A stretch of 36,621 bases of DNA from an archaeon. GTDB taxonomy: Archaea > Nanobdellota > Nanobdellia > Woesearchaeales > GW2011-AR9. The stretch is taken from contig JAUYKZ010000023.1 in the NCBI GenBank assembly GCA_030704845.1, positions 78,262-114,882 on the forward strand, given 5' to 3'. Positions 1 through 36,621 of the stretch are shown here, piece after piece (within the stretch, counting starts at the first letter, position 1; the number at the start of each line of letters is the position of its first letter). The notes below the pieces were generated by a model. It was not told where the DNA came from. It did no database searches and saw nothing but the letters and a program-made list of their open reading frames with translations. Made by a program: the position numbers and the translations under genes.

Positions 1-972
1 AGGTGTGCCGCACAGGGTAGTGGAGGGATAGCCGGAAGCACAGAGGTCGTCGACGGCGACATTGGCTTCTGTTGCAACAGCGACCTCTCCAACAACTGCA
101 ACACGTGGCGTGATACACCCACCGGGATCCACGATGTAGTGAGTATTGGGAATTAGTGAACCAGTGATGCCCCGCATTACGCCTGCAACGGAAAGGGTAC
201 CATCCGCTATAGTGAGGACTGGGCCTCCAGAATTTCCCTTGAAGTTGTCCAAGTTGGTCGCGAAGATTGTACCCAAGTCGGCAGTAACAAGACCATCGCG
301 GACGACCTTCGCTGGCACCCCGTCAGGACTGCCCACGAGAGACACGACGGAACCTTGATTGACTGAGCGCGAGAGAACGGGCGCGGGAGCATGCTGTAGC
401 TCGTCCTCGTTGCGGTCAATTCGAATAAAAGCGAAGTCAGCGCCAGCATCATTCCGGGACTGCACGACGGTTGTGCACCGGTACGCATATCCCAGGATCG
501 GGGCCGCTACCGCATCGTTCGCGTTGTAGTAGCCAAAACCAACTATCGCATCCGCGCAGGATACGTTGTCGAAGCAGTGCGCGGCGGTAAGAACTAGATC
601 CCTGTCGACGAGAACTCCTGAGCAAAACGCAGCGGCCTTCTGTCCACGGTAGGGCGCGCATACAGCCAAGTCACCGAACTCTGACTGGAGTTGAACCTCA
701 AGAGTCCACGAATTGCGAATCCAGTTGTTGGCATCAGCCGCAGGGTCCCACAAATGAATATCCTGCAGCAGCGTGACCGCAGACTCATCCATGAGCCGTC
801 GATGCGGATCATTGACGGGTAATTGCCAGTATTCTTCGCGAGAGTCACGACCGAAGAGAAGTTGCGTTTCACGGGCGCGAGGCCCCTCAATGGACTCGGG
901 CTCAGGCGCGCAGCCACCGATTAACACCGATCCCGAGAGGGCAAGCAGTGTAGAGACGCAGATCGATCTCAT
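1..972 (-). CDS. Trypsin-like (S1) serine protease, predicted lipoprotein, 3' end cut by window
   Basis: The reading frame is open from an ATG at 972 through the left edge, giving 324 codons with no stop, so the C-terminus is missing. A hydrophobic N-terminus ends in a lipobox (LIGGC, Cys21), so the mature protein should be exported and lipid-anchored. All three S1 catalytic positions are visible: TAAHCF with His132, an Asp at about 179 (ADFAFIRID) and GNSGGP with Ser248. Several Cys pairs suggest disulfides. The start is supported by GGAGG about 8 nt upstream. The distance from the N-terminus to His132 is long, so there is an extra N-terminal segment of unknown role. It sits on the GC-rich element and is transcribed away from the small membrane gene at 1084. 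Substrate unknown. It could be a secreted effector or a surface-processing enzyme. Confidence 0.85.
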   Translation of the reverse strand, partial: MRSICVSTLLALSGSVLIGGCAPEPESIEGPRARETQLLFGRDSREEYWQLPVNDPHRRLMDESAVTLLQDIHLWDPAADANNWIRNSWTLEVQLQSEFGDLAVCAPYRGQKAAAFCSGVLVDRDLVLTAAHCFDNVSCADAIVGFGYYNANDAVAAPILGYAYRCTTVVQSRNDAGADFAFIRIDRNEDELQHAPAPVLSRSVNQGSVVSLVGSPDGVPAKVVRDGLVTADLGTIFATNLDNFKGNSGGPVLTIADGTLSVAGVMRGITGSLIPNTHYIVDPGGCITPRVAVVGEVAVATEANVAVDDLCASGYPSTTLCGTP

Positions 973-1051
973 GAGTCCACCCTCCATCCGATGTCAAGCT
1001 AGTCGTCACTCGCCAGAACGTCAAGGGGCATGGCAGAGATCAGCATCGGTA

Positions 1052-1060
1052 GATTTAAAT
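1052..1060. promoter_or_regulatory. TATA-like box between divergent genes
   Basis: The AT-rich block GATTTAAATAGG stands out in GC-rich DNA. Its centre is about 28 nt before the ATG at 1084, the archaeal TATA-to-start distance for a leaderless mRNA. The TTTAAA core is self-complementary, so it could also serve the protease gene on the other strand. Confidence 0.5.
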
Positions 1061-1083
1061 AGGATGTCCCCTTGCCAGGCAAC

Positions 1084-1335
1084 ATGACTCTGAAGCCTAC
1101 CGTTGACAAGGTGATTGTGACGATGATGTCCGCCGTCCTGGGCCTGCTCTTGGGTCGGCTCGGGTTTTGGTGGGAAATTGGCCCAACCAGCCTTGCAGGT
1201 CAAGCGAGTGAGGATTCTATTCTACGAATTGCGATTGTTGTTCTACTTCCAATCGGTGTCTACTTGTTCTGGAGCTACCTTGTCGAGCAAGAGCAGCCGA
1301 CATCAATGTCACCCCCTTCCCGACAGCAGCCCTAG
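1084..1335 (+). CDS. Small two-TM membrane protein, copy A
   Basis: Eighty-three residues with two hydrophobic segments (about residues 8-27 and 45-64) joined by a short loop; no known family recognised. The ATG at 1084 is chosen because the TATA-like box lies about 28 nt upstream. It resembles the product of 1638-1910: both have a GLxLGR motif after the first hydrophobic stretch, then PTSLA, and both end in the same eleven residues. The shared tail arises because both genes run into the same 248-bp repeat. Its last 27 nt overlap the oppositely oriented helical gene at 1309-1548. Convergence with a partner, repeated twice, suggests a functional gene pair of unknown role. Confidence 0.55.
   Translation: MTLKPTVDKVIVTMMSAVLGLLLGRLGFWWEIGPTSLAGQASEDSILRIAIVVLLPIGVYLFWSYLVEQEQPTSMSPPSRQQP
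1298..1311. promoter_or_regulatory. Palindrome CGACATCAATGTCA, site 1 (parS-like or operator)
   Basis: GACAT and ATGTC arms around a central CA. The same 13-mer occurs at 1873 and, on the other strand, at 6062 upstream of the parB-like gene. Three copies inside 6 kb of a ParB-encoding element suggest a binding site, either a centromere or an operator. This is inference. Confidence 0.4.
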
Positions 1336-1545
1336 CGCTTCCAACTTCAGCTCGATCTTCCGTAGGTTCTTGGCGATGCCCTTCACGTCGTTAGCGCTTC
1401 TACGGGCCCTTTCGATGTACTCGGCAGCCGTTACTCGCGAACCAGAGTTGAGGTAGCTCTCCGCTAGCTTCAACCAGTTGCGCGTGTGGTCTTCCGTAGA
1501 CCGAAGCAGAGCTTCGTAGTGGGCGAGCTTCTCTTCGAATCCGAG
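1298..1545. repeat. 248-bp direct repeat, copy 1
   Basis: Matches 1873-2120 with about eight substitutions by eye. It starts exactly at the palindrome CGACATCAATGTC and ends within the 5' part of the small helical gene. All the differences I could place are synonymous in the minus-strand protein. Confidence 0.9.
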
Positions 1546-1548
1546 CAT
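1309..1548 (-). CDS. Small helical TPR-like protein, N-terminally altered copy
   Basis: Seventy-nine residues, almost wholly helical, with a TPR-like stretch (NWLKLAESYLNSG then AAEYIERARR). From Gly3 on it is identical in amino acids to the protein at 1884-2153, but the N-terminal segment of that protein (VKKEIGLTLGR) is absent here. The ATG arises where copy 1 reads GAGCAT and copy 2 reads GAGTCG. Unlike copy 2, it is not joined to an upstream operon. All eight nucleotide differences from copy 2 are silent in this frame, which argues that both copies have been under selection as protein. It overlaps the 3' end of the convergent membrane gene. Confidence 0.6.
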   Translation of the reverse strand: MLGFEEKLAHYEALLRSTEDHTRNWLKLAESYLNSGSRVTAAEYIERARRSANDVKGIAKNLRKIELKLEALGLLSGRG

Positions 1549-1604
1549 CCCAGGGCGACAAGACCAACGGCCACGAGATATCGGCTCACTCTCGACCTCG
1601 CGAA

Positions 1605-1615
1605 AGTATTATATA
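1605..1615 (+). promoter_or_regulatory. Archaeal TATA box for 1638 gene
   Basis: GTATTATATAC lies 23-33 nt before the ATG at 1638, in otherwise GC-rich DNA. The spacing fits a leaderless archaeal transcript. Confidence 0.6.
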
Positions 1616-1637
1616 CAAGACAAGCCTATCTCGTATC

Positions 1638-1910
1638 ATGGTGGACATTCAAGGGGATTCTGTGACTAGGTGGACAGTGCTCGGCGGGTTAGTCTTCGGG
1701 GTAGTAGGCCTTTACCTTGGGAGGCAGCTAACGCCCACGTCACTGGCATGTATCAACCCATACCTTTGCCAGAATATCATGTCGGTAAGCGTGATTGCGG
1801 TCTTCGTCACAATTGTCGGTGCCGCTATCACTTGCAAATGGCGGATGTCGCGCCTGCTGCAAGCTGGCGACGCGACATCAATGTCACCCCCTTCCAGACA
1901 GCAGCCCTAG
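1638..1910 (+). CDS. Small two-TM membrane protein, copy B
   Basis: Ninety residues with two hydrophobic segments (about 14-32 and 49-66) followed by a basic patch (CKWRMSR) that would face the cytoplasm. It is a divergent relative of the product of 1084-1335: the order of hydrophobic segment, LGR, PTSLA and second hydrophobic segment is shared, and the last eleven residues are identical. The start is the ATG about 27 nt after a TATA box. The 3' end overlaps the convergent helical gene by 27 nt, as in copy A. No family recognised; a membrane anchor for the helical partner is possible but unproven. Confidence 0.6.
   Translation: MVDIQGDSVTRWTVLGGLVFGVVGLYLGRQLTPTSLACINPYLCQNIMSVSVIAVFVTIVGAAITCKWRMSRLLQAGDATSMSPPSRQQP
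1873..1886. promoter_or_regulatory. Palindrome CGACATCAATGTCA, site 2
   Basis: Identical to site 1 at 1298 and the reverse complement of the core of the site at 6062. It marks the exact left end of repeat copy 2 and lies inside the coding end of the membrane gene. Confidence 0.4.
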
Positions 1911-2120
1911 CGCTTCCAACTTCAGCTCGATCTTCCGCAGATTCTTGGCGATGCCCTTCACGTCATTGGCGCTTCTGCGAGCCCTTTCGATGTACTCGGC
2001 AGCCGTGACTCGCGAACCAGAGTTGAGGTAGCTCTCCGCTAGCTTCAACCAGTTGCGCGTGTGGTCTTCCGTAGACCGAAGCAGAGCTTCGTAGTGGGCG
2101 AGCTTCTCTTCGAATCCGAG
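1873..2120. repeat. 248-bp direct repeat, copy 2
   Basis: Second copy of the repeat at 1298-1545. The two are 575 bp apart, start to start, so the duplicated unit is one convergent gene pair. Confidence 0.9.
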
Positions 2121-2153
2121 TCGTCCTAGGGTGAGCCCAATCTCCTTCTTCAC
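1884..2153 (-). CDS. Small helical TPR-like protein, full-length copy
   Basis: About 89 residues. The likely start is the GTG at 2153, which overlaps the stop of the upstream gene as GTGA and implies translational coupling; an upstream TTG at 2171 is also possible. The protein is helical, with a TPR-like helix pair in the middle and a basic amphipathic helix (KNLRKIELKLEAL) near the end. It is the last gene of a four-gene operon that runs from 4997 to 1884. Its C-terminal 76 residues equal those of the copy at 1309-1548. It probably acts with the coiled-coil membrane protein encoded just upstream. Confidence 0.65.
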   Translation of the reverse strand: MKKEIGLTLGRLGFEEKLAHYEALLRSTEDHTRNWLKLAESYLNSGSRVTAAEYIERARRSANDVKGIAKNLRKIELKLEALGLLSGRG

Positions 2154-2677
2154 TTCCTGCGCGCCCACCAATCGCGGATGTTGCTCGACTCCCGACGCAA
2201 CTCGCCGTACCGGCCGACATCGAGGCGCTTAACCCGCTCGGTCATTTGTTGCAGGTCTTGGATATACGCCATGAGGGCGTCGTCCTCGGCCGACAGGCTG
2301 CGAAGCGCCTGCCGGGCTTGGGGGACCGCGTCTTCGCCATCCCGGAGAACAAGCCCGTGGAGATTCTTGAGGGAGCGCTCCATGCTCCCGGCCGTGCCGA
2401 TCTCTTCCTTCGCCCGCTGTTGGAACACACTGGGAGCATGATGGAGGGCTGAGAAGAGCATCATCAGAAGAACGCTCCCGAGAATGAGGACGCCGATTGC
2501 GCCAGCAGTTCTCCCGAAATCGCGGTAGTGCATCGTGCCGACGGTGAGGAGCGCAGCCGCAGCCACCGAGAGGAGTCGCCCTTGAGAGCCTCCAATGCGA
2601 CGGCCAAGGCCGGCATAGCTTAGAGCCAGGAAGATGATGAAAACGAGTCCATATGCGACAAGGTCGTCAGGAATCAA
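2150..2677 (-). CDS. Two-TM membrane protein with cytoplasmic coiled coil
   Basis: A 175-residue protein with hydrophobic segments at about residues 8-24, 36-46 and 58-78, followed by about 95 charged helical residues that look like a coiled coil and end in DWWARRK. No known family recognised. The start is a TTG at 2677 that overlaps the TGA of the upstream gene (TTGA), preceded by GAGGTG about 5 nt upstream; no ATG lies early enough to keep the first membrane segment. Its own stop overlaps the start of the next gene. Such tight coupling suggests the operon products form one membrane-associated assembly. Confidence 0.65.
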   Translation of the reverse strand: MIPDDLVAYGLVFIIFLALSYAGLGRRIGGSQGRLLSVAAAALLTVGTMHYRDFGRTAGAIGVLILGSVLLMMLFSALHHAPSVFQQRAKEEIGTAGSMERSLKNLHGLVLRDGEDAVPQARQALRSLSAEDDALMAYIQDLQQMTERVKRLDVGRYGELRRESSNIRDWWARRK

Positions 2678-3141
2678 TCACGCACCTCAAACAGGATTGG
2701 ACCGTGCTTCTTGACGGCCGCCTTCAAAGTGTGGATTGTCTCTGCAAGCTGTTTGCCCGCTGGAGTGAGGCGGATGAAGCGTTTTCCGCGTTTCCAGCTT
2801 CGCTCAATGTAGCCCTCCCGCTCGAGGCGGGTCAAACTCCTGGCTCGGAGGAACTGAAGGTCACTCAGGGGAAGACACCCGCTCACGATATCATCGACCG
2901 ACCTGGAAGCCCACCCGATCCCGTTCCTTGCGTACCAATTCCGTCCCTGGACCATGTGCTCAGCCGGCACGAGCCCAGTCGATATCGTGGCATGTCCGGT
3001 CGGCGTTGTTCGCGGAACGTACCCAAGGCGAACTTTGTGCCATGCCTGCAGGGCAGATAGCGGCAGTCGGCGCCTCTCCTCGCTGAATGCAGAGTAGGAG
3101 ACTTGGTCGACTATGAGAAGGGCGGACCGTCTATTTTGCAT
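2674..3141 (-). CDS. Phosphodiesterase-like N-terminus joined to a winged helix
   Basis: A 155-residue protein. Residues 7-70 resemble the start of the type I phosphodiesterase/alkaline phosphatase superfamily: a hydrophobic strand with Asp12 (LLIVDQ), then TTPTGHATISTGLVPAEH (45-62), the segment that normally holds the nucleophile. The rest of the roughly 300-residue catalytic domain, with most metal ligands, is absent. Residues about 91-135 look like a PadR/MarR-type winged helix (LTRLEREGYI, then RFIRLTPAGKQLAE). The ATG at 3141 is 8 nt after the upstream stop; a TTG at 3186 is an alternative. It may be a regulator that uses the phosphatase fold as a sensor, or a decayed fusion. Catalysis looks unlikely. 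Confidence 0.55.
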   Translation of the reverse strand: MQNRRSALLIVDQVSYSAFSEERRRLPLSALQAWHKVRLGYVPRTTPTGHATISTGLVPAEHMVQGRNWYARNGIGWASRSVDDIVSGCLPLSDLQFLRARSLTRLEREGYIERSWKRGKRFIRLTPAGKQLAETIHTLKAAVKKHGPILFEVRD

Positions 3142-3149
3142 GCACGTGA

Positions 3150-4997
3150 CTAGTCGAGAAGTCGGTCCAAGCCGTGATAGTAACAAAGGTACTGATGCAG
3201 CGGGGCTAGTAGCTTTGGAGCAGCTGCCCTCAGCGTCAAGGTACCACTTGACGATGAGTCAGACGGTTCGCCGGCGAGAACTGCCGCGAGTTCGTCCTCC
3301 AGCAATCTCCGGTCCTCGTCATCCACAGCAATCCCGGAAACGTACTCCAGAACCACAGCCTTCGTGAGATAAGGAAATCGTGTGGCAACGTCGCTGCGAG
3401 AAGGCCTATGCTCAAGCCACGCCTCGATTCCTTCAGCAAGCGCGGCTACGACACATTTGTACGGGCGTGGGTCGCCCATAGTGAGAAGAAGTCGATCAGG
3501 AGGCTTCGGGGCGGGCTCGGGAGCTCGAAGCATCTCCCAAGTCGCAAACCACTCTGCATAATGGGTGGCTCCTGCGAGTTGCTTCACCTCGAAATCAGTG
3601 AGGCTCGATGCTGCGCTCGGTTCGTGGCGTCGAACAGATTCCCCCAACTCTCCTTTCAGTGCTGGCAGGTTCGATGTGTCGGTTGGTAGTGTTGTCATTT
3701 CTCTTGGTGTAGATCGCTCTGACTGCGCCCTCTCGAGTCCAGCACGCAGAGTATCTATAAAAGACTTCCGGTTCGAGACTTCGTCAAGAGCTCCCCATGA
3801 GACCGTCGGTGGCACGGGCTCGTAATCGAGGAAACCCCCACTGGCCGCGGTCAGGCCGGGCCGTTCGTGGCCGAGTGCACGCGTGACGAAATCGACGATG
3901 GCAGGTCGAAATGGATCTCCCTCAGTCGCGCTGATGTCGACTAGACACGCATTGGCCTCGGCGTTTCTGCCTGTCGCTCGATAGGTTCGAGCAAGACCAA
4001 GCAATGCCCTCGTGCGTAGTCGTGGATGCGAGCAGCAGCGCTCGAACCAATGCTCAGTGTAGGTGACGTCCCGCTCGGACGGCGGACCCGATGTGCAGAG
4101 AATTGAAACGTAGCCAAGGTAGGCGCGCATCAGCTTGCACAGCGACAGCCCGCGGAGAACATTCATGATCCGGAAGCCGCGCTCCGCCTCAGCCAAGTGA
4201 GTTGCGGCCCTCTGCAGCGCGGGCCATGGTTCCTCCGAGCCGATGGCATCCCACGCGTTGAGAAAACTCAGGTGCTTGTGACGGAAGGACTCGAAGAACC
4301 ATCCTTGTGACAAACTTGGACGAAATGCATCCTCGGCTTCACGAATAGCCCGTAGAAGGGCTTCCTCGTTGCCGAGCGGCGGTGCGCCAGCCTCGATGGG
4401 CAGCAGCAGCTCCAGAAACTCGCAGGGAGCGCTGCCACGATAATGTGAGATCGCAGCCTGCTTCGGATGGTAGTCCATCGACCCGCCGGCAAACGGTCCT
4501 AGGCACTCTTGCGCCCACGCGAAGTGGCCAAGGTAACGGAGGTAGTTCGCAATCTCGACGGCGAGATTGGCACAGTCTAGGATAGTGATCCTATCAATGA
4601 ACTCAAGGCCCAACTCAGTGGCCTTTTGCAGTGTGGTGTGCGCGCGCTCCTCTTGTCCCGCGTGCCTTGCCGTGTAGGCAACCCCAATCAAGGCGTCTAC
4701 CCGAGCGCTAGGGTGGGCCTCCCGCAGATCCGCGAGTTGTACAAGTTCCCTACCGACTCCCAGCGAATCCTCGTGTTGGTCGAGATAAGTGCAAATCTTG
4801 GTCGCACGCTTCCCGGCCTTTGCGGCGAGCCGGCCGCCGTGCACGGGCGACGTCATTAGCTGGCGTGCGGCCATCAATGCGCCTTCAAATGAACGAGACC
4901 TGGGGGACAGATCGGCCTCCGGCAGACACCACGGAGTCTGGCTATCCCCCAACTTCGCGTGGATGGACTGCTCAAGAGTGGTGCAGAGGGAGGGCAT
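3150..4997 (-). CDS. Large helical (TPR-like) protein of unknown function
   Basis: A 615-residue protein, first gene of the 4997-to-1884 operon. Residues about 40-360 are rich in helix pairs with TPR character (for example RTRALLGLARTYRATGRNAEANACL near residue 330). The C-terminal third contains a low-complexity, Pro/Ser/Thr-rich linker and then another helical domain ending in LLAPLHQYLCYYHGLDRLLD. No signal peptide, membrane segment or enzymatic motif is visible. The gene follows an ATG without a strong ribosome-binding site. By context it could be the scaffold of the operon's assembly. Function unknown. Confidence 0.6.
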   Translation of the reverse strand: MPSLCTTLEQSIHAKLGDSQTPWCLPEADLSPRSRSFEGALMAARQLMTSPVHGGRLAAKAGKRATKICTYLDQHEDSLGVGRELVQLADLREAHPSARVDALIGVAYTARHAGQEERAHTTLQKATELGLEFIDRITILDCANLAVEIANYLRYLGHFAWAQECLGPFAGGSMDYHPKQAAISHYRGSAPCEFLELLLPIEAGAPPLGNEEALLRAIREAEDAFRPSLSQGWFFESFRHKHLSFLNAWDAIGSEEPWPALQRAATHLAEAERGFRIMNVLRGLSLCKLMRAYLGYVSILCTSGPPSERDVTYTEHWFERCCSHPRLRTRALLGLARTYRATGRNAEANACLVDISATEGDPFRPAIVDFVTRALGHERPGLTAASGGFLDYEPVPPTVSWGALDEVSNRKSFIDTLRAGLERAQSERSTPREMTTLPTDTSNLPALKGELGESVRRHEPSAASSLTDFEVKQLAGATHYAEWFATWEMLRAPEPAPKPPDRLLLTMGDPRPYKCVVAALAEGIEAWLEHRPSRSDVATRFPYLTKAVVLEYVSGIAVDDEDRRLLEDELAAVLAGEPSDSSSSGTLTLRAAAPKLLAPLHQYLCYYHGLDRLLD

Positions 4998-5103
4998 TAG
5001 GCCGTCGCCAAAAGTGTTGAGGCTAGACTACCACTGCCCTGAGTTGCGATCAACCCTGCTGAAAAATCGTTCCGGAACAACCGGTTACATCATTTACAAC
5101 ATT

Positions 5104-5997
5104 CTACATCCCCTCGACGAACTCCAGCACCCTCTTCAGGTCGGCAACCAGAGCCTCGCGCTGCTTCGGCGACATGCTGACGTCGATGGAGATGGGGCGG
5201 ATGCGGAGGGACTTCTGGCCCTTTTTCTCGCTCTCGACGAAGAATTCGATCTTCTTGTTGACGGCGGCCTTCTCGACGCCCTCCTTGAGCATCTTGCTCA
5301 GCTCGATGTAGCTCGGCTTGACCTCCTTGATGCGGTCCAGCCAGTTCTGCACCTGCGCGGACGTGAGCTTGTACTTCTCGGCGTGCTGCATGAGGCGCAC
5401 GGCGTTGGTCGAGTTCACGGCTCCCGAATCGACGGCATCCTGGAGCGCCTTCGGGAACTCGACCAGCTTCTGCAGACGCTGACGCTGGCGGGACCCGATG
5501 TTGAAGATGGTCTCGATGTCCTCGTTGGTCTTGCCGGTCTTCTTGTACGCGAGCATGGCGTAAGCCCGGTCGAGGTCGGAGTAGCTCTTCCTGACCTCGT
5601 TCTCCAGGATCGAGATCCTGAACGCCTGCTCGTCGGTAATCTCGTTGCGGACCACCGCACTGAGGCTCGTCCAGCCGAGCTGCTTGATGGCCGTCGCCCG
5701 CCGGAAGCCGGAAACGACCTGGTACGTATCTCGCCCGGGGACGCGACGCACGAGGATGGGGAACTGCTGGCCCTCCTTGGCGATGCTCTCGACGAGGTCA
5801 CCGACGCGCATGTTCACGCGGAAGCGGTAGGTCTCGTCTTCGAGATCGATGCTGGATAGCGGCAGATCCTGCACGTTTCCACCGGGCGGCAGAATCTCCT
5901 GGACCTCCTTGGGTCTGTTGCTGGCCTCCGCCGGCGGGGGCAGGCGATTATCAACGCGCTCCGTGGGCGCCTCGGGGGCGATCTTCTTGCGGGCCAT
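5104..5997 (-). CDS. parB: ParB/RepB/Spo0J-family partition protein
   Basis: A 297-residue protein. Residues about 42-135 form the ParB N-terminal domain: LPLSSIDLED, then FPILVRR and GFRRATA (97-103), the equivalent of the GERRxRA nucleotide-binding motif, then LENEVRKSYSDLDRA. A helix-turn-helix region follows at about 150-205, then a charged C-terminus. The ATG at 5997 is chosen because GAAGGAG sits about 7 nt upstream; an in-frame ATG-like start 39 nt earlier lacks this. No parA is visible in the window, so it may lie outside or the protein may act alone. Three copies of a 13-nt palindrome on the element, one of them upstream of this gene, are candidate binding sites. Confidence 0.85.
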   Translation of the reverse strand: MARKKIAPEAPTERVDNRLPPPAEASNRPKEVQEILPPGGNVQDLPLSSIDLEDETYRFRVNMRVGDLVESIAKEGQQFPILVRRVPGRDTYQVVSGFRRATAIKQLGWTSLSAVVRNEITDEQAFRISILENEVRKSYSDLDRAYAMLAYKKTGKTNEDIETIFNIGSRQRQRLQKLVEFPKALQDAVDSGAVNSTNAVRLMQHAEKYKLTSAQVQNWLDRIKEVKPSYIELSKMLKEGVEKAAVNKKIEFFVESEKKGQKSLRIRPISIDVSMSPKQREALVADLKRVLEFVEGM

Positions 5998-6061
5998 GAC
6001 AAACTCCTTCACGTTTCGGCTTGGACTTTCCTGCACTGAAACGACGGCGTCAAGTGAATTG

Positions 6062-6075
6062 CGACATTGATGTCG
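6062..6075. promoter_or_regulatory. Palindrome CGACATTGATGTCG upstream of parB, site 3
   Basis: Six-base arms CGACAT/ATGTCG around TG. It is 65 nt before the parB start, between that gene and its probable TATA box (TTAAATAT, 6111-6118). This placement fits autoregulation by ParB. Confidence 0.45.
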
Positions 6076-6138
6076 GAAAAATGAATTGATCGGGCCTTGA
6101 GCGAAATGATTAAATATCCCCTGAATCTCGTTGGCAAT

Positions 6139-6716
6139 ATGATAATTTCAATCACCAAGGAACGCCTCTGGTTCCTCTACCACGTGGCAGGCATGTGGAT
6201 CGCGTAGTGAGTGGCGCCATGGATTTTCGCGTCGGTCCGATTGCCGATACACCGGAAAGAACCTATTCCATTACCGGGGTCGTGTTTCACGAAGACTATC
6301 ATCGCTCAGAACAGATGTCGAACGACATCGGGATCGTATATTTGCAGCGAGACTTCCACCTACCGCCGATGGAGTATCCTACTTCTCGGTTGTCCGATGA
6401 TAGTTTGGTGGGGGCCACCCTAGAATTCGTCGGGTACGGATACAACCTCAATTCCAACCAACAAGAGATCTCAGTTGGTGTCAAGGCCAGCGTCAAGATG
6501 AGGGTCGCCAAGGCCGATGCGACCACATTCTCGTACTCGGAGGAAGGCAAGAATACATGCAACGGTGACTCTGGCGGTCCGGCTTTTCTGGCCAATGGGG
6601 CCGGTAAGATGGTGGTTGTGGGGATCACGTCATGGGGTGATCTATTGTGCACGCAATTTGGTGTCGATACACGTGTCGACGCCTTCGCTCAGTGGATTTC
6701 CCAACGATTGCGCTAA
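6139..6716 (+). pseudogene. Truncated, decayed trypsin-like serine protease
   Basis: From the GTG at 6195 the frame encodes 173 residues with an S1 Asp motif (NDIGIVYL) and an intact NGDSGGP Ser motif, followed by GITSWG. The catalytic His segment is missing from this frame. In another frame an ATG at 6139, 24 nt after a TATA-like box, encodes MIISITKERLWFLYHVAGMWIA and then a stop; WFLYHVAGM looks like a damaged version of the LTAAHC-VAG region. This suggests loss of the first barrel's N-terminus plus a small deletion and a frameshift near 6200. The upstream 80 nt are AT-rich. If translated from 6195 it would be an inactive pseudoprotease. Confidence 0.6.
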
Positions 6717-6735
6717 CGTAGACCCTCGTGACGCG

Positions 6736-6987
6736 TCAGCGAGATTCACTGTTATTACGGAGTTGTGGTTGTCCGTTCTGCCTTGCCACTTCCTTCGCCA
6801 GCTGCTGTAGCAATCCCTTGTCCCTCTTCAACAAGTTAGATAAGCCACGATCGTCGATCTCGCCTTTTCGGAGAGTCTCGTTCTCCTGCTTGAGACGCTG
6901 CAGTTCATCCCGCATCTCCTTCTGCTCGTCACGAGCGTTGGTGTCGATCCACCTAACGATGACGTCGAGGGCGAGGAAACGGAAGAC
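6736..6987 (-). pseudogene. Remnant of a second tyrosine recombinase
   Basis: Translated on the minus strand, the block reads VIVRWIDTN and then directly ARDEQKEMRDELQ, continuing through the same coiled-coil tail as the integrase at 7820-8995. Relative to that protein, residues about 152-334, which hold all catalytic residues, are deleted exactly in frame. The C-terminal end differs (QNGQPQLRNNSESR instead of QNQRL). An in-frame stop lies just upstream and there is no start codon. It is evidence of an earlier or tandem integration of a related element. Confidence 0.75.
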
Positions 6988-7116
6988 TTAAGTACTTCAG
7001 TCGCATGCCAGTATCTACCGGCATCCGAAAGAGAGCCGGCGGTGGATTCGGGGAACACTCGACCATTTGACGTGGTGGCTCCGGATGTGAGACCATCTAT
7101 ATGGAGGTGGCACTAC

Positions 7117-7521
7117 ATGAACGCGAATATTGTTAAGATCAACTACACTGTTATACCGAGCGAACTGGAGATCTATCGTTTGGCCCTGTTGGGTGACGAT
7201 CTGGACACGGCCGGTCGTGCCAGGGCCATCAGCGACCTGGCACGAGGTTTCCAGAGCGAACTTCTGGAACTCTGGGATCGCTTCCCTGATGCTGCATTCG
7301 TCGCGGTACGATACGACAAGCGCCTAGCCGCCTTGGGACCCGATGAGGAGTCGGTGATCGGTGCGCTCGCGCGTCGCTGCGGAGACGTCTGGGTCGACTA
7401 CATCGATCATCGTCTACCAGCGGTTTACGCCCCTGACTTCCTCGTCACCGCGGACGACATCAGAGAGAGTCACGAGGCGCTGAAGGAGTCGGACGCCGGC
7501 AAGACGATTCGGCTCTTCTAG
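7117..7521 (+). CDS. Unknown protein paired with a RelE/ParE-like toxin
   Basis: A 134-residue acidic protein. The ATG at 7117 is chosen because GGAGGTGG lies 8 nt upstream. No family recognised. Its C-terminus (about 110-134, TADDIRESHEALKESDAGKTIRLF) is a short helical, charged tail of the kind antitoxins use to wrap their toxin. The next gene starts 2 nt after its stop and resembles the RelE/ParE fold, so by position this is the likely antitoxin or immunity partner. It lacks an obvious DNA-binding domain, and at 134 residues it is longer than most RelB/ParD antitoxins. Confidence 0.55.
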   Translation: MNANIVKINYTVIPSELEIYRLALLGDDLDTAGRARAISDLARGFQSELLELWDRFPDAAFVAVRYDKRLAALGPDEESVIGALARRCGDVWVDYIDHRLPAVYAPDFLVTADDIRESHEALKESDAGKTIRLF

Positions 7522-7523
7522 CT

Positions 7524-7760
7524 GTGTGGCGCCTCGAGATTCGTCAGCGCGCAGGTGACGTGCTCCGCGCATTAGGACCCTCTGCCCGTAACCGGGTATG
7601 GATTCTGGCTGTTGATCCTTTGTCAGGCCTGAATGGTGGCACGAACCTTGGTCGCATCAGAATCGGCGGGTTCTTCTTCGCGCGCTATGTGGTCGACAGG
7701 AACACGAGACGAGTGATCATCTACAGAATCGAATACCTGTCGCAGATCTCAGCTCGCTGA
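7524..7760 (+). CDS. RelE/ParE-like toxin candidate
   Basis: A 78-residue basic protein starting with GTG two nt after the preceding stop. The pattern WRLEIRQRAGDVLRAL, then RNRVWILAVDPL, then GRIRIGGFFFARYVVD and VIIYRIEYLSQ follows the RelE/ParE secondary-structure order: a strand, two helices, then strands with the conserved basic residues and a final strand. The match is by eye and moderate. In this family the product is an mRNA interferase or gyrase poison. Toxin-antitoxin pairs often stabilise integrated elements, which fits the location next to the integrase. Confidence 0.5.
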   Translation: MWRLEIRQRAGDVLRALGPSARNRVWILAVDPLSGLNGGTNLGRIRIGGFFFARYVVDRNTRRVIIYRIEYLSQISAR

Positions 7761-7819
7761 CGAAGTAGTCGCCCGCAGGCAGGGACATAGGACGACGTTG
7801 CGGTGATTGTCGCTCGGAC

Positions 7820-8995
7820 TCACAATCTCTGATTCTGCCTCGCCACTTCCTTCGCCAGCTGCTGCAGTAGTCCCTTGTCCCTCTTCAACAAGTCAGATAA
7901 GCCACGGTCGTCGATTTCGCCAAGGCGCAATGTTTCGTTTTCCTGTTTGAGACGTTGCAGTTCATCTCGCATCTCCTTCTGCTCGTCACGAGCTTGCACC
8001 AGTTCGTCCTGGCGAATTCTCCTCATGGTCTCCTCGGAGACTACGCCGGTTCTATCAATGTAGCGGTCCGGCATATCGGAGCTCATCGTCCAGCCCATCC
8101 ACTTGCAGAGCTCGTAGCGGCCAACGCCCTTCGATGCCAGCCAAGTGGCACAACTGTGCCGAAGAACATGGGGAGAAATGCGACGGCCGATGATCTTCTT
8201 CGAGTACTTCGCAACCACGTTGAGCATGGTGCTGTATTTCATGACGAAGAGTGGCGTGTCCTGCTCGTAACGACCGGGATGTTGAGAAAGCCACTCACGC
8301 AGGTACTTCGCGGCTCGGTAGACGACAATCGTCCGCGGATAGGTCTTGCTCACCTCGATACGGACGCTGAAGTAGTTTCCGCGGTCTTCGAGATTTCTCA
8401 GCCTGATGTTCAACATCTCTTCTGCTCTTGCGCCAGTTTCGAAGAGCATCGCGAAGAGCGCCTTCGTCCGAACAGTGGGCGAGAAGTCGACTAGCCGTTC
8501 GACCTCTTGGAGCGAAATCGCCGGGATCTCGACGTCCTCGACATTGGTGTCGATCCACTTGACGATGGCTGGGTATTCTTCGTTGTTACCAAGTAACCAT
8601 TTATAGAATTTCTTGAGAGTGACCTTGAAGTCGTGGAGCGACCAGCTTCGATACTTGCGGAGACGTACATTGCCCCACTTGTCCGGGTAGTAGAGCTGGT
8701 TCGCTTCAATGCGCCTGATGAGACTCTCCATCTGGTCCTGGGTCGCGGTCTCGAAGTCCGCGCCGAGCCAGTGGGCAAGCTGTTTCAGTGTCTGAACGTA
8801 CTTCAGAACTCGCCCATTCGAGATCTTTTTCTTTGCTCTCTTGAGAACTGTCTTGCCAATCAGGCAATCGTTGGCAAACCGCTTGATCAACTCGACGCTT
8901 CGCGCCGGGATGCCCAACTCGTTGCGCTGCAGACAGTCCAGCGCCCACTCGAGACTTCTGCCAGTTTCGTGTACATCAATCTTGTCATCTCCCAT
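7820..8995 (-). CDS. Archaeal-type tyrosine recombinase (integrase) with coiled-coil tail
   Basis: A 391-residue protein that catalyses site-specific recombination. Residues about 35-140 form a SAM-like core-binding domain. The catalytic residues are visible: Arg190 (TGARAEEM), Lys217, HVLRH (His276, Arg279), Trp302 (GWTM) and Tyr312 (MPDRYID). The GW..SSDMPDRY signature is typical of archaeal viral and plasmid integrases. An added C-terminal coiled coil (about 335-391) is unusual. The gene begins 83 nt from the 3' end of tRNA-Glu and has the same orientation, so the tRNA 3' end is the likely attachment site. The upstream neighbour pair looks like a toxin-antitoxin module. Confidence 0.9.
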   Translation of the reverse strand: MGDDKIDVHETGRSLEWALDCLQRNELGIPARSVELIKRFANDCLIGKTVLKRAKKKISNGRVLKYVQTLKQLAHWLGADFETATQDQMESLIRRIEANQLYYPDKWGNVRLRKYRSWSLHDFKVTLKKFYKWLLGNNEEYPAIVKWIDTNVEDVEIPAISLQEVERLVDFSPTVRTKALFAMLFETGARAEEMLNIRLRNLEDRGNYFSVRIEVSKTYPRTIVVYRAAKYLREWLSQHPGRYEQDTPLFVMKYSTMLNVVAKYSKKIIGRRISPHVLRHSCATWLASKGVGRYELCKWMGWTMSSDMPDRYIDRTGVVSEETMRRIRQDELVQARDEQKEMRDELQRLKQENETLRLGEIDDRGLSDLLKRDKGLLQQLAKEVARQNQRL

Positions 8996-9077
8996 AGTTC
9001 AACCTCCGCACTGGAGCACATAAAGGTTGAGCCGGTCAGGAAGCTCGATTCAATGTTGTCACTTTGGAGTGAAAGGC

Positions 9078-9189
9078 TGCCCCCGCCGGGATTTGAACCC
9101 GAGTCACTGCCTCTCTTCAAAAGAAGAGCTTAGAAGCTTGCTTCTTGCGTGAAAGGGCAGTATGATAGTCCGGACTACACCACAGGGGC
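9078..9189 (-). tRNA. tRNA-Glu(UUC) with a 37-nt intron; integration target
   Basis: Seven acceptor pairs form between GCCCCTG and CGGGGGC (one T-G), with discriminator A at 9078 and no encoded CCA. The anticodon stem CTGCC/GGCAG encloses a loop with TTC at 34-36. A 37-nt intron sits between positions 37 and 38, the standard archaeal site; removing it leaves 75 nt. The T arm has GTTCAAATC. The 3' end marks the sharp change from GC-rich to AT-rich DNA, and an integrase gene lies immediately beyond it. Confidence 0.9.
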
Positions 9190-9230
9190 ATTAACCACCT
9201 AGAAATATAGCCCTTTAAAAACTTTTCCAC

Positions 9231-9415
9231 TTATACTAAAAAGAATTGGGTTTCAAACCTAATTCTTTTGGTATATACTCAACGCTAAATGAAATTTGGA
9301 ACTTAATTCATTTAGCGTTTGTATATACCAACGAAAAGTTCACAAAAATACTTTTCGTTCAGTATATACCAAAATCCATAGATTTCTGTTTGAAATCTCT
9401 GGATTTTGAGTATAC
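9231..9415. repeat. Array of four unique hairpins separated by GTATATAC
   Basis: Units of GTATATAC occur at 9271, 9321 and 9362, with shortened versions at 9231 (TTATAC) and 9410 (GTATAC). Between them lie four different inverted repeats: 9239-9252/9256-9269 (14 bp, one G/T), 9281-9293/9307-9319 (13 bp perfect), 9330-9339/9350-9359 (10 bp perfect) and 9371-9386/9392-9407 (16 bp, one mismatch). The stems share no sequence with one another. Because GTATATAC is self-complementary, neighbouring units can extend each stem. The array fills the 268-nt gap between tRNA-Glu and the 9458 gene; no gene is visible in it. Confidence 0.85.
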
Positions 9416-9457
9416 TATGGAGAAAACCTTATAAAACAACTTCCCTACTGGAATTCA

Positions 9458-9811
9458 ATGTCGGAAAGACCAATTCTAGGATTGATAGAATCAGTTACAA
9501 TATTAAGCGATAATTCTAAACAGAAATTACTTGCCCGGATAGATACGGGAGCTACGTCATCTTCGATTGACAAAGAATTAGCTGAAAAGCTTAGTCTTGG
9601 TCCAGGACATCGTTTAACTACTATTCGCTCCGCTACAGGTACTGAAAAAAGAGAAATTGTTAAAATTAAAGTTTTATTGAATGGAAAAGTTATTGAAGGC
9701 GAGTTCAGTATAGCAGATAGAGCTCACATGACATATTCAGTTTTAATCGGCCAGAATGTTTTGAAAAAAGGTCAATTTCTGATTGATCCATTGAAAAAGA
9801 GAAAAGAATGA
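9458..9811 (+). CDS. RimK-associated aspartyl-protease-like protein (PF05618 type)
   Basis: A 117-residue protein with a retropepsin-like pattern: LARIDTGATSSSID near residues 25-38, the D-T/S-G motif, and a later ILxxF-like strand (YSVLIGQNVL). Proteins of this type are annotated as RimK-associated putative ATP-dependent zinc proteases and usually lie beside ATP-grasp glutamate ligases, as here: the next gene overlaps by 4 nt (ATGA). Its actual activity is poorly known; a single DTG motif would need dimerisation to form an aspartyl protease site. A TATA-like box (CTTATAAAA) lies about 26 nt upstream of the ATG. Confidence 0.75.
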   Translation: MSERPILGLIESVTILSDNSKQKLLARIDTGATSSSIDKELAEKLSLGPGHRLTTIRSATGTEKREIVKIKVLLNGKVIEGEFSIADRAHMTYSVLIGQNVLKKGQFLIDPLKKRKE

Positions 9812-10890
9812 AAGCAGCAATTATTTCCTTAGGCAGTGTAAGTTCTCAGATGACAGCGGAAGCTATGAGGAAATATTTCGATTCCGTTGACATGATTCAA
9901 TTGCGTGACGTTGAAGTTAACTTTGGCAAAAATGGGGGAGTTTTTTATCGGGGAGAAGAGTTAGGATATTATGATTGTGTCCTTGTTAAAGGTTCATTCA
10001 GGTATGCTTATCTATTAAGATCAATCGCATCATTATTAGAAAAAAAAATACCTTACATGCCATTACCAGGAGAATCGTTTACACTTGCTCACAATAAACT
10101 TCTTACTCATCTTGTTTTACAGCAACATAACATTCCCATGCCGAGAACGTTCATGTCACCTTCAATTGAATCAGCTAAAGAACTTCTGAAAAAAGTCGCA
10201 TATCCAATCGTGATGAAATTCCCGGAAGGAACTCAAGGAAAAGGAGTCATGTTTGCTGATTCGTTAAGTTCAGCTGCTTCACTTCTTGATGCACTTGGTG
10301 CATTGAATCAGCCGTTCATTATTCAAGAATATGTCGATACCGGTGGAACTGATATCAGGGCTTTAGTTGTTGGAGATAAGGTGGTAGCTTCAATGAGACG
10401 TAAAGCACAACGGGAAGAAAAAAGGGCTAACATTCATGCGGGTGGTTCAGGAGAACCTGCACTTTTAACAATGGAATCTGCTAGGATAGCTATCAATACG
10501 GCGAAAGCTATAGGGGCTGAAATTTGCGGAGTTGATATTCTTGAAAGTCCATTTGGTCCACAAGTTATCGAAGTGAACATATCACCAGGATTGCAAGGAA
10601 TTAATCAAGTGTGTACAATTGACATCCCGGATGCTATCGCTCGTTATTTATATCAAAGAACATTAGATATTGTTCAAAAAAATAGGGTTTCATCTGCTGC
10701 TGAAATCATGGATGAAATTTCTTTGAACCCAAGAGAATCCAAAGCAAGTCAAAAAATAATCAGTCCGTTAACATTTAGAGGCCAAAGAATAATTTTACCA
10801 GAATTTGTAACAAATCTAGCCGGGTTTAGTGATGACCGAGAATATTCTATCATAACTAAGAAAGGTAAAATTGAAATTGAAAAACTTTAA
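9808..10890 (+). CDS. RimK-family ATP-grasp glutamate ligase
   Basis: A 360-residue ATP-grasp enzyme expected to add glutamate or a similar amino acid to a carboxyl group of a peptide or cofactor. An N-terminal preATP-grasp domain (1-95) is followed by MPRTFMSPS, YPIVMKFPEGTQGKGV (ATP-binding loop), IQEYV, DIRALVVGDKVVASMRR, then GVDILES and EVNISPGLQGI (metal and ATP ligands). Residues about 315-360 form an extra C-terminal piece (FRGQRIILPEF...SIITKKGKIEI) with the look of a small beta AbrB-like or swapped-hairpin domain. It overlaps the protease-like gene by ATGA. The substrate cannot be read from sequence; the family includes RimK, LysX, MptN and CofF. Confidence 0.85.
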   Translation: MKAAIISLGSVSSQMTAEAMRKYFDSVDMIQLRDVEVNFGKNGGVFYRGEELGYYDCVLVKGSFRYAYLLRSIASLLEKKIPYMPLPGESFTLAHNKLLTHLVLQQHNIPMPRTFMSPSIESAKELLKKVAYPIVMKFPEGTQGKGVMFADSLSSAASLLDALGALNQPFIIQEYVDTGGTDIRALVVGDKVVASMRRKAQREEKRANIHAGGSGEPALLTMESARIAINTAKAIGAEICGVDILESPFGPQVIEVNISPGLQGINQVCTIDIPDAIARYLYQRTLDIVQKNRVSSAAEIMDEISLNPRESKASQKIISPLTFRGQRIILPEFVTNLAGFSDDREYSIITKKGKIEIEKL

Positions 10891-11219
10891 ACGGTTTTCT
10901 TTTTAGCAGATTTTTTCTTAACAACATTTTTTTCTTCAAGGAGTGATCTCTCTTCTTCATCTTCAATGATTTCAACTCTTAAAGATTCTTTTCTTTGTTG
11001 CTTTGTTTTAGGCCTAGCTAAAATTAGGTAAACAATTGGTAATATTCCTACCGTATTTACAATTAATATAATGATAAACCAACCAAGTTGCTTATTTCTC
11101 GCGGAATGCCATAACGCGAATCCTTTCCAGATAGCTTCCCAAATTGCAAGTAATAAAATTAATGTTACAAAGAGTGTTGTTCTTTCATACAATCCGTTTA
11201 AAAAAAGTGCTGGATCCAT
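10887..11219 (-). CDS. DUF5652 small membrane protein
   Basis: A 110-residue protein with two membrane segments (about 15-37 and 46-67) and a charged, Lys/Glu-rich cytoplasmic tail. The stretch LWHSARNKQLGWFIIILIVNTVGILPIVYL matches the DUF5652 pattern (LW.AA....WF..LL..NT.GILPI.YL), common in DPANN archaea and candidate phyla bacteria. Function unknown. It converges with rimK, overlapping it by 4 nt. Confidence 0.8.
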   Translation of the reverse strand: MDPALFLNGLYERTTLFVTLILLLAIWEAIWKGFALWHSARNKQLGWFIIILIVNTVGILPIVYLILARPKTKQQRKESLRVEIIEDEEERSLLEEKNVVKKKSAKKKTV

Positions 11220-11298
11220 TATTCTTTGGGATAATCTGGTGTTTATATGTTTTGTGGAAATCCAAAAACTATATAACCACTAAAATAATTCTGACTAT

Positions 11299-11790
11299 AT
11301 GGTAAAAAAAAGTGGTGTTGTAAATAATTTACTTGGCGTGTTACGTATTTTAATGGGCTGGATATTTCTCTGGCCATTCTTAGACAAGTTGTTTGGTCTA
11401 GGATTTTCAACGGCTTCTGATAAATCATGGTTAATGGGAACTTCTCCAACAACCGGTTTTTTACAATTTGCTGCTAAAGGGCCTTTTGCTGGGCTTTATC
11501 ATGCATTAGTTGGAAATGTTATCATTGATTGGTTATTTATGGCCGGTTTATTATTAATTGGACTTGCTTTAATTTTAGGAATCGGTGTGAGAATTGCTTC
11601 TTATAGTGGAGCACTTCTTTTATTATTAATGTGGACAGCCACTCTTCCGCCTGAACATAATCCGTTCTTAGATGAACATATCATTTATGGTTTACTTTTA
11701 TTATCACTAGCTAACCTTAAATCTGGAATGTATCTTGGATTTGGTAAACAATGGAATAAATTAACTAAAAAGAATAGGTGGTTAGAATGA
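11299..11790 (+). CDS. DoxX-family membrane protein
   Basis: A 163-residue protein with four hydrophobic segments (about 10-30, 70-100 as two, 105-120, 128-145). The N-terminal LRILMGWIFLWPFLDKLFGLG and the loop with WTATLPPEHNPFLDEHIIY match the DoxX/thiosulfate:quinone oxidoreductase large-subunit family. Members take part in membrane redox reactions or act as unknown membrane components. Its stop overlaps the start of the next gene (ATGA), so the two are co-transcribed with the oxidoreductase. Confidence 0.8.
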   Translation: MVKKSGVVNNLLGVLRILMGWIFLWPFLDKLFGLGFSTASDKSWLMGTSPTTGFLQFAAKGPFAGLYHALVGNVIIDWLFMAGLLLIGLALILGIGVRIASYSGALLLLLMWTATLPPEHNPFLDEHIIYGLLLLSLANLKSGMYLGFGKQWNKLTKKNRWLE

Positions 11791-12530
11791 ATTTACAAGG
11801 AAAAGTTGCTATCGTAACGGGATCTCGTAGAGGTATCGGAAAAGCTATCGCTATAGAAATGGCTCGGGAAGGCGCAGATATCGTTATTAGTGATATCTCA
11901 TTAGATGAATGTAATGATGTTTGTAACGAAATTAAAACTCTTGGCAGACGCTCTTTAGCTGTAAAATGTGATGTAAGTAAACGGAAGGATGTTGAGAACT
12001 TATTTAAGCAAGCTAAGAAAAAATTTGGCACGGTAGATATTTTAGTAAATAATGCTGGAATTTATCGAGTTATCCCACTTACAAAAATGACTGAGAAAGA
12101 GTGGGATTTAGTTATTGATGTAAATCTAAAAAGTGTTTTTCTATGTACTCAATCATTTGTTAAACAACTTGGCAAGAAAAAAGGAAGCGTGGTAAGCATT
12201 GCTTCAATTGCTGGAGAAGTTGGTTTTGCTAACAGTTCTGCGTATTGCGCATCTAAAGCCGGAATTATCACGTTAACTAAAGAGTTAGCAATGGAACTAT
12301 CTCCTAATATCAGAGTAAATGCGGTAGGTCCGGGACCAATAAGAACACCAATGACAAAGTTTATCGAGAAAGATAAAAAAGCATTGAAAGGAATTGTTGC
12401 AGCTATACCGTTAGGAAGAATGGGTGAGCCCGAAGAAATTGCAAAAGCTGTTGTTTTCCTAGCAAGTGATAATGCAAGTTACGTTACTGGTCAGACATTA
12501 TTTGTTGATGGCGGTTGGGTAAGTCAGTAA
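11787..12530 (+). CDS. Short-chain dehydrogenase/reductase (FabG-like)
   Basis: A 247-residue classical SDR. The cofactor site TGSRRGIG is at 11-18, NNAG at 88-91, and the catalytic Ser140, Tyr153 and Lys157 (YCASK) are present; the C-terminus ends in the usual SYVTGQTLFVDGGW. It most resembles 3-oxoacyl-ACP reductase, but in DPANN archaea without a fatty acid pathway the substrate is uncertain. The ATG at 11787 overlaps the DoxX stop, giving a clean 4-nt overlap; a GTG 9 nt earlier is less likely. It is the second gene of a two-gene operon. Confidence 0.9.
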   Translation: MNLQGKVAIVTGSRRGIGKAIAIEMAREGADIVISDISLDECNDVCNEIKTLGRRSLAVKCDVSKRKDVENLFKQAKKKFGTVDILVNNAGIYRVIPLTKMTEKEWDLVIDVNLKSVFLCTQSFVKQLGKKKGSVVSIASIAGEVGFANSSAYCASKAGIITLTKELAMELSPNIRVNAVGPGPIRTPMTKFIEKDKKALKGIVAAIPLGRMGEPEEIAKAVVFLASDNASYVTGQTLFVDGGWVSQ

Positions 12531-12537
12531 GAAATTT

Positions 12538-13209
12538 TTATTCGTCAGCACCAATAAAACTTAAAGAGCCGTATGCATAATTTTGTAATTTAGTTCTTAG
12601 TTTTTTCATTGTTCTTATTGGAAAAATAACAGATTCAACTAACGTTTCAAGTTTTCCTTTCTCATCTTTTTTTATTTCAACTTTTTCAGATGCAGATACG
12701 GCTTCATAATTTTTAATATCTTTTTTTCTCCTTTCTAGTTCTTTAGGAGTATCTACATAAACTTTTCTTGTTCCAACAAGTTTATCAATTAAACAGCTTG
12801 TAATTCCCCAATTTTTATCTTGATCTGGGCCCATGTGATGATCATAATGCCACGGTAAATTTTCTCTTGCCCATTCCGGATCTAAATGAGCTTTTTTATG
12901 TTTGTTATAATAATCAATAGTTCTGTAAAGAACTGTTCCTGTAAAAAAAGGAGCTATAGGTAATAATGGTAAATGACTTGCAGCTAGTATAACTAGTCCT
13001 GCGACTTCAGTTCTTTGCGGTCCAGGTGCAAGAACAGAATTCTCGTAACAAAAATCATATCCCCCAGATTTTCTAGAATTACGATGATGATTATGCCAAT
13101 GAAAATCCCAGAAACTATCTTTTGTTCTTCCCAAACCATGAAGAATGTGTTTATGAATTAACCATTCTGCTGCGTCTGCGTAAAGTAATCCAATTGGAAT
13201 TCCAATCAT
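12538..13209 (-). CDS. Fatty acid hydroxylase / sterol desaturase-like protein
   Basis: A 223-residue protein with the His clusters of the membrane di-iron hydroxylase superfamily: HKHILH near 19-24, HWHNHH at about 37-42, a single H in KKAHLDPEW and HYDHH near 123-127. These would bind two irons and use O2 to hydroxylate or desaturate a lipid. Only one or two weak membrane segments are visible (1-15 and about 70-95), fewer than in typical members. The C-terminal 60 residues are charged and unlike the family. Substrate unknown; archaeal isoprenoid or carotenoid-like lipids are possible. Confidence 0.7.
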   Translation of the reverse strand: MIGIPIGLLYADAAEWLIHKHILHGLGRTKDSFWDFHWHNHHRNSRKSGGYDFCYENSVLAPGPQRTEVAGLVILAASHLPLLPIAPFFTGTVLYRTIDYYNKHKKAHLDPEWARENLPWHYDHHMGPDQDKNWGITSCLIDKLVGTRKVYVDTPKELERRKKDIKNYEAVSASEKVEIKKDEKGKLETLVESVIFPIRTMKKLRTKLQNYAYGSLSFIGADE

Positions 13210-13256
13210 ATCTATCTGATATTAGAAATAGTTTATATAATTTCTGGAATAAGATG

Positions 13257-13457
13257 TTAATTGATAACATTACCTACAATATACCCGACAAGTAATTCGC
13301 CAATTCCCGTTCCAAACATGACTACTCCTTCTTCAATTGCTTTATGAATATGTTTACCTTCCCTAGCTGTAAGATAATTGACATGTATTCCTTCAAGAAT
13401 TAAAGCTAGAGAAACATAATTAAAACTTCTTGGATTAATATCTAACCCATATTTCAT
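13257..13457 (-). CDS. Small membrane protein, paralogue of next gene; start uncertain
   Basis: From the ATG at 13457 there are 66 residues with a C-terminal membrane segment (VVMFGTGIGELLVGYIVGNVI). It is a paralogue of the product of 13529-13831: both end in a Gly-rich segment with GELLxGY or AELLAGYMVG, and both have a preceding helix with an EG motif. The homology seems to begin earlier than the ATG: the frame is open back to 13532 and encodes a matching N-terminal segment (LYHTGNLAAGTALG). The only candidate start there is an ATA that overlaps the previous stop as ATAA. Function unknown. Confidence 0.6.
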   Translation of the reverse strand: MKYGLDINPRSFNYVSLALILEGIHVNYLTAREGKHIHKAIEEGVVMFGTGIGELLVGYIVGNVIN

Positions 13458-13528
13458 TCCTAACGCTGTTCCAGCAGCAAGATTTCCGGTATGATAAAGT
13501 GTTTTAAAGAATGGTGATAATTTTATTT

Positions 13529-13831
13529 TTATCCAATATTTGTTCTCATAACAATTCCAACCATGTAACCTGCTAAAAGTTCTGCTCCAGCAAAATTTGC
13601 CGAAATAAAACCATCTAAACCGCCGTCTCTTTGTTCTTCTCGATTTACTAATGCCGCAATGCCAACGCCTTCGCCAGCAGCAAGTAATGCTAATCCTGTT
13701 ACATTTCTTAAATGTAGAGTGTCTTCTAATTTGATCTCAGAATAATATCCTGCAAGATATCCAACAACTAAGTTTACTGGCGTTAAAGCCATGACTACTT
13801 TTTGATATCCTTTGAGTGGTTTCGAGTTCAT
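13529..13831 (-). CDS. Small three-helix membrane protein
   Basis: A 100-residue protein with hydrophobic stretches at about 10-30, 45-62 and 76-95, rich in small residues (GLALLAAGEGVGIAAL, then ANFAGAELLAGYMVG). No family recognised. It lies 13 nt after the NAD(P)HX dehydratase gene on the same strand and directly before its paralogue at 13257. The pair probably arose by tandem duplication and may form a membrane heteromer. Confidence 0.65.
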   Translation of the reverse strand: MNSKPLKGYQKVVMALTPVNLVVGYLAGYYSEIKLEDTLHLRNVTGLALLAAGEGVGIAALVNREEQRDGGLDGFISANFAGAELLAGYMVGIVMRTNIG

Positions 13832-13844
13832 TTTAATAGTCCTC

Positions 13845-14714
13845 TTACTTTTTCTTCAATCGTTTTTCGATATCTTGAAATGAATTAAGATCGTTTAAGA
13901 TATCTGAAGCAATGAAAGAATATCCTTTTGTTTTCTTTAACAAAGCATCGCCGATTAGACCATTCACGTAAGATGCAGCAACTGCACTCTTGAACAAGTC
14001 ACCAGTTTTTGCAAGGAATCCAACTGCAAGTCCCGCTAGAACATCTCCTGTTCCGCCTTTAGTCATGCCTTGGTTACCGGTTCTATTGAACGCAATTCTA
14101 TTCCGTGAAAGAATTATATCGGTAGGTCCTTTAGCGATAAGAACATTATTATTCTGAAGGAAATATCTTAAATTTCCTTGTAATAAGTCTGCTTTTTCTT
14201 TTGCATTTGCAGTTCTTAATTTATCTAAGATGAATTCTTTATTGCTATTGATAAGCAACATTTCTAATTCATTAGCATTTGGAGTTATGATGCAATTCTG
14301 GAAATCTTTGAAAGACATTCCTTTTAATGCATCTGCGTCAACTACTTTTAATCTAGGTGATTTTTTGATAAAGTATTGGCAGAATTTGTCAGCTTTTTGA
14401 GTTATCCCGTTTCCTATAAGAACAGCTTCAAATTTTTCAGCGAATTTAACGATATCTTTAGCAAGTTTTACTGTAAATGCACCTTTAACTTTATGAGTTA
14501 TTAAGTCTGGAGAATATGCGTTTACAGCCCAAGCTACTTTTTCGGGAGCTGCTACTGTAACAAGATCGCATCCGGCTCTTAATGCACCAAGACCTGCAAG
14601 AGTCACTGCTCCTACAAATTCTTCAGAGCCACCTATAACTAAAGCATGGCCGTTTTCGCCTTTTCGAGAGCCTTTTTTTCGCTCCATCAATTTTTGAAGT
14701 TGTTTTAAGTTCAT
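13845..14714 (-). CDS. nnrD: ADP-dependent NAD(P)H-hydrate dehydratase
   Basis: A 289-residue ribokinase-like enzyme that repairs hydrated NAD(P)H, using ADP. The motifs are clear: HALVIGGSEEFVGAVTLAGLGALRAGCDLVTVA at the N-terminus, TPNANELEML in the middle, and NQGMTKGGTGDVLAGL (about 215-230) carrying the catalytic Asp. This is the C-terminal half of the bifunctional bacterial Nnr; the epimerase half is absent here, so it must be separate or missing. It follows the hypothetical gene at 14722 by 7 nt on the same strand, suggesting one operon with the membrane proteins downstream. Confidence 0.9.
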   Translation of the reverse strand: MNLKQLQKLMERKKGSRKGENGHALVIGGSEEFVGAVTLAGLGALRAGCDLVTVAAPEKVAWAVNAYSPDLITHKVKGAFTVKLAKDIVKFAEKFEAVLIGNGITQKADKFCQYFIKKSPRLKVVDADALKGMSFKDFQNCIITPNANELEMLLINSNKEFILDKLRTANAKEKADLLQGNLRYFLQNNNVLIAKGPTDIILSRNRIAFNRTGNQGMTKGGTGDVLAGLAVGFLAKTGDLFKSAVAASYVNGLIGDALLKKTKGYSFIASDILNDLNSFQDIEKRLKKK

Positions 14715-14721
14715 TTTTTAA

Positions 14722-15159
14722 TTACTCGCAAATTTGTTTTAATGTTTTTAACGTCTTTTGATATATAGGCAATGCCATGTTTTCTTTTATTCTAGTTAAA
14801 GCGTAATCAGTTCCATTATATTTCATAAATAAACGGTGACTTTTGCTTGCTTTTTTTGCTTCTTGCATTCGATAAATTTCAAGACCATTATCGCCCCAAA
14901 AAGCTATAGCTTTTCCTGGAACTATCACGGTATCTCCCAGTACTCCTGGTTTGATATCGGTAACTTCCGCTAAAATTACATCTTCAGGTGTATAAACGGT
15001 TGAGGTTATCATTTGATTACCATTTCCTAAGTATCCGACATTTCTAACACCACACACATCGCTGATAGATCCAATCTCGGTTAGAGTTGATCTAAGATCT
15101 CTGGGTGCAGGAGCCATCAAGGCAGCCGTTAATAGTAAGTTTATTGGATTCATTTTCAT
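14722..15159 (-). CDS. Hypothetical protein with signal-like N-terminus
   Basis: A 145-residue protein if started at the ATG 15159, where the N-terminus MKMNPINLLLTAALMAPAP resembles a short signal peptide. A GTG at 15204 would extend it by 15 residues, but a TATA-like TTTATATA at about 15209-15216 would place the transcript start inside that extension. GGTGGGTGA lies about 14 nt before the ATG. The middle has beta-rich sequence (TPEDVILAEVTDIKPGVLGDTVIVPGKAIAFWGDNGLEIYRM). I do not recognise a family. First gene of the operon running to 13257. Confidence 0.55.
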   Translation of the reverse strand: MKMNPINLLLTAALMAPAPRDLRSTLTEIGSISDVCGVRNVGYLGNGNQMITSTVYTPEDVILAEVTDIKPGVLGDTVIVPGKAIAFWGDNGLEIYRMQEAKKASKSHRLFMKYNGTDYALTRIKENMALPIYQKTLKTLKQICE

Positions 15160-15259
15160 TAAAGGGCAGTTGTAATCACCCACCAGTCGTACTAGACATA
15201 GCACCCCCTATATAAACTTATCGTTTTTTAGGCATTTTAAACCATACTCTTTATAAAGA

Positions 15260-15472
15260 ATGGTCAAAAATAAGATTTTTATGACAGATGAAATAACTCA
15301 ACGGGATTTAGAAGAATTTGTTAGATCTATGCTAATTCGCCCAGACCATCACCTTATTTCAAGAGAAATGGGTCACAGATGGCATCGTAAACTACCCTCA
15401 TTGGATTATTACGATAATCGAAGATGTTTTAGTTTCTATGAAGGAAGATTTGGCAAGTTTGAGAGATATTAA
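15260..15472 (+). CDS. Small basic hypothetical protein
   Basis: A 70-residue protein rich in His, Arg and aromatic residues (HHLISREMGHRWHRKL). The ATG is about 22 nt after a TTTTAAA box, consistent with a leaderless mRNA. No family recognised and no cysteine cluster for metal. It ends 50 nt before tRNA-Ile. Real coding is plausible but not certain. Confidence 0.45.
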   Translation: MVKNKIFMTDEITQRDLEEFVRSMLIRPDHHLISREMGHRWHRKLPSLDYYDNRRCFSFYEGRFGKFERY

Positions 15473-15522
15473 GAGATTTTAACTAAGAAAACCTTTTAAA
15501 CATCACTTCTTCCCTTGTCATT

Positions 15523-15726
15523 GGCCCCATAGCTTAGCCTGGTAGAGCGCTGGTCTTATATGACCGTTAATGGTTCAAAGAATTTAATGCCATTAATTGC
15601 TTAGACAGCCAGAGGTCCTGGGTTCAAACAGATGTCACGTCATCTGAAAGACGGAGCGACTTCGCTAACGCTTAGTCACTGAGTTTCAGGAGATAGCGTG
15701 AATCTTTGAGATTCCCGGTGGGGCCA
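15523..15726 (+). tRNA. tRNA-Ile(UAU) with two introns, one in the T-loop
   Basis: The acceptor stem GGCCCCA/TGGGGCC (15523-15529, 15719-15725) is followed by discriminator A15726. The D stem is GCTT/GAGC and the anticodon stem CTGGT/GCCAG (15550-15554, 15608-15612). The loop reads C-T-TAT-A, giving anticodon UAU. Intron 1 is 15561-15606 (46 nt, position 37/38). The T stem CTGGG/CCCGG is split: TTCAAA ends at 15628 and the stem resumes at 15714, giving a second intron of 84 nt (15629-15712, about position 59/60). Exon TCAAA can pair with TTTGA at 15705-15709, as in a bulge-helix-bulge. Mature length is 74 nt. Confidence 0.85.
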
Positions 15727-15731
15727 CTTTA

Positions 15732-15956
15732 TTATCTAATAATCTTGATAATTCCTACCGGGCAATCTTTTGCCGCTAGTTCATTATTTTCTAATTCAAC
15801 GGTGCTTATTTCTAGAATATGTACATCTTTCTTTTTCTTTGAACCAATTAAAACTGATTTGCCATCTTCAGGAGATATTTTCCATTGCTTAGGAGCATGT
15901 TCTACGCATGAATTACAACCGATACAATTTTCCCTATAATGAACTATTTTTGGCAT
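15732..15956 (-). CDS. Single-cluster [4Fe-4S] ferredoxin
   Basis: A 74-residue protein. Cys11, Cys14, Cys17 (CIGCNSCVEHAP) and Cys65 (CPVGII) form the four ligands of the Pyrococcus/Thermotoga-type single-cluster ferredoxin; the fourth cysteine of the first motif in two-cluster proteins is Ala here. It is a small soluble electron carrier. Its start overlaps the end of the chorismate mutase gene by 13 nt, making it the third gene of an overlapping operon with the U32 protein. The likely partner is therefore the Fe-S-dependent U32 enzyme. Confidence 0.9.
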   Translation of the reverse strand: MPKIVHYRENCIGCNSCVEHAPKQWKISPEDGKSVLIGSKKKKDVHILEISTVELENNELAAKDCPVGIIKIIR

Positions 15957-16192
15957 TTGCTATGATTAAATATTTGAACGTAGATTTTTTCAATCAATTC
16001 TTTTGGAACGCCATAAGATGATAATCTCTCAATTATTTCTTTTTCTCTGTTTAAATCTTCTAAAGGCAGATTATTTTTAATTTTATACTCTCTTACTTTC
16101 CTTGTAATTTCAATTCTTTTCTTTAACAAAAGGATTAGTTCTTCATCAGCCAAATCAATCTCATCCCTAAATTTAGTTAATGAATTATTCAT
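15944..16192 (-). CDS. aroQ: Chorismate mutase, AroQ type
   Basis: An 82-residue all-helical enzyme converting chorismate to prephenate. Against the E. coli AroQ domain the active-site residues fall in perfect register, two positions earlier: Arg9, Arg26, Lys37, Asp46, Arg49 and Glu50 (R11, R28, K39, D48, R51, E52). The C-terminal Gln88 equivalent would be Lys82 or Gln81, so the last residue is uncertain. The ATG at 16192 overlaps the U32 stop by 8 nt; an upstream in-frame start adds three residues. No prephenate dehydratase or dehydrogenase gene is in the window. Its position between the U32 and ferredoxin genes suggests that prephenate is made here for RNA hydroxylation. Confidence 0.85.
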   Translation of the reverse strand: MNNSLTKFRDEIDLADEELILLLKKRIEITRKVREYKIKNNLPLEDLNREKEIIERLSSYGVPKELIEKIYVQIFNHSKCQK

Positions 16193-17426
16193 TTTTCTCA
16201 CTTCCAGTTATAACAAAAAATTTATCATTTTGACGAATCTTTTCTTCTATCGGAATTGTTATCAAATCTCCTTTATGAGCGATAGTTACTTCTTTTTCAT
16301 CTAGGAAAATACTCTTAACTTTAGTTTGAACGACTCCAGTAGTTGGTCCAGTGATTAAGATTTCATCGCCGATTTTAATTTCTCCAGATTCTAGATGAAA
16401 TAATCCAATCATCGTATTATTATAATAATTTTGTACTCTGCCAAGATAATCTTTTTCTGTTGTTGCTCTTGATCCATATGTTCCGCTCCATTCGCCTAAT
16501 TCCTTACCTAAATAATAACCACCATGCCAGAATCCTCGATTAAAAACGGATTCTAATTCCTTAGTCCATTTTTCTATTTTTTCTGGAGTATAAGTTCCAT
16601 TAAGGTAACTATCTACGGCTTCCCGATATGCTTTAACTGTAGTGTAAACATATTCAGGTGATCTACCCCGGCCTTCAATTTTAAGAACTTTAACTCCAGT
16701 ATCAAGAATTTTATCAATAAAGCCGATTGTACACAAATCTTTCGGCGACATGATATATTTATTATCAATTTTTAATTCATCACCTGTTTCTTCATCGATT
16801 ACCCTATATTCCCTTCGACAATTTTGTAAACAAGCTCCCCGGTTAGCCGAAGAGTTATATGTTGCAAGACTCATGTAACATTTTCCAGAGATAGCTACAC
16901 ATAAAGCTCCGTGAACAAAAATTTCTATCTGAACTGGGTTACCTGAAGGACCTTTGATATCTTCTTTCTGAACAGTATCTACAATGTTCTTAATTTGCTG
17001 GATTGTTAATTCTCTAGCTAATACTATTACCTCAGCAAATTTAGCATAAAATTTAACGGCTTCAATATTACTTACGTTTGTTTGGGTTGATATATGGACT
17101 TCTAGTCCGATTGAATTAGAATAAGATATCGCGGCAATATCGGAACAAATAACAGCTGTTACTCCTGACTCTTTAGCAGTGTCACAAATTTTTTTCATCA
17201 ATTTTAAATCGTGATCATACACGATTGTGTTTAATGTAAGATAAGTCTTGATGTTATTATTCTTACATATTTCAACAATTTTTTTTAGATCTTCGGTAGT
17301 AAAATTATTTGCAGCTCGCGCTCGCATATTCAACTGTTCAATCCCAAAGTACACGGAATTTGCTCCCGCCTTGATTGCAGCATGAAGTGCTTCATAGGAA
17401 CCAGCTGGAGCCATTATTTCGATCAT
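16185..17426 (-). CDS. U32-family protein, TrhP/RlhA-like RNA hydroxylase candidate
   Basis: A 413-residue protein with a TIM-barrel N-terminus (MIEIMAPAGSYEALHAAIKAGANSVYFG) and the U32 signature EIFVHGALCVAISGKCYMSL then SANRGACLQNCRREY. Four cysteines (176, 183, 199, 203) have the spacing of the Fe-S ligands in bacterial TrhP and RlhA, and a C-terminal beta barrel (about 330-410) follows. In E. coli such proteins make 5-hydroxyuridine in tRNA wobble position 34 or 5-hydroxycytidine in 23S rRNA, and need Fe-S assembly and prephenate. Older annotation as a peptidase is probably wrong. It leads the operon U32, chorismate mutase, ferredoxin, each overlapping the next. Confidence 0.85.
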   Translation of the reverse strand: MIEIMAPAGSYEALHAAIKAGANSVYFGIEQLNMRARAANNFTTEDLKKIVEICKNNNIKTYLTLNTIVYDHDLKLMKKICDTAKESGVTAVICSDIAAISYSNSIGLEVHISTQTNVSNIEAVKFYAKFAEVIVLARELTIQQIKNIVDTVQKEDIKGPSGNPVQIEIFVHGALCVAISGKCYMSLATYNSSANRGACLQNCRREYRVIDEETGDELKIDNKYIMSPKDLCTIGFIDKILDTGVKVLKIEGRGRSPEYVYTTVKAYREAVDSYLNGTYTPEKIEKWTKELESVFNRGFWHGGYYLGKELGEWSGTYGSRATTEKDYLGRVQNYYNNTMIGLFHLESGEIKIGDEILITGPTTGVVQTKVKSIFLDEKEVTIAHKGDLITIPIEEKIRQNDKFFVITGSEKNE

Positions 17427-17523
17427 GAGTAATAATTTTAATGGTTTATATTTAAATTATCTGGTCAGAATAATTTTGTTTAAACTAGAATGATTTTTAT
17501 ATATCCTCAATATTACTACCAGA

Positions 17524-18237
17524 GTGAAGAAAGCAAAACATCACATTATTTCGTACATAATATTAATTTTGATTATAATATTTATTGCCGTAAGTTCTTA
17601 TTTTTCACCAACAATTAAAGCTTATTTTACTCCAACCCATCTTCGCCAATTATTACTTAATCTCGGATTTTTGGGTTATTTTGCATTCATCGGATTAATT
17701 CTTATTTCTGTCCCAACGCCATTGCCAAGTACTCCGATTATTCTTGCAGGCGGATATGTTTACGGACCAACAATTGGAATTACCCTTGCTTTAATTGCTG
17801 GTGCTATCGGTGGAAGTATTTCATTCTATCTTGCAAGATATTATGGTCTGCCGTTAATTAATAAAATTGTAGATAAACACCATATCATCCATTTTAATCA
17901 TGTCTTTAAGAAAAGAGGAGAAAGTGCGGCTTTGATTTCTTTTGCTTTACCTCTTTTTCCAAATGATGTCTTAACATTTTTATTAGGTTTAACCTCAATT
18001 AGTTTCTTAAGATTCATGCTTATCCTCACTTTAGGCCATATTCCAAGGTACGCTATTGTAACAATTCTAGGTAATGATCTGTTCTCCGGAATTAGTACTA
18101 GGACAATTCTAGTTCTACTTCTTGCGGTTATTTTTATCCTAATATCGATATTCAGAGAAAAAATAAAACTACTTGTTTTCAAGGAATTAAAGAAGTTTGA
18201 GAAAAGTGTTAAAAAAACGGAAAAAAATCTTTACTAA
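17524..18237 (+). CDS. VTT/DedA-type (TVP38/TMEM64) membrane protein
   Basis: A 237-residue integral membrane protein starting with GTG at 17524. About five hydrophobic segments are visible. The family core is present: PTPLPSTPIILAGGYVYGPTIG, then GAIGGSISFYLARYYG (the G..G....Y..GR-like motif), then an R-rich loop and FPNDVLTFLLGL. Relatives move phospholipids across membranes as scramblases. The C-terminus ends in a Lys-rich cytoplasmic helix. A TATA-like TTTATATAT lies about 25 nt before the start. The gene is divergent from the U32 operon, across about 100 nt. Confidence 0.85.
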   Translation: MKKAKHHIISYIILILIIIFIAVSSYFSPTIKAYFTPTHLRQLLLNLGFLGYFAFIGLILISVPTPLPSTPIILAGGYVYGPTIGITLALIAGAIGGSISFYLARYYGLPLINKIVDKHHIIHFNHVFKKRGESAALISFALPLFPNDVLTFLLGLTSISFLRFMLILTLGHIPRYAIVTILGNDLFSGISTRTILVLLLAVIFILISIFREKIKLLVFKELKKFEKSVKKTEKNLY

Positions 18238-18269
18238 AACTTTATAAGAAACCTCTTTTTTACTGTTTT

Positions 18270-18668
18270 ATGCCACAGTTTAATACACTTTGTGAATATC
18301 TCGTTGATTTTAATAATGAAAGTATTCCTATTGCATTAAGGGGACAATTAGTTGTCAACAATAGATTTCATACTTTCAGAAATAGTAGACTTGTTGAAGG
18401 ATTATTATTATACTTTAAATATGATATTGAAGATTGGCACGTATTACATAAGGTCTGGCAGTTTGATGATGATGGAAAACTTAATTACCAATCTTCTATT
18501 ACTGAGGGAATTTCAGATGAAATCTGCGTTTACCCGATAGATTTCAGCACCAGACATTTTGAATTCCATTATGAATCATTAAGAGATGCAGATCTTCCGG
18601 ATGATTTGCGTACAAGAACAATTAATCTTATTGGGAGAGTATTGTATGATAAACTTCTTAAATCTTAG
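18270..18668 (+). CDS. Hypothetical protein
   Basis: A 132-residue soluble protein of mixed alpha/beta character with many aromatic residues (RHFEFHYESL, HVLHKVWQFDDDG). No family or motif recognised. The ATG is about 26 nt after CTTTATAAG, the usual archaeal leaderless spacing, which supports both the start and real expression. Its 3' end overlaps the convergent peptidase-like gene by 11 nt. Confidence 0.6.
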   Translation: MPQFNTLCEYLVDFNNESIPIALRGQLVVNNRFHTFRNSRLVEGLLLYFKYDIEDWHVLHKVWQFDDDGKLNYQSSITEGISDEICVYPIDFSTRHFEFHYESLRDADLPDDLRTRTINLIGRVLYDKLLKS

Positions 18669-19308
18669 ATATCTCTTTCTGCAAACCTTCTAACATCTTT
18701 AATTGTTCCTTATAACAATCGTATCTAGCTTCCACATTAATGTAAGATATGTTATTCTTACCACAATAAATAGAAAGAGAACCATCATCTTCAACAATCT
18801 GATTGTCTTGCAGAACAATACTGAATTGACTCTTAAGAGAATTGAATAATCTTAAATCGGTAGTGTAAAAAAATTCATGTGGACCATTACAGCGAGAAAT
18901 TTTAAATTGAGGAAAACTATCTAAAGAGAATTCTCCGCCTTCGTTATTATGAAGCGCGATAATTAAATTGGACTTGTTTAGAATAGCTAAGAGTTCTTCT
19001 CTAAATTTCTTTATAACTTCAAATGCTTTACCATTTGATTCATTTAAAGTTTCCTTGATTCCTTCATCGCTAAAGATTCTATTGGGATCAAATTGGTATT
19101 CCTTTCCTTCTAAAGAAAACGATATTAAACGTTGACCCTGTGCTTTAACTTCAATCAAACAACCACCATATTTTTCAATGATCTTCTTACCAACTGTTAC
19201 AGAAGTAGTTTCGTTTTCATGGAGATTTATGTAAGTTATTTTCGAATCTCCTTTTTGAGAGATGATTAAAGAAACGATACTATCTCCGAGCTTGATCACT
19301 TTGTTCAA
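18658..19308 (-). CDS. M14/AstE-like zinc carboxypeptidase candidate
   Basis: About 216 residues. The start is probably the TTG at 19308, overlapping the TrmB stop as TTGA and preceded by AGGAG 7 nt upstream. The pattern YINLHENETTSV (His-x-x-Glu as zinc ligands), then FDPNRIFSDEGI (substrate-binding Arg) and LIIALHNNEGGEFS (third zinc ligand His) matches the order of ligands in M14 carboxypeptidases and succinylglutamate desuccinylases. The family match is by eye and not exact. Coupling to a TrmB regulator suggests the enzyme or its product is tied to a regulated catabolic or recycling response. Confidence 0.55.
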   Translation of the reverse strand: MNKVIKLGDSIVSLIISQKGDSKITYINLHENETTSVTVGKKIIEKYGGCLIEVKAQGQRLISFSLEGKEYQFDPNRIFSDEGIKETLNESNGKAFEVIKKFREELLAILNKSNLIIALHNNEGGEFSLDSFPQFKISRCNGPHEFFYTTDLRLFNSLKSQFSIVLQDNQIVEDDGSLSIYCGKNNISYINVEARYDCYKEQLKMLEGLQKEISKI

Positions 19309-20015
19309 AACTCTTCTCCTATCTCCCACATAACATCAAAATAACTCTTATATGCTTTAGCTGCTGCTGCATTTTCAATAACTATTCCTTCTGGTTCTTC
19401 TGTCCAAATGATAATGGCTATCTTATCTCCATAAATGTTAGTTACGGCTGGACTTTCTGCGGCTTTGATAAATCTATATTTGCTATTATTGGGGTTTAAT
19501 TCATGTCTACCCTTACGAATTAATAATTTAGTTTTGATATTATTCTCTCTTTTTAATCGTTCAAATTGTTGAGCAAATTCTGGCATTCTTTCTGTAAATT
19601 GTCCTTCTGAACCAAAGACATAATTATTATCTCCACTTCTGGCCATATCTAAGAAAATAGATTTTACTCCTTTAACTCCTTTAAATAATCTAACCTGCCC
19701 TTCGATCTTTGTAGCTCTATGTCTAGCATGTAATTCTGGAAGAATACTTCTTACGCTTTCTTCTTGTTCTTTAACATAATCTAATAATCTTTTTGGACCG
19801 GTTGCTTGAAACCATTTTATTTTTCCAATAAGAACATAACTAGCTAAGCCCTTTTCTGTTAATAACTTTAAAGCGTTATAACAATTACTTCTATCAATCT
19901 TAGCCAATTTAGCAATTCTGCCAGCTTTAGTTGATCCGTAATCGTTTAAAGTTAGATAAACCTTGATTTCATTAGGACTAAATCCCAATTGCTCTAATAC
20001 TTTTTCTGTTTGCAT
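19305..20015 (-). CDS. TrmB-family transcriptional regulator
   Basis: A 236-residue protein. The N-terminal winged helix (about 1-75: LEQLGFSPNEIKVYLTLNDYGSTKAGRIAKLAKIDRSNCYNALKLLTEKGL) is typical of TrmB, followed by a helix and a ligand-sensing region (about 110-230) with YVFGSEGQF and IYGDKIAIIIWTEEPEGIVIENAAAAKAYKSYFDVMW. TrmB proteins usually sense sugars or other metabolites and bind palindromes. A 24-bp inverted repeat lies 39 nt upstream of its start, between this gene and the divergent 20129 gene, and is a likely operator controlling both. Confidence 0.85.
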   Translation of the reverse strand: MQTEKVLEQLGFSPNEIKVYLTLNDYGSTKAGRIAKLAKIDRSNCYNALKLLTEKGLASYVLIGKIKWFQATGPKRLLDYVKEQEESVRSILPELHARHRATKIEGQVRLFKGVKGVKSIFLDMARSGDNNYVFGSEGQFTERMPEFAQQFERLKRENNIKTKLLIRKGRHELNPNNSKYRFIKAAESPAVTNIYGDKIAIIIWTEEPEGIVIENAAAAKAYKSYFDVMWEIGEEF

Positions 20016-20053
20016 TAGAAATCAAAGTTAGTTATCTTTTATTAATCTTTCTA

Positions 20054-20077
20054 TTGTTGTAGATATCCCTACAACAA
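20054..20077. promoter_or_regulatory. Putative TrmB operator
   Basis: Perfect 9-bp arms TTGTTGTAG and CTACAACAA separated by six bases. It sits between the divergent TrmB gene and the 20129 operon, near the TSS region of both. Confidence 0.6.
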
Positions 20078-20128
20078 ATCTTTATGTAAACTCCATGGTT
20101 TTATTATAAAAATAGATGGAGGCACAAA

Positions 20129-20386
20129 ATGGACTGGCGAAATATAACAAAAATGCAAGCAGAAAACAACTATGCCGTGGGAATAACCTACCTCAGAGAA
20201 GGAAAATCAGAAATCGCGAGAGAGTATGCAATAAACGCAGTGCAACTCTATGAACTAGTAAACGTAGAAACACTAGAAGACGCAGCACCGACACGGATGC
20301 GAGTCTTAGGGATAGAGCTACCCGACATCATGCACCAAGATGTAGTAAAGAAACGGTTTGGGCTGGAAAATGAACAAACAAAATAA
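20129..20386 (+). CDS. Small hypothetical protein with T-poor coding sequence
   Basis: An 85-residue helical, acidic protein with a TPR-like helix pair (NNYAVGITYLREGKSEIAREYAINAVQLYEL). GGAGG lies about 6 nt before the ATG, a stronger ribosome-binding site than most genes here. The coding strand has few T residues (about one in six by eye) and many C-ending codons, unlike its neighbours, so the gene may be recently acquired. It is divergent from TrmB across a palindromic operator. No family recognised. Confidence 0.6.
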   Translation: MDWRNITKMQAENNYAVGITYLREGKSEIAREYAINAVQLYELVNVETLEDAAPTRMRVLGIELPDIMHQDVVKKRFGLENEQTK

Positions 20387-20486
20387 GGAAGCAATCGAAC
20401 GAGTAGCTGAAGAGATAATGCGGAAAAATCCTCACTGGCCACAAGAAAAAGCTATCTGGATTGCAACGCGGGCTCTAGGAGCATAA
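20370..20486 (+). CDS. Very small protein, 38 residues
   Basis: The ATG at 20370 lies inside the end of the preceding gene, in another frame, and the product reads MNKQNKEAIERVAEEIMRKN then PHWPQEKAIWIATRALGA. It is amphipathic and coherent, with a short helix, a Pro break and a second helix with Trp. The upstream GGGCTGGA may act as a ribosome-binding site. The same T-poor composition as the 20129 gene continues through it, suggesting a shared origin. Confidence 0.5.
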   Translation: MNKQNKEAIERVAEEIMRKNPHWPQEKAIWIATRALGA

Positions 20487-20537
20487 TCAAGCACGACGCT
20501 ATGAAGCAAATTTCCGAGAAGGAGGAGGAAAAATAAA

Positions 20538-20975
20538 ATGATAAAACCAATAACTTATGTAACAACTTATCGCGGAGTAAATAACTTTGAAATGGGTTTA
20601 CATGAAGGAGAATCAAGAATAGTTATCATTGCTGGGAGTGATAGCCCACCTAGAGAAAGTAGGAATTGGAACATCGTGCCGGCAAGTTTCGCAGGAAAAG
20701 CATACCAAAACGCTCAGGAAGCCGTTCTAGAAATAATCGGATTAGTTGATGAGATGTATGTTTATCTAGGATTGGATGGTGCGGGTCTTGGTTTTGAATA
20801 TGTTGGAGATGCTATGGGCGGTGATGAAGAAAAGGATATCACCTTAGTGGCTTGTGGCTGTGTTCAAAGAAGAAAGGAACTTTTTGCCAGACAACATAAA
20901 TTACCCATCATTTGGGCAGAATGCGGTGGAAGAAGCACTCTAGAAGGAATTGTGAGAGAAAAATTAAGCCAATAG
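20538..20975 (+). CDS. Hypothetical protein
   Basis: A 145-residue soluble protein with GGAGGAGG about 9 nt before the ATG. It has alpha/beta sequence with Gly-rich loops (IVIIAGSDSPPRESRNW, LGLDGAGLGFEYVGDAMGGDEEKDI) and a late AECGGRSTLEGIVREKL. A Rossmann-like or nucleotide-binding fold is possible, but I do not recognise a family. It follows the two small T-poor genes by about 50 nt and probably shares their transcript, while its own composition is like the host genome. Confidence 0.55.
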   Translation: MIKPITYVTTYRGVNNFEMGLHEGESRIVIIAGSDSPPRESRNWNIVPASFAGKAYQNAQEAVLEIIGLVDEMYVYLGLDGAGLGFEYVGDAMGGDEEKDITLVACGCVQRRKELFARQHKLPIIWAECGGRSTLEGIVREKLSQ

Positions 20976-21025
20976 AATGGAGAAATGATAGAACTAAAAG
21001 AGGTGGTAGGTGTTTTCTTCTAATT

Positions 21026-21799
21026 CTATTTCTTAATCGTAAAATCAATCATTAATGGCAAATGATCTGAGAATGGAAAATGAAGTACGGAATATTTTTT
21101 GACCTTTACTTTTGGAGAAGTTAAAATGTAATCTAATCTTCTACTTGGATGCCAAGCTGGTTCTGTTAATGGAAGAGATTGTTTATCAAGAGCAATTAAA
21201 TCTTTCAAATGAGTTTTCTGTAGTAAAACCTTCATTTCTTCTTCACCGTTAAAAGTATTGAAATCTCCCATTAGAATTACTGGGTTCTTAATCTTATTTA
21301 CAATCTTAGTTAATTCTTGAATTTGCATTGCTCTAGTTTTAGGACCTAAAGCCAGATGAGCTAATAGTAAAGTTACTTTCTCTGGACAATTAACGGTAGC
21401 TTCAATTATCATCCGTTTTGTTCCTTCATGAAATACATGGTATTTTACTTTAGTTAAAGGAAATTTTGAGATAATAGCATTCGCTTGCTTGTCAAGGATT
21501 GGAATATGATGAAACAGTTTTAACCATCCTTTCAAGGGATATTTTACTTTTTCAACAAAATTATTTAGCCCTAAACCCTCCTCTAGAAAACGCACTTCAT
21601 CTTTTCCTCGACTTCTAAATGAACCAGTATCTACTTCAACCAATGAAAGAATATCTGGTTTAACCTTATGAAGAGCCGCGATAATTTCCTTATCAAGATT
21701 TTTTGGTGGAAAAAATATTTTCCAGAATTTAAGATACTGATACCAAAGACCTTCCATACCTTCACAATACTCAATATTGTAAACTATAAGTTTAACCAC
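21026..21799 (-). CDS. Endonuclease/exonuclease/phosphatase (EEP) family protein
   Basis: A 257-residue protein with the EEP fold motifs in order: VYNIEY at the N-terminus, DILSLVEVDTGSF (catalytic Glu), LLLAHLALG (His), VILMGDFNTF (the DFN motif), RRLDYILTS (the LDYI motif) and FSDHLPLMIDF (the SDH motif). The active site looks complete, so it should cut phosphodiester or phosphomonoester bonds using Mg2+. The substrate may be DNA, RNA or a phospholipid-like compound. It stands alone, converging on the 20538 gene with a 50-nt gap. Confidence 0.85.
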   Translation of the reverse strand: MVKLIVYNIEYCEGMEGLWYQYLKFWKIFFPPKNLDKEIIAALHKVKPDILSLVEVDTGSFRSRGKDEVRFLEEGLGLNNFVEKVKYPLKGWLKLFHHIPILDKQANAIISKFPLTKVKYHVFHEGTKRMIIEATVNCPEKVTLLLAHLALGPKTRAMQIQELTKIVNKIKNPVILMGDFNTFNGEEEMKVLLQKTHLKDLIALDKQSLPLTEPAWHPSRRLDYILTSPKVKVKKYSVLHFPFSDHLPLMIDFTIKK

Positions 21800-21971
21800 G
21801 TTTCTTTGAAAAGAGTTACCGTATAAAAGGATTGTTAATCACTTTAAAGTCATAAGAAATTTGCTGAAAGTGTCTTGCTCAATCATTTACGATAGAACTT
21901 GAACAAGAACACATGGCTTTCTGGATTTTTCATTGGAAAGATTTTTAATCTGATGGCTAATGTGGATTTTT

Positions 21972-22265
21972 ATGAACGGCATAGATGATAATGAAATTAA
22001 AAGATTACACGATGAAATAATTGAAAATATTCTACCCGAGATTAGAGAATCAATATATACCATAATCGAAAAAAGAACAAATGATTTGATAACTATCGAA
22101 TCTCTATTAGAAGAACTGTTTTCATTTATAGATCATGATGGAGCTCGATTTGAGTTTAAAAAATTAAATACTTATTATAACCAATTAGATCAAATAAGGG
22201 CAGATTATTATTGGAATCAATACGACGATTACATGCTTAATAGAGATGGGGATTTATCTATTTAA
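21972..22265 (+). CDS. Small acidic helical hypothetical protein
   Basis: A 97-residue helical protein rich in Glu, Asp and Tyr (DEIIENILPEIRESIYTIIEKR, DQIRADYYWNQYDDYML). The ATG at 21972 is chosen because an AT-rich box (ATTTTTAA) lies about 27 nt upstream; an ATG 12 nt earlier is possible. It overlaps the end of the convergent aIF2 gamma gene by 8 nt. No family recognised; a small acidic regulator or DNA mimic cannot be excluded. Confidence 0.5.
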   Translation: MNGIDDNEIKRLHDEIIENILPEIRESIYTIIEKRTNDLITIESLLEELFSFIDHDGARFEFKKLNTYYNQLDQIRADYYWNQYDDYMLNRDGDLSI

Positions 22266-23496
22266 TTATCCCAAATCCGATTAATCTAAATCTGTCCCCT
22301 ACTCTTCTTGAGATGGTTATTCTATCTCCAATATTTGCACAGACCGGTTTTTTAAGAATACAGATGGTATTTTTCTTGGAAGGATCTAAAACAATTCCTA
22401 CTGTAGCAGCTGAATTAACATTAAGCATAAGAACTTCACTTTTTGCTAACGGTTTAACTTCAATTTCTTCCTTAGCCCCAACAACTCTTTCAAGTAAATT
22501 TGTTTGTAAGGTTAATTGGTAATGAACTGGAGGCAATTTATCAGGCAATCCAACTAAACATCCAGTTAACGCATCTGATTTAATGATGGTTGGATCTAAA
22601 TCTGTTTGGATAGCCATACTTCCGCCAGGTAAAATTTCTTTTACTGGAACTCCGCCAGAATAAATTTGAACAATTTTTGTCATTAATGATTTCCAAACCT
22701 TTTTATTTTTTTCTTCAACGACATAACCCGGTCTGATTTCAATTTCATCACCTACCGAGAATTTTCCTTGCTTAACTGTTCCGCCAAGAACTCCACCCAA
22801 TATCGCGGATGGTTTAATTCCTGGTTTATTAATATCAAATGATCGAGCAACAAGCATTAACGGTTCTTCTTTTAGACTTCTCTTTGGCGTTGGGATATAT
22901 TCTTGGATTGCTCTTAGTAAAGCGTCAATGTTAACATTTGCTCTTGCTGAAATTGGAATAATTGGAATATCTTTGTAATCAGTATCAGCTAAGAATTCTT
23001 TTATTTGTTGATAATTCTTCAATGCTTCTTCCTTGGTTACAAGATCAATTTTATTTTGAACGATGATAACATTCTTAATGTCAGATATCTGTAGGGCCAT
23101 TAAATGCTCTTTAGTTTGAGGTTGAGGACATTTCTCATTAGCTGCAACTAAAAGTATAGCCCCATCGACGATAGCAGCACCGGAAAGCATTGTGGCCATT
23201 AATGATTCGTGACCAGGAGCATCAACGAGAGATATTTTTCTTATTGGCTCGGTTACTTTATTTGATTTAATACTTTTTTCTTTAGTAGTATAGAAATCAT
23301 TTTCTTTATCGTAATAAATGGTAAAATCCGCATAGCCAAGCCTGATGGTAATTCCTTTCTTAAGTTCTTCAGAATGTGTATCGGTCCATTTACCACTCAA
23401 CCTTTCGGTAAGTGTAGTTTTACCATGATCGACATGCCCTACAAGAGCTATATTCAATTCAGGTTGGATTGATATTTTTACAGTTTTCTTAGCCAT
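22258..23496 (-). CDS. eif2g: Translation initiation factor aIF2, gamma subunit
   Basis: A 412-residue GTPase that carries initiator Met-tRNA to the small ribosomal subunit. Motifs: GHVDHGKT (20-27), the switch region KGITIRLGYADF, DAPGHE, NKID and SARANVNIDALL, then two beta-barrel domains with GGVLGGT and AKSEVLMLNVNS. Most archaeal and eukaryotic homologues have four Cys forming a zinc knuckle after the ADF-like strand; here that stretch is YYDKENDFYTTKEKSIKSN with no cysteine. The gene is followed upstream by eS17 on the same strand (49 nt gap), a sensible translation operon. Confidence 0.95.
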   Translation of the reverse strand: MAKKTVKISIQPELNIALVGHVDHGKTTLTERLSGKWTDTHSEELKKGITIRLGYADFTIYYDKENDFYTTKEKSIKSNKVTEPIRKISLVDAPGHESLMATMLSGAAIVDGAILLVAANEKCPQPQTKEHLMALQISDIKNVIIVQNKIDLVTKEEALKNYQQIKEFLADTDYKDIPIIPISARANVNIDALLRAIQEYIPTPKRSLKEEPLMLVARSFDINKPGIKPSAILGGVLGGTVKQGKFSVGDEIEIRPGYVVEEKNKKVWKSLMTKIVQIYSGGVPVKEILPGGSMAIQTDLDPTIIKSDALTGCLVGLPDKLPPVHYQLTLQTNLLERVVGAKEEIEVKPLAKSEVLMLNVNSAATVGIVLDPSKKNTICILKKPVCANIGDRITISRRVGDRFRLIGFGIIK

Positions 23497-23545
23497 TTAT
23501 CTGACGGAACAAGAACGGCTTTATAAAAGTATTGAGAAAAAAAGC

Positions 23546-23734
23546 TTAGGCTTCTTTACGTTTAAGCCGAGTAGCGTATCCAGCAATGATATTTCTTATT
23601 TTTTTACTCTCGGTTTTAACAAATCTATCGGTCATTTCTTTATTTTTATTAAATTCGCTAGTGAAAGAATCCCCATGTAAACTTAGTACTTCTAATGTTT
23701 TCCTTTTAATTAGTTTGGTTTTGATACGTCCCAT
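23546..23734 (-). CDS. rps17e: Ribosomal protein eS17
   Basis: A 62-residue protein matching small archaeal eS17: MGRIKTKLIKRKTLEVL, then FTSEFNKNKE and SKKIRNIIAGYATRLKRKE. Length is normal. It is on the same strand as, and 49 nt before, the aIF2 gamma gene. Its upstream region holds three strong hairpins. Confidence 0.9.
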   Translation of the reverse strand: MGRIKTKLIKRKTLEVLSLHGDSFTSEFNKNKEMTDRFVKTESKKIRNIIAGYATRLKRKEA

Positions 23735-23765
23735 GTGGTGGTTGAAACTACGGGTGGTTTATAAA

Positions 23766-23850
23766 GGTTTTGGAAAACTTTAGTTTTCTAAACCCCAGAG
23801 GCTTTTTGCCTCTTAATGGTTTCTAAAAATCTCCCCAGATTTTTAAAACC
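23766..23850. repeat. Three tandem hairpins upstream of eS17
   Basis: Inverted repeats at 23766-23779/23782-23794 (base GGTTT/AAACC), 23797-23802/23808-23813 (AGAGGC, T5 loop) and 23818-23832/23837-23850 (base GGTTT/AAACC, CCCC loop). They occupy the gap between the 23903 gene and eS17, on the transcribed side of both. They could be terminators for the upstream gene, a leader for the ribosomal operon, or relatives of the 9231 array. Confidence 0.65.
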
Positions 23851-23902
23851 CCTAAAATTTTATTTTTGTAAGGTTTTGGTAGCTATAAAATATTTAAAGA
23901 AT

Positions 23903-24466
23903 CTAAGACATCCTCATGAATGAGTTAAAATCATGTAACAGCTGAGCTTCTAATCTTTCTCCAATATCTTGTAAGTCAATAATCTCTCCTGATCGAAGTT
24001 GATTTTGAATAGCTCCTATGGCTCTTTTTGGTTCTTTTAATCGACAAAAAGTACTATTTTTTTCTTTAGCGAAATTGATTAAAGTAATGGCATCATATAA
24101 TGGAACTCTTCTAATTTTTTTGAAATTAACGTCAGTTACTTCTTCAATCGTGAGTAGATTTATAATTATCTCGTCAATTCTTGGTTCAATATACATCCCA
24201 TTAAAATTAGCTTCTTCCTTCTTTTGTTTAAAATATTTATAGGTTTTTTCCTCAACTTGAAACTCTTTGAATTTTATTTTTGGTTCATGAGGAAGGTATA
24301 ATCTATCTTCCTGGGGAGTTATCTCTCCGCCAAGAGCTTCGATAACAGCTTTAGCTAAACCATGATACAGGATTTCTTTAGACGCTGGAATAGAACCTTT
24401 ACCTTCACTAGTAGCAAAATACAATAAACCTGCAAGAACTTTTTTGTTAAAGGTTAAATCAATCAT
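23903..24466 (-). CDS. Hypothetical protein
   Basis: A 187-residue soluble protein; first half with beta strands (RLYLPHEPKIKFKEFQVEE), second half helical (NFKKIRRVPLYDAITLINFAKEK, IDLQDIGERLEAQLLHDFNSFMRM). I considered a GINS subunit because of the nearby primase, but could not match the conserved pattern. The ATG is preceded by an AT-rich promoter region shared with the divergent 24513 gene. No cofactor or metal motif visible. Confidence 0.6.
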   Translation of the reverse strand: MIDLTFNKKVLAGLLYFATSEGKGSIPASKEILYHGLAKAVIEALGGEITPQEDRLYLPHEPKIKFKEFQVEEKTYKYFKQKKEEANFNGMYIEPRIDEIIINLLTIEEVTDVNFKKIRRVPLYDAITLINFAKEKNSTFCRLKEPKRAIGAIQNQLRSGEIIDLQDIGERLEAQLLHDFNSFMRMS

Positions 24467-24512
24467 TTTTAAGCGAAAAACTTATAGTCTTTGTAAAGTT
24501 TTCTATCGAAAA

Positions 24513-25037
24513 ATGAAAACTTTTGGAGATACCCTAGAAGAGTTATTGAATGAAAGATCTCCCGAAGAGATTATGTTAAATAGAACTTACGACTTCCACG
24601 ACTTAACATCGAAAATTAGATTTAAATTTGCTGCAGATGAACCGGTTAATGTTCTAAATCTTGTTAAAGAATTTCCTTATACAACAGAAAAAGAACGCGA
24701 ATTCCTTTTAGAATATGGTTCTAGACTTTATGCGGCTTATCAAGATTATGAAGAATTAGTTGGTGAATATGTACAAGAAATACTTCCCTTTCTCTGGAAA
24801 GGCAAACTAACATCAAGTGCTGGAATGTTTAATCTTGCAACCTATTTAACATATGAACTGACTAACAGTTCTTTTGCTTCATTTACCGTTGGGATTATAT
24901 CTGGTTTAGTTGGTTTGGTTCTCGAAAATAATAACCCGCGGATGGCACATTGGTTTAGTGACGCAGATAAAAAACCGACGACAGAAAATGTGTTGGCGGT
25001 ATACATGGAATATTATACAAAATATCTAAATCTTTAA
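24513..25037 (+). CDS. Hypothetical protein with one hydrophobic segment
   Basis: A 174-residue, mostly helical protein with a likely membrane or buried hydrophobic segment near residues 118-135 (FASFTVGIISGLVGLVLE). The ATG at 24513 is about 29 nt after ACTTATAG, so translation from the further upstream in-frame starts is unlikely. Many acidic residues near the N-terminus. It overlaps the convergent primase gene by 4 nt. No family recognised. Confidence 0.6.
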   Translation: MKTFGDTLEELLNERSPEEIMLNRTYDFHDLTSKIRFKFAADEPVNVLNLVKEFPYTTEKEREFLLEYGSRLYAAYQDYEELVGEYVQEILPFLWKGKLTSSAGMFNLATYLTYELTNSSFASFTVGIISGLVGLVLENNNPRMAHWFSDADKKPTTENVLAVYMEYYTKYLNL

Positions 25038-26356
25038 TCTTTTTGTTCCTTTTCTTGCAATGAATCACGCCACTTAAGAACCGTATAATTTACCGGATTC
25101 TTAATTCTTTTACAAAAATTATCTGGTTTACATACGCCAATCCCTAAGGCATAACCTTCATTATTACAATTTGGAGGAAGTTTTTCTCCCGGCTTGAAAC
25201 TGTACAATTGTCCTTTAAGATAAACATCCCTCAACGGTTCCGGATTTTTTTTATTCCATTCTTTTAAGTAAGCAGTAATTTCCTCCTTACTCCAACCGAT
25301 TTTACCGAGGAAATTTGTTAAAATAAAGATAGCTCTTTTTTTCCCGTCAGGAATACCAACTAAAATATTTCTTACGCAAGGTGGAAAATAATCTTCTTTA
25401 ATTGGGCTGGTAATTTCTACCTCTTGATATGCTTTTTCTACTTCCCTTTCTTCTTCTAATTGAACTTCGAAATCTAGGGCTTGCATTAATAATTGTCTGG
25501 CACTTTCGCCATCAACAGTTCTATCTAAGAATGTAAATGTCGGAGTTGAAATAGCTTCAGGAGAAGCCATCTGTTTTTCAAATTCCATAACTGTGTCCGG
25601 GTCAATTGGAAGACTTACTAAACCCGATTTCTCGTGCAGAGAATATGGCATTCGATACAAATGTCGTGAAGAAATTAAAACGGTATCGATTTCAAGAAAT
25701 GGTTCCACGTTTAAGAAGGGGATTACCGTCCCGAGATGATCTTTTCTCGTCGTGATAGCTTTCTCTCTTTCTGCGTTTGTTTTCTCTAAAACTTTAGAGA
25801 AATTACCTTGTTCAAATTCAATAATTTTTCTTCCAAGTTCTTCTTTAATATTCTCTTTAATATAAAATGCAATTTTTCTGGCAGCATCTGGGAAAAGATC
25901 TTTAGTTCTTGTTTCTCCGACCTGTTGCGGGAATGCCTGGAACGGGACTCCGACGTGAAAACCTTTGTTTCCACTAAATTTTATGGAGATATCTTTCACT
26001 TCACAATATCTCAGAAATTTCACAATTAAATCTGCACAAATCCGGCTATATTCAAATACCGCACAATCAATATCAAGAACCAAATCCCAACCGATACGAA
26101 TATCGGCAAGTTCTTTCTTTGAAAGATTACTGTTTATCGAGAGAGGATTGTTCCATAATTCCTCGCTAGAATGGAATGAAGAAACTCCTTTAAATGCAAG
26201 TTCAAGAACATCTCGAGGATAAGTTAAGATATCTGGGCGTTTCCCGTATCCTTGTCCGAAACACATCCCTATTTCCTTATTTTGAGCATGTTTAACTAAT
26301 TCATTTTGAACTTCTGGACGTTTGTAATGCTTGAGAATAATTGATTTGGAGAGCAT
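25034..26356 (-). CDS. priSL: Fused DNA primase (PriS catalytic + PriL Fe-S domain)
   Basis: A 440-residue protein joining both primase subunits. Residues 1-300 are the archaeo-eukaryotic catalytic domain: Asp95/Asp97 in WDLVLDIDCAV, SGNKGFH (128-134), the third Asp224 (LEIDTVL) and RMPYSLHEKSGLVSLPI. Residues about 320-425 are the PriL C-terminal domain with four cysteines for a [4Fe-4S] cluster: Cys327 (PPCVRN), Cys397, Cys409 and Cys415, ending NPVNY. Most archaea have separate PriS and PriL; this fused short form is known from Nanoarchaeum and related DPANN lineages. It starts RNA primers at the fork. Confidence 0.9.
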   Translation of the reverse strand: MLSKSIILKHYKRPEVQNELVKHAQNKEIGMCFGQGYGKRPDILTYPRDVLELAFKGVSSFHSSEELWNNPLSINSNLSKKELADIRIGWDLVLDIDCAVFEYSRICADLIVKFLRYCEVKDISIKFSGNKGFHVGVPFQAFPQQVGETRTKDLFPDAARKIAFYIKENIKEELGRKIIEFEQGNFSKVLEKTNAEREKAITTRKDHLGTVIPFLNVEPFLEIDTVLISSRHLYRMPYSLHEKSGLVSLPIDPDTVMEFEKQMASPEAISTPTFTFLDRTVDGESARQLLMQALDFEVQLEEEREVEKAYQEVEITSPIKEDYFPPCVRNILVGIPDGKKRAIFILTNFLGKIGWSKEEITAYLKEWNKKNPEPLRDVYLKGQLYSFKPGEKLPPNCNNEGYALGIGVCKPDNFCKRIKNPVNYTVLKWRDSLQEKEQKD

Positions 26357-26461
26357 GGATGTTCTTTATTTCCGTTCATATAAGAATATTTCCCTCTTCG
26401 CATATGGATTAATCAATATAAACCAAAACATTTATAAATAAAACCTCTAAATTCTAAACTC

Positions 26462-26731
26462 ATGGAATTCACAATTCTCGAAGAAGATAAAACGAAGATT
26501 CAATTTCAGCTAAATGGGGAAACTCATACATTCTGTAATGCACTTAAACAGGAATTACTTAGAGTTAAAGGTGTTGTTATAGCTACTTATAAAATTGATC
26601 ATCCGTTAATTGGTGTTCCAGAATTTCTAGTACAAACAAAAGGTATCGAACCTCGAAAAGCTCTTAAGGAAGCATTAAAAAATCTTGCTAAGAAAGCTGA
26701 AGACTTCAAGAAAGAAGTTAAAGGTCTGTAG
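26462..26731 (+). CDS. rpoL: RNA polymerase subunit Rpo11 (L)
   Basis: An 89-residue protein of the Rpo11/RpoL family: EEDKTKIQFQLNGETHTFCNALKQELL, then VIATYKIDHPLIGVPEFLVQTKGIEPRKALKEAL. It pairs with Rpo3 to nucleate RNA polymerase assembly. A strong TATA box (TTTATAAATA, 26431-26440) lies 26 nt before the ATG, so the mRNA is probably leaderless. The primase gene is divergent from it. Confidence 0.95.
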   Translation: MEFTILEEDKTKIQFQLNGETHTFCNALKQELLRVKGVVIATYKIDHPLIGVPEFLVQTKGIEPRKALKEALKNLAKKAEDFKKEVKGL

Positions 26732-26781
26732 AAGAAAGACTTAAATACCCTTTTCTCTTTTCCTAAATTCAAGGTGATAGA

Positions 26782-27486
26782 ATGAAATTAGTTCTAACTA
26801 AGAAACCAAAGAATGTTACAATTGTAGAGGGATTCCCGGGATTTGGATTGATTGGCACGATTGCTACTGAATTTTTATTGGAACATCTCGAAACTGAGAA
26901 AATTGGTGTAATTGAAATGGATGAAATTCCTGCAATGATTGCCATTCATCAAAATAAAGTTGTTGAACCAATTTCTCTTCATTACAATAAGAAATACAAT
27001 CTTGTTCTTATTCATGCCATAAATATTGGCAAAGATTTAGGCTGGAAGCTAGCCGATATTATCAAAGAATTATCGGAAACTCTTATGGCCAAAGAAATAA
27101 TTTCTTTAGAAGGCGTTGGTTCACCAACCGCAGAATCTGGAAGAATATTCTATTACTCGACAACAAATGGTGCGGTAAGTAAAAGATTATCTGATGTAGC
27201 TAGCCCATTACAAGAAGGTATCATTGTTGGAGTTACCGGTGCTTTACTCGCTAAAAGTATTAAAACCCCAATCATCGCATTGTTTGCAGAGGCTAAAAGT
27301 AACATGCCAGATAGTAGGGCAGCAGCAACCATAATTGAAGCTTTAGATGCGTATACTGGATTACAAATTGATCCTAAACCACTTCTTAAACAAGCCCAAG
27401 TATTCGAACAGAAGTTAAAAGGTTTGATTAAGAAAAGTCAACAAGCTGAAAGAATACAGGAAGATAAGCTCAGTTATGTGGGTTAA
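26782..27486 (+). CDS. PAC2-family protein (proteasome assembly chaperone-like)
   Basis: A 234-residue protein of the PAC2 superfamily: VEGFPGFGLIGTIATEFLL at the N-terminus, IPAMIAIHQNKVVEPISLHY, then GVTGALLAKSIKTPIIALFAEAKSNMPDSRAAATIIEAL, and a helical C-terminus. In archaea such proteins are linked to proteasome assembly or are ATP-grasp-like nucleotide hydrolases of unknown role. AAGGTGAT lies 5 nt before the ATG and a TATA-like TTAAATAC further upstream, so this one has a leader. It is 50 nt after rpoL. Confidence 0.85.
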   Translation: MKLVLTKKPKNVTIVEGFPGFGLIGTIATEFLLEHLETEKIGVIEMDEIPAMIAIHQNKVVEPISLHYNKKYNLVLIHAINIGKDLGWKLADIIKELSETLMAKEIISLEGVGSPTAESGRIFYYSTTNGAVSKRLSDVASPLQEGIIVGVTGALLAKSIKTPIIALFAEAKSNMPDSRAAATIIEALDAYTGLQIDPKPLLKQAQVFEQKLKGLIKKSQQAERIQEDKLSYVG

Positions 27487-27672
27487 AAGTTTAGTCATCG
27501 ATTAAATCTTTTTGTTCTTTAACTTTTAATCAATCTTAATTCTTTAATGTTTGATAAAAACCTAAAAGTTTTAGCAAGTGGTTTTGAAAATAGAGAGATT
27601 TGATTGAACATATTAGTTCTCAATAGTCCAATAAGAACTTAAAGGTTTTAGACTGTGTTGTGTTAGAAAGAT

Positions 27673-28455
27673 TTAATCTTTTCCAGAAGATTTAAGATTT
27701 AATTTGGCTTGAACGCTGTTGAAAAGGTCTTGGCTAACTAGTGGCGAATGAGTCCCCTTATTAATTTCTCCTGCAAATTTTACATCGCCAAGATAAGTCC
27801 TATTTGCGAGTATTTTCTTTACTCCGTTGACCGAAACAGCGTATTTTTTAGCTAATTTATTAAGGCTAGTTCCGCTAAGAAATTCTTGAAAAATTTCTCG
27901 TACCAAAGGCGATTTTCGAGGATCAAATTTAAGTTCTTTATCCACCATATTGTAGCCAAATGGGGGTTTATTTACAAATCCGCCTTCTCGATTTTTTCGT
28001 TGCATCCCAAAGGAGGTTCGTTCCCCAATTATGTTTCTTTCAAATTCAGCAAAAGCAGAGATTATGTGGAACATCAGTTTCCCAGATGCAGATGCAGTCT
28101 CAATCTTATCTTGAAGAGAAACGAAATCGATCCCCCAATCTTTTAGCTTATCGATTGTGAGGATTAAGTCTTTAAGACTTCTACTGAAGCGATCCAATTT
28201 ATAGATGAATATGGCTGAGAATTTTTTTTCTTCGGCATCTTTTAGCATATCCATCATTGCCGGCCGATGCGCGATGTCCTTAGCAGATTTTCCTTCATCC
28301 CGGTAAACCTTGTGGAGTTCGTAACCAAGAATGAGGGCATAATTTTTTAACGCATCTTCTTGCCCAGCTAAGGAAAACCCGTGTTGGGCTTGATCCTCCG
28401 TAGAAACGCGAATGTAAACTGCCGCGAGGGGCTTATTTTGTGCACTTTGGGCCAT
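27673..28455 (-). CDS. Serine recombinase (resolvase/recombinase domains, short)
   Basis: A 260-residue protein. The resolvase catalytic domain is intact: AVYIRVSTEDQ with nucleophile Ser18, IYKLDRFSRSL with the active-site Arg, and SASGKLMFHIISAFAEFERNIIGER. Residues about 155-250 form a recombinase DNA-binding domain (PFGYNMVDKELKFDPRKSPLVREIF, then LAKKYAVSVNGVKKIL). The zinc ribbon and coiled coil that large serine integrases carry after this domain are absent. GGAG precedes the ATG. No cargo genes or matching att repeats were found nearby, so it may be a lone remnant or an IS607-like or phage leftover. Confidence 0.85.
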   Translation of the reverse strand: MAQSAQNKPLAAVYIRVSTEDQAQHGFSLAGQEDALKNYALILGYELHKVYRDEGKSAKDIAHRPAMMDMLKDAEEKKFSAIFIYKLDRFSRSLKDLILTIDKLKDWGIDFVSLQDKIETASASGKLMFHIISAFAEFERNIIGERTSFGMQRKNREGGFVNKPPFGYNMVDKELKFDPRKSPLVREIFQEFLSGTSLNKLAKKYAVSVNGVKKILANRTYLGDVKFAGEINKGTHSPLVSQDLFNSVQAKLNLKSSGKD

Positions 28456-28474
28456 CTAAATCATCTCTCCTTTC

Positions 28475-28492
28475 ACTTAGGGCTCCCTAAGT
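28475..28492. promoter_or_regulatory. Perfect palindrome at recombinase promoter
   Basis: Perfect 8-bp arms ACTTAGGG/CCCTAAGT around central CT, directly downstream of a TATA box (28492-28499 on the minus strand) and 20 nt before the recombinase ATG. It could be an operator for autorepression or, given the central dinucleotide, the recombinase crossover site. Confidence 0.6.
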
Positions 28493-28705
28493 ATATAAAT
28501 TTTCCTCAGAAACAGCCAGTTAAAGCCCCCGATACCCCATTTTCATCGTTTTAGCCCCTTTTTTTGTTGGTATTCTTGCTCTGAAAACTTCAATGATTGA
28601 TTAAATGTTTTATTCTGATAAGTTTTGACTTTAAAAGAAGTATTTGTCACGAGAGGGTGGCTAAAAATAGCAAACCTTAAATAGTAGTGCCTACATCAAA
28701 AGAAT

Positions 28706-28921
28706 ATGGGAAATGAAAATTTAATTGGATTCAAAAATAACCCAGCTTATCGATTAGTTGTTTACACCGTTTTAACTACAGCTGCAACATTTGCAGTTAA
28801 ACAAGTTGTTGATGCAGGTTTAGAAGATCGAATTACAATAACAGCCGAAGAACCAATCGTTACTTACGGGGATTCAGGTTATGATGCAGGCGTTCAATAT
28901 CAAGCTGCATTTTTAGAATAA
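28706..28921 (+). CDS. Small protein with one hydrophobic segment
   Basis: A 71-residue protein with a hydrophobic stretch (about residues 17-36, LVVYTVLTTAATFAVKQVV), then an acidic C-terminal part with an YDAGVQYQAAFLE end. TTAAATA lies about 26 nt before the ATG, supporting leaderless expression. No family recognised. Its promoter region carries a motif also found upstream of the AbiE-like operon. Confidence 0.55.
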   Translation: MGNENLIGFKNNPAYRLVVYTVLTTAATFAVKQVVDAGLEDRITITAEEPIVTYGDSGYDAGVQYQAAFLE

Positions 28922-28961
28922 AAAGTTTCTTCTTTGCTTAATTCTTTTTGTGCCAAATAGT

Positions 28962-30629
28962 TTAATCTTTGATTGAATTAATTATGATGTTTTTTTGATC
29001 TTTCTTTTCCCGGAAAGTTCTTGCGATATAAACATCTTTCTTATTGAATGTGTCTTTACCAGTATAATATGCTGCGGTCGCAGCAGTTCCAGGAGATGGA
29101 GTAAATACTTGGGTTAAATTAACGAACAAGTCTTTCTCGGCGCAGTACCGTTTCAGAATTCTCATATCATCCATAGTACATCCAGGATGTGCAGCGATGA
29201 AGTAAGGGACAAGATTTTTGAAAGTTCCTTGCTCCTTGTTAATTTTCTTATATTCAATCAAGAATTCTTCGAAATCTTTTCTAGTACCCTTATTCATGTT
29301 CTTTAAAACTTTATCCGAGACATGTTCGGGAGCAATTTTAAGGCGGTAAGTAAATTGCATGATTTTCCTAAATAGTTTTTTCTGATCAAGGATAATGTCA
29401 TGCCTGATTGCGCTTCTTAGTTCCAAAGAAGTTCCACGATACCTATTTTGTAATTTTTCAACATCTTCTAAAAGCGAGTATAAATCGTCCCTAAGCACTC
29501 TTTTTGGACAGCCTACACATCTTTGGTCGCAATACTTTTTCTTGTTAAAAACAGTGATATCTTTGTTTAGGATCAAGGAATGGATTGTTTCTTTCTCATC
29601 GTATAAAGAACAATATGAACCAAACATGTTTAGAGTTGGTAAAGTCAAATCATTTATTTTTCTTATTCCTTTCCGGTATAAAGTTTCAATCTCTTTCAAG
29701 ATAGATTTTCTACTTCTCCTAGCAATTTCTTTGCCTTGCACTAACGGAATTACGCAAAATGTACATCCGCCCCAACAACCTCTCCCAAGAACGATGGAAG
29801 TTTCTAATCTCTCAACCATCTGTTGATTGAAATCGAAATTTTTTGAATCCGGATGAAGTTTTCTGGTGAATGGTAAATCGTAAAGTAAATCCATCTCTTC
29901 CTCAGTGTTAGTGTGAGCTGGTCTGTTATGTTGAATGAATCCTTTTCCACACGGTTCAATGAATGCATCATCCGGAAGCAAGTAATGGGTTCTTGTCAAT
30001 AAACTGAAATTTTCTGGATTTTCTATACAATCTTCATAAGATGGAAGATGACGGATAGATTCTTTTATTTGATCTTTCTTTACCCTGAAAGAAGCACCGT
30101 TAATTTTTTGCAAGTCAGTTTTTTTAAGAAGTTCAAGTAACGATCTTTCAGCATTGCCATGAAGAAGAACATCAGCTTTACTGTCGTTAAGGATGCCTTT
30201 CCTTAACTGGTTTTCTTTATAATCGAAATGAGTAAATCTTCTTATAGTAGCTTCCATCCCACCAAGAACAGTCATACTTCCTTTGAAAAGAGATTTAACT
30301 TTCTGAGTATAAATAATCGGTGCGTGTTCCGGGACAAGAACATTTTCTCGTTCTCTCAGCATTGGCGTGTAATTTGCCAGCATGGAATCAAGTAACCCGG
30401 AAGTTATGCAGAAGAAATGGTTTGGTTTTCCGCAGATTTGGTAATCGTTGTCAGTTTCTGGTTGTGCGATGATAGCTACTTTGTATCCTTTTTTATCTAG
30501 AAGTCTGGATAGGCCTGCGATACCGCTTAGTGGATGGTCGTAGTATGGATCTCCGGTGATGAAAATGACGTCGAAACTAGTGAAATCTTTATAATATTTC
30601 TTTCCTTCTTCTACTGACGTTGGTAACAT
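28962..30629 (-). CDS. ygiQ: YgiQ-family radical SAM protein
   Basis: A 555-residue protein of the YgiQ (UPF0313) family. The N-terminal region (FDVIFITGDPYYDHPLSGIAGLSRLL) resembles a B12-binding fold, and the radical SAM cluster motif GRGCWGGCTFC gives Cys285, Cys289 and Cys292. Downstream are two more cysteine pairs (CDQRCVGCP, about residues 370-380) and the family-typical LKIAPEHVSD and THPGCT-like (AHPGCTMDDM) segments. The reaction is not established. The gene stands alone. Confidence 0.9.
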   Translation of the reverse strand: MLPTSVEEGKKYYKDFTSFDVIFITGDPYYDHPLSGIAGLSRLLDKKGYKVAIIAQPETDNDYQICGKPNHFFCITSGLLDSMLANYTPMLRERENVLVPEHAPIIYTQKVKSLFKGSMTVLGGMEATIRRFTHFDYKENQLRKGILNDSKADVLLHGNAERSLLELLKKTDLQKINGASFRVKKDQIKESIRHLPSYEDCIENPENFSLLTRTHYLLPDDAFIEPCGKGFIQHNRPAHTNTEEEMDLLYDLPFTRKLHPDSKNFDFNQQMVERLETSIVLGRGCWGGCTFCVIPLVQGKEIARRSRKSILKEIETLYRKGIRKINDLTLPTLNMFGSYCSLYDEKETIHSLILNKDITVFNKKKYCDQRCVGCPKRVLRDDLYSLLEDVEKLQNRYRGTSLELRSAIRHDIILDQKKLFRKIMQFTYRLKIAPEHVSDKVLKNMNKGTRKDFEEFLIEYKKINKEQGTFKNLVPYFIAAHPGCTMDDMRILKRYCAEKDLFVNLTQVFTPSPGTAATAAYYTGKDTFNKKDVYIARTFREKKDQKNIIINSIKD

Positions 30630-30737
30630 GTGTGTAGAATTTGGGCAGTTTCTTTAAAAGGGTTTGTGTTTAGAATTTGATTGTACATGAACTACTTATT
30701 TAGGACAACGCTTTTTAATTCTTTGAATTTAATAATT

Positions 30738-31832
30738 TTAATATTCTATCTTGATTTCAGTTCCATCCCTAGAAACGTGTACATAATATGCGGTTGCTTC
30801 TTTATCCACACTTACCTTTTTACCATTCTCACATGAGAATCCATTGAACAAATATTGTTTAGCAAAGGGTTTAGCTTTAGGTTGCCATTCAGCAGTTACT
30901 GCCGTATACCAACGATATCTGATAGTTCCAGAATCGGTTGTTTCCCATCGAGAGACAATTAAATCATCACAATAAAACCAATCCGGATATTGACCCCTGT
31001 ATTTTCCCAGATAGCAGGATCTAATATTCCCCTCTATTCTCCATACGGAGGTATCTATTAAATTATTTAATTCTGGTCCGATTAATGTGGGATTCAAATA
31101 TTCATCAGTTTTAGCCAATTGAAAACTAGAAATTGCTGTCGGACATTCGAGTTTAGTCTTGGATAATTCCGAAGTATTAGGAAATTGTCCAACTAATTGT
31201 TGTATTGGAGAAATTTGTAGTGATTCTAAGTTTCCCACCAATAACAATATTAAAAGAATGATAGAAACCCATTGAGTAGAATGATATCTGACATTGAACT
31301 TTTGAAGAATAGCAACAACTCCCGCAATAGTAAAACCAATTACAATAGACGTGAAAACGCTGGGTTGTGATGCTATTTCTGGAATGATAAATGCTCCCAT
31401 TGCCCAAATGATGTTTGCATAAATTAAGAAGTAGAATACAAACCATCTCGTGTTAAATCTTGATTCATGACTTCTCACGACTTGTGTTACGAGTGAAACT
31501 ATAGTTGCAATAAATAACGTTACTAATAAAGTATCAACAACCATTAATCGATTAACTACATAACTGCCTAGCAAAATAGCGATAGTATGGATAGCTCCCC
31601 ATTTAACAATAGATATCAACTGATAATTGCTTTTGTCTCTAGATCCCGCATAATAAAAACTAAAATAAACCATAACTGCTCCCAATACCATTAAGAAAAT
31701 AGGAAATCCGAAAGCGAATGCGACACTTCCAGTTACTATTCCTCCCAAAAAAAGTAAAGGAATAAAAGATGAGAACGCTCCAATTATAAGAAGAATACCT
31801 AAGATACCTGAAATGAAACGAAGCAAACCCAT
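30738..31832 (-). CDS. Polytopic membrane protein with C-terminal extracellular-type domain
   Basis: A 364-residue protein with about eight hydrophobic segments in the first 210 residues, then a soluble beta-rich domain of about 150 residues with Trp and Cys residues (CYLGKYRGQYPDWFYCDDLIVSRWETTDSG). The ATG at 31832 is favoured because a TATA box (TTTATATA) lies about 30 nt upstream; a GTG at 31880 would overlap the previous stop. No family recognised. It may be co-transcribed with the DUF2779 gene, but its own promoter suggests independent control. Confidence 0.6.
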   Translation of the reverse strand: MGLLRFISGILGILLIIGAFSSFIPLLFLGGIVTGSVAFAFGFPIFLMVLGAVMVYFSFYYAGSRDKSNYQLISIVKWGAIHTIAILLGSYVVNRLMVVDTLLVTLFIATIVSLVTQVVRSHESRFNTRWFVFYFLIYANIIWAMGAFIIPEIASQPSVFTSIVIGFTIAGVVAILQKFNVRYHSTQWVSIILLILLLVGNLESLQISPIQQLVGQFPNTSELSKTKLECPTAISSFQLAKTDEYLNPTLIGPELNNLIDTSVWRIEGNIRSCYLGKYRGQYPDWFYCDDLIVSRWETTDSGTIRYRWYTAVTAEWQPKAKPFAKQYLFNGFSCENGKKVSVDKEATAYYVHVSRDGTEIKIEY

Positions 31833-31876
31833 AATAGTATTATTAATATTTAGGTATATAAAGTTTATGTTAACAC

Positions 31877-33304
31877 TCACCCAACCATCCCCCTCAACTC
31901 CCTAACAATCCACACCATACCTTCGGTATCTAGCTGGCAATACTTCAACAAATCAGAACGTACATCCTTACCACCATCAAACATCATCTCAAAATATAAC
32001 GTAGAAGCTAATCCACCATCACCAATATTCAACTTCTTATAATGATCCTCACCAAGAACAGCGGGCATCACAGCCTTCAAACTACAACTACCCTTCTGTT
32101 TAGGATTGTAATAATCAAATGCCTTAAACGGGTCTATTAAATCAACTATCCTACTAATCACATTCTCAACCCATTCCTTCTCGGAAGGAACAACTTCCGC
32201 CATTTCACGTAAACGACCAATTTCAAAAGATTTGTTGTAAACAACTACACTACCCTTAGGACCAATTACCTTTTTCAATTCTAATAAAACCCGAGAACGA
32301 GGATCTTCTTTAGAATCATGTAAATAATCGTAACCTTTACCATTTACAAAAAAATTAAACTGGAAAGGAATCTGTTGATATGGTCTAGTTCCATCAAAAA
32401 GAGGAACAGCCGTCATGAAAGTTTCGAAATCAAGGTATTGTACAGGTTCCTTTAAAGTGGCAAGAAACTTCTTTATTCCATCCTTATCAACATGAGTTTC
32501 GCCAGTATTGGCACATTTTCTTTGTAATTGTTGTTTAGAATTTAATTGAAAAGTGTCAGGGATATCTTTCAAAGAAAAAATTTCAGCTTCCAATAATTCT
32601 AAAGATTTTTTGCCACCATAATACAATTCAAAAACATGACCTTCAGGAAGAAAATTCCAGCAATCTTCACTTATACATTCTAAACCATTACTACAACCTT
32701 TACCAATTAAAACGTCTGGAGCTTCCGTTGAATTAACAATTTCCATCATGTAATCAATTCTATCAGAAATTCCAACAATAACATTTTCAACTTCTGCCGT
32801 AATTTCTTCTTTAATCAATAGTTTATTAGGATCAATCTTTCCTTTTTTTACAAACTCATTATTGATATGCATTAAGTAACATTTTCTAATCTTTAATCCA
32901 GCTAATTGATAAACATGCTTTTGAAAAGAAACATCATGGATGTGATCTTCTTTAACTTGAGTAGATGATTTTACTTCAATAATATCCCATTCATTTCCTA
33001 CTGGTTCTAAAATATCTGCTCTAGCATATAGATTACCAGATATAATCCCGGCCTCGAAAATAGTCTTTTTTTGTTTAATTAATTCTTGCGTTTTTTTAAT
33101 ATTAGCTTTAAAATCATCTTCCGGCAAATCTATTCCGTCCGGGAATAATTGTTTGGCTAATTTTCCAACAATGTTTCCCTGTTTCATGATATATTCAGTG
33201 GAAGGATCAAAGGCTGGAATTTTATCCAAATCGTGAAACATCATCCAGAGATATTTTGGACAGGATAGGCCTACAATGTATTTAGATTTTGTTAAGAGTG
33301 GCAT
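31877..33304 (-). CDS. DUF2779 protein: PD-(D/E)XK-like plus RNase H-like domains
   Basis: A 475-residue protein. The N-terminal half resembles the Cas4/PD-(D/E)XK nuclease fold: YLWMMFHD, GNLYARADILEP and EWDIIEVKSST (Asp and Glu-x-Lys), plus cysteines (CSNGLEC, C) that may form an Fe-S site. The C-terminal half is the DUF2779 RNase H/DnaQ-like domain: YLDFETFM, VVVYNKSFEIGRLREMA, LIDPFKAF and LLKYCQLDTEGM (the final Asp). Such two-nuclease proteins are common in mobile or defence contexts, but the biological role is not established. Confidence 0.85.
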   Translation of the reverse strand: MPLLTKSKYIVGLSCPKYLWMMFHDLDKIPAFDPSTEYIMKQGNIVGKLAKQLFPDGIDLPEDDFKANIKKTQELIKQKKTIFEAGIISGNLYARADILEPVGNEWDIIEVKSSTQVKEDHIHDVSFQKHVYQLAGLKIRKCYLMHINNEFVKKGKIDPNKLLIKEEITAEVENVIVGISDRIDYMMEIVNSTEAPDVLIGKGCSNGLECISEDCWNFLPEGHVFELYYGGKKSLELLEAEIFSLKDIPDTFQLNSKQQLQRKCANTGETHVDKDGIKKFLATLKEPVQYLDFETFMTAVPLFDGTRPYQQIPFQFNFFVNGKGYDYLHDSKEDPRSRVLLELKKVIGPKGSVVVYNKSFEIGRLREMAEVVPSEKEWVENVISRIVDLIDPFKAFDYYNPKQKGSCSLKAVMPAVLGEDHYKKLNIGDGGLASTLYFEMMFDGGKDVRSDLLKYCQLDTEGMVWIVRELRGMVG

Positions 33305-33403
33305 AATATCCGTTTAAAATACCCTTATATTATATAATTTCCTAAATCCAATCACCACAATCAATATTAATAACTAAAATCCGCAGATAATCGGGTGATG
33401 GAC

Positions 33404-33649
33404 ATGAATGAACTAAAAGAAATTCTAGATAGACTAAATAGAATAGAAGAACATCTCTTCCTTGAATCTAAAGAAACAACAACAGAAGTAGATAAAATGC
33501 TTCGTAAAATCAAGAAACTCTCGAAAATAAAAAAAGACGTCCCAATATCTGAATTAGGTAAAGGACTAAGAGAAGAAGAACTCCTACTCAATCTAAAGAA
33601 AAAAGGAGAAATCTATGAATCTAAACCGGGAGTTTTTAGATTGATTTGA
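33404..33649 (+). CDS. Small coiled-coil/winged-helix protein
   Basis: An 81-residue protein. An N-terminal coiled coil (ELKEILDRLNRIEEHLF) is followed by a winged-helix-like end (LGKGLREEELLLNLKKKGEIYESKPGVFRLI) very like the C-terminal winged helix of archaeal MCM helicases. GGTGATG lies about 7 nt before the ATG at 33404; two further starts lie 6 and 9 nt upstream. It could bind DNA as a replication or transcription accessory factor. The opposite strand holds no plausible gene. Confidence 0.65.
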   Translation: MNELKEILDRLNRIEEHLFLESKETTTEVDKMLRKIKKLSKIKKDVPISELGKGLREEELLLNLKKKGEIYESKPGVFRLI

Positions 33650-33725
33650 AAAGGTATTGGTTGTTCTAGATTAAGAGTTTTTCCCATTAATATCAGGATG
33701 CAAAATAACTAGAAAAATGTGCCAT

Positions 33726-33745
33726 CCATTGACCAAAGTCAATGG
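33726..33745. terminator. Hairpin after 33649 gene
   Basis: Perfect 8-bp stem CCATTGAC/GTCAATGG with a four-base loop, flanked by AGAAAA and TTTTC that extend it. It lies between two genes on the same strand, so it could be a terminator. Confidence 0.4.
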
Positions 33746-33841
33746 TTTTCTGGCTATTTTAGCATAATACTAACGCCTACATCAAACATAAAAACGGGAG
33801 ATATAGAAACCTTTATATAATAGTTGTGCCTAGGTTAAACT

Positions 33842-34462
33842 ATGGAGAAAATTGAACTTCTAAAAAAACTAGCTGGAATCCAGACCATAGAATCAGTCAT
33901 GGATATACTCGAAGTAAATAAAAGAATGGCAATCTATTATATTCATAGTCTTAGAAAAGATGGTTACGTTAAAACCAGAAGACAGAGCAATAATCGAAGA
34001 GTTTACAACATTTCCTTAGATAATAAATTGGAAGGTAAGAGTTATTACGACATTATTAATTTCTATTCTCCAATTAAAATATCCACCCCCATAATTCATA
34101 GAATATATGGAAGAGAACCTAGTTTAGAAGAAACGTTAATTTTTGCAATCAAAACAAAAAGCCTTAGAACTATTCTCGCTTCTTTAGCTTTATTTAAAAA
34201 AATTAATAACTGGGTAGAATTATATAATCTTGCTAAAGAAAACCATATTGAAAGACAAGTTGGAGCATTATATGATCTTGCTCGCCGGATTATGAAAGTA
34301 AGAAGAATGACTCATAAATTTAGAAATAATACTCTCCCTAATAAAGAATATCAATTTGAGTTTCTTGTTCCAGAATTAAGATCGAAAGATTTTAATGAAA
34401 TTGAGAACATTTGGAGAATTTATCTCCCTTTTAACAAGAAAGACTTAGAGGAATACAAATGA
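33842..34462 (+). CDS. AbiEi-like winged-helix antitoxin candidate
   Basis: A 206-residue protein. The N-terminal helix-turn-helix (about 1-55: LLKKLAGIQTIESVMDILEVNKRMAIYYIHSLRKDGYVKT) and the following helical domain fit the AbiEi pattern of an antitoxin that also represses its own operon. The next gene overlaps by 4 nt (ATGA) and encodes a nucleotidyltransferase. TTTATATAA lies 26 nt before the ATG, so the transcript is leaderless. A CCTAGG palindrome just before the start may be an operator. Confidence 0.65.
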   Translation: MEKIELLKKLAGIQTIESVMDILEVNKRMAIYYIHSLRKDGYVKTRRQSNNRRVYNISLDNKLEGKSYYDIINFYSPIKISTPIIHRIYGREPSLEETLIFAIKTKSLRTILASLALFKKINNWVELYNLAKENHIERQVGALYDLARRIMKVRRMTHKFRNNTLPNKEYQFEFLVPELRSKDFNEIENIWRIYLPFNKKDLEEYK

Positions 34463-35115
34463 TTACCATAGATCTACAACAAAAATTATTACTGAACGTC
34501 GCTAGAAGACTTACCAAAAAGATAAATGTTTATGCCATAGGTGGGACAGCAATGATGTTTTTAGGATTTAAAGATGCAACTTTAGACATTGATCTTGTCT
34601 TTGAGAACAAGAAAGATAGAGATATCTTTAAAGAAGCAATAAAATCCCTCGGTTATTTGGAGATGGACGCTATAAAGGTTTATGGTGTAAAAAGAAATAC
34701 TCCCGAAATGTTTAAACTGAATGATGAACGTTTTGATTTATTTGTTGTAGAAGTGATTGATTTTATCTTTTCTGACACTATGAGACAGAGAGCAGAACAA
34801 ATTCATCAATTTGGAGACAATTTAATTCTAAAAATCGCAAACCCGCATGATATTATACTCATGAAATGTGCAACTGATCGAATAAAAGACAAGGATGATG
34901 CTAGAAAAATCATTAATTCAAAAAAGATTAATTGGGAGATTATAATCACTGAAGCAAAAAAACAAATGAAGCTTGGGAAAGAAAGAGCTGCTTTTGACTT
35001 AGGATGCTTTTTAGAAAATCTTAAAACAAAAATGAATATTGATATTCCGCAAGAGGTATTAGACAAATTATTTCTAATTGTAGAAAAACAAGCTAAAAAT
35101 AAAATATCAAAGTAA
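34459..35115 (+). CDS. AbiEii/MNT-type nucleotidyltransferase toxin candidate
   Basis: A 218-residue protein. The nucleotidyltransferase motif is visible: YAIGGTAMMFLG (25-36, the GG..A loop) followed by LDIDLVF with Asp43 and Asp45 as metal ligands. A helical C-terminal half contains LIMKCA-like (IILMKCATDRIKDKDDARKI). The family includes AbiEii-type toxins, which transfer nucleotides to tRNA or other targets, and related archaeal nucleotidyltransferase proteins. It is translationally coupled to the winged-helix gene (ATGA overlap), as expected for an AbiE-like type IV toxin-antitoxin pair in phage defence. I infer the toxin role from this context. Confidence 0.7.
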   Translation: MITIDLQQKLLLNVARRLTKKINVYAIGGTAMMFLGFKDATLDIDLVFENKKDRDIFKEAIKSLGYLEMDAIKVYGVKRNTPEMFKLNDERFDLFVVEVIDFIFSDTMRQRAEQIHQFGDNLILKIANPHDIILMKCATDRIKDKDDARKIINSKKINWEIIITEAKKQMKLGKERAAFDLGCFLENLKTKMNIDIPQEVLDKLFLIVEKQAKNKISK

Positions 35116-35220
35116 CAACCCCCCAACTAAACACTCTCTACGTTCAAAAACTATAATGACAATAGAATCTTCGGCGAGAAAAATACTTCACCGCTCGCTA
35201 ACGATCTTACTTTGTTCGAC

Positions 35221-35250
35221 ATTTAACAATGCCACTTAACATCGTTAAAT
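35221..35250. terminator. Inverted repeat between convergent genes
   Basis: ATTTAACAATG and CATCGTTAAAT form an 11-bp stem with one mismatch, in the 166-nt gap between two converging genes. It could stop transcription from both sides. Confidence 0.4.
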
Positions 35251-35281
35251 CTAACCTATAATCCCCTAATAGAACAACAAT

Positions 35282-36502
35282 CTACCAAGGAGTGTGGCCT
35301 GCTCTTCGAGTATTCTCTTGAAATTGTTTGTTTAAAACTAAGATGTCCGGCTTGCTACTAGAAACACGAAAATTAATACTATCGTCAGAATAGAATTTTA
35401 AATTTGCTTTTCTTACAATCTCACATACTCCTTGGTAAGTCATATTTCCCGGTTTGAACATTGTCAGCCCATTATTAGCTTTCCCTATAATTCTACCTTG
35501 AGTTAGAAGTGATTCATAAAGCGGTGTTCCGATAGTCGGATCAAGGACATGAAAATGGGCTACGTCTGCTTTGTATTGAATTAATTTATCTACGGTAACC
35601 ATACAACTTTCTTCAGTATCATAATCAAATCCAAAAATTATGTTTACGTATAAAGAAATACCTTGATCCTTGCAAGTTTCAATAATTTCCTTAACTCTTG
35701 TTGGATCATTAAATCTTTTATCACAATATGCAAGATTATTTTCATTTAATGATTCTATTCCCATCGAGATAAATCTACATCCAGCTTTTGCAGCTGCAAC
35801 AATAGAATCTGGAGTGATAAATTCCATGTCAGAAGAACAACCAAAAGATATATCTAAATCTTCTAATAATTTGAATAGAGCATAACTTCTTCTATTTCCG
35901 ATTAATAAATTGCTATCCGTAAAATGAAAATTAGACATTCCAGTTTTATCTTTTATTGTTTCAATATCATTAACAATTTCATTTAGTGGCCTAAATTTAA
36001 ATCCAGGATTGTATTGACTTGCATCACAAAATGTACATTTTCTTGGACAACCGCGAGATGATTCAATAAATAAAAAAGCATGTTCATCATAATCTGCTCT
36101 ATTGAACCCTGAATAATTAGGCGTAGGCAAACCTCTTAAATTTTTAAGAGGTTCCGAGAAATATTTTGATTTTAAAGTTCCGTTTTTTACATCATTTAAT
36201 ATTTTTCCCCAAACTGTTTCAGCTGGACCAAATACTAAACTAACCCCCATCTCCACTAAATCTTCTAACTCATTAGAAAATAAAGGATTACAAATTGGAC
36301 CGCCAACAATTACTGGGATTCCTAGATCTCTATAAGCCCTTGAAATTTCATGAACTCTTCTTGATTTAACCTTTTGACCAGTTATACCAACTAAATCAAA
36401 TTCTTTACTAACAGGAATTTCATGTACATATTCATTAAAAGATACTACTTCAACAGAATTATCGGTTAAGGCTGAAATTAACGAAGTGACATAATATAAG
36501 TA
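35282..36502 (-). pseudogene. B12-binding/radical SAM protein lacking its start
   Basis: The frame is open from 36502 to the stop at 35282 (406 codons). It encodes a B12-binding fold (YYVTSLISALTDNSVEVVSF, VGITGQKVKSRRVHEISRAYRDLGIPVIVGGP) and a radical SAM domain with CPRKCTFC, then GIESL and FGFDYDTEES. There is no ATG, GTG or TTG before GTG at 36256, so about 35-45 N-terminal residues that homologues have are missing. The stop of a transposase-like frame lies immediately upstream in the same frame. I infer an insertion that removed the start; translation from 36256 would give a 324-residue protein without most of the B12 domain. Confidence 0.65.
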
Positions 36503-36621
36503 TTATATCTTTGCATGCAAAACCTCACTCCAATTCCATATTTTTGAAGTTAGTTCTTCTTTCATGGCTGGTGTTTTTCCATATTTTTTCTCCATGAAAT
36601 TATGTTGCACAGAAAAAATCT
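36503..36621 (-). CDS. C-terminus of a DDE transposase-like protein (partial)
   Basis: The frame enters from the right edge and ends at the TAA 36503-36505. The visible 38 residues end in HNFMEKKYGKTPAMKEELT and then KIWNWSEVL. The pattern HNF....GKTPAM followed by W.W.E.L is typical of the end of IS6/IS240-like and related archaeal DDE transposases (NF.RPH..L.GKTPA). It abuts a radical SAM gene that has no start, so an insertion sequence probably lies beyond the window edge. Too little is visible for a firm family. Confidence 0.5.
   Translation of the reverse strand, partial: IFSVQHNFMEKKYGKTPAMKEELTSKIWNWSEVLHAKI

Follow-up and report, generated by a model that had tools for sequence, protein, structure and literature searches.

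The window, that is, the whole 36,621-nucleotide stretch analysed, spans positions 78262-114882 of contig C21 in the home genome G000, an archaeal assembly of 1.02 Mb in 24 contigs that is 97% complete. Four hairpins with three GTATATAC units in between lie at 9234-9412, confirming the description in the initial annotation. On the + strand, hairpin 1 (9239-9269) has 15-bp arms at 9239-9253 and 9255-9269 (93% match), hairpin 2 (9281-9319) has 13-bp arms at 9281-9293 and 9307-9319 (100%), hairpin 3 (9330-9359) has 10-bp arms at 9330-9339 and 9350-9359 (100%), and hairpin 4 (9370-9408) has 17-bp arms at 9370-9386 and 9392-9408 (94%). Exact GTATATAC units were located at 9271-9278, 9321-9328, and 9362-9369, compared to 0.23 expected, with no further copy in the window, and the 8-mer occurred 36 times genome-wide compared to 6 times for its reversed control. 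The folding z-score of the locus was -13.2 on the + strand and -12.6 on the - strand, and 0 of 200 shuffles folded as well. The shortened 8-mers reported earlier at both ends are also real (TATAC at 9232-9236 and GTATA at 9410-9414), and they are shortened because they are the ends of an element. At the gathering threshold, tRNA was the sole RNA family of Rfam that was matched; permissive Rfam matches in the four-hairpin array were far below threshold and mostly generic hairpins. That tRNA gene, at 9078-9189 on the - strand, was missed by ARAGORN; it has the anticodon TTC (Glu), as read by eye, and an intron after the anticodon. The G+C content was 54-61% in window positions 1-9000 compared to 31-38% in the remainder, and this high-G+C block, which also carries ParB-like and trypsin-like genes, ends in a tyrosine integrase gene (7820-8995) that lies a short way downstream of the 3' end of the tRNA. 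The block is probably an integrated element; no second copy of the tRNA end was found in the window.

The hairpins pair as two repeated elements, a point that the initial annotation had missed. More than 20 near-identical matches in the home genome contain hairpins 2 and 3 together, and hairpins 1 and 4 stand next to each other, without hairpins 2 and 3, both in the home genome (G000:C18:19966-20055 and C8:193275-193368) and in relatives from other genera (G001, G026, G043, G048, G012, and others). Hairpins 1 and 4 are thus the left and right hairpins of an outer element C (9234-9412, + strand; approximately 90 bp), interrupted centrally by an inner element A (9276-9364, + strand; approximately 89 bp, TACTCAACG...CGTTCAGTA) formed by hairpins 2 and 3 as its left and right hairpins. 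Element A is bordered by a TA on the left (9274-9275) and on the right (9365-9366), and excising 9276-9364 together with one TA joins its flanks into GGTATATACC, the centre of uninterrupted C elements. Judged from the sequence, the four-hairpin array is an element A that landed at a TA in the centre of an element C. Each GTATATAC consists of GTA + TA + TAC, in which a central TA stands between the inner feet of two hairpins, and thus both punctuates the hairpins and is the insertion site; a unit first proposed as a dedicated punctuation signal is better read as a TA target between conserved element feet. The earlier suggestion of repeatedly inserted palindromic cassettes was right in substance, though the unit is a pair of hairpins and the array is one pair nested in another.

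The matches to element A in the home genome were mostly 97-105 bp with 96-100% identity (mostly 98-100%) and were scattered over contigs, often at contig ends. The number of distinct A loci, about 18, is an estimate, since a single locus may be represented by two contig ends. At least 12 of these loci lay inside element C or a third family, element B, three to four abutted B, and three were elsewhere; for insertion into B and C, which make up <0.5% of the genome, this enrichment gives a binomial P of about 1e-24. Element B is 93 bp long, with about 40 copies that are mostly 99-100% identical, and at several sites the flanks of A, when joined over one TA, yielded an intact B, with an exact match of up to 54 nt. 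Surroundings were retrieved for 28 complete B copies, all of them intergenic and none intragenic; among 27 classified copies, the neighbouring genes were in tandem in 15, divergent in 7, and convergent in 5. TA flanked B on the left in 28 of 28 copies and on the right in 27 of 28, with the remaining flank sequence unrelated between copies, and the TAs at the left (9232-9233) and right (9413-9414) edges of C are analogous. TA on both sides in 27 of 28 B copies, along with the restoration of nested sites by excising the element and one TA, is what a target-site duplication would leave, as would an element with an additional TA of its own that does not duplicate the target. Elements A and B (89-93 bp) are short, non-coding, multicopy, and dispersed, as MITEs are, and the nested sites and near-identical dispersed copies point to their mobility. 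Mobile DNA is usually considered scarce in the very small genomes of symbiont-type archaea; here, approximately 60 near-identical two-hairpin copies of at least three families occupy one genome of about 1 Mb. These findings show how 'arrays' of unrelated hairpins arise through nesting, and account for the breaks of such assemblies at these sites.

The outer ends of the elements share, as in MITEs, a terminal inverted repeat (TIR), TATACTAAA-N10-TTTCGAA, of which the ends of A carry a variant. In C, the left repeat (TATACTAAA-N10-TTTCAAA, 9232-9257, + strand) and the right repeat (TATACTCAA-N10-TTTCAAA, 9389-9414, - strand) each have one mismatch to the consensus. The pattern matched 78 times in the home genome compared to 0 times for the reversed control. 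The N10 between foot and loop forms the stem and varies while pairing stays. Among 22 left-type hairpins from many genomes, 91.4% of cells were paired compared to 27-50% in slid controls, and 58 double-change cells were found compared to 18.5 +/- 3.4 in shuffles, a count to which the fixed positions of the foot TATACTAAA and the loop TTTCGAA, invariant because the sequences were selected by that pattern, add nothing. Similarly, in 28 distinct N10 sequences, the arms matched their own partners at 9.5 of 11 positions compared to 6.9 of 11 for swapped partners. Compensatory stem changes, by which the initial annotation had proposed to judge the stems, were thus abundant. Furthermore, the two-hairpin fold was more stable than a single end-to-end hairpin in 24 of 30 elements folded as RNA and 28 of 30 folded as DNA, and the covarying stems and this preferred fold together suggest that the hairpin itself is probably needed. 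In genome G060 (L079, L103, L139, and others), the left and right hairpins of one element tended to agree in their first three to four stem bases, for example AGTG/AGTG and AGCA/AGCA, as if the ends were kept alike.

Considering these results, it is highly probable that two miniature transposable elements of the MITE/REPIN kind, both non-coding and non-autonomous, lie one within the other in this DPANN genome. The insertion of A would have taken place at the central TA of C and have duplicated it. The hairpin at each end, with its TATACT foot and TTTCGAA loop, may be recognised by a recombinase supplied in trans, which may insert the hairpin pair at TA. Since the stem is kept by pairing and not by sequence, recognition probably involves an extruded hairpin, either single-stranded or cruciform. 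TA on both sides fits IS630/Tc1-mariner-like insertion, and the covarying hairpins fit HUH/REPIN-like recognition. We tentatively suggest, with some doubt, a structure-recognised superfamily of mobile elements specific to DPANN, in which the stems change freely if paired, the TATACT foot and TTTCGAA loop stay constant, and each end is joined to TA by a recombinase whose class has so far not been associated with elements of this kind. Neither the home genome nor five element-rich genomes, in assemblies that break at these repeats, contained a TIR pair enclosing a gene, as an autonomous parent would. Searches for Y1, IS630-type, and IS4/5-type enzymes yielded no transposase with matching ends, and no evident transposase was found among multi-copy ORFs near the elements. 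The near-identical copies, the nested sites, and the 16-base signature provide a clean system for the enzyme search.

Alternatively, a TA-targeting DDE transposon of the Tc1/mariner-IS630-like type may underlie the elements, which would then be classical MITEs with terminal repeats that are palindromic by chance, a reading that we regard as quite possible, if short of probable. It would account for TA at both ends, as in IS630/Tc1-mariner MITEs, and for a two-part TIR of about 26 bp in which the N10 spacing is fixed, and it has a precedent in the Correia, RUP, and ERIC elements, which are TA-targeting prokaryotic MITEs. The elements described here resemble these types in being approximately 100 bp long, non-coding, multicopy, and intergenic, with TIRs and TA at both ends. 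However, each terminal repeat here is a covarying hairpin, giving a two-hairpin fold and not one hairpin, the hosts are DPANN archaea, and no parent transposon was found in the genomes searched. A transposase that binds dsDNA would need no variable-but-complementary stems, and DDE_3 was present in one of the 14 genomes searched, as a fragment at a contig edge, with no DDE_3 partner having the same ends. The only DDE_Tnp_1 gene of the home genome (C8:4144-4578) belongs to a broken insertion sequence whose ends, GGCTCTGTCCAGAA, are not those of the elements here; the TATACTGAAT palindrome that surrounds the start codon of this gene was rejected as a link, as it is not at the ends of the insertion sequence.

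A further reading, which appears unlikely despite similarities in architecture, is that these are REPIN-like elements moved, via their single-stranded hairpins, by a Y1 (HUH) tyrosine transposase from the IS200/IS605/RAYT group. A TA duplication is unusual for Y1 transposases. REPINs are inverted pairs of palindromes with conserved feet that lie outside genes, show compensatory changes, and adopt a 'clover' two-hairpin fold (PMC3116915). The elements here share with REPINs and BIMEs (REP doublets; RAYT-associated) the inverted extragenic palindrome doublet with a constant foot, the compensatory changes, and the folding into two hairpins, and Y1_Tnp genes are present in several element-bearing genomes. 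However, the foot here is TATACT (TATACTAAA) and the GTAG tag is absent, the TTTCGAA loop is conserved, TA lies on both sides, and the two-hairpin fold is the more stable. Furthermore, the home genome, though 97% complete, contained 0 Y1_Tnp (RAYT) genes despite dozens of near-identical copies, and the Y1 loci inspected in relatives had unrelated flanks without TATAC feet. PATEs have a hairpin at each end, archaeal hosts, and mobilisation in trans, and the elements here are similar to these and other IS200/IS605-derived miniature elements in such respects, though they differ in their symmetrical TIRs and in ends unlike those of any IS200/IS605 element found in relatives. As both REPIN hallmarks, GTAG and RAYT, were lacking and no autonomous partner was found, we call the elements a MITE-like variant, which is MITE in insertion signature and REPIN in architecture (PMC3116915, PMC3733652, PMC10969869). 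The DHE and RHE of fungal and sponge mitochondria also have two hairpins per mobile unit, and tandem or multiple hairpins arise among them through repeated insertion (PMC2800124). The genomes and sequences differ, and the Allomyces elements lack flanking duplications, whereas TA lies on both sides here.

It is very improbable that selection spread the hairpins for a role mainly as RNA, terminating transcription or stabilising 3' ends. The strong folding of either strand and the exclusively intergenic position of the 28 B copies would agree with such a role, but just 5 of the 27 classified B copies were in a convergent context and 7 in a divergent one, the copy in the window lies upstream of both its neighbours, the tRNA gene (- strand) and a gene on the + strand, and the exact nested insertions demand an explanation by mobility anyway. 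The look of the four hairpins in the window would suggest an array that acts in cis in recombination or as an origin and is functionally punctuated by GTATATAC; this reading has virtually no probability, since nesting explains the arrangement, the components are dispersed singly, and the uninterrupted C elements refute it. The replication origin and recombination array raised by the initial annotation, as well as a CRISPR-like array, find no support in copies dispersed singly across almost all contigs, and the 'unique' parts, unlike the spacers that stand between constant repeats at one locus in a CRISPR array, are dispersed repeats.

The pattern was also present at other loci in many genera, as the initial annotation had asked of it. 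GTDB genome contigs were scanned for exact occurrences of 16 specified TIR bases, and the following statements cover the matches listed. Among these, the hairpin-bearing matches were in genomes of Woesearchaeota, Pacearchaeota, and Nanoarchaeota (DPANN), and the bacterial matches behaved as chance single matches or ordinary terminators. TIR matches in five other genomes numbered 77, 40, 7, 2, and 1, the first two being Woesearchaeota, compared to 0 in controls. A model-based census of the order found the element in 5 of 242 genomes, a value that is too low because few candidates per genome were scored. None of 16 TIR-pattern matches in viral contigs had a hairpin, and phage and plasmid collections gave no element match. 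As far as sequence comparison goes, A, B, and C belong to a widespread family of approximately 90-base two-hairpin elements in DPANN archaea, with the same terminal signature across many genera. In a limited search of the openly licensed literature, no earlier account of elements of this kind from these archaea was found, and the family is apparently undescribed.

Hairpins were also seen singly, in threes, and in groups of four with two small ones in the middle. Versions with two short hairpins between the left and right ones were observed at L030 (2000-2152), L040, L044, L047, L092, L137, and L155, and their middle part looks related across genera (AAAGGGATA..TTTCCCTTT / AAAAGGCTTCTGCCTTTT). 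At L076 (7505-7644), B is followed by A at a contig end, with a sequence apparently identical to the copies in G000. This contig is binned in another Pacearchaeota genome, which otherwise shows only this one TIR pair, and it may represent a recent transfer or a misbinned contig. A separate repeat, GGGTTATTCAAAGCTCTCTATA, is inserted in a hairpin element at L079 (near the 5' end), L133, and L204 (876-902 and 2066-2092). Another genome, G063, has a DDE_Tnp_1 insertion sequence with ends similar to this repeat, and the two are possibly a MITE and its parent type. At about 10 places in G063, short repeated fragments match only the C-terminal 25 residues of a Y1 transposase, which suggests that the 3' end of an IS200/IS605 gene gave rise to a miniature element.

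Follow-up and report, generated by a model that had tools for sequence, protein, structure and literature searches.

The window analysed here, the whole stretch of 36,621 nt, contains a tRNA-Ile gene with a genomically encoded UAU anticodon and two introns. To judge from its orthologs, this is a conserved gene of the lineage and not a curiosity. Three answers are known to the problem of reading AUA as isoleucine without also reading AUG: lysidine or aminovaleramidine, agmatidine, and a tRNA with a UAU anticodon. We propose that the locus is very probably a working tRNA-Ile(UAU) gene, whose product would read AUA.

The gene was delimited by eye and by a scripted parse (Table 1), and its mature tRNA is 74 nt long. 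The exons fold into a cloverleaf with UAU at positions 34–36 and the Ile-type discriminator base A73. The acceptor stem (GGCCCCA/TGGGGCC) forms all seven pairs, and the T stem (CTGGG/CCCGG) and the anticodon stem (CTGGT/GCCAG) form five of five, one of which is U-G in each case. The closest layout in the same genome is that of tRNA-Ile(GAU) (L006), whose acceptor stem and D arm are nearly identical. The original prediction of a tRNA-Ile with an encoded UAU anticodon is borne out by this anatomy and by the orthologs described below, and the parse reproduces the two introns it had placed at 37/38 (46 nt) and 59/60 (84 nt). The CAGATG/CATCTG element it had noted in the longer intron is also present, at the intron start. 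The observation of a tRNA-Ile(UAU) gene with two introns is thus confirmed.

Table 1. Features of the tRNA-Ile(UAU) locus, in window coordinates
Feature	Position	Strand	Remarks
tRNA-Ile(UAU) gene	15523-15726	+	by eye and scripted parse
Presumed TATA-box-like element, ccttttaaac	15490-15499	+	about 25-33 nt 5' of the tRNA; by eye, against a consensus we take to apply
Exon 1, tRNA positions 1-37	15523-15560	+	anticodon TAT at 15557-15559
Anticodon-stem 5' strand region	15551-15554	+	bases 29-32 = 15552-15555, pairing with intron i2-i5
37/38 intron, 46 nt	15561-15606	+	sequence and parse
Intron bases i2-i5 (GACC)	15562-15565	+	complement of tRNA 29-32 (GGTC); covarying helix
Exon 2, tRNA positions 38-59	15607-15628	+	sequence and parse
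T-loop 59/60 intron, 84 nt	15629-15712	+	sequence and parse
Exon 3, tRNA positions 60-73, discriminator A73	15713-15726	+	sequence and parse

Standard tools do not call this gene. ARAGORN found no tRNA anywhere in the window, and cmscan at the gathering cut-off reported a single one, at 9078-9189. A whole-genome Rfam search gave a sub-threshold match at the tRNA-Ile(UAU) locus (21.1 bits, E 0.03) that covers its 5' part and stops inside the T-loop, as expected because the gene has a T-loop intron. Since both ARAGORN and Rfam at its cut-off miss such a gene, the tRNA complement of these genomes is underestimated.

The left part of the window has a composition of its own. Positions 1-9190 have a GC content of 0.52-0.61, compared with 0.30-0.39 to the right, and AUA accounts for 3 of their 82 Ile codons. 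The tRNA found by cmscan is a tRNA-Glu with a 37/38 intron; it adjoins a tyrosine integrase (7820-8995, PF00589), and ParB_N and trypsin-like ORFs lie further left. No repeat of the tRNA-Glu end was found within the window. This region is either an integrated element or a misjoined contig.

By eIF2-gamma, the nearest relatives of the source genome (1.02 Mb, 97% complete, 24 contigs; the window belongs to contig C21) are MAGs of Woesearchaeota and Nanoarchaeota, which share about 75-83% identity with it. In 7 of 80 relatives the tRNA gene lies in the eIF2-gamma flank (L025, L027, L030, L031, L041, L049 and L066). All seven share the anticodon and the 37/38 intron, and five have the 59/60 intron. 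The order was then searched with a strict pattern consisting only of the D arm and a Y-U-UAU-R loop, so that the intron was not part of the query. It matched 144 of 287 genomes, against 1 of 287 for a reversed-pattern control, and a slightly looser pattern matched 230 of 371 genomes of a phylum sample. The UAU anticodon, which had been thought rare, is therefore not rare in this lineage. All 144 places in the order were taken, one non-tRNA match (G266) being left out; 140 parse fully, and four were judged by eye and omitted from the pairing counts. The 37/38 intron is present in every one of the 144 and ranges from 17 to 144 nt among the parsed genes, all 140 of which have A73. A chance cloverleaf was dropped as an explanation, as orthologs with the same anticodon and first intron site occur in many genera. 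At loci L105-L248, the tRNA-Ile(UAU) gene frequently has a tRNA-Glu(UUC) neighbor no more than a few hundred bases away; 48 tRNA-Glu genes were parsed.

These counts are lower bounds. The parser takes at most one D-arm layout, and the patterns consequently miss genes with a D-loop intron. Among the 143 order genomes lacking a strict-pattern match, 31 well-assembled ones were rechecked with two looser patterns, and 12 more tRNA-Ile(UAU) genes were recovered. Seven came from a looser D-arm pattern (L252 among them; six parsed, with introns of 28-48 nt) and five from an anticodon-plus-intron pattern, including L271 and L272, which have a D-loop intron by eye. Some strict-pattern misses are thus due to this additional intron. 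The other 19 of the 31 gave no tRNA-Ile(UAU) match with the looser patterns. The L272 gene (1400-1650) has three introns, in the D-loop, at 37/38 and in the T-loop.

From the rest of the class, outside the order, 70 places out of about 114 listed were taken. The 37/38 intron is present in 61 of the 64 genes that parse; the six unparsed genes, left out of the pairing counts, show one by eye. The three exceptions (L286, L288 and L289), all from one family, have lost the intron, which is therefore not strictly required there. They provide natural test cases for intron dependence.

AUA is in use in this genome segment: the codon makes up 117 of 547 Ile codons in 20 ORFs right of 9.4 kb. The original prediction had proposed looking for a tRNA-Ile(CAU) together with agmatidine synthetase, TiaS. 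A profile search for the enzyme (PF08489), positive in four archaeal controls, found none in the genome itself, one match among the 287 order genomes and none in the 371 genomes of the phylum sample. The group, order and phylum alike, seems to have lost TiaS. The one match in the order (G126, L135; E 8e-46) comes from a genome that is 73% complete and also has the UAU gene (L175); it represents either contamination or a late acquisition. As to the CAU half of the proposed check, two CAU tRNAs were seen in the genome: the initiator (L003) and a second one, at L016:1324-1489 (also L020:1408), that is interrupted by introns in the D-loop and at 37/38. The latter is probably, and most simply, the elongator tRNA-Met. 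A CAU pattern with an uninterrupted D arm gave eight matches in the genome, of which only the initiator is a tRNA, the other seven being without a paired D stem by eye; a strict CAU pattern gave no match and misses even the initiator.

Two other accounts of how AUA is read bear on this interpretation. A CAU tRNA might still serve AUA after modification of its C34 by an enzyme other than TiaS, in which case the UAU tRNA would be an extra. The non-initiator CAU tRNA could be Met or Ile2, and bacteria without lysidine use aminovaleramidine, according to one report (PMC11938285). However, the genome needs a tRNA-Met for elongation, and this gene is the sole candidate seen; moreover, the UAU tRNA has been retained through the phylum. 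We consider this route very unlikely. The locus could also be a decaying tRNA copy, transcribed but unused, while another tRNA reads AUA. Such a copy would agree with the Rfam score below cut-off, and splicing of the locus is a prediction. Nevertheless, all stems pair, A73 and the splice motifs are kept across many genera, TiaS is missing at all three levels searched, and the initiator is the only CAU tRNA in the genome whose D arm is uninterrupted. We give decay hardly any weight. We favor a working tRNA-Ile(UAU) as the reader of AUA.

The introns carry the motif expected of archaeal splicing substrates, a bulge-helix-bulge (BHB) with a 4-bp central helix and 3-nt bulges holding the splice sites. 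In the 37/38 intron, bases 32-35 pair with intron positions -3 to -6 in 138, 136, 133 and 106 of the 140 order genes. The window gene forms three of these four pairs (C32-G, U33-A and A35-U), with a U34-U mismatch. The T-loop intron is found in 54 of the 140 parsed orthologs, where bases 54-57 pair with intron positions -3 to -6 in 52, 54, 54 and 45 genes. All four pairs hold in 43 of the 54 at the true register, versus 0-2 at slid registers. In the window, the last intron bases (TGAG-AT) pair with TTCA at 54-57 to give the central helix with all four pairs. An inner helix of at least 3 bp is present in 47 of the 49 T-loop introns of at least 20 nt, compared with 26 expected from shuffles. Introns at 59/60 occur in five tRNAs of this genome, named from anticodons read by eye: Ile(UAU), 84 nt; Asn, 75 nt; Lys, 42 nt; Asp, 34 nt; and Arg(UCU), 29 nt. 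T-loop introns, initially regarded as unusual, are therefore common here.

The splicing endonuclease EndA (PF01974) is encoded by one gene in each of 21 relatives out of 21, this genome included. Its own EndA (L355:1192-1788) is closest to the catalytic subunit of N. equitans and to M. jannaschii EndA. Aligned with the latter, an enzyme of narrow specificity, it lacks the insertion of S. tokodaii 2cv8 near residue 35. A narrow-specificity enzyme of this kind agrees with the strictly kept geometry of the T-loop motif. The original prediction had proposed checking for a broad-specificity endonuclease; such an enzyme, either CSL-bearing or two-subunit, was rejected on the single PF01974 gene and the missing insertion, in a search confined to that family and hence blind to a short beta subunit outside it.

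The 5' end of the 37/38 intron can also pair with the anticodon stem. Among the 140 order genes, the pairs 32-i2, 31-i3, 30-i4 and 29-i5 form in 140, 125, 137 and 87, respectively, and the three pairs at 30-32 all hold in 124 of 140. In the 105 distinct rows of this alignment, 87.9% of cells pair, versus 81.0% after shuffling, and 19 cells are changed on both sides, versus 4.0 (sd 1.7); none of 500 shuffles was as high. Slid registers score lower than the true one in the same rows. When introns were shuffled among genes, at most 123 pairs formed at 30-i4, compared with the 137 observed. In L156, which has the stem CTCGG, all four fold-back pairs are compensated. The signal is weaker outside the order, where 30-i4 pairs in 48 of 61 genes and 10 of the 17 genes with C30 have G at i4. 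Minimum-energy folding of the complete precursor from the window also yields the fold-back helix. Because C32 takes part in this helix and is needed for the splicing motif too, the two folds are mutually exclusive; this exclusion suggests a conformation adopted before splicing. A second conserved stretch, approximately YG-N-TYYR-NN-CA, lies at i7-i18, with constant spacing from the 5' splice site. A guide RNA of the H/ACA or C/D type within the intron was dropped from consideration, given introns as short as 17 nt.

The conserved intron 5' end may serve splicing only, i2 and i3 belonging to the BHB inner helix and the match to 29-32 being a by-product. We regard this as a serious possibility, though short of probable. 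Position i2 pairs with -7 in 133 and i3 with -8 in 112 of the 140 introns, and part of the conservation at i2 and i3 thus belongs to the splicing motif; both pairs are required in the hBHBh' motif as described in PMC6379350. The inner helix does not, however, account for the conservation of i4. This base pairs with -9 in only 53 of 140 introns, yet the 137 genes that pair at 30-i4 include 12 C-G for G-C exchanges. Thirteen genes, spread over nine families in the order, have C30 in place of G, and 12 of them carry G at i4. Furthermore, other 37/38 introns from the same loci, which also need to be spliced, show the three pairs at 30-32 in only 1 of 28 cases (15 of the 28 being tRNA-Glu), against 124 of 138 UAU genes in this comparison.

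We tentatively propose, as a reading that may well prove wrong, that the near-universal 37/38 intron is kept phylum-wide as a cis-acting element for anticodon modification before splicing, by an enzyme outside the Pus1 family. The Pus1/TruA family (PF01416) was found in none of 21 relatives, with 12 of 14 controls positive, and was dropped as the modifying enzyme on that basis. Before splicing, the intron 5' end would fold back on bases 29-32 and present U33-A37 in a six-base loop. This hairpin would offer UUAUA for modification at U34 or U36, after which the anticodon arm would switch to the splicing fold. From the sequence features described above, we infer that the gene is transcribed, that EndA would remove both introns from the pre-tRNA, and that a ligase would join the exons. 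The spliced tRNA would then take isoleucine and read AUA, while U34 would have to be prevented from reading AUG.

In two surveys, archaeal UAU genes are reported only for Nanoarchaeum equitans and Korarchaeum cryptofilum, among 167 (PMC6000648) and 217 (PMC8450103) genomes. There the encoded UAU tRNA is described as replacing tRNA-Ile2(CAU) (PMC8450103, PMC6000648), and the Korarchaeum UAU gene is said to have an intron that its GAU gene lacks (PMC6000648). The present lineage likewise encodes the UAU anticodon directly. Unlike in those published descriptions, the trait spans an order and a phylum sample, the 37/38 intron contains a covarying element at its 5' end, and the genes often have a T-loop intron as well. 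For Thermoproteales and Thaumarchaeota, BHB introns are reported at several sites in the tRNA (PMC8450103, PMC6379350), and T-loop introns were already known in archaea (PMC6379350). In contrast to those groups, each genome of this Woesearchaeota-like lineage has a single PF01974 gene, and the BHB cores are strictly of 4 bp.

The eukaryotic parallels concern the same anticodon. Yeast tRNA-Ile(UAU) also has a 37/38 intron, and PMC4090602 describes intron-dependent pseudouridines at 34 and 36 that prevent AUG reading. In the red alga Cyanidioschyzon merolae, Pus1 action on a three-intron pre-tRNA-Ile(UAU) is intron-controlled, according to PMC9602550, and the L272 gene has the same three-intron layout. 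Unlike in yeast, modification here is hypothetical, and the Pus1 family present in both eukaryotes has no counterpart in the 21 relatives.

Searches of the open-access PMC literature turned up no report that treats tRNA-Ile(UAU), loss of TiaS or T-loop introns for Woesearchaeota. As far as these searches reach, three findings are new: the phylum-wide UAU gene combined with TiaS loss, how often T-loop introns occur in the order, and the covarying intron helix. A UAU tRNA together with loss of TiaS appears to be the rule in a large phylum, where previously two archaea were on record in these surveys. The covarying 37/38 helix offers a testable reason why such small genomes keep the intron, in parallel with yeast and C. 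merolae. If the proposal is true, archaea would have arrived independently at a counterpart of the eukaryotic intron-dependent modification of the tRNA-Ile(UAU) anticodon.
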